Below are positions 1 through 64,000 of a stretch of DNA of 64,000 nucleotides, piece by piece. Numbering within the stretch: position 1 is the first letter of the stretch; every line of letters begins with the position of its first letter. A model generated the notes under the pieces. The model had not been told where the DNA came from and did not search any database. It saw only the letters and a program-made list of their open reading frames with translations. The position numbers were made by a program, and so were the translations under genes. Origin of the DNA: Closterium sp. NIES-65 (Eukaryota > Streptophyta > Zygnematophyceae > Desmidiales > Closteriaceae); contig CANXME010000532.1 in assembly GCA_948144175.1 (NCBI GenBank), forward strand, positions 3,409,001 through 3,473,000, written 5' to 3'.

Positions 1-2
1 AC

Positions 3-3000
3 TCTGCTCCTCGCTCCAAGTGGGCGACCCGCGATGCTGCTGCACGTCTTGCTGTGCGTCGCCACCTCCCTTCCTCCGAGCGTGCCCACTTTAGTCAGTG
101 CAAGACCGCTCAGGCCTTGTACGACGCTGTAGTTGCACGCTACTCCTCCCCTTCCTCCGCTACCCTTAGCCGCCTCATGCTACCGTTTCTCTTCCCTGAC
201 CTCACTTCCTTTCCCACTGTTGCTGACCTAGTTACCCACCTCCGCGCTAAAGACACCCGCTACCGTGCTGCCCTTCCTGCTGAGTTCCGCGCTGCGAACC
301 CTCCTCCCATGTACATCACTCTCTACTTTCTCGTCACCCGTCTCCCTGAGTCCCTTCGTGTCGTTAGGGACCAGTTTCTCTCTGTCTGTCCCACCACTCT
401 CACTGTCGACCTCCTTGAGGAGTCCCTGCTAGCGGCTGAGAAGAGTATTGTCGCTGTAGGGGCCTCTCGGGGTGACCCTCGCACCCCCATCTTTGAGGGG
501 TGTGGTCCTTCCCCCCTGCTGCCCTCTGTCGCCTCTGCCGCTGCGGCCGACCTTGCTGGTTTTGAGTCGGTCGGCGCGGCGTCTGCCCCCAGCGGCAGAC
601 GCCGCACTGGCAAGGGCAAGGGGGGCAAGGGAGCGGGTGGAGCTAGAGGGGGCGGTGGAGGAGGCGGTGGGGGTGGAGGGGGGAGTGGGGGTGGCGGTGG
701 GGGTGGTGGCGGGAGTGGAGGTACAGGTGGCAGCGGTGGAGGCGGAGGTGGCGGCGGAGGTGGTAGCGGAGGAGGCGGTGGGAGCGGTGGGAGCGGCGGT
801 CCAGGTGGGGGAGGTGGCGGTGGAGACGGGGGTGGCGGTGGAGACGGGGGTGGCGGTGGAGGCGGGGGTCGGAGTGGCTCGTCCCAGCGGAGCAGCTCTG
901 GGGGTGGTCAGCGCCAGCAGCAGCAGCAGCAGCAGCAGCCGCAGCAGCAGCAGCGCTCTCGCACCGTCCCCGGCCCTCAGCAGCTCCGTGAGTGGTACTT
1001 GCAGCGTCAGCGCGGTGGTGCGCTTGGTCCCTGCCCCTACGTTCTTCGCACCGGTGACCGTGCAGGGGAGCGGTGTGGAGGCGCCCACACAGCCCGTCGC
1101 TGCTTTGGCCGCCTGACCGACGCCTGGCGTCAGCAGTTTCCGGAGGCCGCTGAGATCCCCCGCTGGGGAGAGCTGTCTAGGGCTGGAGTAGCTATTTATG
1201 ATCTTGACTTTGATGCTATTCTCTCTGCTATGTATGCTGTGACAGGTAGTGATGAGGATGACTGTTACCGGTGTTTCCCGCCCGACCCGGGCATTGGTAC
1301 TGCCGCGTCAGGTACTAGTGAGGCTGCTGCTCTAGGTGCCAGTGCGTCTGTGCTCTCAGGTGCTGGTGAGTCCGCCCTCTCAGGTACTGTGTCGGCTTCG
1401 GCCTCTCACACCTTTCCCCTTGACTCTGGAGCGTCTCGCTCCTTCTTTAGGGACCGCACCACTCTCACGCCGCTGAGTCGGCCGGTTGCGGTGTCCCTGG
1501 CGGACCCCTCTGGGGGGCCGGTCCTGTCTCGCTTCTCCACTGTCCTCCCGTGTCCGGCGGCCCCCTCTGGCACCCTGACTGGTCTCTACCTCCCCTCGTT
1601 CTCGACGAACTTGGTGAGTGGTGCTGACCTCCAGGATGCAGGTGTCCACCAGTTCACCCCTGCTCGTCAGCGGGTGACCCACTGTACGGAGGTGGATACA
1701 GGTCGCCACCTGGCTACGTTTACACGTCGGCCGGGGTCGAGCCTGTACACACTGACCACTGCTTCTCCTCCAGGTACTGCGTCTGGTAGGGTCCCTTCGT
1801 CTGGTCAGGTGTTTGCTGCAGCGTCCAGGTCTGGTCCTGAGTCTGCCCCTTGTTCGTGTCGTCGTCTGTCTCACGAGACCCTCCTCTGGCACCACCGCCT
1901 TGGCCACCCCTCTCTGCTTCGGCTCAGAGGCATGGCCTCGCGGGTCCTTGTGTCTGGTCTTCCCCGGCCCCTCCCTCCCCTTCCTCCGAGCCCTGGCCCT
2001 GCCTGTGTCCCCTGTGTCGAGGGGCGCCAGCGTGCTGCCCCTCACTCCTCCCAGTTTCCTCCGACAGAGGCCCCGTTGCAGACGCTTCACATGGACGTGT
2101 GGGGCCCAGCCCGCGTCCGTGGACAGGGTCAGGAGCACTACTTCCTGCTGGTGGTTGACGACTACTCGCGTTACACCACAGTCTTCCCCTTGCGCAGCAA
2201 GGGTGAGGTCACTAAGGTGTTGATCGACTGGATCCGCGCAGCTCGTCTCCAGCTTCGGAGGAGCTTTGGCTCTGACTTCCCTGTTTTGCGTCTGCACTCG
2301 GACAGAGGCGGAGAGTTCTCCTCTGCCCTCCTGAGTGCCTACTGTCGTGTGCGAGGCATCCGTCAGACCTTCACGCTTCCGGACTCACCACAGCAGAATG
2401 GGATTGCTGAGCGCCGCATTGGCATGGTCATGGACGTCGCTCGTACGTCCATGATGCATGCGGCTGCTCCCCATTTTCTGTGGCCGTTTGCGGTCAGGTA
2501 CGCTGCGCACCAGATCAACCTCCACCCCAGGGTCTCTCGACCGGAGACCTCCCCAGCCCTGCTGTGGACGGGGAAGGTTGGCGATGCGTCGGCGTTCTGG
2601 GTCTGGGGATCTCGGGCGTTTGTTCGCGACCTGTCTGCGGACAAGCTGTCCCCTCGTGCTTCTCCCTGCGTCTTCCTGGGGTTCCCCCCCGACGCCCCTG
2701 GGTGGCAGTTTTACCACCCCACCTCTCGACGTGTTCTGTCCTCCCAGGACGTCACGTTTGACGAGTCGGTACCCTACTACCGCCTCTTCCCCTACCGCAC
2801 TCCGTCCCTCCCCCCGCCCCCGCTCTTCTTGGTACCAGGTCCCCCCCCGGTAGTCCCCCTCCCCCCTCAGGGTCCTGCCCCTTCAGGTGTGTCCCAGGTA
2901 GACGCGGTCGAGCCTGTCGAGGTCACTGGTGACTCTGGTGCTGCTGAGGGAGCTGAGCCTAGGGGTGCGGAGCCTGGGGGTGCGGAGCCTGGGGGTGCGG

Positions 3001-5846
3001 AGCCTGGGGGTGCGGAGCCTGGGGGTGCGGAGTCTGGGGGTGCTGAGCCTGGGGGTACTGTGCCTGGGGGTGCTGAGCCTGGAGGTGTCGAGCCTGGGGG
3101 TGCTGTGCCTGGGGGTGCTGAGCCTGGGGGTGCTGAGCCTGGGGGTGCTGAGCCTGGGGGTGCTGTGCCTGGGGGTGCTGAGCCTGGAGGTGCTGAGCCT
3201 GGGGGTGCTGAGCCTGGGGGTGCTGTGCCTAGGGGTGCTTCGTCTCGCCGGGAGCCACTCCCCCCACAGGAGCTGCGTGAGTGGTTTGCCAGGCGCTGGA
3301 GGCGTGCTGCTGGTGCTGGTGGTTCTTCGGCTGCAGAGGGTCTTGCTGCCACGCGTCCTAGCGGTGCTCGTACTGTGGGTGCTGGAGCTGCTGGGTCTGA
3401 TAGTTCTCCTGGAGCTGGTCCTGCTGCGGGTGTTGGCGCTGAGATTGCGGTTGGCGGTCCGACTGACAGTGCTCCTGGTGCTGCTGCTGGCGGTTTTGGA
3501 GCTTCTGGTGGTTCTGCCGGAGGTGCTGCTGGAGTGGGTGCTCCGGTCGGGGCTGCTGGTGCTGTTCCTGCTGTTTCTGGTGTCGCCGCGCGGCCCCGAC
3601 CGTACTTCGTTCCGCTCCTGCAGCAGGTTCTTGGTCTTGCACCTCCTCCTCCTCCCTTAGAGGGTCCGCAGCCTGTTCGGTCACAGCCACAGCTACAGCC
3701 TGCCTCTCCTTTGCCTGCTCCTTCTCCCTACGCTGGTCCGACTGGAGGTCTTACTGAGCGTCGTGAGCCTGCGTCTCGTCCTGCGTCGCCTGTTCGTACT
3801 GCGCGCGCTAGTGGTCGCGGGTCGCGTCAGCGTCCTCCTCCTGTCCCTGGCATGCACCGGATGTCCCTGCGTCCGTCCACTGCTCCTCTGCGTGCCCCTT
3901 TGCCTTCTCCTCCTGCTTCCTCTCTTCCTGCTCTTGCCGACCCGGAGTCGGACTCTCTTCGCGCTGCCAGTCCTACTGTCACGCGTCTCCTTGCTACTGC
4001 TGTCACTGACCCTTCCTTCGAGTCGTTTGCTGCGTCTGCCCTTGTCACTGAGCTTGTCGACTTTGCTGCGCGCTGTCGTCTAGACTACGCTGCTCGTCTT
4101 GTCACTGAGTCTGAGTCCGCCTGTCCTCCGTCCGTCGGGGGTGAGTGTGCCCTTGGCACGGACGTCCTTGAGGACAGGCAGGAGGAGTTCCAGTGTCTAG
4201 CCGCTGCTTCACCTCGTCTCGCGTCTGTACTGCTAGCCCCTGAGGGAGACCCGGATGCACCAGACATCCCGACTCCGCGCTCTTACGCGGAGGCGATAGA
4301 GGGTCCCTACTCCTCTCAGTGGCAGGCAGCTATGGATGCAGAGATGGCTTCCTGGAAGTCCACAGGCACCTACGTTGACGCTGTTCCCCCTCCTGGGGCG
4401 AACATCGTCAGTGGCATGTGGATTTTCAGGGTGAAGCGGCCGCCGGGTTCTCCGCCTGTCTTCAAGGCGCGTTACGTGGCTCGTGGCTTCAGTCAGCGGC
4501 AGGGGGTTGACTACTTTCAGACCTTCTCCCCCACCCCGAAGATGACCACTCTTCGGGTTCTGCTGCACGTTGCTGCTCACCGTGACTACGAGCTGCACTC
4601 TCTTGACTTCAGCACTGCTTTCTTGCAGGGCAGCCTGCACGAGGAGATCTGGCTGCGTCGCCCACCTGGCTTCACTGGGTCTTTCCCTCCTGGTACCCAG
4701 TGGAGTCTCCGACGTCCAGTCTACGGTCTCCGCCAGGCGCCACGTGAGTGGCACGACACACTGAGGACTACGCTCGCGGCACTTGGGTTTGCTCCTTCTA
4801 CTGCCGACCCGTCGCTGTTTCTTCGCACCGACACCTCTCTGCCTCCGTTCTACATCCTCGTGTACGTCGACGACTTGGTCTTTGCCAAAGCTGACACTGC
4901 TGGACTCGCCTACGTGAAGTCCGAGCTGCAGAAGAGACACACGTGCACTGACCTGGGTGAACTGCGCAGCTACCTTGGCTTGCAGATCACCCGGGACAGA
5001 GCACGCCGCACCATTACCCTGACTCAGTCACACATGGTGCAGCAGGTCCTTCAGCGCTTCGGCTTCACGTACTCCTCGCCTCAGGCCACTCCTCTGCCTA
5101 CTCGCCACTCGCTCTCAGCTCTGCCTTCGGATGAGTCCGTAGAGTCGAGTGGCCCGTTTGCAGAGCTTGTTGGCTGCCTCATGTACCTGATGACCTGCAC
5201 ACGACCTGACCTCGCATACCCTCTTAGCATTCTTGCACGCTTTGTTGCTCCTGGGAGACACCGACCAGAGCACATGGCTGCAGCGAAGAGGGTGTTGCGC
5301 TACTTGTGCAGTACGTCGGGCATGGGGCTAGTGCTTGGAGGGCGCAGTCCAGTGGTCCTCACTGGGCACGCAGACGCTTCTTGGGCTGACGACCAGGCTA
5401 CGCAGCGGTCGTCACAGGGTTACACCTTCAGCCTTGGTTCCGGCTCTGTCTCGTGGCGGGCTACCCGCTCGTCTTCTGTTCTCGGCTCCAGTTGTGAGGC
5501 TGAGATCTACGCTGGGGCTATGGCTGCACAGGAGTTACGCTGGCTCACCTACCTGCTGACCGACCTTGGAGAGCAGCCTCGTTCTCCTCCAGTCCTGTAC
5601 GTAGACAACAAGGCCATGCTGGCCTTGTGTCGAGAGCAGCGACTGGAGCACAGAACGAAGCACATTGCTCTTCGCTACTTTCTTGCTCGTGAGCTACAGC
5701 AGCGTGGACAGTTGCGACTTGCGTACGTGGCCTCTGAGGCCAACACTGCTGATGTCTTCACCAAGGCACTTGTGCCTTGTGATCATCAGCGTTGTTGCAC
5801 GCAGTTGGGTCTTGTGCCTGTCTTGTCTCACTTGCTCTCCTCTTGA
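3..5846 (+). CDS. copia Gag-Pol polyprotein, intact frame (5' partial)
   Basis: Single open frame of about 1,947 codons; residue numbers here count from the codon at 54, but the frame reads on upstream to base 3. Order: UBN2-like Gag (residues 1-150); glycine-rich linker (about 196-280); LREWY motif (311-315); Cys/His module C327-X13-C341-X3-H345-X4-C350; aspartic protease LDSGAS with D457; GAG-pre-integrase WHHRLGHPS at 612; integrase with D681, D750 and E786 (D-X35-E spacing); about 18 repeats of a GGAEP-type unit (971-1059); a second motif, LREWF, at 1074; reverse transcriptase with YVDD at 1604-1607; RNase H with YVDNKAM and a C-terminal ADVFTKAL segment. I see no stop or frameshift and all catalytic residues are present, so this copy could be autonomous if its unseen 5' end is intact. 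Domain boundaries are estimated by eye. Confidence 0.93.
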
Positions 5847-6050
5847 CCTTGCTTGTACCTTCGCCTATATATACTCTTGCTCTTGCTTGCTTGACTCTTG
5901 TATATCTCTATATATGATCTTGCATGTGAACTGGCCTTCTGGCCTTTGAACTTGTGCTCGGAATGCGTGGTGACTTTGTGATCCACCCTGAGCTTTGCTT
6001 TGCTTTGCTTGACTGGTCTTGTGACCCCTTGCTCTCCCCCACTTTGCCTA

Positions 6051-6058
6051 TGGGGGTG
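6051..6058 (+). promoter_or_regulatory. polypurine tract of E1
   Basis: The purine-rich string TGGGGGTG lies directly before the 3' LTR. This is where plus-strand DNA synthesis is primed in LTR elements. The same string, preceded by CTTTGCCTA or a variant, occurs at the same place in E3, E4, E5 and E7. Confidence 0.75.
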
Positions 6059-6189
6059 TGTTAGAACATATAGCTTACTTGTTTCTGTAGGCTATAGTGG
6101 GGTATTCCATAGGGGGTACAACCCCATAGGGTTTCCTATTTGTACTCACTTCATTTCATAGTCATTCATTCCTGTTCCTTACTTTCACA
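6059..6189 (+). repeat. 3' LTR of E1 (131 bp)
   Basis: Begins TGTTAGAACATATAGC and ends TTTCACA. It shares with every copia LTR in the window a core containing GTAGTGGGGTA or a variant, then ATAGGGGGTACAACCC, then TAGGGTTTC. The second base pair of the usual TGTCAG start is TGTTAG here. Confidence 0.88.
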
Positions 6190-6411
6190 GTCTCGGGTTC
6201 GAATCCCGGTGTATGCACATGTTGGTCGTTGCCACTATGCTCAGTCCTGGGCCTCCCAGTGTGGGGGGGTGTCAGTAGAGCTACACTGTGAGATCCCCGA
6301 TCGATCCTAGGGGGGGTTACAGGCGCGTTTGCTTGGGGGGTTATGGGCGCACTAACCCGCTACTGAAACAAGCCCTTTTATCCCAATGGTCTAGTGGTTG
6401 GGATTCTGACA
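6190..6411 (+). mobile_element. TRIM remnant, right half (interrupted by E1)
   Basis: Internal tail (6190-6269) plus complete 142-bp 3' LTR (6270-6411) of a miniature LTR retrotransposon. The internal part starts with a tRNA-like B box (GGTTCGAATCC) and ends in a seven-G polypurine tract (GTGTGGGGGGG). The LTR begins TGTCAGTAGAGC and ends GGATTCTGACA. It closely matches the LTRs of the minus-strand TRIM at 28987-29363. The left LTR and PBS lie beyond E1, outside the window. It encodes no protein. Confidence 0.82.
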
Positions 6412-6486
6412 ACCCTAATGGGGTTGTACCCCATTTTGGCTACCCCACTACAACCTACACATATATAACATGCATATAATTTGACA
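6412..6486 (-). repeat. copia LTR fragment (target of the TRIM)
   Basis: On the minus strand this reads TGTCAAATTATATGC, then a GTAGTGGGGTAG core, then GGGGTACAACCCCATTAGGG, matching the first part of the copia LTRs, especially the E7 family. It stops exactly where the TRIM begins, so the rest of the LTR should lie to the left of the TRIM outside the window. No coding sequence follows on the right, so it may be a solo LTR. Confidence 0.65.
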
Positions 6487-6674
6487 ACATATATGTCTTA
6501 TAATCGAGACTGCAATATATACTAGTGAAACTTGAGTTACCGCGCACATTTTTACCCTTGCGGTACGCGAATTCTTCCAAGTGCTGACTTAGGAACTACC
6601 AAATTTGCCTCTGCAAGTATTCTCCATGACGTGGCTTCCCGAGCAATGGCTGCGGAACCCTAAACCTTCGCAAC
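6487..6674. other. unassigned host DNA
   Basis: Short AT-richer stretch between the LTR fragment and E2. No convincing ORF, RNA gene or repeat seen. Its last bases, GCAAC (6670-6674), are the left target-site duplication of E2. Confidence 0.5.
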
Positions 6675-6812
6675 TCTCAGAAGTTACGTAGCGGAATGAT
6701 TGGTAGTAAGGGAGAGGGGAGTACAAGGCAAGAGTCGAGAAAAGTTCTGTACTCCATACTGTGAACCCTACTTAGGCTACAATTCTAACAAACATGTAAA
6801 CAACATTTGACA
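6675..6812 (-). repeat. 3' LTR of E2 (138 bp)
   Basis: Minus-strand sequence begins TGTCAAATG and ends CTTCTGAGA. The terminal dinucleotide is GA rather than the usual CA. Confidence 0.88.
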
Positions 6813-6962
6813 CACCCCCATAGCCTAAGTGAGGGGGCACCAAAGCAAGCAAGGGACACAAATGGTGACAAGACCAGTCAAGCGAAACAACGACACAACG
6901 CTCAGGGTGGATCACGGAGTCATCATACAGTCTGAGCACAAGAAAACGGCCACAAGGCTAGT

Positions 6963-7424
6963 TCAAAAGTTCACTAATATATATATGCAAGGACAACCAG
7001 AGCAAGCAACAAGAACAAGGCTACAGCAATCAAGCACCAGAGTCAAGCCTAACTGCAGACAGAACCTGAGGTGGTCACTAGGCGCTAAGGCCTTGGTGAA
7101 AATGTCTGCTGTGTTGGCCGCTGAGGCCACAAAGTCCAAGCGAGCCTGACCGCGTCGGTGCAACTCTCGTAGGAGAAAGTACCTCACGTCGATGTGCTTC
7201 ACTCTGCCCTCCAGTCGAGGCTCTCGACAGAGGAGGATCATGGCCTTGTTGTCAGCGAACAAGGTCGGTGCAGAGCGAGGCCTCTCACCAAGGTCAGTGA
7301 GCAAGAAAGTCAACCAACCAGGCTCCTGCGCCGCCATGGCACCAGCGTAGATCTCTGCCTCTGCACTGGACGAAGCTACAGACGACGACCTAGTAGACCT
7401 CCACCACACAGCTCCAGCACCCAA
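6963..7424 (-). pseudogene. E2 RNase H fragment
   Basis: 153-residue frame carrying the C-terminal RNase H half of the copia polyprotein: WWRSTRSSSVASSSAEAEIY near the start, FADNKAMILLCRE, a KHIDVRYFLLRE helix and ADIFTKALAPSDH. It ends in the normal position before the polypurine tract. The N-terminal RNase H part is out of frame upstream (around 7426-7560), so this is not an independent gene. Confidence 0.85.
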
Positions 7425-7425
7425 A

Positions 7426-8561
7426 CTAAAGCAGTACCCCTGAGTAGACCGCTAGGTCTCCACGTCGTCGGCGTACGAAGAGTTGTAGTGACCGGTCAAT
7501 ACAACTGGCGTAGTGACCACTAAACTCAAAGGGCTCGTCGGGAAACGGGCCGGTGAGTCTGTGGTCAACGGCAAGAGGAGTAGGCTGTGTGGTGGAGTGC
7601 TGAAGCCCGAACCGCAAAAGGACCTGCTGCACCATGTGTGCCTGTGAGAGTGTAATGGTGTGAGCGGTTCTGTCCCTGGTGATCTGCAAGCCAAGGTAGC
7701 GGCGCAGCTCACCAAGGTCAGTGCACGTGTGCCTCTTCTACAGTTCGGACTTCACCTCAGCCAAAGCAACCCTGTCTACTGTAGCGAAAACCAACTCATC
7801 AACGTAGACAAGAACAAAGAAGGGAGTGGAGCCCCTGCGAAAAAATAGCGACGGGTCGGCTGACAAAGGATGGAAACCAAAGTCAGCAAGAGTGCTGCAT
7901 AACGTGTCGTGCCACTCACGGGGCGCCTGGCGGAGACCATAGACTGGTCGTCTCAGGCTCCACTGGGTCCTAGGCGGGAAAGTGCCAGTGAAGCCAAGAG
8001 GACGACGCAACCAGATCTCCTCGTGCAGGCTGCCCTGGAGAAAAGCAGTGGAGAAGTCGAGGGAGTGCAGCTCGTAGTCACGCTGTGCTGCAACGTAAAG
8101 TAACACCCGAAGAGTCGTCATCTTCGGGGTCGGGCGAAGGTCTGGAAGAAGTCAACTCCCTCACGCTGACTGAAGCCTCTAGCCACGTAGGGTGCCCTGA
8201 AGACGGGCGGCGATCCAGGCGGCCGCTTCACCTTGAAGATCCACATGCCATCGACTACGTTCGCATTGGGAGGGGGAACTGCATCAACGTAGGTGCCTGT
8301 GGATCTCCAAGACGCCATCTCTGCATCCATAGCCGCTTTCCACTGAGAGGACCACTGCCCTGACACTGCCTCACGGTACCTGCGAGGAGTCGGTGTGTCA
8401 AGGGCGGCGGGGTCTCCCTCAGGGAAAAGAAGCATGGCACAGAGAGAGGGAGAAGCAGCTGCCAAGAACTCCTGCTCAAACTGCCTATCCTCTAGGACAT
8501 CACAACCAAGGGCAATCTCACCCCCGGCGGACAGAGGACGGGCAGGCAGAGCAGCCACCAC
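7426..8561 (-). pseudogene. E2 reverse transcriptase remnant
   Basis: RT split over several frames. 8118-8561 carries the region before the fingers ([18 protein letters not shown], then [16 protein letters not shown]). 7738-8121 carries the palm up to the active site, [20 protein letters not shown] through [15 protein letters not shown]. 7426-7689 carries the thumb/connection (MQITRDRTAHTITLSQAHMV). The active-site box reads YVDE instead of YVDD, so one catalytic aspartate is lost in addition to the frameshifts. Confidence 0.85.
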
Positions 8562-9219
8562 ACACGTGGCGAAGTCAAGGCGGCGGGTGGCAGTAAAGTC
8601 AGCGACAGCGGCAGTAAGAGCCGAGACAGACGACGGAGAGGCAGGAGGGTCGGTGACAAGTGAGGCGAGAACACGAGAGACAGCAGGACGAACAGCACGC
8701 TAGTAGCCAGTAATGGGGTGAGAAGAGACAGTGAGAGACGACGTAGGGGGTGGCGGGAGAGTAGACACAGACAGAGCATGACGAGGACTAGAACAAAACA
8801 AGACAGTGTGGAGGTCGTCAAAAGGAGACGAGGGACGAGCACGCGGAGGACAACGAGTAGTCCAGTCGTGCGGGAGAACAGGGGGAAGCGACTGCGACTG
8901 AGGAGGAGAGAAAATAGCCGGAGCCGAGTCCGGAGGAAGAAATGTAGGGCCGTACGCGGTAGGAGAATGTGAGGGGACAGGAGGAGCGGAGGGAAGACCA
9001 AGGGCCCGAAGGCCACTCACTGGTGGGAACAGCTGCTGCAAAAGTGGCGACTGCGGCGAACGCTGCTGCTGCTGCTGCTGCTCCTGCAGGTCCAAATGCC
9101 GCAGCTCCTGCCTCTCCGGCTCCAACCGCTCCTTCTCCTCTCTCTCACGTCGACGAGCCGCCTGGAGACGTGTGTCGTGGCGGTGGGGAGGCGCAGGAGT
9201 AGTGCCTCCAGCTCCATTC

Positions 9220-9490
9220 TCCTCGAAACTAGCACCTCCAGTGCTAGTACCTCCTGCTCAAGCACCTTCAGAACTAGCACCTCCAGTGCCAGCACCTCCA
9301 GCGCCAGCACCTCCAGCGCCAGCACCCCCAGAACTAGCACCTCCAGCGCCAGCACCTCCAACTCCAGCACCCCCCAAACTAGCACCTCCAGTGCCAGTAC
9401 CTCCAGCTCCACCACCCCTCAAAAGAGCACCCCCAGAACGAGTACCTCCAATGGCAGCACCTCTATCTCCAACACCCTCGGAGTCCACAG
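9220..9490 (-). repeat. linker minisatellite in E2
   Basis: Imperfect 15-bp repeats (variants of CTCCAGCGCCAGCAC on the plus strand) between the integrase and RT regions. On the coding strand they give a Gly-Ala-rich string. This is the E2 equivalent of the GGAEP repeats in E1. Confidence 0.75.
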
Positions 9491-9753
9491 TAACATGTCG
9501 CAGAAGTGCCGAAAGCTGCTGAAGGGACTGTGAGGAGAACTGCGGGGAGGGAGACGCTACCTAACGTACGACCGAGGGTAGAGGGGTAGCGTGAGACACA
9601 CCTTACGGGGCAGGACGGGGGGGGGGGGGTACCGGAGGAGCGGGAGCAGGGGGAGGAGAGGGTGCGAGGAAGAGGGGGGGAGGGGGAACCGGGAGACCTC
9701 AACAGGGGTACCGGGTGTAGGACACTGACTCGTCAAACCGGACGTCACGAGAG

Positions 9754-10323
9754 TTAGAAACTGGTGGAGGGCCAAGTGGTGAAAAGAGTAGTCGGGAGAG
9801 CCCACCGGGAAACCAAGTCACAGGGGATGGCGCGAGCCGACAGCTTGTCTGCAAAGGTGTCCCGGACAAGCGCAAGGCAGCCCCAGACGTGAAATGGCGG
9901 CCCAACACCAGGGGACCCGGTCCAAAGACTGGTCGGTGAAACCTCTGGCCACGAGACACGCGGCTGGAGGTTCAGCTGGTGCGCGACGTAGCGCAGCGCA
10001 TAGGGCCACAGAAAATGGGGCGCACGAGCATGGATCATGGACATGTGGGCGATGTCGATGACCAAGCTAATGCGGCGCTCAGCAACCCCATTCGGCTGTG
10101 GGGACTCCGGCAGCGTCCAGGACTGTCTGATGCCCTGCTCGCCGTAGAACCCGGCAAGGACGCCGGAGCGAAACTCACCCCTACGGTCGGAGTGGAGACA
10201 ACGGACACGACTACCACGAGTGCCCTCAGTGGCAAGAAGCCACCGGATCAGCGTAGAAGTCACCTCGGACTTCTTCGCAAGAGGAAACACCGTGGTGTAC
10301 CTGGAGTAGTCGTCAACGACCAC
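9754..10323 (-). pseudogene. E2 integrase core fragment
   Basis: 189-residue frame from [17 protein letters not shown] through LHSDRRGEF (second catalytic Asp) and PQPNGVAERR (catalytic Glu) to LWPYALRYVAHQLNL. The first catalytic Asp (LHLDVW) is at the end of the upstream frame, which stops near 10369, so the integrase is split. The second box has DRR where other copies have DRG. Confidence 0.85.
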
Positions 10324-10368
10324 TAGAAAGTAGCGCTCCCTCTCGGGTCCCAGCGTAGGGGCAGGGCC

Positions 10369-11678
10369 TCAGACGTCTAGGTGGAGAGTCTGGAAAGGAG
10401 CAGTGGCCGGACGAAGGGAGGAGGAGTGCGGAGTGGCGCGCAGGCGGCCGGCGACGTAAGGAGTGCAATGTGGAGCAATCGAGGGAGGGAGCGACGGAAA
10501 GATGCGCGGGAGACCGGAGACAATACAAAGACCGGAGACAAGAATGTGACTGGCCATGCTGCGGAGGCGGGGGAGCGACGGGTGGCCAAGGCGGTGGTGC
10601 CATAAGACGGCCGAGTGGACTAGGGACCGATAGGAGCAAGACGCAGCAACCTGACCAGACACCACTACCTGACCAGACAAAGCAACCGGACTAGACACTG
10701 GGACCGGAAGGGACGCAGCGACCTGAGCGGAGGAAGCAACCAGGGAGCGCTCGGTGTGGAGAACGTAGAGGCCGGAGCGGGGCTCCCTGGTGAACGTGGC
10801 CAAAACAGCACCGGTGATGGCGTCCGTACAGACTGCAGTCCTCTCACCCCCCATAAAGGTAACAGTGATCCCTTTGTCCTGGAGGTATCCAACACCCACC
10901 AAGTTTCGAGTGAACGAGGGGATGTGGAGACTGCGTAGAACACTAGAGGGGACCACAGGGCACGGGAGGGTGGTGGAGCTGCGCGCAACGGCTGGTCCTG
11001 AGGAAGGATCAGCCAGAGCTACCGGAATAGGAGCAAGGAGCGGTGTGAGCATCGTGTGGTCGTGAAAAAAGCACTGAGACGCGTCAGAGTCCAGCGTGAA
11101 GGACAGGGACGCCTCAGCCGGAGGTGCACCTGGTCTGGTAGCTACACACGCACCTAGTGCAGCAACACAAGCACCTAGACTAGAAAGACAAAAGTCTACA
11201 CTAGCAACAAGCAATGATCCTAGTCTAAGAACACGCGAACAAACATATTCATCAGCACTATAATCAACATCAGCATACAAAGCATACTGACGAGCCTCAT
11301 GTGCTTCACTCTGCCCTAGACAGTTCAAATGCAGGAATCTTACAGCCAAGCAATTGTGCTCAGCGCAGGGTACGTCCCGCGTGACCGTGACACGCACGGT
11401 AGAGGTCGTCGAGGCGGCGGAAGCACCGCGCTGTAGAGTGATCACCGCGCCCACAGACACAAGGACTACCTGGTCCCATGAGGATCCAGTAGTCGTAGGG
11501 GACGAAGTCGCGCCCAGGGGGGCGGGGGCCCCAGCTGGCAGAGCTGCCGCTGTGGCCAGTGCTCCCTGGTCCTCCAGGTCCCCACTGCTGCGAGGGGCCC
11601 CAGTGCTGCTGCGGACCCCACTACTGCGGGGGCCCCCACGGCTGAACCTGCTGCGGCACCTGCCGCTGCTGCTGTCCT

Positions 11679-11709
<31 letters not shown>

Positions 11710-12048
11710 GTCCTTGCTGTGGCTGCTGCTGCTGTGACTGCTGCTACTGAGCTCCCGAACCACCGCTCGCGGCAACAACTCCACCCGATGGGCCCGCCTG
11801 TCCAGGACCGCCTTCAGGGTCTCCTCCTCCAGGAGCACCAGTACCGCCTCCGCTGCCACCACTGCCACTCCCAACTCCACCTCCTCCACCTCCACCGCCA
11901 CCACCCCTCTTCCCCCCCTTCTTGCCACCCTTGCCCCGTTTCTGCCAACCAACGGCAGAAATACCTGCAGTCTTATCAGAGACAGACACCGCAGCAGTGG
12001 CACGAGTAGCAGTGAAGGTGGGAAGCTGAGGAACAGCACACCCCTCAA
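10369..12048 (-). pseudogene. E2 Gag C-terminus, protease and GAG-pre-integrase
   Basis: 559-residue frame. The first half is low complexity, in part the wrong frame of the repeat linker. The second half is recognisable: protease box LDSDASQCFFHD (canonical LDSGAS altered to LDSDAS), the region DPSSGPAVARSSTTLPCP, and GAG-pre-integrase [19 protein letters not shown], ending at LHLDV, the first integrase Asp. The protease alteration makes activity doubtful. Confidence 0.8.
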
Positions 12049-12791
12049 AGAGACGGGGAGCTACTACGTCAGTGGCAGAGGCAACGGAGAGGAGGTTACT
12101 TTCGATCTTCGAGAGAGTGGTCTCAAGAAGATCGATCGTAAGCTCACTGGGGTGCTTCTCAAGAAGCACGTCACGGGCAGAGGAGAGGCGGTCAGGGAGG
12201 CGAGTGACTAACCATTGCACGGTGAGCCACATAGGAGGGGGGGCAAGCAGAAGCTGAGCCTCAGTGCAGGCTGCACGGTAGCTAGTGTCGAGGGAACGCA
12301 GGTGAGTGGCAAGTTCGGAGACAGTCGCAAACGACCCAAGGTCAGGAAACGCAAAAGGCATGAGGAGGCGGCTAAGGGAGGCAAAGGAAGGGGTGGAATA
12401 ATGCGCAACGATAGCATCATAACGACCATTTCCCAGTCTCGACCTAGGAGAAGTGAACGGCCTTAGTCGGTGGGAGAAGGTCCGTCAGCGCGAGAGCGGC
12501 GGCAGCGTCGCGAGAGTCCCAGACGTCACGTGCCAGGAAACGCCGGTCGTAGTCCGCCTGCGCCTCGGAAGTGGGAGCAGGCTCAGTAGGCAAAGGGTCG
12601 GGGCGTGCAGGGGCCCGGAGCGTGCCAGACGCGTGGGCGTACAAGGTGGCACCGTCCTGGCGCTGACTAGTAAGGTGGCGCTGAGCCTGGCGGAGCCACG
12701 TACTAAAGTCGATAGGATGGCACTCCGCATCAAAACGTAGGCGGCGGGAGGACTCCATAGTAACAGCTAGGAGCGGTCGTGTTAGGAGCAA
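11744..12791 (-). pseudogene. E2 Gag (UBN2-like) remnant
   Basis: Two overlapping frames. 12444-12791 contains the likely Gag start MESSRRLRFDAE near 12758 and ends at AVHFS. 11744-12361 continues with MPFAFPDLGSFATVSELATH and a Gly-rich tail. Together they match the Gag of E1, E3 and E4 (SERAHFSQ, then LFPDL, then VADLITHLR). A stop or frameshift around 12440-12465 separates them. Nucleic-acid binding and particle assembly are the family role. Confidence 0.75.
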
Positions 12792-13754
12792 CTGAAGCTA
12801 GGAGCGGCCAGGAGAGGAGTGGCTGGAGCTAGGAGTGGCCAGGCTAGGCGCGACCGGAGCTAGGAGTGGCCAGGCTAAGAGCGGCCGGAGTTAGAAGCGT
12901 CGAGCTACAGACGAGCGAAGCTTGGAGTGAGCGGAGCTTGGAGCGCCAGGTTTGAAAAACGTCGGTCAGAAACCTAGTTTAGGAGGAGACCAAAAAACCT
13001 ACTCCAGCAAACGGAGAGAAGAGCGGCTGCCAGCCGCCGTGGAAGATGCCTATGGCAGGAAAATCGTCTCAAAGCGCGAGCACAGCAACGGTGGAGGGGG
13101 AAGAGCCCGCTGCTGGGTGGGGTGGTGTGGCAGTTCATAATGCGCGCTGCAAGTGCTAGGACGCGCAGTGCTGGAACGTGCGAGCTTGACTGGGCGGCGG
13201 TAGCTGCTGCCGCTGGCGGCTGCGGACGCTAGCAGTGTGGCTGCTGCTGGCGGCTGCAGGCGCTAGCAGTGCTGCTACTGCTGGCGGCTGCAGGCGCTAG
13301 CAGTGCTGCTGCTGCTGGCGGCTGCAGGCACTAGCATTGCTGATGCTGCTGGCGGTTGCGGGCGCTTGCGCTGCTGCTGGTGCTGGCGGCTGAGCGCAAA
13401 GCAGGCGTGCGTTGCTGCGTGCGCGGCTGCTGCGCGTGCGCGCGTGGCCTGTGCGTGCGTGGCGGCTGTGCGTGCGCGCGGGCTGGCAGGACGTGGCAGA
13501 ACGGGCCCTTGGGGGCCTACCAATCGCGGCTATACGGGGCCCAGTGGCGTGGCGTGCAGTGGCGCACTACTGCGACGGCCTGCCTAAACGTGACGAGCCT
13601 GCCTAAGCGCGACGGCCTGTCTAAGCACGACGACCCGTTAAAGCGCGCGGGGAAAAACGGGCCACGGTGGCCTGCCTAAGCGCGACAGAATGGGGAGGGG
13701 CGGGGCCTTAATAGACTCGATGGACTAACTAGGACTAAAAGGCCTAGGAGTCAA
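12792..13754 (-). other. 5' leader of E2
   Basis: Non-coding leader between PBS and Gag. It contains short repeats of the type GGAGCTAGGAGTGGCCAGG (12780-12930) and GCTGGCGGCTGCAGGCGCTAGCAGTGCTG units (about 13200-13400). I see no protein here; open frames in the second block are by-products of the repeat. Confidence 0.6.
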
Positions 13755-13767
13755 CCTCATGATACCA

Positions 13768-13906
13768 TCTCAGAAGTTACATAGCGGAATGATTGGTAGT
13801 AAGGGAGAGGGGAGTACAAGGCAAGAGTCGAGAAAAGTTATGTACCCCCTACTGTGAACCCTACTTAGGCTACAATTCTAACAAACATGTAAAACAACAT
13901 TTGAGA
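13768..13906 (-). repeat. 5' LTR of E2 (139 bp)
   Basis: Minus strand begins TCTCAAATG (TG changed to TC) and ends CTTCTGAGA, followed by the PBS. Right TSD GCAAC at 13907-13911. Confidence 0.88.
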
Positions 13907-13911
13907 GCAAC

Positions 13912-14348
13912 ATCCACACTCATAACGAGAAACTCTTTTCAAGAAGTGTAAAAAAGATTCTAAGTAGTTTAAAAAGTTTCCATTTATAAGAATTATAAGA
14001 CACCCAAAACCTCCCCAAATACAAGTTAACCCAAGCATTCTTTCTACTGTATGAGATAAGACATATATGTCTTATATCCGGGCGATGACGGTACATGACA
14101 ACTTCCCCTGATAGAATTGGGACAAAAATGAAGGCAACTCTTCACTTGCTTGCACACCATCACACCGCCGCCACTCCACTCCTTCCACCCGACCCATCAC
14201 CCTGGGCATAGCCTGCACATGCCATCCCACGTAGCACAGCATCCCCCTTAAACTGTGACTCACACCATCACTGCCACACCACCATCCACTCCTATTGTCG
14301 CGCCCTGGGGCGACTAGAGTGCGTGGAAGCAGCAACCGAGCAGCCCCC
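13912..14348 (-). other. 3' flank of the exonuclease gene
   Basis: AT-richer DNA between E2 and the stop codon at 14349-14351; probably 3' UTR plus intergenic DNA. It contains a perfect 20-bp palindrome, ATAAGACATATATGTCTTAT, near 14055-14074. No ORF with family resemblance. Confidence 0.5.
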
Positions 14349-17300
14349 TCACTTGACTCTCCTCTTGAACGCATACTCCACATCGGAGGGTCCCGGGCCA
14401 ACACGGCGAGCGGAGGCACGGATGAGGGCGCCGTGGGAGAGCATGCGCTGCAGCACCCGCGTGATGTTGAGTGCGTCGTCCAGCCCCACGTGGTGCGTGC
14501 CCAGGGGCGCCATCTGCAGCCCCTTCATCATTGGCATCATGCCCGATGCCTGCGCATGCCATGCCATGCGGTGTCATGCCGTGCCATGCCATGCCATGCC
14601 ATGCGGTGTCATGCCGTACCATGCCATGCCATGCCATGCCATGCCATGCCATGCGGTGTCATGCAGTGTCATGCCGTGTCATGCCATGCAATGCCATGCC
14701 ATGCCATGCCATGCGGTGTCATGCAGTGTCATGCCGTGTCATGCCATGCAATGCCATGCCATGCCATGCCATGCTATGTTGCGCCTGACGCTCTGGAAGG
14801 GCAGCGTCCAGCGTCCGGACGTTCACATCCGGACGCTGGACGCGTCAAATCGGTTTGACGCTGGACGTTCGGGGAAAAAAAAATCGGGCAGCCCGAAAAA
14901 AAAAATCCCCGCACGAAATTTACTCGCGATTTCATCGCGACCAGAATTGCGATGAGATCGCCAACTGGGGGTTGCATTTTTTACCTAAAAAACACAACCC
15001 ACATTTATTCCCCCCCACACACTTGTACCCATCCACATCTACTTCTCCCAACCAGGTCGACCCCGAACTAAACTAGAGAACCAGATCTAGGTCAACACTA
15101 CACAGATCTGTTTCTCTCGACATTGCCAAGCATTCCTTACACTAGAATACGCAATTCACGCTACTAAACCTTCCAAGCTAAAATAAGGTTAAGGCGATTA
15201 AGAAATTATGTCAACTCTTAGTCTGGAGTATTTATAACTTTTGGTTAACTTCTTGTATTCTAATCCCTGCGTATCCTTACTAGGCAGGTTTTTTTTACCC
15301 CTGCCCGGGAAAAGTTTTGCCCTGCCCGGACCCCCGTGGAGAAAGACGCGTCCAGCGTCCTGAACGCATGCGTCCAGACGCTGGACGCTAGTTTCTGGCC
15401 CCCGGGACGCAGCAAAAGACGCAGGTCCGGGCAGCCTAAAAAAACCCCCGGGCAGCCAAAAAAAGTTATAGGGCAGAGGGAAGGGGGGGGGGGGGGGGGG
15501 GGGGGGGGGGGTGGGACCGTAGCACACTTTCATGGCAAAATTTCTCCGCAAAAACAAAATTTCAACCTCAACACTCAAGCATGAAGGTGAGTTGCAAAAT
15601 TTCCATAATCACATTTAGTCCAAGGGTGGTTTAGCATGCATACTAACACTAACATGCATCACTCATCCTCCACCTCCTCGCTCTCCATCTCCTTAACCTC
15701 CTTCTCCATGTCCTCCTGCTCCTTGTACTCGTTGAAGGTGATGTCATCCTCATCCACCTCCACCTCTCCATCCTCCTCAAGCTTGTACCCCTCAGGAAGG
15801 GGAAGGGGGGGAATGTTCCCCTCCACTATCCCCGCCTTCCTGACTTCCCCACTCGGCCCCGCACCGGCCGCACCCTTGTGGTGGTTGTGCACAACGTTCC
15901 AGTTGTGCGCAACGAACACAAGGTCGTGGACCTTCTCCGAACCCAACCTGTTCCTGCGCGCCGTGTGCACGCCATCCCACGTGGACCATCCGCGCTCGCA
16001 TGGTGAAGCGGAGACAGGCTGTGAAAGCGCCCGGCACGCAAGGCCAGCCAGGTCGCGGTACTCCCAGCTGTTCACCTTCAGCAACGAAGGTGGCGGCAGC
16101 AGTGGGAGCAGGTGATAGGATTGCCTCCATTACCCTAGCTGCTACCAGCGGACTAGCGTCAAGTGGGCATGGGGGCAGGTGATAGGGTTGCCTCAACAAT
16201 ACCCTCAACATGCCACGCGCACGTGATTCTGGGAGCACCGGACTAGCGTCAAGCGGGCGTCCAGGGCAGAGGACACCGGGCGTCAAGCGTCTGGACGCCC
16301 CGTCCAGACGCCAGCGTAAAAAACGCCTGACGCGTCAGGCGCAACATAGATGCCATGCGGTGTCATGCGGTGTCATGCTGTGTCATGCCATGCCATGCCA
16401 TGCCGTGCCAAGCCATGCCATGCCATGCGGTGCCATGCCATGCGTGTCATGCCATGCCATGAGGCGTCATGCCATCCCATGCCATCCCATGCCATGCGGT
16501 GCCATGCCATGCCATGCCGTGCCAAGCCATGCCATGCCATGCCATGCGGTGTCATGCGATGCCATGCCGTGCCATGCCATGCCATGCGGTGTCATGACAT
16601 GCATGTCATGCCATGCCATGCGGCGTCATGCCATGCCATGCGGTGTCATGCCATGCCATGCCATGCGGTGTCATGCCATGCCATGCGGTGTCATGCCATG
16701 CTAGGCAGTGTCATGCCATGCCATGCCGTGTCATGCCATGCCATGCGGCATCATGCCATGCCATGCCATGCGGCATCATGCCATGCCATGCCATGCGGTG
16801 CCATGCCACGCCTCGCTACACCACGTCACGCCATGCCATGCCATGCCATGCCATGCCATGCCATGCCACGCCACGCCATGCCATGCCACGCCACGCCTCG
16901 CTACACCACGTCATGCCATGCCATGCCATGCCATGCCATGCCATGCCACGCCACGCCATGCCATGCCACGCCACGCCATGCCATGCCACACTATGCCATG
17001 CCATGCCACGCTACGTCATGCCATGCCATGCCACGCCATGCAATGCCACGCCATCCCATGGCATGCCATGGGATGCGATGACATGCCCCGTGGAATAGAA
17101 GCATCGTTGACGTCGATAAACATTGGCGCATTGTGGAGGAAAAAGGCAAGAGAGAGCATCGGGACGACCGGTCCAACAGGTGGATGGATCAGCAGTAAAC
17201 AGAAGGGCGTAAGAAGGTTAGCCTCACAAATCCCGCAGGCGGGAGGAGAACGTTGAAGTAGACGAGCTTCACGAAACCCACAAGCCTGACCTCACTGACC

Positions 17301-19315
17301 TCAACTCGTGCGCAGTGGGGCAGTGACACACCTTGCGCTTGTAGAAGTTGAGATACACGTCCTTGAGGTTGGTCCACTGCAGGAAGTAGGTGGGCAGCGG
17401 CACCTGGCTGTCACGGCACTGCTCCACTATCTTGCTCTTCACATCCCAGTTGCCACATGTCACCACTATCGCCGACCATAACCCCGGCCCATGGCCCAGC
17501 GCTTGTGCTGCTGCTGCTGCCGCTGCTGATGCTGATGCTGATGCTGCAGCACCATCACGCTCCTCCTCCTCCGTTCTACCCGCTTCCACAGCATCCTCCG
17601 CACTCCAGGTGGTGGTGGAAGTGGTGCTACTGTGATCCAGCAGGTTGTGCTGCTCCAGCCACTGCTCAAACTCCGCCAGCACTTGAGCGAACGGGATGGC
17701 AGTGTCATGCCACACCCTGGTGAACACAGAGACACAGCAGGAGGGGGTTCATGGAGTCACTCACAAGGGAGAGGAGGGAAGAAATGGAAGAGCGCGTGTG
17801 AAGGGAAGGGGAATGAGGGAGGAGAGGCAGAGATGGAGAAGCAAGTGAAGGTGAAGCCAAACGTTTCCAAGTGACCACAGTGGTGGTGCTTGTTGGGCGA
17901 CGGCAAGGGCAGGCACGAGGACCATTGTGATGTGGTAAGAGTACAGCGACGTTGCAGCGATGCGCATGCGATGTGCAGACAGTGCACTGCAGTGCAGTGC
18001 TCACCTGGCCAGTCCCCACGGCCCGTACTTCCCTCCGATGTACTCCGCCTGCCGTTCCTCTGTCATGAGGTCAGGGCGCACAAAGCTGCAGGGCGAGGGG
18101 GAGCATGCAGGGCGAAACATGGAGAGATGTGAGGTTCGCCACTGAGAGTCGATGGGAGGAGGGCGGATGGGACTCGCAGCAGCAGACAGGTTCTTGCTGA
18201 AAAGGATGTGCGAGCGGTAGGAGCTCGGCTGAAGTGCGTGCATGGGTGTATGGGTGCATTGCCGCATGGTTGGTTGCACAATGTCAGTGTGGTGATCCTG
18301 AGCATCGCACGTACCGGTGGAAGTGGCTGACGACTTGCAGGGAGCGAGCGCAGAGCAGCACGACGGGGAACTCGAGGATCTCCACGCGCCCCTCCAGGTC
18401 CAGCACCAGGAAGTACTCAAACGCCTGCTTTCGCACCCTTTTCAGCTGCCCCGCCCGCATCGACAGGTCGGGCAGGTCGTGCGAGAACCTTTTCAGGTGG
18501 TCTTTGTCCGCGCTGAGAGTGCACTTCCCTTGAGTGTGGTAGTAGCACAGCCGCCGCCACTGCCTGCTGGACTTGCCTCCTCTCTCCCCACTCTCTCCGC
18601 TCGCTCTTCTCTCTCTGCTCTGGCTTGTCTCTCTTGTCTCGCGTCCCTTGCTAGCCTCCTCCCCCTTCCCTCCCACCTCCGTGCTGACACCAACCTGCCG
18701 CCCTGATTGCTGCTCTTCTCTCTGCGCTCCCACTTGTGCTCCCCCTCGCGCTCCCCCTTGCAAACCCCGTCGCTCATCCCCCCCCAATCCCACGCTACCG
18801 CGACTGCTGCTCGCTTGCCCGCAAGCAGCTGACGTCATCAGCCGCGCTGCTCCGCTCAGCGCAGCTCCCCCCTGCGCGCCACCGCACCCCCCGCGCAACT
18901 CGAGCGCGTGCGGAGGAGAAACAATTCTGAGTTCTGAACTGCGGTAGTGAATGGGCTGAAGCCAGGAGCGGCTAGTAGTCGAGCGCGGTGGTGAATGGGA
19001 AAATGGTTGCTCTCGATCGCGGGGGTGGCGCGAATGCGAGAACGAAGAAGATGGGGGCCTGCGCGGAGAAGGACCTCTGAACGGCGTTCGTTTTAGAAAT
19101 GCAGGTGCGTTGGTGGGGATTTGTATTCTGTAGGCAGTGCCGCTGCTGGTGAGCAACATGGTGCGAATAAACGCCGGCCCCGAGCGTCTCTCGATGGCTG
19201 CTGCTGGCTTCGCGGCTAATCGGATGACAACTACACGAGCAGCAATAGCGGGGCTTGCTCCCCGCACCACGACCGCCACGCGCGACCCCACAGCCGCGCC
19301 TAGCATGCCGCCCAC
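14349..19315 (-). CDS. ERI1-like DEDDh 3'-5' exonuclease (4 exons)
   Basis: Exons by splice signals and protein continuity: 19315-18315, 18085-18005, 17716-17332, 14549-14349; 555 codons. Donors are GTACGT, GTGAGC and GTGTGT; acceptors end in CAG. Phases 2, 2 and 0 all join cleanly. The DEDDh residues fit: D306 and E308 in [15 protein letters not shown]452 in [12 protein letters not shown]509 and D514 in [15 protein letters not shown]. Also present are HFHR/FVRP across intron 1 and [10 protein letters not shown] across intron 2. This family trims 3' ends of small or ribosomal RNAs; the substrate here is unknown. The N-terminal 230 residues are low complexity and Arg/Ser-rich, perhaps a targeting region; start choice is uncertain (another Met lies about 52 residues in). 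Exon 3 has a Ser/Ala-rich insert (residues about 390-440). The last intron is 2,782 bp and full of repeats. Confidence 0.85.
14551..14774. repeat. ATGCC pentanucleotide satellite, block 1
   Basis: Tandem ATGCC units with regular GCGGTGTC interruptions that create a longer period of about 20 bp. It lies in the last intron and begins within a few bases of the 3' splice site of exon 4. Open frames here ([10 protein letters not shown]-type in one strand, [10 protein letters not shown]-type in the other) come only from the repeat. Confidence 0.95.
14805..14842. repeat. subterminal hairpin, 15-bp perfect stem
   Basis: CGTCCAGCGTCCGGA (14805-14819) and its exact reverse complement (14828-14842) with an 8-nt loop. 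A further GACGCTGGACG follows at about 14858-14868. Confidence 0.8.
15348..15388. repeat. internal hairpin, 12-bp stem
   Basis: GCGTCCAGCGTC (15348-15359) pairs with GACGCTGGACGC (15377-15388). Same motif as the hairpins near the element ends. Confidence 0.75.
15483..15511 (+). repeat. 29-nt guanine run
   Basis: Uninterrupted G tract inside the intronic element, followed by TGGGACC. Length may be affected by assembly error. Confidence 0.85.
15659..16084 (-). pseudogene. hAT transposase C-terminal (dimerisation) fragment
   Basis: The frame contains [20 protein letters not shown], then [19 protein letters not shown] and [10 protein letters not shown]. That order, Ser/Cys then CERxWS, then a HTxxRNRL stretch and a LVFVxxN ending, is the usual pattern of the hAT dimerisation domain in plant transposases and domesticated relatives. 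It continues into an acidic tail rich in Glu and Asp. No upstream catalytic region is visible between here and 16346, so it is a fragment. It runs on the same strand as the exonuclease but is intronic. Confidence 0.65.
16279..16341. repeat. subterminal hairpins near right end
   Basis: GCGTCTGGAC and GTCCAGACGC form a 10-bp stem (about 16279-16303). CGCCTGACGCGTCAGGCG (16324-16341) is a perfect 18-bp palindrome overlapping the right terminal repeat. Confidence 0.75.
16349..17090. repeat. ATGCC pentanucleotide satellite, block 2
   Basis: About 740 bp of tandem ATGCC with variants. The first half has GCGGTGTC/GCGGCATC interruptions; the second half has ACGCC, CTCGCTACACC and ACGTC variants in a larger repeated pattern (about 16800-16980). 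It belongs to the same intron as block 1, and the two were probably one array before the 14777-16346 insertion. Confidence 0.93.
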
Positions 19316-20144
19316 CCGGCAGCCGCTGGCGGGCCGAAGGCGGGAGATTGGGGAGTGCGTGCTGAAAGCTGCGAGGAAGAGAAGAGAAGGAACGGATGGC
19401 GGTGGCAGGAAAGCTGGGCGTGCGGAAGGTAATGCGGCAGGCAGGAGTGTGTTAGTTGTACTTATGTTATGAATGAACTTGCAGAGTCTGCAGAATAACG
19501 AATATTCTAGAATGAACTCAAAAGACGACCCAATGAAAGTAGCGAGGCCTAAATAGGGGAAATCCTAGCTAGGCGAAGATGTAGGGCGAAGATGGCTTGG
19601 TGATGGTTGCGATTGGAGCGGGGCCGACTCGGGAGTGGTTCGGTGCGACGAATTTGGCCGAACAGGTTCATCGCACCACCCTCGGAATGACCTCGCTAAC
19701 GAGTGCCTCAGTAAGGATTTGTATATCCTACACTCTCCCACCTCCTAAATAAGGCAGCTGTGTAGTGAAATGAGTCCCACATTAGCAAGCCTAAGTGAAT
19801 CGGACGGCTGAAATTGCCTTCAACCAATTTGAAGAAAGGTTGGAACTAAGGCTGTCGATGTAGTCAGATTTCGATCTGATGGACGCGGTTGAGCCGGCCC
19901 AAAATGAGGGAGAAGTTGGAATGTGGGCCGTCGATCAGGCAGGACAAGATCTGACGGTTGAATGCTGATGCGATTTTGGAGGGAACAGTCTGATGCAAGA
20001 TTCAATAACGGCTGCTCATGGACGTCGATTTCAAGGTCGCGATCGTAGCCGTCTCTCGTGCTGCCGCATTCTGACAAAGTCAGAATAATGCCGAGAAAAT
20101 GTGAAGGAAAGAACAGTGCAGCGCACTTTCTCCGGCTACTTTCA
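19316..20144. other. upstream region of the exonuclease gene
   Basis: No coding sequence recognised. Being 5' to the exonuclease on the minus strand, it should hold its promoter, but I cannot place a TATA box or start site with confidence. A GTCCCACATTA string near 19770 resembles the plant snRNA upstream element but lacks a properly spaced TATA box and a recognisable snRNA. Confidence 0.45.
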
Positions 20145-20840
20145 GGGCCCGGTTCGGCAGGCATTAAAAAAACGGTTTCCCCGGTTGGGCTACAGTAAAC
20201 CGACCACCCTGGAGCATTCTTTGATAAGCGCGTGAAATGTTATCTAAGCTCGACATAAGCGGATGATTGCCGAACCAGACAATAATGGAATGCCAGCCGA
20301 ACACCCCTTTTAACGCTGGCATTTTCCACCAGTGGAACCTTCCTCGAACCCTATTTCTCAGGCAAACTGTCCATTTTCTCATCCGCCGCACCATGCGGCC
20401 TCGAGGTCCCGCACCATGCGGGGGATCATTGATTCGGGGCAATCACACCTTGCCCTGAAAAAAACAATTCTCGGTCTTTCTCACCCCTCTTCGTGCCCAC
20501 TGGAAAATCGCACATCACCAACATACCATCACTAACACATCGAAAGGACAGTTTCCCTTCGCCGATTTTTTTCGACGTCTACCGCTGGTTTGCAGAGCTG
20601 CCCAGGTTGCCAGAACAGTGATTCTGCGCTCCATCAGCGCGGCTGTATACAGGCTTCTCCGAAGTGTCGTTTTCGGTTGATGCCATTAATCTTGGCTCAG
20701 TTTATGCCAACCGAACACTCGGGCCCATTTTTACGAAGTTTCATTGCAACTACAGTCTGTTTCTTGGGGCCATTTTTTGGGGGCCCGTAGAAAATGCCCA
20801 TAATGGCGATAATGGCGAGAATGCCTGCCGAACTGGGCCC
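20145..20840. mobile_element. MITE-like element with 21-bp terminal inverted repeats
   Basis: The left end begins GGGCCCGGTTCGGCAGGCAT and the right end is its reverse complement with one mismatch (GCCTGCCGAACTGGGCCC at 20823-20840). Total 696 bp. Open frames inside (20164-20442 minus, 20664-20933 plus) resemble no family. The GGGCCC...GTTCGG start recalls plant PIF/Harbinger or hAT MITEs, but flanking bases give no clear duplication (TCA on the left, AGG on the right), so superfamily is unassigned. Confidence 0.6.
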
Positions 20841-21235
20841 AGGTGCATGCAACTTAGTCATGTTTCTCCCTCTGTTATTACTCCTCCGCCACGAAAACCA
20901 CTGTTCGTCAGTGGATGCTACCCATGTGACTAACACCAGCTAGCGCAGCTCTCGCACAAACTCATCGTCCAACCACACCTGTCGCAGCCTTACTGCCAAT
21001 ACAGATCGAAACACACCTGACAAAAAACGGGCAAAAAATATAAAACCCAATTGGAAACGCATGCGACTCGGAAGGAATCAACCCTTAAAACCCGCGTCTC
21101 AAATTTCCTAGTGTATTACACTTAGTTGGGCTAAAGCGGATGTGATTGGGTAACGATAGGCGAGTTTTGTGACAAGCAGTTTGGAAAACACAGACGAAAC
21201 CTCAGTTCGTCTACGCAAAAGCCAAACGAGCCCCT
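20841..21235. other. unassigned host DNA
   Basis: No gene or repeat recognised. The last five bases, CCCCT (21231-21235), are the left TSD of E3; the sequence continues at 28559 in the uninterrupted site. Confidence 0.5.
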
Positions 21236-21372
21236 TGTGAAAATAGGAAAACAGGAATGAATGAACTATGAACGAAAGCAGTACAAATATGAAACCCTAA
21301 CTGGGTTGTACCCCCTATGGGATACCCCACTACAGCCTACACAGCAGTATAAGCTATAGATATGTTCTGACA
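21236..21372 (-). repeat. 3' LTR of E3 (137 bp)
   Basis: Minus strand starts TGTCAGAACATATC and ends TATTTTCACA. Identical to the 5' LTR. Confidence 0.95.
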
Positions 21373-21579
21373 CACCCCCATAGGCAAAGTGGGGGAGAAC
21401 AAGGGGTCACAAGACCAGTCAAGCAAGACAAAGCAAAGCTCAGGGTGGATCACAAAGTCCCCACACAGTCCGAGCACAAGAGCAAGGCCAAAGGCCAGTT
21501 CACAAGCAAGGGTACAGACATATATATAAAGCTAGACAAGCAAGAGCAGGTATATATATATGTCACAGTACAAGTGAAG

Positions 21580-23694
21580 TCAAGAGGAGAGCAAGTGAGG
21601 CAAGACAGGCACAAGACCCAGCTGGGTGCAGAAGCGCTGATGGTCACAAGGCGCAAGTGCCTTGGTGAACACATCAGCAGTGTTGGCCTCAGAGGCCACG
21701 TACGCAAGTCGCAACTGACCACGCTGCTGCAGCTCACGAGCAAGGAAGTAGCGGAGAGCAATGTGCTTCGTTCTGTGCTCCAAGCGCTGCTCTCGACACA
21801 AGGCCAGCATAGCCTTGTTGTCTACGTACAGCACTGGAGGAGAACGAGGCGGCTCTCCAAGGTCAGTCAGCAGGTAGGTGAGCCAGCGAAGCTCCTGTGC
21901 AGCCATGGCCCCGGCGTAGATCTCAGCCTCACAACTGGAGCCGAGAACCGAAGACGAGCGAGTAGACCGCCACGAGACAGAGCCGGAACCAAGGCTGAAG
22001 GTGTAACCCTGTGACGACCGCTGCGTAGCCTGGTCGTCAGCCCAAGAAGCGTCCGCGTGGCCGGTAAGGACCACTGGACTCCGCCCTCCAAGCACTAGCC
22101 CCATGCCTGACGTACTGCACAGGTAGCGCAATACCCTCTTCGCTGCAGCCATGTGCTCCGGTCTGTGTCTCCCAGGAGCAACATAGCGTGCAAGAATGCT
22201 CAGAGGGTATGCAAGGTCAGGTCGTGTGCAGGTCATCAGGTACATGAGGCAGCCAACAAGCTCCGCATACGGACCACTCGACTCTACGGACTCATCCGAA
22301 GGCAGAGCTGAGAGTGAGTGGCGAGTAGGCAGAGGAGTGGCCTGAGGCGAGGAGTACGTGAAGCCGAAGCGCTGAAGGACCTGCTGCACCATGTGTGACT
22401 GAGTCAAGGTAATGGTGCGGCGTGCTCTGTCCCGAGTGATCTGCAAGCCAAGGTAGCTGCGCAGTTCACCCAGGTCTGTGCACGTGTGTCTCTTCAACAG
22501 CTCGGACTTCACGTAGGCGAGTCCAGCAGTGTCCGCTGTGGCAAAGACCAGGTCGTCGACGTACACGAGGATGTAGAACGGCGGCAGGGAAGTGTCGGTG
22601 CGAAGAAACAGCGACGGGTCAGCAGTAGAAGGAGCAAACCCAAGAGCCGCAAGCGTAGTCCTCAGTGTGTCGTGCCACTCACGCGGTGCCTGGCGGAGAC
22701 CGTAGACTGGCCGTCGGAGGCTCCACTGGGTGCCACGAGGGAAAGTCCCAGTGAAGCCAGGTGGACGGCGAAGCCAGATCTCCTCGTGCAGGCTACCCTG
22801 CAAGAACGCAGTGCTGAAGTCGAGAGAGTGAAGCTCGTAGTCGCGCTGAGCGGCTATGTGCAGCAGCACCCGAAGAGTAGTCATCTTCGGGGTGGGAGAG
22901 AAGGTCTGAAAGTAGTCAACTCCCTGCCGCTGACTGAAGCCACGAGCAACGTACCGTGCCTTGAAGACAGGTGGAGAGCCCGGCGGCCGCTTCACCCTGA
23001 AGATCCACATGCCACTAACGATGTTCGCCCCAGGAGGGGGAACCGCGTCAACGTAGGTGCCTGTGGACTTCCAGGAAGCCATCTCTGCATCCATAGCTGC
23101 CTGCCACTGAGAGGAGTAGGGACCCTCTACGGCCTCCGCGTAAGAACGCGGAGTCGGGATGTCTAGTGCATCCGGGTCTCCCTCAGGGGCAAGCAGTACA
23201 GACGCGAGATGAGGTGAAGCAGCCGCTAGACACTGTAACTCCTCCTGCCTGTCCTCTAGGACGTCCGTGCCAAGAGCACACTCACCCCCGACGGACGGAG
23301 GACAGACAGACGCAGACTCAGCAACAAGACTAGCAGCGTAGTCGAGACGACAGCGAGCAGCAAAGTCGACGAGCTCAGCGACTAGAGCAGACGCAGTAGT
23401 GGACTCAAAAGAGGGGTCAGTGACGACAGTAGCAAGCAGACGCGTGACAGTGGGACAGGCAGCACGAAGAGAGTCCGACTCAGGGTCCGCAAGCGCAGGA
23501 AGAGAGGACTCAGGAGGAGAAGGCAAAGGGGCACGCAGAGGAGCAGTGGACGGACGCAGAGACATCCGGTGCGTGCCAGGGACAGGAGGAGGACGCTGAC
23601 GCGAACTGCGACCACTAGCGCGAGCAGCACGAACAGGCGACGCGGGACGAGACGCAGGCTCACGACGCTCAGCAAGACCTCCAGTAGGACCAGT
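21580..23694 (-). CDS. E3 Pol part 2: reverse transcriptase and RNase H
   Basis: Frame continuing in register after the TAA at 23695-23697; the first Met is at 23565, but the natural product would be joined to the upstream frame. It holds RT fingers ([19 protein letters not shown]), [15 protein letters not shown], the intact [11 protein letters not shown] active site, thumb region ([16 protein letters not shown]), and RNase H with [25 protein letters not shown] and [13 protein letters not shown]. No frameshift. As it lacks its own Gag-Pol link, it would need read-through, reinitiation or no expression at all. Confidence 0.88.
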   Translation of the reverse strand, partial: TGPTGGLAERREPASRPASPVRAARASGRSSRQRPPPVPGTHRMSLRPSTAPLRAPLPSPPESSLPALADPESDSLRAACPTVTRLLATVVTDPSFESTTASALVAELVDFAARCRLDYAASLVAESASVCPPSVGGECALGTDVLEDRQEELQCLAAASPHLASVLLAPEGDPDALDIPTPRSYAEAVEGPYSSQWQAAMDAEMASWKSTGTYVDAVPPPGANIVSGMWIFRVKRPPGSPPVFKARYVARGFSQRQGVDYFQTFSPTPKMTTLRVLLHIAAQRDYELHSLDFSTAFLQGSLHEEIWLRRPPGFTGTFPRGTQWSLRRPVYGLRQAPREWHDTLRTTLAALGFAPSTADPSLFLRTDTSLPPFYILVYVDDLVFATADTAGLAYVKSELLKRHTCTDLGELRSYLGLQITRDRARRTITLTQSHMVQQVLQRFGFTYSSPQATPLPTRHSLSALPSDESVESSGPYAELVGCLMYLMTCTRPDLAYPLSILARYVAPGRHRPEHMAAAKRVLRYLCSTSGMGLVLGGRSPVVLTGHADASWADDQATQRSSQGYTFSLGSGSVSWRSTRSSSVLGSSCEAEIYAGAMAAQELRWLTYLLTDLGEPPRSPPVLYVDNKAMLALCREQRLEHRTKHIALRYFLARELQQRGQLRLAYVASEANTADVFTKALAPCDHQRFCTQLGLVPVLPHLLSS

Positions 23695-23697
23695 TTA
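23695..23697 (-). other. in-frame TAA splitting the E3 polyprotein
   Basis: Minus strand reads TCTCCTTAAACTGG; the paralogues have TCTCCTTACACTGG (E4) and TCTCCTTACCCTGG (E5). One base changed Tyr to stop between the integrase and RT domains, and the frame is open on both sides. Confidence 0.9.
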
Positions 23698-26600
23698 AGG
23701 AGAGGGAGCAGGCAGTGGAGAGGAAGGCTCCAGTAGGGGCTGCGATTGGACAGGCGGTGGACCCTCTACTGGAGGAGAAAGACCAAGAACCTGCTGAAGG
23801 AGCGGAACGAAGTACGGCCGAGGCCGCGCGGCAGCTCCAGACTCAGCAGGGACAGCACCAGCACCCTCAGCGACAGCACCAGCGCCACCCACACCTCCAG
23901 CGGCAGGACCAACAGCAGCAGGCTCAGCACGAACGCCCTCAGCAGCTCCAGCTCCAGAAGGACCTGCAGGGCCAGCAGCTCCGGGACCGGCTGCACCCGC
24001 ACCCTCGACGGTCGAAGAAGCCCCAGCTCCAGCTCCAGCAGCACCTCCAGACTCAGCAGCACGCCTCCAGCGGCGAGCGAACCACTCGCGCAGCTCCTGT
24101 GGAGAGAGGGGCTCCCGGCGAGACGCAGCAGCAGGAGAAACCCCAGGCTCAGCAGCTCCAGACGCAGCACCCCCAGGCTCAGCAGCTCCCAGCTCAGCAC
24201 CCCCAGGCTCAGCAGCTCCCGACCCAGCACCCCCAGACCCAGCACCTCCAGGCACAGCACCCCCCGGCTCAGCACCCCCAGGCTCCGCACCCTCCGCAGT
24301 AGCACCCTCAGGCCCAGCACCCCCAGCAGTAGCACCCCCAGGCTCAGCACCCCCGCGCACAGCACCCCTAGAGTCAGCACCCCCAGGCTCAGCACCCGCA
24401 GCAGCACCAGAGTCACCAGTAACCTCGACCGGGTCAACGGCGTCTACCTGGGACACACCTGAGGGGGCAGGAACCTGAGGGGGGAGGGGGTCTACCGGGG
24501 GGGGAACCGGCACAAGGAAGTCCGGGGGAGGGGGGAGGGAAGGAGTGCGGTAGGGGAAGAGACGGTAGAAGGGGACTGACTCGTCGAACGTGACGTCCTG
24601 GGAGGACAGAACACGACGAGAGGAGGGGTGGTAAAACTGCCACCCTGGGGCGTCAGTGGGGAAGCCAAGGAAGACACAGGGAGCAGCACGAGGGGACAGC
24701 TTGTCCGCAGACAAGTCGCGGACAAACGCCCGAGATCCCCAGACACGGAACACAGACGCATCGCCAACCTTCCCCGTCCACAGCAAGGCTGGGGACATCG
24801 CTGGCCGAGAGGCCCGGGGGTGAAGGTTGAGCTGATGCGCCGCGTACCTCACCGCAAACGGCCACAGAAAATGGGGGGCAGCCGCATGCATCATGGACGT
24901 ACGAGCGACATCCATGACCATGCCAATGCGGCGCTCAGCAATCCCATTTTGCTGTGGTGAGTCCGGAAGCGTGAAGGTCTGGCGGATCCCCCGTGCACGA
25001 CAGTAGTCTCGCAGAAGGCGAGAAGAGAACTCTCCGCCTCTGTTAGGGTGCAGACGCAGAACAGGAAAGTCCGAGCCGAAGCTCTTCCTGAGCTGGAGAC
25101 GAGCCTCGCGGATCCAGTCGATCAGCACCTCAGTGACCGCACCCTTGCTGCGCAAGGGGAGGACTGTGGTGTAACGCGAGTAGTCGTCAACCACCAACAG
25201 GAAGTAGCGCTCGTAACCCTGCCCACGGACGGGGGCTGGGCCCCACACATCCATGTGAAGCGTCTGCAGGGGAGCCTCTGTCGGGGGGAAGTGGGAGGAG
25301 TGAGGAGTAGCCCGGAGGCGACCCTCGACACAGGGGACACAGGAAGGTCCTGGCCCGGAGGGGAGAGGAGGGAGAGACTGGGGAAGACCAGAGACAAGGA
25401 CACGGGAAGCCATGCTCCGAAGACGGGGCAAGGAGGGGTGGCCAAGACGGTGGTGCCACAGGAGAGTCTCGTGAGACAGGAGGCGACAAGAACAGGGGGC
25501 AGACTCAGGACCTGACCGGGACGCAGCAGCAAGTACCTGACCCGACGCAGCCACCTGACCAGACGCAGGGACAGGAGGAGACTCAACGGTCAGGGTGTAG
25601 AGACTCGACCCCGGCCGACGTGAGAACGTGGCCAGGTGTCGGCCTGTGCAAGCCTCCGTGCAGTGGGTCACCCTCTGACGCGCAGGAGTGAACTGGTGAA
25701 CACCCCCATCCTGCAGGTCCGCTCCACTCACCAAGTTCGTAGAGAACGAGGGAAGGTACAGACCCGACAGGGTGCCCGAAGGGGCAGCCGGACACGGGAG
25801 GACAGTGGAGAAGTGAGACAGGACAGGACCCTCAGAGGGGTCAGCAAGGGAGACCGCAACCGGCCTGGCGAGCGGCGAAAGGGTAGTGCGGTCTCGAAAG
25901 AAGGAGCGAGAAGCTCCGGAGTCAAGTGTGAAAGTGAGGGAGGACGAGGACGACTCAGTACCTGAGAGCGCAGTCTCACCAGTACCTGAGAGCGCAGACG
26001 CACTGGCACCTAGAGCAGCAGCCTCACAAGCACCTAGCGCAGCAGTACCAATGCCCGGGTCGGGCTGAAAACACCGGTAACCCTCATTCTCCTCACTATA
26101 ATCCACAACATACATAGCAGTAAGGATAGCATCAAAATCAAGATCAAAGATCGCTACACCAGCCCTGAGAAGCTCATCCCAGCGAGGGATCTCACTAGCC
26201 CCAGGGAACTGCTGACGCCAAGCGTCCGTCAGGCGGCCAAAGCAGCGCTGGGTGGCGTGGGCACCCCCACACTGCTCACCCGCGCGGTCGCCGGAACGAA
26301 GAACGTAGGTGCAGGGACCAGTACCCCCACCCCTCTGACGCCCAGCGTACCACTCACGAAGCTGCTGAGGCGAAGGGATGTCCCGCGAGCGCTGCTGCTG
26401 CTGCCGGTGCGAGCGCTGGCCACCACCACCGCCGCTACGCTGCTGGGTACCACCCCGACCAGCTCCACCTCCTCCACCACTACTGCCTCCTCCGCTGCCG
26501 CCTCCACTGCCTCCACCTCCGCCGCCTCCACCTCCGCCGCTGCCTCCACCACCACCGCTGGCACCACCACCACCGTCTCCGCCGCTGCTGCCGCCACCAC

Positions 26601-27486
26601 CACCACCACCCCCGCCACTAGCCCCGCCGCCACCCCCACTCCCTCCGCCGCCACCGCCGCCACCGCCACCGCCCCCTCCAGCTCCACCCGCGCCCTTGCC
26701 CCCCTTGCCCTTGCTGGAGCGACGTCTCCCACTAGGGGCAGACGCCGCGCCGACCGACTCAAGACCAAGCAGGTCGGCAGCAGCAGCAGAGGCAACAGAG
26801 GGCAGCAAGGGGGAAGGAGAGCACCCCTCAAAGATGGGGGTGCGAGGGTCACCACGAGAAGCACCTACAGCGACTATGCTCTTCTCCGCTGCAAGGAGGG
26901 CCTTCTCGAGGAGGTCGACGGTGAGAGTGGTGGGACAGACTACGAGAAAGTGGTCCCTGACGACGCGAAGGGAGTCAGGGAGGCGTGCGACTACGTAGTA
27001 GAGAGCGATGTACATGGGGGGGGGGTTCTTAGCGCAGAACTCAGCAGGAAGGGCGGCGCGGTAGCGAGTGTCACTAGTGCGGAGGTGCGTAATGAGGTCA
27101 GCGACAGTGGGAAAGGCAGAGAGGTCAGGAAAGAGGTAGGGAAGCATGAGACGGCTCAGTGCAGCAGTGGCAGGGGAGGAGTAGCGCGCAACTACAGCGT
27201 CGTACAAGGTTTGAGCACTCTTGTACTGACTAAAGTGCGCACGCTCAGAGGTAGGGAGGTGGCGACGCACAGCAAGACGTGCAGCAGCATCGCGGGTGGC
27301 CCACTTAGAGCGGACAGCGGGATCAGCATCAGCAGCAGGGGCAGGAGAGGCGCCAGAGGTGAGGTCAAAGAGAGAAAGGTCGTCAGCCCTGTCGCACTGT
27401 AAGAACAGCTGCAGGTCGTCTAACCAGACCTCAAAATCAATGGCGCGACCCTCAGCGTCAAAAGCTAGGACGCTAGGGGTAGCCAT
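23695..27486 (-). CDS. E3 Gag-protease-integrase, ending at premature stop
   Basis: Start chosen at MATPSVLAFDAEG (27486), conserved in E4 and E5; an upstream Met at 27510 exists. Order: UBN2-like Gag; about 90-residue Gly linker; [14 protein letters not shown]13-C-X3-H-X4-C module (CTYVLRSG to QRC); protease [30 protein letters not shown]; integrase beginning MDVWGPAP. The second integrase box reads LHPNRGGEF, so the catalytic Asp is Asn (codon AAC, 25044-25042), which should abolish strand transfer. Glu in QQNGIAERR is present. The linker has PGGAEPGGA repeats and [12 protein letters not shown]. The frame ends at TAA where E4 and E5 have TAC (Tyr). Confidence 0.9.
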   Translation of the reverse strand: MATPSVLAFDAEGRAIDFEVWLDDLQLFLQCDRADDLSLFDLTSGASPAPAADADPAVRSKWATRDAAARLAVRRHLPTSERAHFSQYKSAQTLYDAVVARYSSPATAALSRLMLPYLFPDLSAFPTVADLITHLRTSDTRYRAALPAEFCAKNPPPMYIALYYVVARLPDSLRVVRDHFLVVCPTTLTVDLLEKALLAAEKSIVAVGASRGDPRTPIFEGCSPSPLLPSVASAAAADLLGLESVGAASAPSGRRRSSKGKGGKGAGGAGGGGGGGGGGGGGSGGGGGASGGGGGGGGGSSGGDGGGGASGGGGGSGGGGGGGGGGSGGGSGGGSSGGGGGAGRGGTQQRSGGGGGQRSHRQQQQRSRDIPSPQQLREWYAGRQRGGGTGPCTYVLRSGDRAGEQCGGAHATQRCFGRLTDAWRQQFPGASEIPRWDELLRAGVAIFDLDFDAILTAMYVVDYSEENEGYRCFQPDPGIGTAALGACEAAALGASASALSGTGETALSGTESSSSSLTFTLDSGASRSFFRDRTTLSPLARPVAVSLADPSEGPVLSHFSTVLPCPAAPSGTLSGLYLPSFSTNLVSGADLQDGGVHQFTPARQRVTHCTEACTGRHLATFSRRPGSSLYTLTVESPPVPASGQVAASGQVLAAASRSGPESAPCSCRLLSHETLLWHHRLGHPSLPRLRSMASRVLVSGLPQSLPPLPSGPGPSCVPCVEGRLRATPHSSHFPPTEAPLQTLHMDVWGPAPVRGQGYERYFLLVVDDYSRYTTVLPLRSKGAVTEVLIDWIREARLQLRKSFGSDFPVLRLHPNRGGEFSSRLLRDYCRARGIRQTFTLPDSPQQNGIAERRIGMVMDVARTSMMHAAAPHFLWPFAVRYAAHQLNLHPRASRPAMSPALLWTGKVGDASVFRVWGSRAFVRDLSADKLSPRAAPCVFLGFPTDAPGWQFYHPSSRRVLSSQDVTFDESVPFYRLFPYRTPSLPPPPDFLVPVPPPVDPLPPQVPAPSGVSQVDAVDPVEVTGDSGAAAGAEPGGADSRGAVRGGAEPGGATAGGAGPEGATAEGAEPGGAEPGGAVPGGAGSGGAGSGAAEPGGAELGAAEPGGAASGAAEPGVSPAAASRREPLSPQELREWFARRWRRAAESGGAAGAGAGASSTVEGAGAAGPGAAGPAGPSGAGAAEGVRAEPAAVGPAAGGVGGAGAVAEGAGAVPAESGAAARPRPYFVPLLQQVLGLSPPVEGPPPVQSQPLLEPSSPLPAPSP

Positions 27487-27544
27487 GGTGACGACAGCGA
27501 CGCAGTGCAAGCAGTAGGGAAAGAGCTCGCAGTGTCAGTGGGAC

Positions 27545-28330
27545 AGTGCTCACCAGGCAGGGCAGGTCGTGCAGTCAGCTGCTCGGCTCCCGGGCGGCTC
27601 GGCGGCTGGGCGGCTCGGGCGCAGGGCGGCTCGGCTCCGGGGCGGCTCGGCGGCTGGGCAGCTCGGGTGCAGGGCGGCTCGGCTCCCGGGCGGCTCGGCG
27701 GCTGGGCGGCTCGGGTGCAGGGCGGCTCGGCTCCCGGGCGGCTCGGCGGCAGGGCGGCTCGGGTCCCGGGCGGCTCGGCTGCTGGGGCGGCTCGGCCGGG
27801 AGATGCAGCGTCGGGCCGGCAGGTGCAGCGTCGGGCCGGCAGGTGCAGCGGCGGGCCGGCAGGTGCAAGTGGCGGGCCGTAAGAGGCGGCGGGCCGATGG
27901 GTGCAGCGGCGGGCCGGTAGGTGCAGCGGCGGGCCGGCAGGAGCAGCGGCGGGCCGGCAGGGTGCAGCGGCGGGCCGGCAGGAGCAGCGACGGGCCGGCA
28001 GGGTGCAGCGGCGGGCCGTAGAGGGCAGCGGCGGGGCCGTCGGCAGAGGAGGCGGCGGGGCCGCGTCAGGGGAGGCGGCGGGGCCGCGTCAAGGGAGGCG
28101 GCGGGGCCGCGTCAAGGGAGGCGGCAGGGCCGCGTCAGGGGAGGCGGCGGGGCCGCGTCAGGGGAGGCGGCGAGGCCGCGTCAAGGGAGGCGGCGGGGCC
28201 GCGTCAAGGGAGGCGGCGGGGCCGCGTTAAAAGAGGCGGCGGGGCCGCGTCAAGGGAGGCGGCTGGGCCGCGTCAGGGGAGGCGGCAAAGCCGCGTCAGA
28301 GGAGGCGGCGGGGCCGCGAGTAAAAAGGCG
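27545..28330 (-). repeat. GC-rich leader minisatellites of E3
   Basis: Two tandem arrays in the untranslated leader: GGCTCGGCGGCTGGGCGGCTC-type units (about 27590-27790), then GGGCCGGCAGGTGCAGCGGC units (27800-28020) and GGAGGCGGCGGGGCCGCGTCA units (28040-28330). Open frames on either strand are by-products. Confidence 0.85.
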
Positions 28331-28410
28331 ACACGAGAGGTCGCTAAAAAAAAGGGCGCGCCTCGGGGCGCGCGTCGGTGGGCCCAGAGAACGGTCCTAA
28401 GGTAGGACCC

Positions 28411-28421
28411 GCTCTATACCA
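28411..28421 (-). promoter_or_regulatory. primer-binding site of E3
   Basis: Minus strand reads TGGTATAGAGC directly after the 5' LTR, one base short of the standard TGGTATCAGAGC complementary to the 3' end of plant initiator tRNA-Met. Confidence 0.75.
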
Positions 28422-28558
28422 TGTGAAAATAGGAAAACAGGAATGAATGAACTATGAACGAAAGCAGTACAAATATGAAACCCTAACTGGGTTGTACCCC
28501 CTATGGGATACCCCACTACAGCCTACACAGCAGTATAAGCTATAGATATGTTCTGACA
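28422..28558 (-). repeat. 5' LTR of E3 (137 bp)
   Basis: Identical to the LTR at 21236-21372; followed by TSD CCCCT. Confidence 0.95.
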
Positions 28559-28780
28559 CCCCTCAGGCATGGACAGCTACCACACCTAGAAAACACCTCC
28601 TGCAGTATCGCACTTCCATGCGACCACTTGAAACGACAAGACAATCCCCCCTTCACCAGGAAAAGCTGAGCAAAACTCTCAGCTGTCATTCTTATTACCT
28701 CCGCTTAGTATGGTTCCTAGGTATGTACCTCCGCGAGCAAGATGCTGACCCATACACAGAAATAGGGATATAATAGTCTA
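28559..28780. other. unassigned host DNA
   Basis: Continuation of the 20841-21235 host sequence after removing E3. No ORF or repeat recognised. GTCTA (28776-28780) is the probable left TSD of the outer TRIM. Confidence 0.5.
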
Positions 28781-28893
28781 TGTCAGAGGTCCACTGGTGA
28801 TCCCTGATTGATCCTAGGGAAGGGATACAAACATGTTGGTCTGGGGGGTTATGGGCGCACGGACCCGCTACTTAACAAGCCCTTTTATCCAAA

Positions 28894-28960
28894 TGGTCTA
28901 GTGGTTGGGATTCTGACATGGTATCAGAGCGAAGGTCTCGGGTTCGAATCCCAGTGTGTG
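28894..28960 (+). promoter_or_regulatory. tRNA-like A box/B box across LTR-PBS junction
   Basis: TGGTCTAGTGG (28894-28904) in the LTR end matches the D-arm/A-box region of tRNA-Glu, and GGTTCGAATCC (28941-28951) in the internal part is a B box; spacing is 36 nt. Between them TCTGA and TCAGA form a 5-bp stem with a 7-nt loop, and TCGGG/CCCGG forms a 5-bp stem around the 7-nt loop TTCGAAT. No acceptor stem can be drawn. Pol III activity is inference. Confidence 0.55.
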
Positions 28961-28986
28961 CACTTCGGGCATCCCAGTGCGGGGGG

Positions 28987-29363
28987 TCTCAGAATCCCAA
29001 CCACTAGACCATTGGGATAAAAGGGCTTGTTTCAGTAGCGGGTTAGTGCGCCCATAACCCCCCAGGCAAACGCGCCTGTAACCCCCCCTAGGATCGATCG
29101 GGGATCTCACAGTGTAGCTCTACTGACACCCCCCCACACTGGGAGGCCCAGGGCTGAGCACAGTGGCAACAGCCAACATGTGCATACACCGGGATTCGAA
29201 CGCGAGACCGCTCTGATACCATCTCAGAATCCCAACCACTAGACCATTGGGATACAAGGGCTTGTTTCAGTAGCGGGTCAGTGCGCCCATAACCCCCCAG
29301 GCAAACGCGCCTGTAACCCCCCCTAGGATCGATCGGGGATCTCACAGTGTAGCTGTACTGACA
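28987..29363 (-). mobile_element. TRIM-B nested in the polypurine tract of TRIM-A
   Basis: 377-bp minus-strand miniature LTR element: LTRs 28987-29128 and 29222-29363 (142 bp each), internal region 93 bp with PBS TGGTATCAGAGCGG, a tRNA-like B box (GTTCGAATCCC) and polypurine tract [19 protein letters not shown] (28982-28986, 29364-29368). The LTRs differ at only a few bases. It is the same family as the TRIM at 6190-6411. No coding capacity. Confidence 0.88.
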
Positions 29364-29507
29364 GGGGGGTATCAGAGGTCCACTAGTGATCCCCGATTGA
29401 TCCTAGGGAAGGGATACAAGCATGTTGGCCTGGGGGGTTATGGGCGCACTGACCCGCTACTTAACAAGCCCTTTTATCCCAATGGTCTAGTGGTTGGGAT
29501 TCTGACA

Positions 29508-30170
29508 GTTTATTAGCTCGCCTTTCGGACCAGATAACAGGAGACTTGCGAACAAGTTTGGTTGAGGATAACACACTAATTGGTGAGAATGGTATCGTCC
29601 AATGTCGGGAACCGTCGCAACGCGATCGAGTGTTACGAGGTTTCGACCGTATTACTCTTGGTTGGAAGGAAGAAATATGAGACGCGGGTTATAACACCAG
29701 GGCGGTTTCTGTGTTCAGGGTTGATCTCTTCTGAAAAACAAGTCAAGGTTCCCTAGATTTTTTTTTTTTTGATTTTTTTTTTTCCACTGCCTTACGAGAC
29801 ATCAACCCTTAACACCAGGACGGTTCCCATGCCTCCCGAACAATGTCCAGGTTCCCTAGGAGTTGATTTTTTTTTTTTTTTTTTTCAGGCTTCCCTACTA
29901 GGCCGATTTTGCGTGTTGCGTGTGTTGCGTGTGCTGCTTGTGTTGCGCGGGTTGCATCCCCTAACAGAACAGTGTTTTTAGTGGCGGAGGTGTGCGAACA
30001 GTGGCAGCAGAGGGAGAAACACGACAAGATAGCATGCACTTGAACAGTTCTTCTCAACTAAGTCGCATGCACCTGAAAATGGCCGCACTTTCTCCCCCCT
30101 TCAAGAAAACACAACAGAAAACTTCCCGCATGCTGTGCCGAAATGAAAACCAGAAAAAAAGGGGTGTTAA
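29508..30170. other. host DNA with poly-T tandem duplication
   Basis: No gene recognised. AACACCAGGRCGGTT occurs at about 29693 and 29811, and AGGTTCCCTAG followed by a long T run occurs at about 29748 and 29850, so a unit of roughly 110-120 bp is duplicated. T runs at 29759-29782 and 29868-29886 could be reverse-strand poly-A tails of retroposed sequence. A GTGTTGCGT-type microsatellite lies at 29910-29955. Confidence 0.5.
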
Positions 30171-30564
30171 TGTCAAACTTATAAGTTGCTCATTGTGTAG
30201 GCTGTAATGGGGTAGCCCATATGGGGTACAACCCAATTAGGGTTAGCACTTGTACCCATCCTGCTGTTAGTCATTTCATTCCTCGTTCATTCTTCTGACA
30301 TGGTATCAGAGCAGGTCCTAGCATAGGACCTTTTTTTTTTGGGCCCACCATTACTTAGTGACCGACTGCAGTTACCGCATTACCCCACGCCCGCCCTGCG
30401 CTGCGCCGTCAACGCGCGCCCTGCCCTACCCTGCCTTGCTTCACACTGCCCGTGTACGCCCGGCCCTGCGTCGCGCTGCCCCGCGCACGCCCTGCCCTGC
30501 CCCGCGTCGCGCTGTCTCGCGCACGCCCTGCCCTGTAGTGCGTCGCGCTGCCTCGCGCACGCCC
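30171..30564 (+). mobile_element. copia element X, 5' LTR and leader
   Basis: 5' LTR of 130 bp (30171-30300; starts TGTCAAACTTATAAG, ends TTCTTCTGACA), PBS TGGTATCAGAGC (30301-30312), then a leader of roughly 35-bp repeats around GTCGCGCTGCCTCGCGCACG. E4 interrupts the leader at 30564; the same repeat continues at 37994. Bases before the LTR are GTTAA; no matching duplication was found because the 3' end is missing. Confidence 0.85.
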
Positions 30565-30689
30565 TGTCAGATTCATATGATATAGCTGTTGTAGGCTAAA
30601 GTGGGGTAGCACATATGGGGTACGACTTTCTAGGGTTTGTACTTGTACCCAACTTTCCCTTAGTCAATTCATTCTCGTTCGTTTTCTCA
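30565..30689 (+). repeat. 5' LTR of E4 (125 bp)
   Basis: Starts TGTCAGATTCATATGATATAG and ends CGTTTTCTCA. Same LTR family as E5. Confidence 0.93.
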
Positions 30690-30749
30690 TGGTATCGAGC
30701 AGGTTCCCCTGTGGGAACTGTTCCTAGGGCCCACCACCTTTTTTCCTGC

Positions 30750-31730
30750 CCGGAGCGCGCTCTACTCTGCCCGAGTCGCGCTCCCCTCTTTCGACCCTAT
30801 CGCGCCGCCTTAGCGGCCCCGTCGCGTCGAGCTTGCGGCCCCGTCGCGTCGCCCTCGCGGCCCCGTCACGTCGTGCCGCCCTAGCGGCCGCGTCGCGCCG
30901 CCCTCGCGGCCTGCTCGCGCCGCCCTCGCGGCCCTTTCGTGCCGCCCTCGCGGCCTCTTCAAGCCGCCCTCGCGACCCCCCTCCTAGCCGTCCTAGCGGC
31001 CCCGTCGCTTACCCCTGCGGCCCCGGCGCTGCTCTTCCCGGCCCCGGCGCCGCCTCTGCTGGCCCCGTCGCCTACCCAGCTGGCCCCGTCGCCTACCCTG
31101 CGGCCCCGTCGCCTACCCTGCTGGCCCCGGCGCCTACCCTGCGGCCCCGGTGCCTACTCTGCGGCCCCGTCGCCGACAATGCTGGCCCCGACGCCTACCC
31201 TGCAGCCCCGGCGCCTACCCTGCGGCCCCGTCGCCTACCCCTTGCGGCCCCCGGCGCCGCCCTTCCCGGCCCCGGCGCCGCCCTTCCCGGCCCCGGCGCC
31301 GCCTCTGCTGGCCCCGTCGCCTACCCCTGCGGCCCCGGCACCGCCCTTCCCGGCCCCGGCGCCGCCCTTCCCGGCCCCGGCGCCGCCTCTGCTGGCCCCA
31401 TCGCCTACCCTGCGGCCCCGGCGCTACCCTTTCCGGCCCCGGCGCTGCCTCTACGGGCCCCGCCACCGTCCCCACGCGGCCCCGCCGTCACCACCGAGCC
31501 GCCGGCGCCGCCGACCTACTGCCGAGCCGCCCGAGCCACCTGAGCCGCCCGAGCCGCCGCGCCACCTGAGCCGCCCGAGCCGCCGGGTCGCCGAGCTGCC
31601 GAGCCGCCGTACCGCCGAGCCGCCGAGCCGCCACAGCCGCCGAGTCGCCGAGCCGAAGTTGCTGCCGAGCCGCCGAGCCGCCCGAGCCGCCGAGCCGCCG
31701 AACCGCCGAGCCGCCCGAGCCGCCCTGTCC
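30750..31730 (+). repeat. GC-rich leader minisatellites of E4
   Basis: Tandem GCGGCCCCGTCGCCTACCCT and GGCCCCGGCGCCGCCCTTCC units, then GAGCCGCCGAGCCGCC units to about 31730. The matching E5 leader (42360-43230) has the same units in different number. Long Pro/Ala/Arg frames here are repeat artefacts. Confidence 0.85.
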
Positions 31731-31799
31731 GGTAAGAGCAGCGCCTCTGTCACTGCACTGCCCTTACCCTACTGTTCGCGCTGCTAGTCTATTGCTGTC

Positions 31800-34700
31800 A
31801 TGGCTACCCCTAGTGTCCTCGCTTTTGACGCTGAGGGTCGGGCCATTGACTTCGACGTCTGGGTAGATGACCTACAGCTTTTCCTACAGTGCGATAGGGC
31901 AGACGGTCTCTCCCTCTTTGACCTCACTTCTGGTGCCTCTCCTGCCCCTGCTGCTGATGCTGACGCCACTGTTCGCTCACAGTGGGCCACATGCGATGCT
32001 GCTGCACGTCTTGCTGTGCGTCGCCACCTGCCTACCTCTGAACGTGCGCACTTTAGCTAGTACAAGAGTGCTCAGACCTTGTACGACGCTGTAGTTGCAC
32101 GCTACTCCTCCCCTGCCACTACTGCACTGAGCCGCCTCATGCTACCGTACCTCTTCCCTGACCTTGCTTCCTTTCCCACTCTCATTGACCTCATTACGCA
32201 CCTCCGCACTAGTGACACTCGCTACCGCGCTGCGCTTCCTGCTGAGTTCTGCGCCAAGAACCCCCCCCCCCATGTACATCACCCTCTACTACATAGTCAC
32301 CTGGCTCCCTGACTCTCTACGCGTAGTCAGAGACCACTTCCTCTCAGTTTGCCCCACCACCCTCACCGTTGACCTCTTCGAGAAGTCCCTCCTAGCGGCA
32401 GAGAAGAGCATATTCGCAATAGGAGCCTCTCGTGGTGACCCTCGCACCCCCGTCTTTGAGGGGTGTTCCCCCTCCCCCCTTTTGCCCTCTGTTGCCTCTG
32501 GTGCTGCGGCCGACCTCGTTGGTCTCGAGTCGGTCGGCGCTGCGTCTGCCCCGAGCGGGAGACGCCGCACCGGCAAGGGCAAGGGGGGCAAGGGCGCTGG
32601 AGGGGGTGGCGGGGGTGGCGGAGGTGGCGGTGGCGGTAGTGGAGGGGGTGGGGGTTGTGGTGGGAGTGGTGGCGGGGGTGGAGGTGTCGATGGCGGCAGT
32701 GGAGGCGGAGGCGGAGGCGGCGGTGGCGGTGGGGGCGGAGGTAGCGGGGGTGGCGGCGGAGGAGGAGGCGGCGGCGGAGGAGGCGCAGCTGGACGGGGTG
32801 GCGCTGCGAAGAGAGTCGGCTCCGGTGGTGGTCAGAGCCAGCAGCAGCAGCGCACTCGTGACATCCCCCCCCCTCAGCAGCTCCGTGAGTGGTACGCTGC
32901 ACGCCAGCGGGGTGGGGGTACTGGTCCGTGCACCTACGTCCTACGCACCGCCGACCGCGCGGGTGAGCAGTGCGGGGGTGCGCACTCCACCCAGCGCTGC
33001 TTTGGCCGCCTCACGGACGCTTGGCGTCACCAGTTCCCTGAGGCCACTGAGATCCCTCGCTGGGGCGAGCTGTCTAGGGCGGGAGTAGCTATCTTTGACC
33101 TTCACTTTGATGCTATTCTTGCTGCCATGTATGCCATGAATATTAGTGATGAGGGTGACTGTTACTGGTGTTTCCTGCCTGACCCGGGTATTGAGACTGC
33201 TGCTCTAGGTACTGGTGAGGCTGCTGCTCTAGGTGCTAGCGAGGCTGTTGCTCTAGGTGCCAGAGCGTCTGCTTCCTCAGGTGCTGGTGAGTCTGCTCTC
33301 TCAGGTACCGCGTCGGCTTCGGCCTCCCACACCTTCACCCTTGACTCGGGGGCTTCTCGCTCCTTCTTTCGAGACCGCACCACACTCACGCCGCTTGGTC
33401 GGCCAGTAGCAGTCTCTCTGGCAGACCCCTCTGGGGGTCCTGTCCTTGCTCACTTCTCCACTGTCCTCCCGTGTCCGGCGGCCCCCTCTGGCACCCTGTC
33501 TGGTCTTTACCTCCCCTCGTTCTCTACGAACTTGGTGAGTGGTGCTGACCTACAGGATGCGGGGGTTCACCAGTTCACTCCTGGGAGTCAGCGGGTGACC
33601 CACTTCACGGACGCTCGGACAGGCCGACACCTGGCCACGTTTACACGTCGGCCGGGGTCGAGCCTGTACACACTGACCACTGAGTCTCCTCCTGTCCCTG
33701 CGTCTGGTCAGGTAGCTGCGTCGAGTTAGGTGTTTGCTGCAGCGTCCAAGTCTGGTCCTGATTCTGCCCCCTGCTCGTGTCGCCTCCTGTCTCACGAGAC
33801 TCTCCTCTGGCACCACCGCCTTGGTCACCCCTCCTTGCTTCGTCTCCGAGGCATGGCCTCCCGTGTCCTTGTCTCTGGTCTTCCCCGGTCCCTCCCTCCT
33901 CTTCCCCCGGGGCCTGCCCCTGCCTGCGTCCCCTGCGTCAAGGGGCGCCAGCGTGCTGCCCCTCACTCCTCCCAGTTTTCTTCGACAGAGGCCCCGCTGC
34001 AGACGCTTCACATGGACGTGTGGGGCCCAGCCCGCGTCCGTGGACAGGGTCACGAGCACTACTTCCTGCTGGTGGTTGACGACTACTCGCGTTACACCAC
34101 AGTCTTCCCCTAGCGTAGCAAGGGTGATGTCACTGAGGTGTTGATCGACTGGATCCGCGCAGCTCGTCTCCAGCTCAGGCAGAGCTTCGGCTCGGACCTT
34201 CCTGTTCTGCGTCTGCACTCTGACAGAGGCGGAGAGTTGACCTCTGGCCTTCTGCGAGCCTACTGTCATGCACGAGGCATCCGCCAGACCTTCACGCTTC
34301 CGGACTCTCCGCAGCAAAATGGGATTGCTGAGTGCCGCATTGGCATGGTCATGGAAGTCGCCCGTACGTCCATGTTGCATGCGGCTGCCCCCCATTTTTT
34401 GTGGCCGTTTGCGGTTCGGTACGCGGCGCATCAGATCAACCTTCAGCCCCGGGTCTCCATGCCGGAGACCTCCCCAGCTTTGCTGTGGACCGGGAAGGTT
34501 GGCGATGCGTCTGCGTTCCGTGTCTGGGGATCTCGGGCGTTTGTCCGCGACTTGTCTGCGGCCAAACTGTCCCCTCGTGCCACTCGCTGCGTCTTCCTTG
34601 GCTTCCCCCCTGACGTGCCTGGGTGGCAGTTCTACCACCCCACCTCTCGCCGTGTTCTGTCCTCCCAGGACGTCACGTTTGACGAGTCGGTCCCCTACTA

Positions 34701-37700
34701 CCGCCTCTTCCCCTACCGCACTCAGTCCCTCCCCCCGCCACCGCTCTTCCTTGTGCCAGGTCCCCCCCCGGTAGACCCCCTCCCCCCTCAGGGTCCTGTC
34801 CCTTCAGGTGTGTCCGAGGTAGACGCAGTCGAGCCTGTCGAGGTTGCTGGTGACTCTGGTGCTGCGGAGGGTGCTGAGCCTTGGGGTGCTGACTCTGGGG
34901 GTGCTGAGCGTGTGGGTGCTGCGCCTGGGGGTGCTGAGCCTGAGGGTGCTACTACTGGGGGTGCTGAGCCTGGGGGTGCTGAGCCTGGGGGTGCTACGCC
35001 TGGGGGTGCTGAGCCTGGGGGAGCTACGACTGGGGGTGCTGAGCCTGGGGGTGCTATGCCTGGAGGTGCTGAGCCTGGGGGTGCTACGACTGGGGGTGCT
35101 GAGCCTGGGGGTGCTACGCCTGAAGGTGCTGAGCCTGGGGGTGCGGAGCCTGAGGGAGCTGGGCCTGCTCGTGTCGCGTCTGGCGGTACTGTGCCTGGAG
35201 GTTCTCCGGGTGCTTCGTCTCGGCGAGAGCCACTCTCTCCACAGGAGCTGCGCGAGTGGTTTGCCCGGCGCTGGAGCCGTGCTGCTGGAGCTGGAGGTTC
35301 TTCGGCTACTGAGGGTGCTGGTGTCGCGGGTACGACTGGAGCTGGAGCTCCTGAGGGTGTTGGCGCTGAGGCTACTGCTGTCGGTCCTAGAGGGGGTCCT
35401 GCTGGGGGTGCTACTGGTGCTGCTGGAGGTCCTGGAGCTTCTCGAGCTGCTTGGGGTGCTGGAGCTAGAGGTGCTACTGGCGGTGGTGCTACCACTGGAG
35501 GTACTGGTGCTGTCCTTGCTGTGTCTGGAGTCACCGCGCGGCCTCGGCCGTACTTCGTTCCGCTCCTTGAGCAGGTTCTTGGTCTTCCGCCTTCTACTGG
35601 TCCTCCTCCTCCCTTAGAGTGTCCACAGCCTGTCCCGTCACGATTACAGTTACTGCCGGCCTCCTCACTGCCTGCTCCTTCTCCTTACACTGGTCCTACT
35701 GGAGGTCTTGTTGAGCGTCGTGAGCCTGCGTCTCGCCCTGCGTCGCCTGTCCGTCCTGCTCGCACTAGTGGTCGTGGTTCGCGTCAGCGTCCTCCTCCTG
35801 TCCCTGGCACGCACCGGATGTCTCTGCGTCTGTCCACTGCTCCTCTGCGTGCCCCTTTGCCTTCTCCTCCTGAGTCCTCTCTTCCTGCTCTTGCCGACTT
35901 GGAGTCGGACTCTCTTCGTGCTGCCAGTCCTACTGTCACGCGTCTCCTTGCTACTGTTGTCACTGACCCTTCCTTTGAGTCCACTGCTGCGTCTGCCCTA
36001 GTTGCTGAGCTCGTCGACTTTGCTGCTCGCTGTCGTCTAGACTACGCTGCTAGTCTTGTCGCTGAGTCTGAGTCTGTCTGTCCTCCGTCCGTCGCGGGTG
36101 AGTGTGCCCTTGGCACGGACGTCCTTGAGGACAGGCAGGAGGAGTTCCAGTGTTTGGCTACTGCTTCACCTCATCTCGTGTCCGTACTGCTTACCCCTGA
36201 GGGAGACCCTGATGCACTTGACATCCCGACTCCGCGCTCTTACGCGGAGGCGATAGAGGGTCCCTACTCCTCTTAGTGGCTGGCAGCTATGGACGCAGAG
36301 ATGGCTTCCTGGAAGTCCACAGGCACCTACGTTGACGAGGTTCCCCCGCCTGGGGCGAACATCGTCAGTGGCATGTGGATTTTTAGGGTGAAGCGGCCGC
36401 CGGGTTCTTCCCCTGTCTTCAAGGCGCGTTACGTGGCTCGTGGCTTCAGTCAGCGGCAGGGAGTTGACTACTTTCAGACCTTCTCTCCCACCCCGAAGAT
36501 GACCACTCTTCGGGTACTGCTGCACATAGCTGCTCACCGTGACTACGAGCTGCACTCTCTTGACTTCAGCACTGCTTTCTTGCAAGGCAGCCTGCACGAG
36601 GAGATCTAGCTGCGTCGCCCACCTGGCTTCACTGGGTCTTTACCTTCTGGCACCCAGTGGAGCCTCCGGCGGCCAGTCTTCGGTCTCCGCCAGGCACCGC
36701 GTGAGTGGCACGACACACTGAGGACTACCCTTGCGGCACTTGGGTTTGCTCCTTCTACTGCCGACCCGTCGCTGTTTCTGCGCACCGACACTTCTTTGCC
36801 GCCGTTCTACATCCTCGTGTACGTCGAAGACTTGGTCTTTGCCACAGCTGACACTGCTGGACTCGCCCACGTGAAGTCCGAGCTGCAGAAGAGACACACG
36901 TGCACAGACCTGGGTGAACTGCGCAGCTACCTTGGCCTGCAGATCACCCGGGACAGAGCACGCCGCACCATTACCCTGACTCAGTCACACATGGTGCAGC
37001 AGGTCCTTCAGCGCTTCGGCTTCACGTACTCCTCGCCTCAGGCCACTCCTCTGCCTACTCGCCACTCGCTCTCAGCTCTGCCTTCGGATGAGTCCGTAGA
37101 GCCGAGTGGCCCGTACCCAGAGCTTGTTGGCTGCTTCATGTACCTGATGACCTGCACACGACCTGAACCTGCACACCCTCTTAGCATCTTGGCACGCTAT
37201 GTTGCTCCTGGGAGACACAGACCAGAGCACATGGTTGCAGCGAAGAGGGTGTTGCGCTACTTGTGTAGTACGTCGGGCATGGGGCTTGTGCTTGGAGGGC
37301 AGAGTCTAGTGGTCCTCACTGGGCACACAGACGCTTCTTGGGCTTACGACCAGGCTACGCAGCGGTCGTCACAGGGTTACACCTTCAGCCTTGGCTCCGG
37401 CTCTGTTTCGTGGCGGGCTACCCGCTCGTCTTCTGTTCTTGGCTCCAGTTGTGAGGCTGAGATCTACGCGGGAGCCATAGGTGCACAGGAGCTTCGCTGG
37501 CTCACCTACCTGCTGACTGACCTCGGAGAGCCGCCTCGTTCTCCTCCAGTGCTGTACGTAGACAACAAGGCCATGCTGGCCTTGTGTCGGGAGCAGAGAC
37601 TGGAGCACAGACAAAGCACATTGCTCTTCGCTACTTCCTTGCTCGTGAGCTACAGCAGCGTGGTCAGCTGCGCCTTGCGTACGTGGCCTCTGAGGCCAAC

Positions 37701-37729
37701 ACTGCTGATATCTTCACCAAGGCGCTTGC
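31800..37729 (+). pseudogene. E4 Gag-Pol, broken
   Basis: Starts MATPSVLAFDAEGRAIDFDV at 31800. Lesions seen: TAG at 32058-32060 after RAHFS; frame change in the C run at about 32262-32272; TAG near 33727 before the GAG-pre-integrase; TAG near 34112 in the integrase; TAG at 36274; TAG at 36607 in the RT fingers; a small deletion near 37610 in RNase H. The frames 32164-33729, 34138-36276 and 36796-37755 retain the Gly linker, C-X13-C module, [21 protein letters not shown], the repeat linker and RT thumb. The active site reads YVED for YVDD. Not autonomous. Confidence 0.92.
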
Positions 37730-37829
37730 TGTCAGAATGTTATCTTATGCTCTAGCCTGTAGTGGGGTGCTCTATAGCGAGTACAACCCTTCTAGGGTTT
37801 GCTATTTGTATCCTCATTCTTGCTAGTGC
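37730..37829 (+). repeat. foreign LTR fragment inside E4
   Basis: TGTCAGAATGTTATC, a GTAGTGGGGTGC core, then GAGTACAACCC and TAGGGTTTGC: the first about 100 bp of a copia LTR unlike E4's own LTRs. It replaces the end of RNase H and part of the 3' UTR found in E5 (48616-48850); E4 sequence resumes at GTGACCCCTTGTTC. The polypurine tract and true 3' LTR follow normally. Confidence 0.75.
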
Positions 37830-37868
37830 TGTGACCCCTTGTTCTCCCCCACTTTGCCTATGGGGGTG

Positions 37869-37993
37869 TGTCAGATTCATATGACATAGCTGTTGTAGGC
37901 TATAGTGGGGTGGCACATATGGGATACGACTTTCTAGGGTTTGTACTTGTACCCAACTTTCCCTTAGTCAATTCATTCTCGTTCGTTTTCTCA
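37869..37993 (+). repeat. 3' LTR of E4 (125 bp)
   Basis: Same length as the 5' LTR; a few substitutions. Followed by TSD CGCCC and by the X leader. Confidence 0.93.
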
Positions 37994-37998
37994 CGCCC

Positions 37999-38960
37999 TG
38001 CCCTGCCCCGCATCGCGCTGCCCCGCGCACGCCCTACCCTGCCCCGCGTCGGGCTGCATTGCGCACACCCGGCCCTGCCCCGCGTCCCGCTGCAGCGCGC
38101 ACGCCCTGCTCTGCCCCGCGTCGCGCTGCCTCGCGCACGCCCTGCCCTGCCCCGCGCCCTGTTGCCTTGCGCGTCGTGCCCTGCTGCAGCCCGCGCGTCG
38201 CGCTCTGCTGCCCCGCGCTTCGCGCTCTACTGTAGCCCGCGCGTAGCGCCCTGCTGCCCTGCGCGTCGCGAACTACTGCCTGCCCGTTAGGCCCGCCGCG
38301 GGTCCTCCCTTCGCGCCGCCATTCCTGCCCGTTACACTCGCTCCCGCGCCCGCCCGTTAGGCCCGCCGCGGGCCCTCCCTCTGCGCCACCGCGCCTACCC
38401 GTTAGGCCCGTCACGGGCCCGCCCGTTCGCCCCTCCCGCACCTATCCGCTACGCCCGCCTCTTGCGCCCGCCGTGCCTGCGTTTTGCGCCCGCCGCGGGC
38501 CTGCACTCGCTGCCTAGCGCCGCCCTGCCCGTGCGCGCTGCTGCCCGCGCCAGCCCCCTGCCCTGCCAACGCACCAGTGCCCTGCCCTGCGCGCGCTGGC
38601 GCCCTGCTCTGCCCTGCCCGAGCCGCCTCTGCAGCACCCTGTGCGCCCTGCTAAACCCTAAAATAAATAAATTAAATAAAAAAAAGCCCTTGGTGCTTCT
38701 GCTCTAGGAGCTACTGCCTGCTACTGGCCGTGCGCCGCTCTACTCTGGCCGCACGCCGCCCTGCTCTGGCCGCACGCCGCCCTGCTCTAGCCGCGCGCCG
38801 CCCTACTCTGGCCGCGCGCCGCCCTGCTCTGGCCGCGCTCAGCCCCGCTCTGGCCGCACGCCGCCCTGCTCTGGCCGCACGCCACCCTCCTCTAGCCGCG
38901 CGCCACCCTGCTCTAGCAGCGCGCAGCCTTGCTCTGGCCGCGCCCCGCCCTTCCCTGATC
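37999..38960 (+). repeat. element X leader repeats (continued)
   Basis: GCCCTGCCCYGCGTCGCGCTG-type repeats to about 38640, an AT-rich patch (AAATAAATAAATTAAAT, 38658-38680), then about ten 21-bp units of CTCTGGCCGCACGCCGCCCTG (38733-38955). No protein is supported. Confidence 0.8.
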
Positions 38961-38983
38961 GTGCACCGCCCCTACCTACCCTA

Positions 38984-39890
38984 GTGCCTCCTTGCTGCCC
39001 TTCCTTCCCTATGTGCTGCCCTGCTGGTCGCATGAGTTCTCTTCACGGCAGCGGTGGGAGTGGTGGGGACGGTGGTGGCAGCAATGGGAGTGGTGGCGGC
39101 CGTCGCAGCAGTCGCTATGGAACTGTTCGGTGGGGAGTTTCTGGCGTTGGCCAGATGCAGCTGCAGCGGCGTCCGCGTGAGACCCTTACACCCCACCAGC
39201 TTTGTGAGTGGTTTGCTCAGCGTTGGGCGTCTCAGCGTAGTGGCCGTAGTGGCAGTCGCCGTGCAGCTACTCAGTTGGGAGTTTCTGGAGGTGGCCCGAT
39301 GCTGCTGCAGCGGCGTCCACATGAGACCCTTATGCCCCAGCAGCTTCGTGAGTGGTTTGCTCAGCATTGGGCGTCTCAGAGACGTGCTGAGGGTGACTGC
39401 TACCTGTGTGTGCCGCCCGACCCAGGTATAGAGGCTGCTGCTCTAGGTGCTAGTGAATCTGCTCTCTCAGGTACTGGTGAGTATGCTCTCTCTAGTTCTA
39501 CATTTGCTGTGGCCCTGCACACCTTCACGCTTGACTGAGGTGCTTCCCGCTGATTCATTCTCGACAGTACCACAGTCACACTGCTCTCTGCACCTGTTGC
39601 TGTCTCTCTGGCTCACCCCTCCGGGGGCCCAGTCCTTGCACGTTCCTGCACTGTTCTGCCTTGTCCGGCGGGTCCATCTGGCTCATTGTCAGGTCTCCAC
39701 CTCCCCTCGTTCTCTACGAACTTGGTGAGCACCGCTGTACTTCAGGATCAGTGGGTTGACACCTTCACCCCTGGAGGACAGCGTGTGGCAATCTCTACGT
39801 GCTCCCGGTCTGGCAGGCACCTGGCCAGGTTCACCCGTCGGCCTGGGTCGAGTCTATACTCCTCCCTTACTGTGTCCACCGCCTGACTAG
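38984..39890 (+). pseudogene. element X LREW-repeat region and protease remnant
   Basis: Begins in a Gly/Ser-rich segment, then carries two copies of the LREW unit (RPRETLTPHQLCEWFAQRWA and RPHETLMPQQLREWFAQHWA), [18 protein letters not shown] and HTFTLD, with a TGA where Gly-Ala-Ser should follow. 39540-39890 keeps parts of the protease domain to RPGSSLYSSLT. The UBN2-like Gag domain and the C-X13-C module are absent, and the GAG-pre-integrase and integrase are deleted: the RT-side linker follows directly. Confidence 0.75.
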
Positions 39891-41460
39891 TCTCAGCCGC
39901 AGTTACAGCCAGCCTCCCCATTGCATGCTCCGTCTCCTTACACAGAGCAGCCTAGAGGTCTTACAGAGCGTCGTGAGCCTGCATCTCGTCCTGCGTCGCT
40001 TGTTCGCGCTGTTTGCATTGGTCGTCGTGTTCCGGGCCAGCTTCCTCCTCCTGTTCCCAGCACACACACTAGATGGCTCTTCGTCCTTCCTCTGTTCCAC
40101 TGCGTGTCCCTCTGCCGTCTCATCCTGCGTCCTCCCTTGCTAACGGTCCAGATCCGGATTCTGACTCCCTTCGTGCTGCTAGTCCTACTGTCACGCGTCT
40201 ACTAGCCACTGTGGTGACTGACCCTTCGTTTGAGTCTACAGCTGTGTCTGTTCTTGTTGCTGAGCTGGTTGACTTTGCTGCTCGCTGTCGTCTTGACTAC
40301 ACCGCTAGTCTTGTTGCCGAGTCTGAGTCTGTCTGTCCTCCGTCTGTCGGGGGTGAGTGTGCTCTTGGCACGGACGTCCTTGAGGACAGGCAGGAGGACT
40401 TTGAGTGTTTTGCAGTTGCTGTACCTCATCTCGTGTCCATGCTGATTGCACCTGAGGGAGACCCGGATGCACCAGACATCCCGACCCCGCGCTCTTACGC
40501 AGAGGCGATAGAGAGTCCCTACTCCTCTTAGTGGCAGTCAGCCATGGATGCAGAGATGGCTTCTCGGAAGTCCACAGGCACTTACGTCGACGAGGTTCCC
40601 ACACCTAGGGCGAACATCGTCAGTGGCATGTGGATTTTCAGGGTGAAGCGGCCGCCGGGTTCTCCGCCTGTCTGCAAGACGCGTTACGTTGCACGAGGCT
40701 TCAGTCAGCCACAGAGAGTTGACTTCTTCCAGGTCTTCTCCCCTACCCCGAAGATGACCACTCTTTGGGAGCTGCTGCACGTCGCCGTTCAGCGTGACTA
40801 CGAGCTTCACTCTCTTGACTTCAGCACTGCTTTCCTACAAGGCAGCCTGCACGAGGAGATCTGGCTGCGCCGCCCACCTGGTTTCACTGGGTCGTTTTTT
40901 GCAGGTACCTAGTAGAGCCTTTGGCGGCCGGTCTACGGTCTCCACCAGGCGCCTTGAGAGTAGCACGACACACTGAGGACTACACTTGCGGCTCTTTGGT
41001 TTGCTCGTTCGAATGCTGACCCATCACTGTTTCTACGCACCGACACTTCGCTGCTGCCGCTCCACATCCTAGTGTACGTCGAGGACTTGGTCTTTGCCAC
41101 TGCTGACATTGGTGGACTGGCCCACGTGATGTCGGAGCTGCAGAAGAGGCACACCTACACAGACCTTGGTGAGCTGCGTAGCTATCTTGGCTTGCAGATC
41201 ACCCGGGACAGAGCACAGCGCACCATTACCATGACTAAGTCTCACATGGTGCAGCACGTCCTTCAGCGCTTCGACTTCCAGTACTCCTCTGCCTTTCGAT
41301 CACTCGCTCTGAGCTCTGCCTTCGGATGAGTTTGTAGAGCCAAGTGGCTTGTATCCAGAGCTTATTGGCTGCCTCATGTACCTGATGATCTGCACTCGAC
41401 CTGACCTTGCTTACCCTCTTAGCATTCTGGCACGCTACGCAGCTTCGTCTTGCTTCGTCT
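39891..41460 (+). pseudogene. element X linker and reverse transcriptase, truncated
   Basis: 40073-40531 carries [18 protein letters not shown]; 40544-40912 the RT fingers to GFTGSFFAGT then stop; 41072-41329 the palm with YVEDLVFATAD (a catalytic Asp changed). It breaks off around [11 protein letters not shown] at about 41436 where it meets E6 in inverted orientation. No RNase H or 3' LTR. Confidence 0.82.
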
Positions 41461-41498
41461 CCCAGGAGCAACACAGCGTGCCAGGATTCTAAGAGGGT
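41413..41498. other. inverted junction between X and E6
   Basis: ACCCTCTTAGCATTCTGGCA...(41413-41436) and AGCGTGCCAGGATTCTAAGA...(41475-41498) are reverse complements at 22 of 24 positions. They are the same RT-connection segment of two elements facing each other, with 38 nt between, part of it (about 41437-41460) matching neither. Confidence 0.8.
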
Positions 41499-42116
41499 AT
41501 GCCAGGTCAAGTCGAGTGCAGGTCATCAGGTACATGACGCAGCCAACAAGCTCTGGATACGGGCCACTCGGCTCTATGGACTCATCGAAAGGCAGAGCTG
41601 AGAGCGAGTGGCGAGTAGACAGAGGAGTGGGCTGTGGCGAGGAGTACGTGAAGCCGAAGCGCTGAAGGACTTGCTGCACCATCTGTGACTAAGGCGGAGT
41701 AATGGTGCGCTGTGCTCTGTCCCGGGTGATCTGCAAGCCAAGATAGCTGCGCAGCTCACCCAGGTCCGTACACGTGTGTCTCTTTTGCAGCTCCGACTTC
41801 ACGTGGGCGAGTCCAGCAATGTCAGCTGTGGCAAAGACCAAGTTGTCGACGTACACGAGGATGTAGAACGGCGGCAGAGTAGTGTCGGTGCGGAGAAACA
41901 GCGAGGGGTCAGCTGTGGAAGGATCAAGACCAAGATCTACAAGCGTAGTCCTCAGTGTGTCGTGCCACTCATGAGGCGCCTGGCGGAGACCGTAGACTGG
42001 CCGCCGAAGGCTCCACTGGGTACCAGGAGGAAACGACCCAATGAAGCCAGGTGCAGCCAGATCTCCTCGTGCAGGCTGCCCTGTAGGAAGGTTGTGCTGA
42101 AGTCCAGAGAGTGAAG
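41461..42116 (-). pseudogene. E6 RT C-terminal part (beyond the E5 insertion)
   Basis: Minus-strand copia RT from about the Asp box (YVDNLVFATAD, one Asp lost) through the thumb region to LRILARCVAPGR, where it stops at the inverted junction. Frames 41689-42135 and 41419-41682. It adjoins 49023 once E5 is removed: TGAAG (42112-42116) is repeated at 49023-49027. Confidence 0.85.
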
Positions 42117-42241
42117 TGTCAGATTCATATGACATAGCTGTTGTAGGCTATAGTGGGGTAGCACATATGGGGTACGACTTTCTAGGGTTTGTACTTGTAC
42201 CCAAATTTCCCTCTGTCAATTCATTCTCGTTCGTTTTCTCA
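42117..42241 (+). repeat. 5' LTR of E5 (125 bp)
   Basis: Differs from the 3' LTR at a few positions (CAAATTTCCCTCTG against CAACTTTCCCTTAG; ATTCATTC against ATTCTTTC). Confidence 0.93.
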
Positions 42242-42359
42242 TGGTATCGAGCAGGTTCCCCTGTGGGAACTGTTTATAGGGCCCACCACCTTTTTTCCTG
42301 CACGGAGGGCGCTCTACTCTGCCCGAGTCGCGCTCCCTTCTTTCGACCCTGTCGCGCCG

Positions 42360-43230
42360 CCTTAGCGGCCCCGTCGCGTCGAGCTTGCGGTCTCGTCGCG
42401 TCGCCCTCGCGGCCGCGTCACGTCGCGCCACCCTAGCGGCCTCGTCGCGCCGCCCTCGCAGCTCCGTCGTATCGCGCCGCCCTCGCGGCTCGGTCAGATC
42501 GCGCCGCCCTCGCGGCCTGTTCGCGCCGCCCTCGCAGCCCTTTCGTGCCGCCCTCGCGGCCTCTTCAAGCCGCCCTCGCGACCCCCCTCCTAGCCGTCCT
42601 AGCGGCCCCGTCGCCTACCCCTGCGGCCCCGGCGCTGCTCTTCCCGGCCCCGGCGCCGCCTCTGCTGGCCCCGTCGCCTACTCTGCGGCCCCGTCGCCTA
42701 CCCTGCTGGCCCCGGCGCCTACCCTGCAGCCCCGTCGCCGACCCTGCTGGCCCCGTCGCCTACCCTGCAGCCCCGGCGCCTACCCTCCGGCCCCTTCGCC
42801 TACCCTTGCGGCCCCCGGCGCCGCCCTTCCCGGCCCCGGCGCCGCCTGTCCCGGCCCTGGCGCCGCCTTTGCTGGCCCCGTCGCCTACCCTGCGGCCCCG
42901 GCGCTACCCTTCCCGGCCCCGGCGCTGCCTCTACCAGCCCCGCCGCCGTCCCCACGCGGCCCCGCCGTCACCACCGAGCCGCCGGCGCCGCCGACCTACT
43001 GCCGAGCCATCCGAGCCACCTCAGCCGCCAGAGCCGCCGCGCCACCTGAGCCGCCAGAGCCGCCGCGCCACCTGAGCCGCCCGAGCCGCCGGGTCGCCGA
43101 GCTGCCGAGCCGCCGTACCGCCGAGCCACCGAGCCGCCAGAGCCGCCGAGTCCCCGAGCCGGAGTTGCTGCCGAGCCGCCCGAGCCGCCGAGCCGCCGAA
43201 CCGCCGAGCCGCCCGAGCCGCCCTGTCCGG
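42360..43230 (+). repeat. GC-rich leader minisatellites of E5
   Basis: Same GGCCCCGTCGCCTACCCTGC and GAGCCGCC units as the E4 leader, in different copy number. No protein supported. Confidence 0.85.
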
Positions 43231-43297
43231 TAAGAGCAGCGCCTCAGTCACTGCACTGCCCTTACCCTACTGTTTGCGCTCATAGTCTACTGCTGTC

Positions 43298-44110
43298 ATG
43301 GCTACCCCTAGTGTCCTCGCTTTTGACGCTGAGGGTCGGGCCATTGACTTTGACGTCTGGGTAGATGACATGCAGCTTTTCCTACAGTGCGATAGGGCAG
43401 ACGGTCTCTCCCTCTTTGACCTCACTTCTGGTGCCTCTCCTACCCGTGCTGCTGATGCTGACGCCACTGTTCGCTAACAGTGGGCCACACGCGATGCTGC
43501 TGCACGTCTTGCTGTGCGTCGCCACCTGCCTACCTCTGAGCGTGCGCACTTTAGTCAGTACAAGAGTGCGCAGACCTTGTACAACGCTGTAGTTGCACGC
43601 TACTCCTCCCCTGCCACTGCTGCACTGAGCCGCCTCATGCTACCGTACCTCTTCCCTGACCTTGCTTCCTTTCCCACTCTCATTGACCTCATTACGCACC
43701 TCCGCACTAGTGACACTCGCTACCGCGCTGCACTTCCTGCTGAGTTCTGCGCCAAGAACCCCCCTCCCCCCATGTACATCACCCTCTACTACATAGTCAC
43801 CCGGCTCCCTGACTCTCTCCGCGTAGTAAGAGACCACTTCCTCTCAGTTTGCCCCACCACTCTCACCGTTGACCTCCTCGAGAAGGCCCTCCTAGCGGCA
43901 GAGAAGAGCATAGTCGCTGTAGGAGCCTCTCGTGGTGACCCTTGCACCTCCGTCTTTGAGGGGTGTTCCCCCCCCCCCCTTTTGCCCTCTGTTGCCTCTG
44001 CAGCTGCGGCCGACCTCATTGGTCTCGAGTCGGTTGGCCCCTTTTTTTTTGGGCTTTTAGGAGATCCCCGGAGGAAACCAACCCTCCGTAGGGAGAAGGC
44101 GCTTCGGTGA
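43298..44110 (+). pseudogene. E5 Gag N-terminus, interrupted
   Basis: Starts MATPSVLAFDAEGRAIDFDV at 43298. TAA at about 43476 where E4 has TCA (Ser). The frame then runs from 43479 through [40 protein letters not shown] and [15 protein letters not shown], and ends in a TGA inside the 167-bp insertion. Confidence 0.88.
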
Positions 44111-44205
44111 GTAGCATTATACCGGCTGTGCATCTAGTTGCTAAAACCGACATCGATCACCATAAGCGCGTGCCCCGTTTCGGGGACAGCTGTACCCGGA
44201 TGGGC
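44039..44205. mobile_element. 167-bp unidentified insertion in E5
   Basis: Absent from E1, E3 and E4, which run straight from GAGTCGGTCGGCG to TCTGCCCC. The insert begins CCCTTTTTTTTTTGGGC and ends GTACCCGGATGGGC; GTTGGC or GGC is shared at both borders. The T run suggests an A-tailed retroposed sequence in minus orientation, such as a SINE, but no tRNA-like start is certain. Confidence 0.5.
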
Positions 44206-47200
44206 GTTGGCGTCTACCCCGAGCGGGAGACGCTGCACCGGCAAGGGCAAGGGGGGCAAGGGCGCTGGACGGGGTGGCGGGGGTGGCGGAGGTGGCGGTG
44301 GCGGCAGTGGAGGGGGTGGGGGTGGTGGTGGGAGTGGTGGCGGGGGTGGAGGTGTCGGTGGCGGCAGTGGAGGCGGAGGTGGAGGCGGCGGTGGCGGTGG
44401 GGGCGGAGGTAGCGGGGGTGGCGGCGGAGGAGGAGGCGGCGGCGGAGGAGGCGGAGCTGGTCGAGGTGGCGCTGCGCAGAGGGTCAGCTACGGTGGTGGT
44501 CAGAGCCAGCAGCAGCAGCGCACTCGTGACATCCCCCCCCCTCAGCAGCTCCGTGAGTGGTACGCTGCACGCCAACGGGGTGGGGGTACTGGTCCGTGCA
44601 CCTACGTCCTACGCACCGACGACCGCGCGGGTGAGCAGTGCGGGGGTGCGCACTCCACCCAGCGCTGCTTTGGCCGCCTCACGGACGCTTGGCGTCACCA
44701 GTTCCCTGAGGCCACTGAGATCCCTCGCTGGGGCGAGCTGTCTAGGGCGGGAGTAGCTATCTTTGACCTTGACTTTGATGCTATTCTAATGTATGCTGTG
44801 ACTATTAGTGATAATGGTGATTGTTACCGGTGTTTCCCGCCTGATCCGGGTATTGAGACTGCTGCTCTAGGTACTGGTGAGGCTGCTGCTCTAGGTGGTA
44901 GCGAGGCTGTTGCTCTAGGTGCCAGTGCGTCTGCTTCCTCAGGTGCTGGTGAGTCTGCTCTCTCAGGTACCGCGTCGGCTTCGGCCTCCCACACCTTCAC
45001 CCTTGACTCGGGGGCTTCTCGCTCCTTCTTTCGAGACCGCACCACACTCACGCCGCTTGGTCGGCCAGTAGCAGTCTCTCTGGCAGACCCCTCTGGGGGT
45101 CCTGTCCTTGCTCACTTCTCCACTGTCCTCCCGTGTCCGGTGGCCCCCTCTGGCACCCTGTCTGGTCTTTACCTCCCCTCGTTCTCTACGAACTTGGTGA
45201 GTGGTGCTGACCTACAGGATGCAGGGGTTCACCAGTTCACTCCTGCGAGTCAGCGGGTGACCCACTGCACGGACGCTTGGACAGGCCGACACCTGGCCAC
45301 GTTTACACGTCGGCCAGAGTTGAGCCTGTACACACTGACCACTGAGTCTCCTCCTGTCCCTGCGTCTGGTCAGGTAGCTGCGTCGAGTCAGGTGTTTGCT
45401 GCAGCGTCCAGGTCTGGTCCTGAGTCTGCCCCCTGCTCGTGTCGCCTCCTGTCTCACGAGACTCTCCTCTGGCACCACCGCCTTGGTCACCCCTCCCTGC
45501 TTCGTCTCCGAGGCATGGCCTCCCGTGTCCTTGTCTCTTGTCTTCCCCGGTCCCTCCCTCCCCTTCCCCCGGGGCCTGCCCCTGCCTGCGTCCCCTGCGT
45601 CGAGGGGCGGCAGCCTGCTGCCCCTCACTCCTCCGAATTTCCTCCGACAGAGGCCCCGTTGCAGACGCTTCACATGGACGTGTGGGGCCCAGCCCGCGTC
45701 CGTGGACAGGGTCACGAGCGCTACTTTCTGCTGGTGGTTGACGACTACTCGCGTTACACCACAGTCTTCCCCTTGCGTAGCAAGGGTGATGTCACTGAGG
45801 TGTTGATCGACTGGATCCGCGCAGCTCGTCTCCAGCTCAGGCAGAGCTTCGGCTCGGACTTTCCAGTTCTGCGTCTGCACTCTGACAGAGGCGGAGAGTT
45901 CTCCTCTGGCCTTCTGCGAGCCTACTGTCGTGCACGAGGCATCCGCCAGACCTTCACGCTTCCAGAATCTCCGCAGCAAAATGGGATTGCTGAGCGCCGC
46001 ATTGGCATGGTCATGGACGTCGCCCGTACGTCCATGATGCATGCGGCTGCCCCCCATTTTCTGTGGCCGTTTGCGGTTCGGTACGCGGCGCATCAGATCA
46101 ACCTTCAGCCTAGGGTCTCCATGCCGGAGACCTCCCCAGCTTTGCTGTGGACCGGGAAGGTTGGCGATGCGTCTGCGTTCCGTGTCTGGGGATCTCGGGC
46201 GTTTATCCGCGACTTGTCTGCGGACAAGCTGTCCCCTTGTGCCACTCCTTGCATCTTCCTTGGCTTCCCCCCTGACGCGCCTGGGTGGCAGTTCTACCAC
46301 CCCACCTCTCGCCATGTTCTGTCCTCCCAGGACTTCACGTTTGACGAGTCGGTCCCCTACTACCGCCTCTTCCCCTACCGCACTCAGTCCCTCCCCCCGC
46401 CACCGCTCTTCCTTGTGCCAGGTCCCCCCCCGGTAGACCCCCTCCCCCCTCAGGGTCCTGTCCCTTCGGGTGTGTCCCAGGTAGACGCAGTCGAGCCTGT
46501 CGAGGTTGCTGGTGACTCTGGTGCTGCTAAGGGTGCTGAGCCTGGGGGTGCTGACTCTGGGGGTGCTGAGCGTGTGGGTGCTGCGCCTGGGGGTGCTGAG
46601 CCTGAGGGTGCTACTACTGGGGGTGCTGAGCCTGGGGGTGCTGAGCCTGGGGGTGCTACGCCTGGGGGTGCTGAGCCTGGGGGTGCTACGACTAGGGGTG
46701 CTGAGCCTGGGGGTGCTACGCCTGGAGGTGCTGAGCCTAGGGGTGCTACGACTGGGGGTGTTGAGCCTGGGGGTGCTACGCCTGGAGGTGCTGAGCCTGG
46801 GGGTGCGGAGCCTGAGGGAGCTGGGCCTGCTCGTGTCGCGTCTGGCGGTACTGTGCCTGGAGGTTCTCCGGGTTCTTCGTCTCAGCGGGAGCCACTCTCT
46901 CCACAAGAGCTGCGCGAGTGGTTTGCCCGGCGCTGGAGCCGTGCTGCTAGAGCTGGAGGTTCTTCGGCTACTGAGGGTGCTGGTGTCGCGGGTCCCGGAG
47001 GTGCTCGTACTGGGAGTACTGGAGCTACTGGGCCTGCGGGTACGACTGGAGCTGGAGCTGCTGTGGGTGTTGGCGCTGAGGCTACTGCTGTCGGTCCTGG
47101 AGGGGGTCCTGCTGGGGGTGCTACTGGTGCTGCTGGAGGTCCTGGAGCTTCTCGAGCTGCTTGGGGTGCTGGAGCTGGAGGTGCTGCTGGCAGTGGTGCT

Positions 47201-48688
47201 ACCACTAGGGGTACTGGTGCTGTCCTTGCTGTGTCTGGAGTCGCCGCGCGGCCTCGGCCGTACTTCGTTCTGCTCCTTCAGCAGGTTCTTGGTCTTCCGC
47301 CTTCTACTAGTCCTTCTCCTCCCTTAGAGTGTCCACAGCCTGTCCCGTCACAGTTACAGTTACAGCCGGCCTCCTCACTGCCTGCTCCTTCTCCTTACCC
47401 TGGTCCTACTGGAGGTCTTGCTGAGCGTCGTGAGCCTGCGTCTCGCCCTGCGTCGCCTGTCCGTCCTGCTCGCACTAGTGGTCGTGGTTCGCGTCAGCGT
47501 CCTCCTCCTGTCCCTGGCACGCACCGGATGTCTCTGCGTCCGTCCACTGCTCCTCTGCGTGCCCCTTTGCCTTCTCCTCCTGAGTCTTCTCTTCCTGCTC
47601 TTGCCGACCCGGAGTCGGACTCTCTTCGTGCTGCTAGTCCTACTGTCACGCGTCTCCTTGCTACTGTTGTCACTGACCCTTCCTTTGTTGTCTACATCCT
47701 CGTGTACGTCGACGACTTGGTCTTTGCCACAGCTGACACTGCTGGACTCGCCCACGTGAAGTCCGAGCTGCAGAAGAGACACACATGCACAGACCTGGGT
47801 GAACTGCGCAACTACCCTGGCCTGCAGATCACCCGGGACAGAGCACGCCGCACCATTACCCTGACTCAGTCACACATGGTGCAGCAGGTCCTTCAGCGCT
47901 TCGGCTTCACGTACTCCTCGCCTCAGGCCACTCCTCTACCTACTCGCCACTCACTCTCAGCTCTGCCTTCGGATGAGTCCGTAGAGCCGAGTGGCCCGTA
48001 CCCAAAGCTTGTTGGCTGCCTCATGTACCTGATGACCTGCACACGACCTGACCTTGCATACCCTCTTAGCATCTTGGCACGCTATGTTGCTCCTGGGAGA
48101 CACAGACCAGAGCACATGGCTGCAGCGAAGAGGGTGTTGCGCTACTTGTGCAGTACGTTGGGCATGGAGCTTGTGCTTGGAAGGCAGAGTCCAGTGGTCC
48201 TCACTGGACACGCAGACGCTTCTTGGGCTGACGACCAGGCTACGCAGCGGTCGTCACAGGGTTACACCTTCAGCCTTGGTTCCGGCTCTGTTTCGTGGCG
48301 GGCTACTCGCTCGTCTTCTGTTCTCGGCTCCAGTTGTGAGGTTGAGATCTACGCGGGAGCCATGGCTGCACAGGAGCTTTGCTGGCTCACCTACCTGCTG
48401 ACTGACCTCGGAGAGCCGCCTCGTTCTCCTCCAGTGCTGTACGTAGACAACAAGGCCATGCTGGCCTTGTGTCGGGAGCAGAGACTGGAGCACAGAACGA
48501 AGCACATTGCTCTTCGCTACTTCCTTGCTCGTGAGCTACAGCAGCGTGGTCAGCTGCGCCTTGCGTACGTGGCCTCTGAGGCCAACACTGCTGATAACTT
48601 CACCAAGGCGCTTGCGCCTTGTGATCATCAACGCTTCTGTACTCAGCTGGGTCTTGTGCCTGCCTTGCCTCACTTGCTCACCTCGTGA
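44138..48688 (+). pseudogene. E5 Gag linker to RNase H, RT half deleted
   Basis: 1,516-codon open frame; its first about 25 residues come from the insertion. Order: Gly linker, [14 protein letters not shown]13-C-X3-H-X4-[26 protein letters not shown], integrase with [15 protein letters not shown] and QQNGIAERR intact, repeat linker, [12 protein letters not shown], then an in-frame deletion of roughly 830 bp joins DPSF to [10 protein letters not shown] (about 47685). RT fingers and most of the palm are missing, but YVDD, thumb and RNase H (ending LPHLLTS) remain. The frame is open, yet no active RT can result. Confidence 0.9.
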
Positions 48689-48897
48689 CCTTGTTTGTAC
48701 TGTTACATATATATACACACTTGCTCTTGCTTGTCTAGCCTTATATCTATATGTGTAATCCTGCATGTGAACTGGCCTTGTGGCCTTGAACTTGTGCTTG
48801 GAATGTGTGGTGACTTTGTGATCCACCCTGAGCTTGCTTTGCTTTGCTTGACTGGTCTTGTGACCCCTTGTTCTCCCCCACTTTGCCTTTGGGGGTG

Positions 48898-49022
48898 TGT
48901 CAGATTCATATGACATAGCTGTTGTAGGCTATAGTGGGGTAGCACATATGGGGTACGACTTTCTAGGGTTTGTACTTGTACCCAACTTTCCCTTAGTCAA
49001 TTCTTTCTCGTTCGTTTTCTCA
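48898..49022 (+). repeat. 3' LTR of E5 (125 bp)
   Basis: TGTCAGATTCATATGACATAG to CGTTTTCTCA; followed by TSD TGAAG. Confidence 0.93.
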
Positions 49023-49456
49023 TGAAGCTCGTAGTCACGCTGAGTGGCGACGTGAAGCAGCAATCGAAGAGTGGTCATCTTTCGAGTCGGGGAGAAGGTC
49101 TGAAAGTAGTCAACTCCCTGTCGCAGACTGAAGTCTCGAGCATTGTAACGCGCCTTGAAGACAGGCGGAGAACCTGGCGGCCGCTTCACCCTGAAAATCC
49201 ACATGCCATCGACGATGTTCGCCCCAGGCGGGGGAACCTCGTCGACATAGGTGCATGTGTACTTCCAAGAAGCCATCTCTGTGTCCATGGGTGTCTGCCA
49301 GTGAGAGGAGTAGGGACCCTCTATCGCCTCTGCGTAAGAGCGCGGGGTCGGGATGTCTGGTGCATCCGTGTCTCCCTCAGGTGCAAGCAACATGGTCCCG
49401 AGATGAGGTAAAGCGGCGGTGAAACACTGAAACTCCTCCTGCTTGTCCTCAAGCAC
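49023..49456 (-). pseudogene. E6 RT N-terminal part
   Basis: Frame with [20 protein letters not shown], then [20 protein letters not shown] and FSPTRKMTTLRLLLHVATQR, broken by E5 at RDYELH. The apparent C-terminal tail in this frame is E5 LTR read backwards. Confidence 0.85.
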
Positions 49457-49688
49457 ATCCGTGCCAAGAGCACACTCACCCCCGACGGACGGAGGACAGA
49501 CAGACTCAGACTCAGCAACAAGGCTAGCGGCGTAGTCTAGACGACAAGCAGCAGCAAAGTCAACAAGCTCAGCAACTAGGGCAGATGCAGCAGTGGACTC
49601 AAACGAAGGGTCAGTGACAACAGTGGCCAGGAAACGCGTGACAGTTGGACTAGCAGCACGAAGGGAGTCAGACTCTGGGTCCGGAACG

Positions 49689-50735
49689 TCAGCAAGGGAG
49701 GACGCAGGAGGAGACGGCAGAGGGACACGTAGTGGAGCAGTAGACGCGGACGTCCCATCTAGTGCGTGCCTGGGACAGGAGGAGGACGTGGACGCAGAAC
49801 ACGACTACCAGTGCGAACAGCGCGAACAGGCGACGCGGGACTAGACTCAGGCACACGACGCTCCGTAAACCTCCGGTCGGCCCAGAGTAAGGAGAAGAAC
49901 CAGGCAGTGGGGAGGCCGGCTGTAACTGCGACTGCGACTGGATAGGCGGTGGACACTCTAAGGGAGGAGTAGGACCAGTAGAAGGCGGGACAAAGTACGG
50001 CCGCGGCCGCGTAGCGCCTCCAGAACCAGCAGAGACAGTACCAGTACCCCTAGCTCCAAGGTCTGCATCTCCAACTCCCGCAGCACCACCAGCTCCAGCA
50101 CCTCTAGCAGCTCCAGCTCCAGTAGCACCTCCAGAAGCAACAACACTAGCGCCTCCAGCTCCAACTCCGGGAGCACCACCAGTCTCAGCAGCTCCGAGCA
50201 CCTCCGGGACCAGCGGCTCCAGCTCCTTCAGCAGCACCAGCACCTGCATTACCTCCAGCAGCTCCAGCTCTGGCAGCACCTCCGGGTCTAGCAGCTTCAG
50301 CTCCTCCAGCAGCTCCAGCACCAGCAGGACCTCCAGCAGCTCCAGGTCCAGCAGCACCTTGCTTGAGTCTCCAGTGGCGAGCAAACCATTCGCGCAGCTG
50401 GGTGGGATAGAGTGGCTCCCGCCGAGACGAGGCACCTGCAAGATCTCCAGCAGACTCAGCACCCCCAGTCTCAGCACGTGCAGACTTAGCAACCCCAGAC
50501 TCAGCACCCCCGGACACCACATGCTCAGGCTCAGCACTCCCAGGCTCCGCACGCTCAGGCTCAGCACCCCCAGGCTCCGCACGCTCAGGCTCAACACCCC
50601 CAGGCTCCGCACCCCAGGCTCCGCACCCCCACGCTTCGCACGCTCATGCTCAATACCGCCAGTAGCACCACCTTCAGAAGCAGCACTAGAGTCAACCGCT
50701 ACCTCGACAGGCTCGACAGTGTCTGCCTGGGACAC
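49689..50735 (-). pseudogene. E6 integrase-RT linker
   Basis: 348-codon frame, mostly low complexity and shifted in places. A neighbouring frame holds LYPTQLREWFARHWRLKQG, the linker copy of the LREW motif, and 15-bp repeats (CCCCCAGGCTCCGCACGCTC). Confidence 0.7.
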
Positions 50736-50770
50736 ACCTGAGGGAGCAGGACCCTGAGGGGGGAGGGGGT

Positions 50771-51720
50771 CTACCGGGGGAGGACCTGGGGTAAGGAAGA
50801 GCGGCGGGGGGGGGGGGGGGGGAGAGGGGCAGTGCTGTAAGGGAAGAAATGGTAAAAGAGAACTGACTCGTCGAACGTGACGTCCGGAGAGGGCAGGACT
50901 CGGAGCAAGGCGGGGTGGTAAAACTGCCAGCCAGGCGCGTTAGGGACAAAGCCAAGGAAGACGAAGGGAGAGCTTGTCCGCGGTGGTATTGCGGACAAAG
51001 GCACGAGAACCCCAGACCCGGAACACCGACGCTTCGCCAACCTTCCCCGTCCACCGCAGTGTGGGCGAGGTCTCCGGCAAGGAGACACGGGGCCAGAGAT
51101 TGAGCTGATGCGCGGCATAGCGGACCAAAAACGGCCACAAAAAAAAGGGGCAGCTGCATGGACCATGGAGGTACGCGCGACCTTCATGACCAAGCCAATG
51201 CGGCGCTCAGCAACCCCATTCTGCTGTAGAGAGGCCGGAAGCGTGATCGTCTGGCGAATGCCCTCCCCATGACAAAAGCTCTGCAGAAGGTCGGAGGAAA
51301 ACTCTCCAGCTCTATCAGAGTGCAGACACAGGATGGGAAACTCCGTCCCGAACCGCTCGCGGAGCTGGAAACGGGCAGTGCGGATTCAAGGGATCAAAAC
51401 ATCACGGATCTCACCCTTGGTGCGCAAGGGGAAGACCGTGGTGTAACGCGAGTTGTCGTCAACAACCAGCACAAAGTATCGCTCGCGGTCCTGTCCATGG
51501 ACGCGGGGTGGGCCCCACATGTCCATGTGCAGGGTCTGCAAGGGAGCAGTCGTCGGGGGAAACGAGGAGTGAGGAGCGGCGCGCTGCCGCCCCTCAACAC
51601 AGGGAAGATATGGAGGAGCAGGCAAGGGAGGGAGGGGAGGGAGAACCACAGGAAGACCAGAGACAAGGACACAGCGGTGCATGCTACGAAGGCGCTGCAC
51701 CGAGGGGTGACCAAGACGGT
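50771..51720 (-). pseudogene. E6 GAG-pre-integrase and integrase remnant
   Basis: Several frames: LHMDMWGPPRVHGQDRERYF (first Asp) then [20 protein letters not shown] at 51386-51700; downstream LPETSPTLRWTGKVGEASVF (50940-51140) and TFDESVLFYHFFPY (50771-51193). Frameshifts throughout. A G/C run of about 20 lies at 50802-50821. Confidence 0.8.
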
Positions 51721-51736
51721 GGTGCCAAAGGACGGT

Positions 51737-52700
51737 CTAGTGCGACAAAGCGCGACACGAGCAGGGGGCCGCTAGCTGACCTTGCGCAGAAGCAGACGCA
51801 GCGACTTGAGGGGACACAATAGTCAGTGTGTACAGACTCGAGCCAGGCGCACGGGTAAATGTGGCCAGGTGCCGGCCCGTCTGGGAGCACGTACAGTGGG
51901 TCACGCGTTGACCTCCAGGAGTGAACTGGTCAACCCACTGGTCCTGGAGGTCAGCTCCACTCACCAAGTTCGTAGAGAACGAGGGGAGGTGAAGACTTGA
52001 CAGCGAGCCAGACGGGACCGTTGGACACGGCAGGACCGTGGAGGAGTGCGCATGGACTGGACCCCCAGAGGGGTCTGCCAGGGAGACTGCAACCAGCCGA
52101 CTGAGCGGCGTGAGGGTGGTGCTGTCGCGAAAGAAGGAACGGGAAGCACCTGTGTCAATTGTGAAGGTGTGCAAGGCCTCAGCAGGCGCAGTACGAGAGG
52201 GAGCAGACTTACCAGCACCTGGAGCAGTAGACTCACTAGCACCGAGAGCAGCAGCCTCACCAGCACCTAGAGCAGGAGACGCACTAGCACCTAGAGCAGC
52301 ACCCTCACCAGCACCTAGAGCAGTAGACTCTATACCTGGGTCAGGCGGTATGCACAGGAAACAGGCACCCTCAGCACTAGTAGGCAATGCATACATGGCA
52401 GTGAGGATAGCATCATAGTCAAGAGCAAAGATATCGACCCTCTGCCTAAGCTGATGGGGCGTAAGCGTCTCGCGCGGACTCCGCTGCAGCTGCATCTGGC
52501 CACTGCCAGATGCTCCCCATTGACCAGCTCCAAGGCGACAGCCACGACGGCCACCACCACAACCCCAACTAGCGTACCACTCACGAAGCTGCTGGGGTGT
52601 GAGAGACTTGCGCGGACATTGCTGGAGCTACATCTGGCCACCGCCAGTAGCAGCAGTAGCTGCAGTAACAGCAGTAGCAGCAGTTGCACCGCGGGCAGGG
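51737..52700 (-). pseudogene. E6 LREW repeats and protease
   Basis: Minus-strand frame 51737-52495 carries [64 protein letters not shown] (protease with DTGAS) and [13 protein letters not shown]. Upstream, 52570-52700, is [17 protein letters not shown]. No UBN2-like Gag and no complete Cys/His module was found before it. Confidence 0.78.
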
Positions 52701-53660
52701 CAGAGCGGCTCAGTAGAGCAGGGCTGCATAGTCCGGCAGCACGACGCGGCTCGGCTGGGCGTCTCGGCGCGGCTTAGCGGCGCGGCTCAGCTGGGCGGCG
52801 CGGCTCGGCTGGCAGGCAGGCGCAACAGGCAGGCAGGCAGGCTGGCGCGTCAGCGCGCTAGTAAGGCAGGCGCGCGGGAAACGCGGGTAGGGCACGTGCT
52901 CACCAGATGCGGGTAGGGCAGGTGCCACAGGTGGCGGGAAGGGCAGGCACTCGCCGGGCGAGCAGGGCCGGCGCTCGGCGGGCGGCGGAAGGGTAGGCGC
53001 GCGACGGCGGCGACGGCGGGGCCGCGATAGCGGCTGCAGGGCAGGGCTGCGTCGGTGGCAGGACAGGGCCGCGACAGCTGCTGCAGGGCGGGGCCGTGAT
53101 AGCGGCAAGGCAGGGCCGCGTTGGCGGCCTGGCGCGGCCGCGACAGCTGCAGGGCGGGGCCGCGACAGCGGCAGGGCTGGGCAGCGACGGCGGCAGGGGG
53201 GTTCCTCGGCAGCTGCTGTAGGGCGGGGCCGCGACTGCGGCAGGGGGCTCCGCGGGAGCTGCTGAAGGGCGGGGTCGCGACGAGCAGGGGCGGCGCTCGG
53301 GGGGCGCCGCGACGAGCAGGGACGGCGCCCAGGGGGCGCCGTGACAAGCAGGGGCGACGCCTCGGGGGCGCCGCGACAAGCAGGGGTGACGTCCAGGGGC
53401 CGTCGCAACGAGCAGGGGCGACGCTGCGCGGGTCCCGCAGAGGCGTCGCGACGAGCAGGAGCGGCGCGCGGCTCGGCAGGGCGGCGAGCGAGTTGCAGGG
53501 GCAACGCCTACCGGCTGCAGGGGCAGGCACGGCTGCAGGGGCAGCACGGTCGCAGGGGCAGCACGTGGGCTGCAAGGGCAGCGCGCGTGGCTGCAGGGGC
53601 AGCGTAGGAAAAAATAATTGTTAGGGCAGGGCGGAACATTCAGTGGACCCTAGGAACAAT
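52700..53660 (-). repeat. GC-rich leader of E6
   Basis: Repeats around GGGGCCGCGACAGCGGCAGG (52980-53270) and GGGGCGCCGCGACGAGCAGG (53275-53470), then GCAGGGGCAGCACG units. Long frames here are repeat artefacts. Confidence 0.75.
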
Positions 53661-53675
53661 TCTGCTCTGATACCA

Positions 53676-53805
53676 TGTAAAAATAAGAACGAGGAATGAG
53701 TGCATTGAGTAGCATGAGGAGTACAAGTAGGAAACCCTTAAGTGTTGTACCCCATATGAACTACCCCACTACAACCTATACAGACTATAGCATATGAGTT
53801 TGACA
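53676..53805 (-). repeat. 5' LTR of E6 (130 bp)
   Basis: Minus strand begins TGTCAAACTCATATGC and ends TTATTTTTACA, with GTAGTGGGGTAG and ATATGGGGTACAACAC core. Same length as the X LTR but clearly diverged from it. Confidence 0.88.
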
Positions 53806-54563
53806 CAGCTGTCTCTCCCCCCTTCACCTTTGCTGCCGCCTTCTTAGGTTCGTCTCAAGTCGTTCGTACCCCTTGAAAACTCCGTGTAGTTCCCGTGGTG
53901 TTGCCCTATGTAAATGTCGCGCGCGTTTAACCAAATGCCGAAGTACTGCCACGAAAATGTCAGCGCACGTTTAACCAAATGCCGAAGTACATTTACGAAA
54001 ATGCTAGCGCTCCTCGCTGTAAGACTGGTAAGTTCCCACGTACATTTCCGAAAATATCGGTCTAATACTACCCCCGTAATTCCGCAATTGCATGTCCAGT
54101 TCTCGTTTCAAAAATCGCACCAGTTGTTTCCGTCGGTTCACCAGAACCTATGTGGGGGCGGAAGGACATGTGCCCAATCGAGTTTGATCGCGATTGATCT
54201 AATCGGATTGGATCCGATCGGGTTGCTTGTGATCGCAGTGCCCGAGCCACCCGACCAGAGATGTATTTCGAAGAAGATATTCAGCGCCTGCTTAGCAAGC
54301 GCGGTACATTTAATGTTAAGAAACTGAACGAGAATAAATGAACAATGATCAAAATGGGTACATGTACTTGTCAGCGGGAGTTGTGGTAGGCCCCGTCCTC
54401 GCTTGGTCGGAGCCGACTTTGTGGTTAGGTGTGCGGGAGGTGCAGCCGATCTGCAACAGTGGGCGAGCTGGTCGACGGGGGTGGTCGACCTGCATAGGGG
54501 CCACTGCAAGAGGCGCCGACTTCAAGCAGTTGACCTAGCGAGGTCGACATCGGAGGGAGTCGG
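53806..54563. other. host DNA with a short tandem duplication
   Basis: No gene recognised. GTTTAACCAAATGCCGAAGT occurs twice (about 53925 and 53969) in a unit of 43-44 bp. The right end (54465-54563) has several GTCGAC sites and continues at 62618 once E7 is removed. GTCGG (54559-54563) is the left TSD of E7. Confidence 0.5.
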
Positions 54564-54694
54564 TGTCAAAATTACAGGCAGGAATGAGTGAACTATGGAA
54601 GAGTTGGGTACAAATGTCAAACCCTAGAAGGGGCTGTACCCCATATTGGCTACCCCACTACAACCTAAACATACATAGCATACACAATCTGACA
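54564..54694 (-). repeat. 3' LTR of E7 (131 bp)
   Basis: Minus strand starts TGTCAGATTGTGTATGC and ends TAATTTTGACA. A few differences from the 5' LTR. Confidence 0.92.
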
Positions 54695-54887
54695 CACCCC
54701 TATAGGCAAAGTGGGGGAGAGTAAGGGGTCACAAGACCAGTCAAGAGAGGAAAAGCAAGCTCAGGGTGGATCACAACGTCACCACACACTCTTAGCACAA
54801 GCAAAGGGCCACAAGGCCAGTTCGCATGCAGAGATATATATGCAACAACAGCAGTACAGTGATCTCTACCTAGCAGAACAAGCAAGC

Positions 54888-54890
<3 letters not shown>

Positions 54891-54926
<36 letters not shown>
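54891..54926. repeat. (TA)18 microsatellite in E7 3' UTR
   Basis: 36 bases of alternating T and A between the RNase H stop and the 3' LTR. E1, E3 and E5 have short TATATATA runs at the same place, so this one has expanded. Confidence 0.9.
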
Positions 54927-54928
<2 letters not shown>

Positions 54929-54946
54929 TCACAGTACAAGCAGAGT

Positions 54947-56968
54947 CTACAGCAAGTGAGGAAACGTGGGCACAAGGCCTAGCAAGGTACAAAAGCGCTG
55001 ATGATCACCAGGCGGAAGTGCCTCGGTGAATATATCAGCAGTGTTAGCCCGAGTGGCCACGTAAGCAAGACGAAGCTGACTATGCTGCTGCAACTCTTGA
55101 GCCAGGAAGTAACGCAGAGCGATGTGCTTCGTTCTGTGCTCCAGTCTGTGCTCCTGACATAAGGCAATGGCGGCCTTGTTGTCGACGTACAGCACTGGAG
55201 GAGAACGAGGCTGCTCTCCCAAGTCGGTCAGCAGGTAGGTGAGCCAGCGTAACTTCTGTGCAGCCATGGCTGTGGGGTAGATCTCAGCCTCACAACTGGA
55301 GCCGAGAACTGAAGATCAGCGTGTAGAACACCAAGAAACTGAACCTGAGCCAAGGCTGAAGGTGAAACCTTGTGACGACCACCGAGTAGCCTGGTCGTCA
55401 ACCCATGAAGCGTTCGAGTGACCAGTGAGGACAACCTCACTCCGCCCTCCAAGCACGAGCCCCATGCCTGATGTACTGCACAAGTATCGCAGTACCCTCT
55501 TCGCACCATCCATGTGCACCTTTCGGTGCCGACAAGGAGCCACGTAGCGAGCGAGAAGGCCAAGAGGGTACGCGAGGTCAGGACGAGTGCAGGTCATCAG
55601 GTACATGAGGAAGCCAACTAACTCTTGGTAAGGACCACTCGGCTCTACGGACTCGTCCGAAGGTGGAGCTGAGAGTGAGTGACCTGTAGCCAGAGGAGTG
55701 GCCTGTGCCGAGGACGAGGTGAAGCCGAAGCGCTGAAGGACCTGCTGCACCATGTGTGACTGAGTCAAGGTGATGGTGCGGCGTGCTTTGTCCCGGGTGA
55801 TCTGCAAGCCAAGGTAACTGCGCAGCTCACCCAGGTCTGTGCACGTGTGTCTCTTCTGCAGCTCTGACTTCACCAAGGCGAGAGCCTCAGTGTCAGAAGT
55901 GGCAAAGACCAAGTCGTCCACGCACACGAGGATGTAGAACGGCGGCAGCGAAGTGTCGGTGCGTAGAAACAGCGACGGGTCAGCAGTCGACCGAGCAAAC
56001 CCAAGAGCCGCTAGCGTCGTCCTCAGTGTGTCGTGCCACTCACGCGGTGCCTGGCGGAGACCGTAGACCGGCCGCCGGAGACTCCACTGGGTACCAGGAG
56101 GGAACGACCCAGTGAAGCCAGGCGGGCGGCGCAACCAGATCTCCTCGTGCAGGCTGCCCTGCAAGAAAGTTGTGCTGAAGTCAAGAGAGTAAAGCTCGTA
56201 GTCACGCTGAGCAGCAACGTGCAGCAGCACCCGAAGAGTGGTCATCTTTGGGGTGGGGGAGAAGGTCTAGAAGAAGTCAACTCCCTCTCGCTGTCTGAAG
56301 CCTTGAGCAACGTAACGAGCCTTGAAGACAAGCGGGGAACCTGGCGGCTACTTCACCCTGAAAATCCACATGCCACTGACGATGTTCGCCCCAGGAGGGG
56401 AAACCTCGTCGATGTAAGTGCTAGTGGACTTCCAGGATGCCATCTCTGCATCCATGGCTGTCTGCCACTGAGAGGAGTACTCACCCGCGATCGCCTCAGC
56501 GTAAGAGCGCGGGGTCGGGATGTCTGGAGCATCCGGGTCTCCCTCAGGGGCCAGCAGCATGGACACGAGATGAGGCATAGCGGCTGCAAGACACTCAAGG
56601 ACCTCCTGTCTGTCCTCAAGGACGTCCGTGCCAAGAGCAGACTCACCCCCGACGGACGGAGGACAGACAGACTCTGACTCAGCAACAAGACTAGCGGCGT
56701 AGTCTAGATGACAGGTAGCAGCAAAGTCAACCAGCTCAGCGACCAAGGCAGACGCAGCAGCAGACTCAAACGACGGGTCAGTGACAACAGTGGCTAGCAG
56801 ACGCGTGATAGTAGAGTGAGTAGCACGGGTGTGGTCAGACTCAGGCTCAGGGACGGTAGGCAGAGAAGACACAGGCGGGGAAGGCATGGGAACATGCTGC
56901 GGAGGAGTAAGGACGACGGACGACAAGGCGGGTGCCGGGGACAGTCGGCTGATGCGAACGAGGGACAC
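54947..56968 (-). pseudogene. E7 reverse transcriptase and RNase H, broken
   Basis: 56348-56968: [19 protein letters not shown] to MWIFRVK then TAG. 55316-56245: [46 protein letters not shown] (YVDD changed to CVDD), thumb, GHSNASWVDDQ. A stop near 55316 separates 54947-55267 with LYVDNKAAIALCQEHR and ADIFTEALPPGDH. Another TAG lies near 56268. Confidence 0.9.
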
Positions 56969-57675
56969 TACGACCGGAACGACCAGACCTTACAGGCAAA
57001 ACAGGACGTGACGCAGGCTCACGACGCTCAGCAAGACCTCTTGTCTGCTCATTGTAAGGAGAAGGAGCAGGCAGGGGTGAGCCAGGCTGTAACGGAAGAC
57101 CAGTAGACGAAGGGAGACTAAAAACCTGGGGAAGCACAGAGTCAGGCGGTGGCTGAGACGACGAAGCAAAGAACTGGCGCGGCTGGGCAGTGTCACCAGC
57201 ACCAGCAGCTCCAGTATCTCCAGCAGCTCCAGAACCCTCAGCTCCAGCTCCTCCAGGACCAGCTCCACCAGCAGCAGCACCCCCAGAACCGGCACCTCCA
57301 GTCCCAGGGTCTCCAGCCTCAGTGTCTCCAGCAGCAGCACCCCCAGCCCCAGGGTCTCCTGCAGTAGTAGCCTCCGGTTCAGCAGCACCTCCAGCCCCAG
57401 CAGCTCCAGTACCTCCAGCACGAGCACCTCCGGGACCAGCACCACTCCCAGCTCTAGTGACGGCAACAGAAGTACCTCCAGCGGCAGAGCCCCGAGCTCC
57501 AGAGGCGCGACTCTGATGGCGACCGTACCAGTCGTGCAGCTGCTGTGAGGTGAGAGGCACACGCGGACGAAGGCGGCTACTCCAAGGAGACCGCACAACA
57601 GCAAATTCAGAACCCTCAGCGCCAGCACCCGCAGCAGCTCCAGAACCTCCAGCGTCAGCACCTGCAGCAGCTCCA

Positions 57676-57900
57676 TATCAAAGTTACTAGGAAGAGTTAG
57701 GCTTAGGAGCCTTGGTTGAGTTCGAGTTACGAGAGTATCGAGTGAGTTGAAGAGAGAAGAGGAGAGTTTTCACTATAGAGCGAGCAGTACATATAGGCAA
57801 GATGAAAGGTGCACCACCAAAACAGAACATTATATAACTACACTAGTCTACACTACAGGCAATTACAAAACAATATATAGATTTATATATTATTCTGACA
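57676..57900 (-). repeat. 3' LTR of the non-coding element
   Basis: 225 bp; near-identical to 58947-59170. Confidence 0.88.
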
Positions 57901-58946
57901 CGCCCCCATAAGTGCCTGTAGGGAAGAATATGCAGTCAACGCCCCCATAATGGGGTACACCAAGAGTGCGTAGCAGTACGGGAGAGGGCAGGCAAGGAGG
58001 AGGAGAGAGGGAGAGAGAGGAGAGGAGGTGATAGGCTCTGGTTGGTCACCACATACATCCCCTCATCCTCCCCCTCCCCCTCCCCCTGCTGTAGGAGCAG
58101 CAGAGGGGGGGACAAACGGAGGAGAATGGAGCCGTAGGGCCAGGGGACCACACTCACCCATCACCCCCACACCCGCCACCCCCAGTCCCTCCCCGAGCTC
58201 CCCACACTCTCACACCCTCCCCCCAGCAGGAGCTGCAGCAGAGGGAACAAAAGGAGGAGGAGAAAAGGGGGGGGGAAGGGGGGGGGGGGGGGCGACGCAC
58301 GGCCTCCCCGGGCGCCAAAGCAAGCGGCAGAGGGGGCGACAACTCCCCCCCCCTTTCAGGTCGCCCCTCCCGTCACCTGTCGAGGCGACCTGAGGGGGCC
58401 GCACGCGGCCCCCGAAGGAGCCGCGACAGGTGACGGGAAGAAGGGGGGGGGGCGGGACCGCAAGTGGGCGGTGCCGAAGTGGGCGACGATGCCGCAAGGG
58501 TGGGCGGGGCCGCAGGTGACATCGGGGCCGGGGCCGAGGGCGGCGACTGGGCCGCAACAGAGGGCGGCGGGGCTGCAAATGTGGGCGGGTCCGCAGGTGG
58601 CGACGGGGCCGAAGGTAGGGCGGCGAGACGGCCGCAGGTAGGGCGGCGGGTAGGCCGCAGGTAGGGCAGCGGGACGGCCGCAGGTAGGGCGGCGGGTGGG
58701 CCGCGAGGGAGTAGCGGGGCCGCTCGAAGGAGTGGCGGGGCCGCGACGAAGTTGCGGGGCCGCGCGAAGGGGAGGCGGGGCCGCGACTAAGTGGCGGGGC
58801 CGCTCGAAGGGGTGGCGGGGCCGCGACGAAGTGGCGGGGCCGCTAGAAGCGAATAAGGGGCACGCCACGGGGCGTGCCAAACACAGAGTAGCAGCGGAAG
58901 CTTTAAAGTGGGGCCCACAGGTCAGGACCTTGTCACTCTGATAGCA

Positions 58947-59170
58947 TATCAAAGTTACTAGGAAGAGTTAGGCTTAGGAGCCTTGGTTGAGTTCGAGTTA
59001 CGAGAGTATCGAGTGAGTTGAAGAGAGAAGAGGAGAGTTTTCACTATAGAGCGAGCAATACATATAGGCAAAATGAAGGTGCACCACCAAAACAGAACAT
59101 TATATAACTACACTAGTCTACACTACAGGCAATTACAAAACAATATATAGATTTATATATTATTCTGACA
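58947..59170 (-). repeat. 5' LTR of the non-coding element
   Basis: 224 bp; followed inward by the PBS and outward by TSD CTCCA. Confidence 0.88.
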
Positions 59171-59175
59171 CTCCA

Positions 59176-60752
59176 GAACCTCTAGCGCCAGCACCCTCAG
59201 CAGCTCCAGAACCTCCAGCGCCAGCACCCTCAGCAGCTCCAGAATCTCCAGTAGAAACAACTCTAGGAGTAGAGTCACCAGTGCCAGCGCCTCCCGCAGC
59301 AGGGCCCCTAGCTCTAGCAGCGCGACCCTGACGGCCAGCGTACCACTCACGCAGCTGCTGTGGGGAGAGAGGGGGTTGACGACCAGAGTGCAGCGGCGAG
59401 GCACCAGCCGAGCGACTGCGGAGACGGCCGCTCCAGGGAGACTGCTCACCAGACGCCTCAGTGCTCCCAGGCGGAGCACCCCCAGACTAAGTACCCCCAG
59501 GCTCAGCACCCCCAGACTCCTCACTCTCAGGCTCAGCACCTCCAGGCTCCGCACCCCCAAGCTCCGCACCCCCAGGCTCCGCACGCCCAGGCTCAACACC
59601 CCCAGGCTCAACACCCCCAGGCCCAGCACTCCCAGAAGCAGCACCCCAAGCAGGACCTGAGTCACCAGTGACCTCAACCGGCGCAGGCAAGGGAGGAGGG
59701 TCTACCTGAGACACACCTGAAGGAGCAGGACCGGGAGCGGGGAGGGGGTCTACCTGGGTAGCACCTGGAGCGAGGAAGAGCGGCGGGGGGGGGGGGGGGG
59801 GGGGGGGGGCAGTGCGGTAGGGGAAGAGACGGTAAAAGGGAACCGACTCGTCAAACGTGATGTCCTGAGAGGGGAAGACACGGCACGAGGTGGGGTGGTA
59901 AAACTGCCAACCAAGCGCGTCAGGGACAAAGCCAAGGAAGACACACGGAACAGCGCGGGCGAAGAGCTTGTCCGCGGTGGTAGGGCGTACAAAGGCACGA
60001 GAATCCCAGACCCGGAAACGCGACGCATCGCCAACCTTCCCCGTCCACAGCGGGGTGGGCGAGGTCTCCGGCAAGGAGACACGGGGCCAGAGGTTGAGCT
60101 GATGTGCGGTGTACCGGACCGCAAACGGCCACAGAAAATGGGGGGCAGCCGCATAGACCATGGAGGTACGAGCGACCTCCATGACCAAGCCAATGCGGCG
60201 CTCAGCAACCCCATTCTGCTGCGGAGAGGCCGGAAGCGTGAACGACTGGGTGATGCCGTGCTCCTCACAGAAGGCTGCCAAGAGGTCGGAGGAAAACTCA
60301 CCACCTCTGTCAGAGTGCAGACGCAGAACGGGAAACTCCGTCCCGAACCGCTCGCGGAGCTGGAGACGAGTAGCGCGGATCCAAGGGATCGAAACATCAG
60401 GGACCTCACACTTGGTGCGCAAGGGGAAGACGGCGGTGTAATGCGTGTAGTCGTCGACGACTAGCAGGAAGTACCGCTCGTGGCCCTGTCCACGGACGCG
60501 GGCTGGGCCCACACGTCCAGGTGGAGAGTCTGCAGGGGAGCCTCTGTGGGAGGGAACAAAGAGTGAGGAGCGGCGCGCTGCCGCCCCTCGACACAGGGAA
60601 GACAGGGAGGAGTAGGCAAGGGTGGGAGGGGAGGGAGAACCCTGGGAAGACCAGAGACAAGGACACGGCGGTGCATGTTGCGAAGGCGCTGCACCGAGGG
60701 GTGACCAAGGCGGTGGTGCCAAAGAAGGGTCTGATGCGACAAGGCGCGACAC
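59176..60752 (-). pseudogene. E7 integrase and linker
   Basis: 421-codon frame 59487-60752 with [34 protein letters not shown] and QQNGVAERRIGLVM, then a GGAEP-type repeat. The first catalytic Asp (LHLDVW) lies in another frame (60461-60769): one base is missing near 60508. Beyond the frame, 59300-59360 encodes [15 protein letters not shown], a linker LREW copy; another (LTSQQLHDWYGRHQ) lies at about 57510-57550 beyond the inserted element. A run of about 23 G sits at 59786-59808. Confidence 0.85.
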
Positions 60753-60768
60753 GAGCAGGGGGCCGACA

Positions 60769-61890
60769 ACCGACCTGACGCAGACGCAGACGCAGACGCA
60801 GCTACATGAGGGGACTCAGTGGTAAGGGTGTACAGGCTCGAGCCAGGCTCACGGGTAAACGTGGCCAGGTGTCGGCCCGTCCGAGCACACGTACATTAAG
60901 TCACTCGCTGACTCGCAAGAGTGAGCTGGTCAACCCCCCCACCCTGGAGGTCAGCTCCACTCACCAGGTTCGTAGAGAACGAGGGGAGGTAGAGACCTGA
61001 CAGCAAGCCAGACGGGGCGGCCGGACAAGGCAGAACCGTGGAGTAGTGGGCAAGGACTGGACCCCCAGAGGGGTCTGCCAGGGAGACTGCAACTGGCCAA
61101 CTAAGCGGCGTGAGTGTGGTGCAGTCGTGAAAGAAGGAGCGGGAAGCTCTTGAGTCAAGGGTGAAGGTGTGCAAGGCCGCAGCAGGCGCAGTACCAGAGA
61201 GAGCAGACTCACCGGCACCTGGAGCAGCAGCCTCACCAGCACCTAAAGCAGGAGACGGAGTTGCACCTAGAGCAGCGGCCTCACCATCACCTAGAGCAGG
61301 AGACGCACAAGCACCCAGAGCAGCAGCCTCACCAGCACCTAGAACAGCAGGCTCTATACCTGGGTCAGGCGGTACGCACAGGTAACAGGCACGGTCAGCA
61401 CTAGTAGGCAATGCATACATGGCAGTGAGAATAGCATCATAGTCAAGAGCAAAGATGTCTACCCTCCGCCCAAGTAGCTCTAGCCAAGAGGGGAGCTCAG
61501 CCTCGTCGCCAAACTGGGTACGCCAGGCGTCGCTCAGACGGGCAAAGCAGCGGGACTGTGTGTGACTAAGTGTCCCGCAGGTCTGACCAGTCCGAGCACC
61601 GGTGCAAATGACGTACTGGCAGCGAACGGTGCTCAGAGACCCTCTACTATGAGCGTACCACTCACGCAGCTGCTGGGGCGTAAGTGGCTTGCGCGGACGC
61701 CGCTGCAGTAGCAGCTGGCCAGTGCCAGACGCTCCTGACGGACCAGCTCTAGGGCGATAGCCACGACTGCGACCACCACAACCCCTACTGGCGTACCACT
61801 CACGAAGCTGCTAAGGTGTGAGAGACTCACGCGGACGCCACTGGAGCTGCATCTGGCCACAGCCAGTAGTAGCAGTAGTAGCGCGGGCAG
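60769..61890 (-). pseudogene. E7 Cys/His module, LREW repeats and protease
   Basis: From the 5' side: TPxQLREWYASRGCGG (about 61800), [16 protein letters not shown] (about 61670), a Cys/His stretch CQYVICTGARTGQTCGTLSH followed by TQSRC, ARLSDAWRTQFGDEAELPSW, LDYDAILTAMYALPTSADR (61420 downward), and protease FTLDSRASRSFFHD, with LDSGAS changed to LDSRAS. No UBN2-like Gag precedes it. Confidence 0.78.
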
Positions 61891-62469
61891 GGCAGGCGAG
61901 GCTGGCCGGCAGGCACGCATGCAGGCAGGCATGTAGGCTGGCAGGCAGGCAGGCATGCCGGCAGGCAGGAAGGCAGGCAGGCAGGCGGAGCGGCAGCACG
62001 CTAACAAGGCAGGTGCTCACCAGTGGCGGGAAGAGCAGTCGCTCACCGGGCGAGCAGGGCCGTCGCTCGGCGGACGGCGGCAGGGTCGGCGCACGACGGC
62101 GGCGACGGCGGGGCCGCAACAGCGGCTGCAGTGAAGGGCCGCGTCAGCTGCAGGGCTGGGGCCACGACAGTGGCAGGTCAGGGCCGCGGCAGTTGCTGCA
62201 GGGCCGGGTTGAGTCAGCGGCAGGGCGGGGCCGTGTCGGTGGCAGGGCGGGGCCGGGTCGTGTCAGCGGCAGGAGAGGGCGACCCGCGGGGGAAAAACGA
62301 GGCAGCGCGCTAGAATTAGGTCTGCGCGCGAAGCAGCAGCAGACAGCTCAGACAGCAGACAGCAGGCAGACAGTGCGTGCAGCGCAGCACGTCCTAGGCA
62401 CAGTGACAGGCACATTCGTGGGGTAGCGGTAGGTGGGCCCGAAAAAGAAGACGGTCCTACGGACCTACT
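61890..62469 (-). other. 5' leader of E7
   Basis: Includes GGCAGGCA repeats (61900-61990) and GGGCCGCGGCAG/GGCAGGGCGGGGCCG units (62110-62280). No coding sequence recognised. Confidence 0.65.
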
Positions 62470-62481
62470 GCTCTGAAACCA

Positions 62482-62612
62482 TGTCTGAAGTATAGGCAGG
62501 AATGAGTGAACTATGGAAGAGTTGGGTACAAATGTCAAACCCTAGAAGGGGCTGTACCCCATATTGGCTACCCCACTACAGCCTGAACATATATAGCATA
62601 TACAATCTGACA
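62482..62612 (-). repeat. 5' LTR of E7 (131 bp)
   Basis: Minus strand starts TGTCAGATTGTATATGC and ends CTATACTTCAGACA; followed by TSD GTCGG. Confidence 0.92.
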
Positions 62613-63452
62613 GTCGGCTTGATGACACCGACTTGGGGCAGCCAACTTGGGATGGTCGGCAGACCTCTGAGCTGGTCGACCTGGAGCCGGTCGACCTAGG
62701 GTGAAGTCGATCAGTTGTGGTCAATGGAAGTGGCTGTCGACTTGGGTGGTCAATGAGCACATTACGAAGCAGCTGGTCGACGTGGTTTCTCAGTCGACCA
62801 GGTTACCCGGGCGACGAGGTTCTGCGGAGGCACGCGATGGTCGCCCGGGCAGTTTTGGCGAGGACGACCTTGGTGGTGGTATCCCGAGGTCGACGTGGCT
62901 GACCAAAAGCAGCTGTCAGCATGAGGATGCTCTGGTGTGTGCGCTGTGCAGGTGACAAGGCACAACGCACCAATCATCTGCAAGCACCTGCGAAGTGGGT
63001 GCGATGGTGTCCTGCGGGAGCAACGCTGACATTCCGTCGACTTGCGATGTTGTCATGCTGTCGACCTGCAGTGTTGGCGAGCCGCGACTCTGCACTGCTG
63101 GAGCGCGGTCGACCGAGTCGTGCTGGCAGTTGCCTTGCTTGCATCCTAGCTCTTATGTAGTCTTGCCTTGCCAACTTCATTGTACCATTATTGTCAACTT
63201 TTCCTAGTGAAACTCTTGCCAGTTCTCCCCGTGAATTAGCAAGTAGTGTGTGCACAAGGAAACGACTAAGGAACGAACGTTACTATCACTCTTGCCTCGT
63301 GCCTAGCCCGAAATCTAGCTCCCGTTGATAGAGTTATCTCCGCATGGTGCGGTAAGCGTGGACGGCACACGACTTACCTTTCAGTCTAGTCGACTTAGTG
63401 GTCACTTACCTAATTCGTGTTCGTAGGCCGGCAGCTAAAGTTAGTCACCACC
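62613..63452. other. GTCGAC-rich host or retroelement DNA
   Basis: No gene recognised. The 6-mer GTCGAC recurs many times between 62670 and 63400 and also in the left flank of E7 (54470-54550), so the two flanks are one sequence. It may be the leader or LTR of the gag-like sequence that follows. Confidence 0.45.
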
Positions 63453-64000
63453 ATGGTTGGCGTAGGTGACGCAGGTGTTGCAGACACCTTAGATGCACAG
63501 CTGGAGGACTTGAGGAGACGCCATGAGGCGCGCGAGTACGGGACATTCCCTGGGCAGGCGTGGAGGCTGGCATCCGCGCTGTGTGGGCGACGGAGCACCC
63601 TTCTCGGCCTGCCTCTCCTCGACCGGTGAACACCAAGGGCGCCGTCGACGTGGGCGACAACGCTGGTGGTGACCAAGTTGGCAGCAGTGCGGGAGGAACG
63701 TCGTTGAGGCAACGAGGAGTGATAAATGCTGGTGAAGTCGGCGGCGTTCAAGTGCGAGGGCTGCAGTCATCGGCGGCAGCAGGCACCTCGCCGGTCGACG
63801 CCGGTGGGCGTCGAGGTAGAATCTCGGTCACCCCACTACTGTTCGGTCAACCAGACATCCTCACCTGGAAGGAAGCCTTGAGCCCTAGCTGGAGATGGCT
63901 GGGCTGATGGGCTTTGCCGCATCGTGGCGACGTCATTGGAGAACTACCCTGACTTGCGTGCAGAGTTTCGCGTTGTGCAACTGCTGACCTTCACGGTCAT
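63453..64000 (+). pseudogene. possible retroelement gag start, broken
   Basis: Starts MVGVGDAGVADTLDAQLEDL at 63453 in a good context (CACCACCATGG) but stops at 63629. Another frame (63560-63907) ends with LLFGQPDILTWKEALSP, and a third reads on as TSLENYPDLRAEFRVVQLLT to the window end. A ...LTWKEALxP... stretch followed by an aromatic/charged helix recalls UBN2-type Gag N-termini, hence the proposal. The similarity is weak and the frames disagree, so it could also be an unrelated host pseudogene. Confidence 0.35.

Follow-up and report, generated by a model that had tools for sequence, protein, structure and literature searches.

In Closterium sp. NIES-65, a very small plant-type retrotransposon (TRIM) is present in thousands of genomic copies, one of which is the outer element in the window, i.e., the whole stretch of 64,000 nucleotides analysed here. 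Its sequence suggests that it is copied by the machinery that transcribes tRNA genes. We give slightly better than even odds (a probability of about 0.55) to the reading that it is a TRIM mobilised by Copia elements, with a putative type 2 (tRNA-like) Pol III promoter that is split across the boundary between LTR and primer binding site (PBS). The features of the element and of two further copies in the window are listed in Table 1.

Table 1. Positions of TRIM copies and their sequence features in the window
Feature	Position	Strand	Remark
Outer TRIM	28781-29507	+	138-bp LTRs; inverted TRIM nested inside
5′ LTR of outer TRIM, TG...CA, 138 bp	28781..28918	+	LTR comparison
GGGTTATGGGCGCAC, 14 of 15 nt complementary to the tRNA-iMet anticodon arm	28846..28860	+	Measured on L002 and L026; same letters in the window
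CAA triplet, candidate Pol III start	28876..28878	+	First A 17 nt before the A box
TTTT, candidate terminator when in the 3′ LTR	28883..28886	+	Ends 7 nt before the A box
7-bp inverted repeat ATCCCAA/TTGGGAT (ATCCAAA in the window copy), A box as loop	28887..28911	+	70-segment alignment
A box TGGTCTAGTGG (U5 part of the LTR)	28894..28904	+	
PBS (iMet) TGGTATCAGAGC	28919..28930	+	Directly after the 5′ LTR of the outer TRIM
B box GGTTCGAATCC, in the internal region beyond the PBS	28941..28951	+	
Inverted nested TRIM (TRIM-B), long subfamily	28987..29363	-	LTRs 29222-29363 and 28987-29128
3′ LTR of outer TRIM	29370..29507	+	A box at 29483-29493, no B box after it
Second TRIM copy: B box, internal region, 3′ LTR	6190..6411	+	Left side joined to a Copia-type LTR end

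The two LTRs of the outer element differ at 7 of 138 positions, and the 5-mers on either side of it are GTCTA and GTTTA. The nested TRIM was inserted into the polypurine tract (PPT) of the outer one, which is a G-run. Six copies elsewhere in the genome represent two subfamilies, a short one of 345–347 bp with an internal region of about 70 bp and a long one of 375–377 bp with an internal region of about 93 bp, while the LTRs in the family mostly measure 138–142 bp. These six copies (345–377 bp, hence below 1 kb in total) have short direct terminal repeats of the form TG...CA and no coding sequence; the internal region is bounded by an iMet PBS and a G-run PPT, and target site duplications (TSDs) are present, all of which is characteristic of a TRIM. 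In the genome searched (874 Mb in 2400 contigs), junctions of PPT and 3′ LTR with at most three mismatches occur at 1226 + 1271 places for the short and 1213 + 1319 places for the long subfamily, and LTR–PBS junctions of the form CTGACATGGTATCAGAGC at 1621 + 1654 places, not all of which stem from this TRIM family. The tRNA-iMet genes found at six places in the genome are identical over 72–73 nt to plant tRNA-iMet, in keeping with a streptophyte genome.

Some copies depart from the simple arrangement. Tandem LTR-internal-LTR-internal arrangements, as known for Cassandra, were seen at L013, L017, L076, L097 and L123. At L073, L106 and further loci with the exact pair of boxes, the LTRs end in GA, not CA, and the PBS has one extra C (TGGTATCCAGAGC); the 5-bp TSDs are still there. 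In the window, GC-rich tandem repeats with periods of about 16, 20–23 and 36 lie beside Copia-type elements (27556–28366 and 30458–30988).

A preliminary description of this DNA had located the A box, the PBS and the B box of the outer element with 36 nt between the boxes, and had stated that both boxes come together only in the joined unit of LTR and internal region; the window sequence agrees on both counts. The second copy, at 6190–6411, does keep the B box as described, and also the 3′ LTR with its A box, but where its PBS and 5′ LTR would be expected it has a Copia-type LTR end instead. TRIM-B was likewise said to keep both boxes: its A box is exact, but its B box carries one mismatch, at an invariant G (CGTTCGAATCC).

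An exact A box followed after 20–45 nt by an exact B box was found at 1093 + 1150 = 2,243 places in the genome, and the reversed pattern at none (0 + 0). Similarly, the PBS is followed within 3–28 nt by GGTTCGANNCC at 1589 + 1687 = 3,276 places, against 0 for the control, and the two free positions of this B-box pattern are, among the matches listed and by eye, only AT or TT (GAATCC or GATTCC). GAATCC and GATTCC are both canonical forms of the B box. A tRNA-Glu-like 20-mer occurs with at most one mismatch at 7,857 places. When we defined a strict pair as TRGYNNARNGG plus GGTTCGANNCC with a start-to-start distance of 38–60 nt, the 64-kb window contained a single one, counting both its strands, namely that of the TRIM at 28894, and none arose in 20,000 dinucleotide shuffles of one 345-bp copy, 31 of which contained a B box. 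The A and B boxes at a spacing of 30–60 nt, followed by a run of T, reproduce the layout of a type 2 Pol III gene; the start-to-start distance is 43 in an animal tRNA-Glu. A search for other families with a TGGC-type A box before a PBS gave 16 matches, which by eye were 15 members of the same TRIM family with a consensus-compatible change and one apparent coincidence.

We also sampled copies with a pattern made only of the PPT and the start of the 3′ LTR, so that they were not picked by their boxes. Of 70 loci (L059–L128), 63 yielded 77 distinct junctions and seven merely repeated others. The first 30 listed places are L059–L088; L089–L128 are 40 chosen from further listed places, within which L103–L128 follow the order of the list except for two places in C202. 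By its anchor the whole sample belongs to the short subfamily, and it leans to young copies since the anchor had to be matched without mismatch. The 14 loci L089–L102 lean against the boxes because listed places with a known exact pair were skipped there, and L087/L088 and L099/L128, which resemble duplicated insertions, were counted separately.

The B box was exact in 62 of the 77 junctions and had one mismatch in 12, two in one and three in two. Among the 61 junctions with a recognisable 5′ LTR, in all of which an A box could be recognised at up to three mismatches, this box was exact in 46, with one mismatch in 11, two in two and three in two; both boxes were exact together in 35 of 77. Without L089–L102, these figures are 38 of 46 for the exact A box and 49 of 59 for the exact B box. 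The distance between the starts of the boxes in the 61 junctions is 44 (7 cases), 45 (3), 47 (40), 48 (10) or 54 (1). One of the outcomes that the preliminary description had named as contrary to its proposal was the absence of the A box, or of its spacing, from the majority of genomic copies. The sample shows otherwise, as 60 of the 61 junctions have a spacing of 44–48 and 46 an exact A box.

The remaining 16 junctions have no recognisable A box. In 11 of them another sequence stands before the PBS, and in five the A box is shortened (TGGTTAGTGG) or deleted despite an intact B box, with L087 and L088 looking like one insertion that was duplicated. Both LTRs of L120 carry the shortened A box, and therefore this form has been propagated. 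The sublineage of L087/L088, L120, L098 and L086 has the A box one base shorter and mostly keeps, in a G-C form, the stem of the hairpin that surrounds it.

TSDs and LTR identity were measured for 47 of the 77 junctions, the 16 without an A-like box and 14 with unlocated ends being left out. A 5-bp TSD with at most one mismatch flanks 26 of these 47 elements, 18 have flanks of the tandem type and three have neither. Identity between the LTRs of the 26 TSD-flanked elements ranges between 0.914 and 1.0 (median 0.986; five pairs are identical). Judged by these sequences, the family is a recently active one.

The course of transcription that we propose for these TRIMs is the following. TFIIIC would bind both boxes, and Pol III would start near the CAA some 17 nt upstream of the A box, read through the internal region into the 3′ LTR and stop at the TTTT that occupies the equivalent position there. 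The resulting RNA, about 214–245 nt long and with some 10 nt repeated at its two ends, would take tRNA-iMet as its primer and be copied into DNA by Copia proteins. Lying downstream of the start, the promoter would therefore be contained in the RNA and passed on. Because the A box is in U5 and the B box just behind the PBS, a complete promoter would exist only where an LTR precedes an internal region, i.e., at the 5′ end of a full element or in each inner unit of a tandem array, and a 3′ LTR or a solo LTR would hold half of it.

Plant tRNA genes are often preceded by a CAA and followed by a run of four T or more, and CAA triplets are described as their initiation sites in the passages of PMC11700998 that deal with them. 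The corresponding signals were scored in 56 of the 61 junctions: CAA or AAA is found 13–21 nt upstream of the A box in 53, T4 at the terminator site in the 3′ LTR in 48, and in 50 of the 56 the sequence from the A box to that site is free of T4, although by a rough estimate a T4-free stretch of about 190 nt is not in itself unlikely. Two observations are less favourable. The T4 would also fall at about +7 to +10 of the transcript that starts in the 5′ LTR, which counts against transcription by Pol III, and the TATA-like or A/T-rich sequence that commonly lies upstream of plant tRNA genes is, by eye, absent here.

The tRNA-like fold that the preliminary description had envisaged did not hold up. 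ARAGORN found no tRNA and Rfam no match at gathering scores in the window, and with the Rfam tRNA model neither the window copy nor any of ten further loci gave a match, even when the limit was relaxed to E ≤ 10; a tRNA gene was rejected on the ARAGORN result and the negative results with this model. The window copy has only sub-threshold Rfam matches, among them VA RNA, YrlA and, over the B box, a 13-nt piece of tmRNA. As letters, TCTGA (28912–28916) and TCAGA (28924–28928) with their 7-nt loop are present as had been described; this stem is made of the LTR terminus TCTGACA, the inverse of the LTR start TGTCAGA, and of TATCAGA in the iMet PBS. Of three other PBS-like sites compared in the window, one, in a Copia-type element at 30171–30312, has the same TTCTGACATGGTATCAGAGC and no boxes, the strict pair being absent from it, and those at 53664 and 62470 are without TCTGA. 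Of the T arm proposed for the window copy, TCGGG is there, but its partner reads CCCAG, the CCCGG form occurring in other copies.

In six predicted transcripts, the pair probability of TCTGA/TCAGA is 0.70–0.99 in the three short and 0.08–0.45 in the three long copies, that of the T arm is 0–0.33 in five and 0.79 in one, and the PBS is about half unpaired (mean 0.27–0.56). Pairing of the D arm has no covariation support. Since the stem is weak in the long copies, the T-arm pairs are mostly low and the PBS is half unpaired anyway, these models do not support the fold that had been suggested to expose or hide the PBS. Overall, the interpretation given in the preliminary description is partly supported.

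The mobilisation of these TRIMs is probably the work of Copia elements, to judge by the surrounding DNA. Three of five neighbouring ORFs scanned encode Ty1/Copia-type domains (gag-pre-integrase, rve, SH3, RVT_2), and one neighbour, a nearby Copia-type element, has the same LTR end TCTGACA and the same PBS. Furthermore, in the 11 of 77 junctions with another sequence before the PBS, that sequence is by eye a Copia-type LTR end in seven (L062, L066, L068, L083, L086, L090 and L104), which here precedes the PBS or internal region of the TRIM; the window has such a junction at 6060–6411. Some of these Copia-type chimeric junctions are then followed by another PBS, and a full TSD was found for none of the chimeric junctions. 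They are probable products of template switching or recombination, and in part the chimeras could be nested insertions or recombinants.

Three other explanations of the boxes have to be weighed against a split promoter. The boxes might resemble A and B boxes by chance and have been multiplied as the element was copied, and the copy number is no independent evidence here because all copies derive from one ancestor; nevertheless, the absence of the pair from all 20,000 shuffles and the extension of the similarity to TGGTCTAGTGGTTRGGATTC on the D-arm-like and TCGGGTTCGAWTCCCGG on the T-arm-like side make this explanation very improbable. A relic of a tRNA is a better contender, albeit an unlikely one: a piece derived from a tRNA or SINE could have been captured long ago at the boundary between LTR and internal region and carried along in a core of U5, PBS and packaging sequence, without promoter function and with a Pol II promoter in U3. 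The boxes fit this in being no better conserved than their surroundings. In an alignment of 66 rows, within the family, mean column divergence is 0.025 for the A box and 0.023 for the B box, compared with 0.027 for the PBS, 0.024–0.027 for the flanking stems, 0.012 for the U3 block and 0.039 for all columns, and 20 of 35 A-box substitutions fit the consensus. The sublineage with a non-canonical A box points the same way, as does the treatment of canonical TRIMs as Pol II elements (TRIMp2) in the part of Kojima 2024 (PMC10886601) devoted to them. A mere relic is, however, at odds with exact boxes that are still common at tRNA-like spacing though U3 and the rest of the internal region (about 70 vs. 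93 bp) differ between the subfamilies, and by eye the 138-bp LTR has neither a TATA box nor a poly(A) signal.

Less likely again, we consider it improbable that the core serves reverse transcription or packaging instead. On that view, a 7-bp hairpin that lies upstream of the PBS and has the A box in its loop would act in packaging or dimerisation, and PBS-flanking and U3 segments would be extra contacts of tRNA-iMet. The hairpin itself is well formed: in the 70 segments used out of 71 unique ones (L117, with a deleted loop, was left out), 95.1% of its cells are paired as against 93.2% in shuffles, 12 cells have double changes as against 3.1, a number reached by none of 500 shuffles, and in five of six predicted transcripts the pair probability is at least 0.88 for six of the seven pairs, and about 0.5 in the sixth. 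Yet 11 of the 12 double changes replace A-U by G-C in the closing pair of 11 rows, and as the rows are related they represent few independent events; the pairs with double changes are only two, not above shuffles (162 of 500). The LTR segment complementary to the anticodon arm of tRNA-iMet was assessed in one copy of each subfamily (L002 and L026), where its 14 of 15 matches are equalled by 10 and 9 of 2,000 shuffles, and a longer gapped iMet match by 19 and 22 of 5,000 dinucleotide shuffles. In Ty3, as outlined in sections of PMC5371799, a U3 segment contacts the iMet primer, and because of this a bipartite PBS may, by analogy, be possible in the TRIM. Both elements use an iMet primer and share a possible second tRNA contact in U3 near the 3′ end of the RNA, but Ty3 uses the T and D arms, whereas here the anticodon arm is matched, and matched in sequence only. 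A function in reverse transcription or packaging leaves the perfect B box and its spacing from the A box unexplained. To regard the B box simply as an extension of the PBS was rejected, because GGTCTCG, the anti-T-arm match, ends before this box is reached.

The preferred reading of a Pol III promoter split over the LTR/PBS junction can be taken one step further, to a tentative and rather doubtful proposal derived from the layout. The promoter may be a “once-only” one, rebuilt at the 5′ end of every insertion while 3′ and solo LTRs are promoterless; with the boxes so divided, no transcription would then be driven out into the flanking DNA. U5 and PBS may even form a combined module for promotion and priming, in which the A-box hairpin and the anti-iMet segment of U3 bring together the primer tRNA and the ends of the RNA.

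Among described elements, the closest are the Helenus TRIMs, with tRNA-like sequence within their LTRs, which are placed under the group name TRIMp3 in Kojima 2024 (PMC10886601); the only plant family listed in the pages of that paper on Helenus is from Selaginella moellendorffii, with an LTR of 120 bp and an internal region of 85 bp, a size similar to that found here. As Helenus is described on the same pages, it shares with the Closterium TRIM a tRNA-derived sequence with A and B boxes, a PBS and a PPT, the 5-bp TSD of the plant and fungal families, mobilisation by autonomous LTR elements (Copia for the fungal families), which is probable for the Closterium TRIM, and, for the most part, no functional tRNA. 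The definition of Helenus, however, places the tRNA-like sequence inside the LTRs, whereas the LTR of the Closterium TRIM holds only the A box, its B box being internal, and the LTR end and the PBS occupy the place of the anticodon arm; Helenus-1_SMo may have the same arrangement. With its B box outside the LTR, the element therefore lies outside the definition of Helenus as written, though it would work like Helenus. TRIMp3 elements contain the Pol III promoter sequence of some small RNA gene, which the members described in that part of the paper have in the LTR; the Closterium element has promoter-like boxes.

Cassandra, a plant TRIM with a Pol III promoter, has the identical PBS, TGGTATCAGAGC; LTR-internal tandem arrays are also shared, as far as they are treated in PMC7215508. 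Its promoter is of the 5S type (box A/box C) and wholly inside each LTR, whereas here type 2 boxes are split over the boundary. Start and stop of Cassandra are within the LTR, with an 18-bp terminal repeat, in the account given by the corresponding part of Kojima 2024 (PMC10886601). No 5S rRNA sequence was found at Rfam gathering scores in the window, and none was among the matches at E ≤ 10 to the outer TRIM and to ten loci elsewhere. Plant tRNA-derived SINEs, described in part in PMC10886601, resemble the TRIM in RNA length and in having A and B boxes at tRNA spacing within the transcribed RNA, but here there are LTRs, a PBS, a PPT and 5-bp TSDs, and copying would be primed by a tRNA and not at the target. 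TRIMs have been found in a lycophyte and some algae (Gao 2016, PMC4717578), and the words tRNA and polymerase III are absent from the main text of that paper. Searches of the open-licence literature in PubMed Central turned up no published description of boxes divided in this way between LTR and internal region.

If the split promoter is real, it would be a third promoter layout for Pol III TRIMs beside those of Cassandra and Helenus, and these elements would be LTR elements with a SINE-like promoter that does not fire from the 3′ LTR. The tandem arrays would then be rows of Pol III units, as has been proposed for Cassandra. With thousands of copies, some of them with identical LTRs, the family would offer a convenient natural system in which to ask whether RNAs made by Pol III can be used as templates in Copia reverse transcription.
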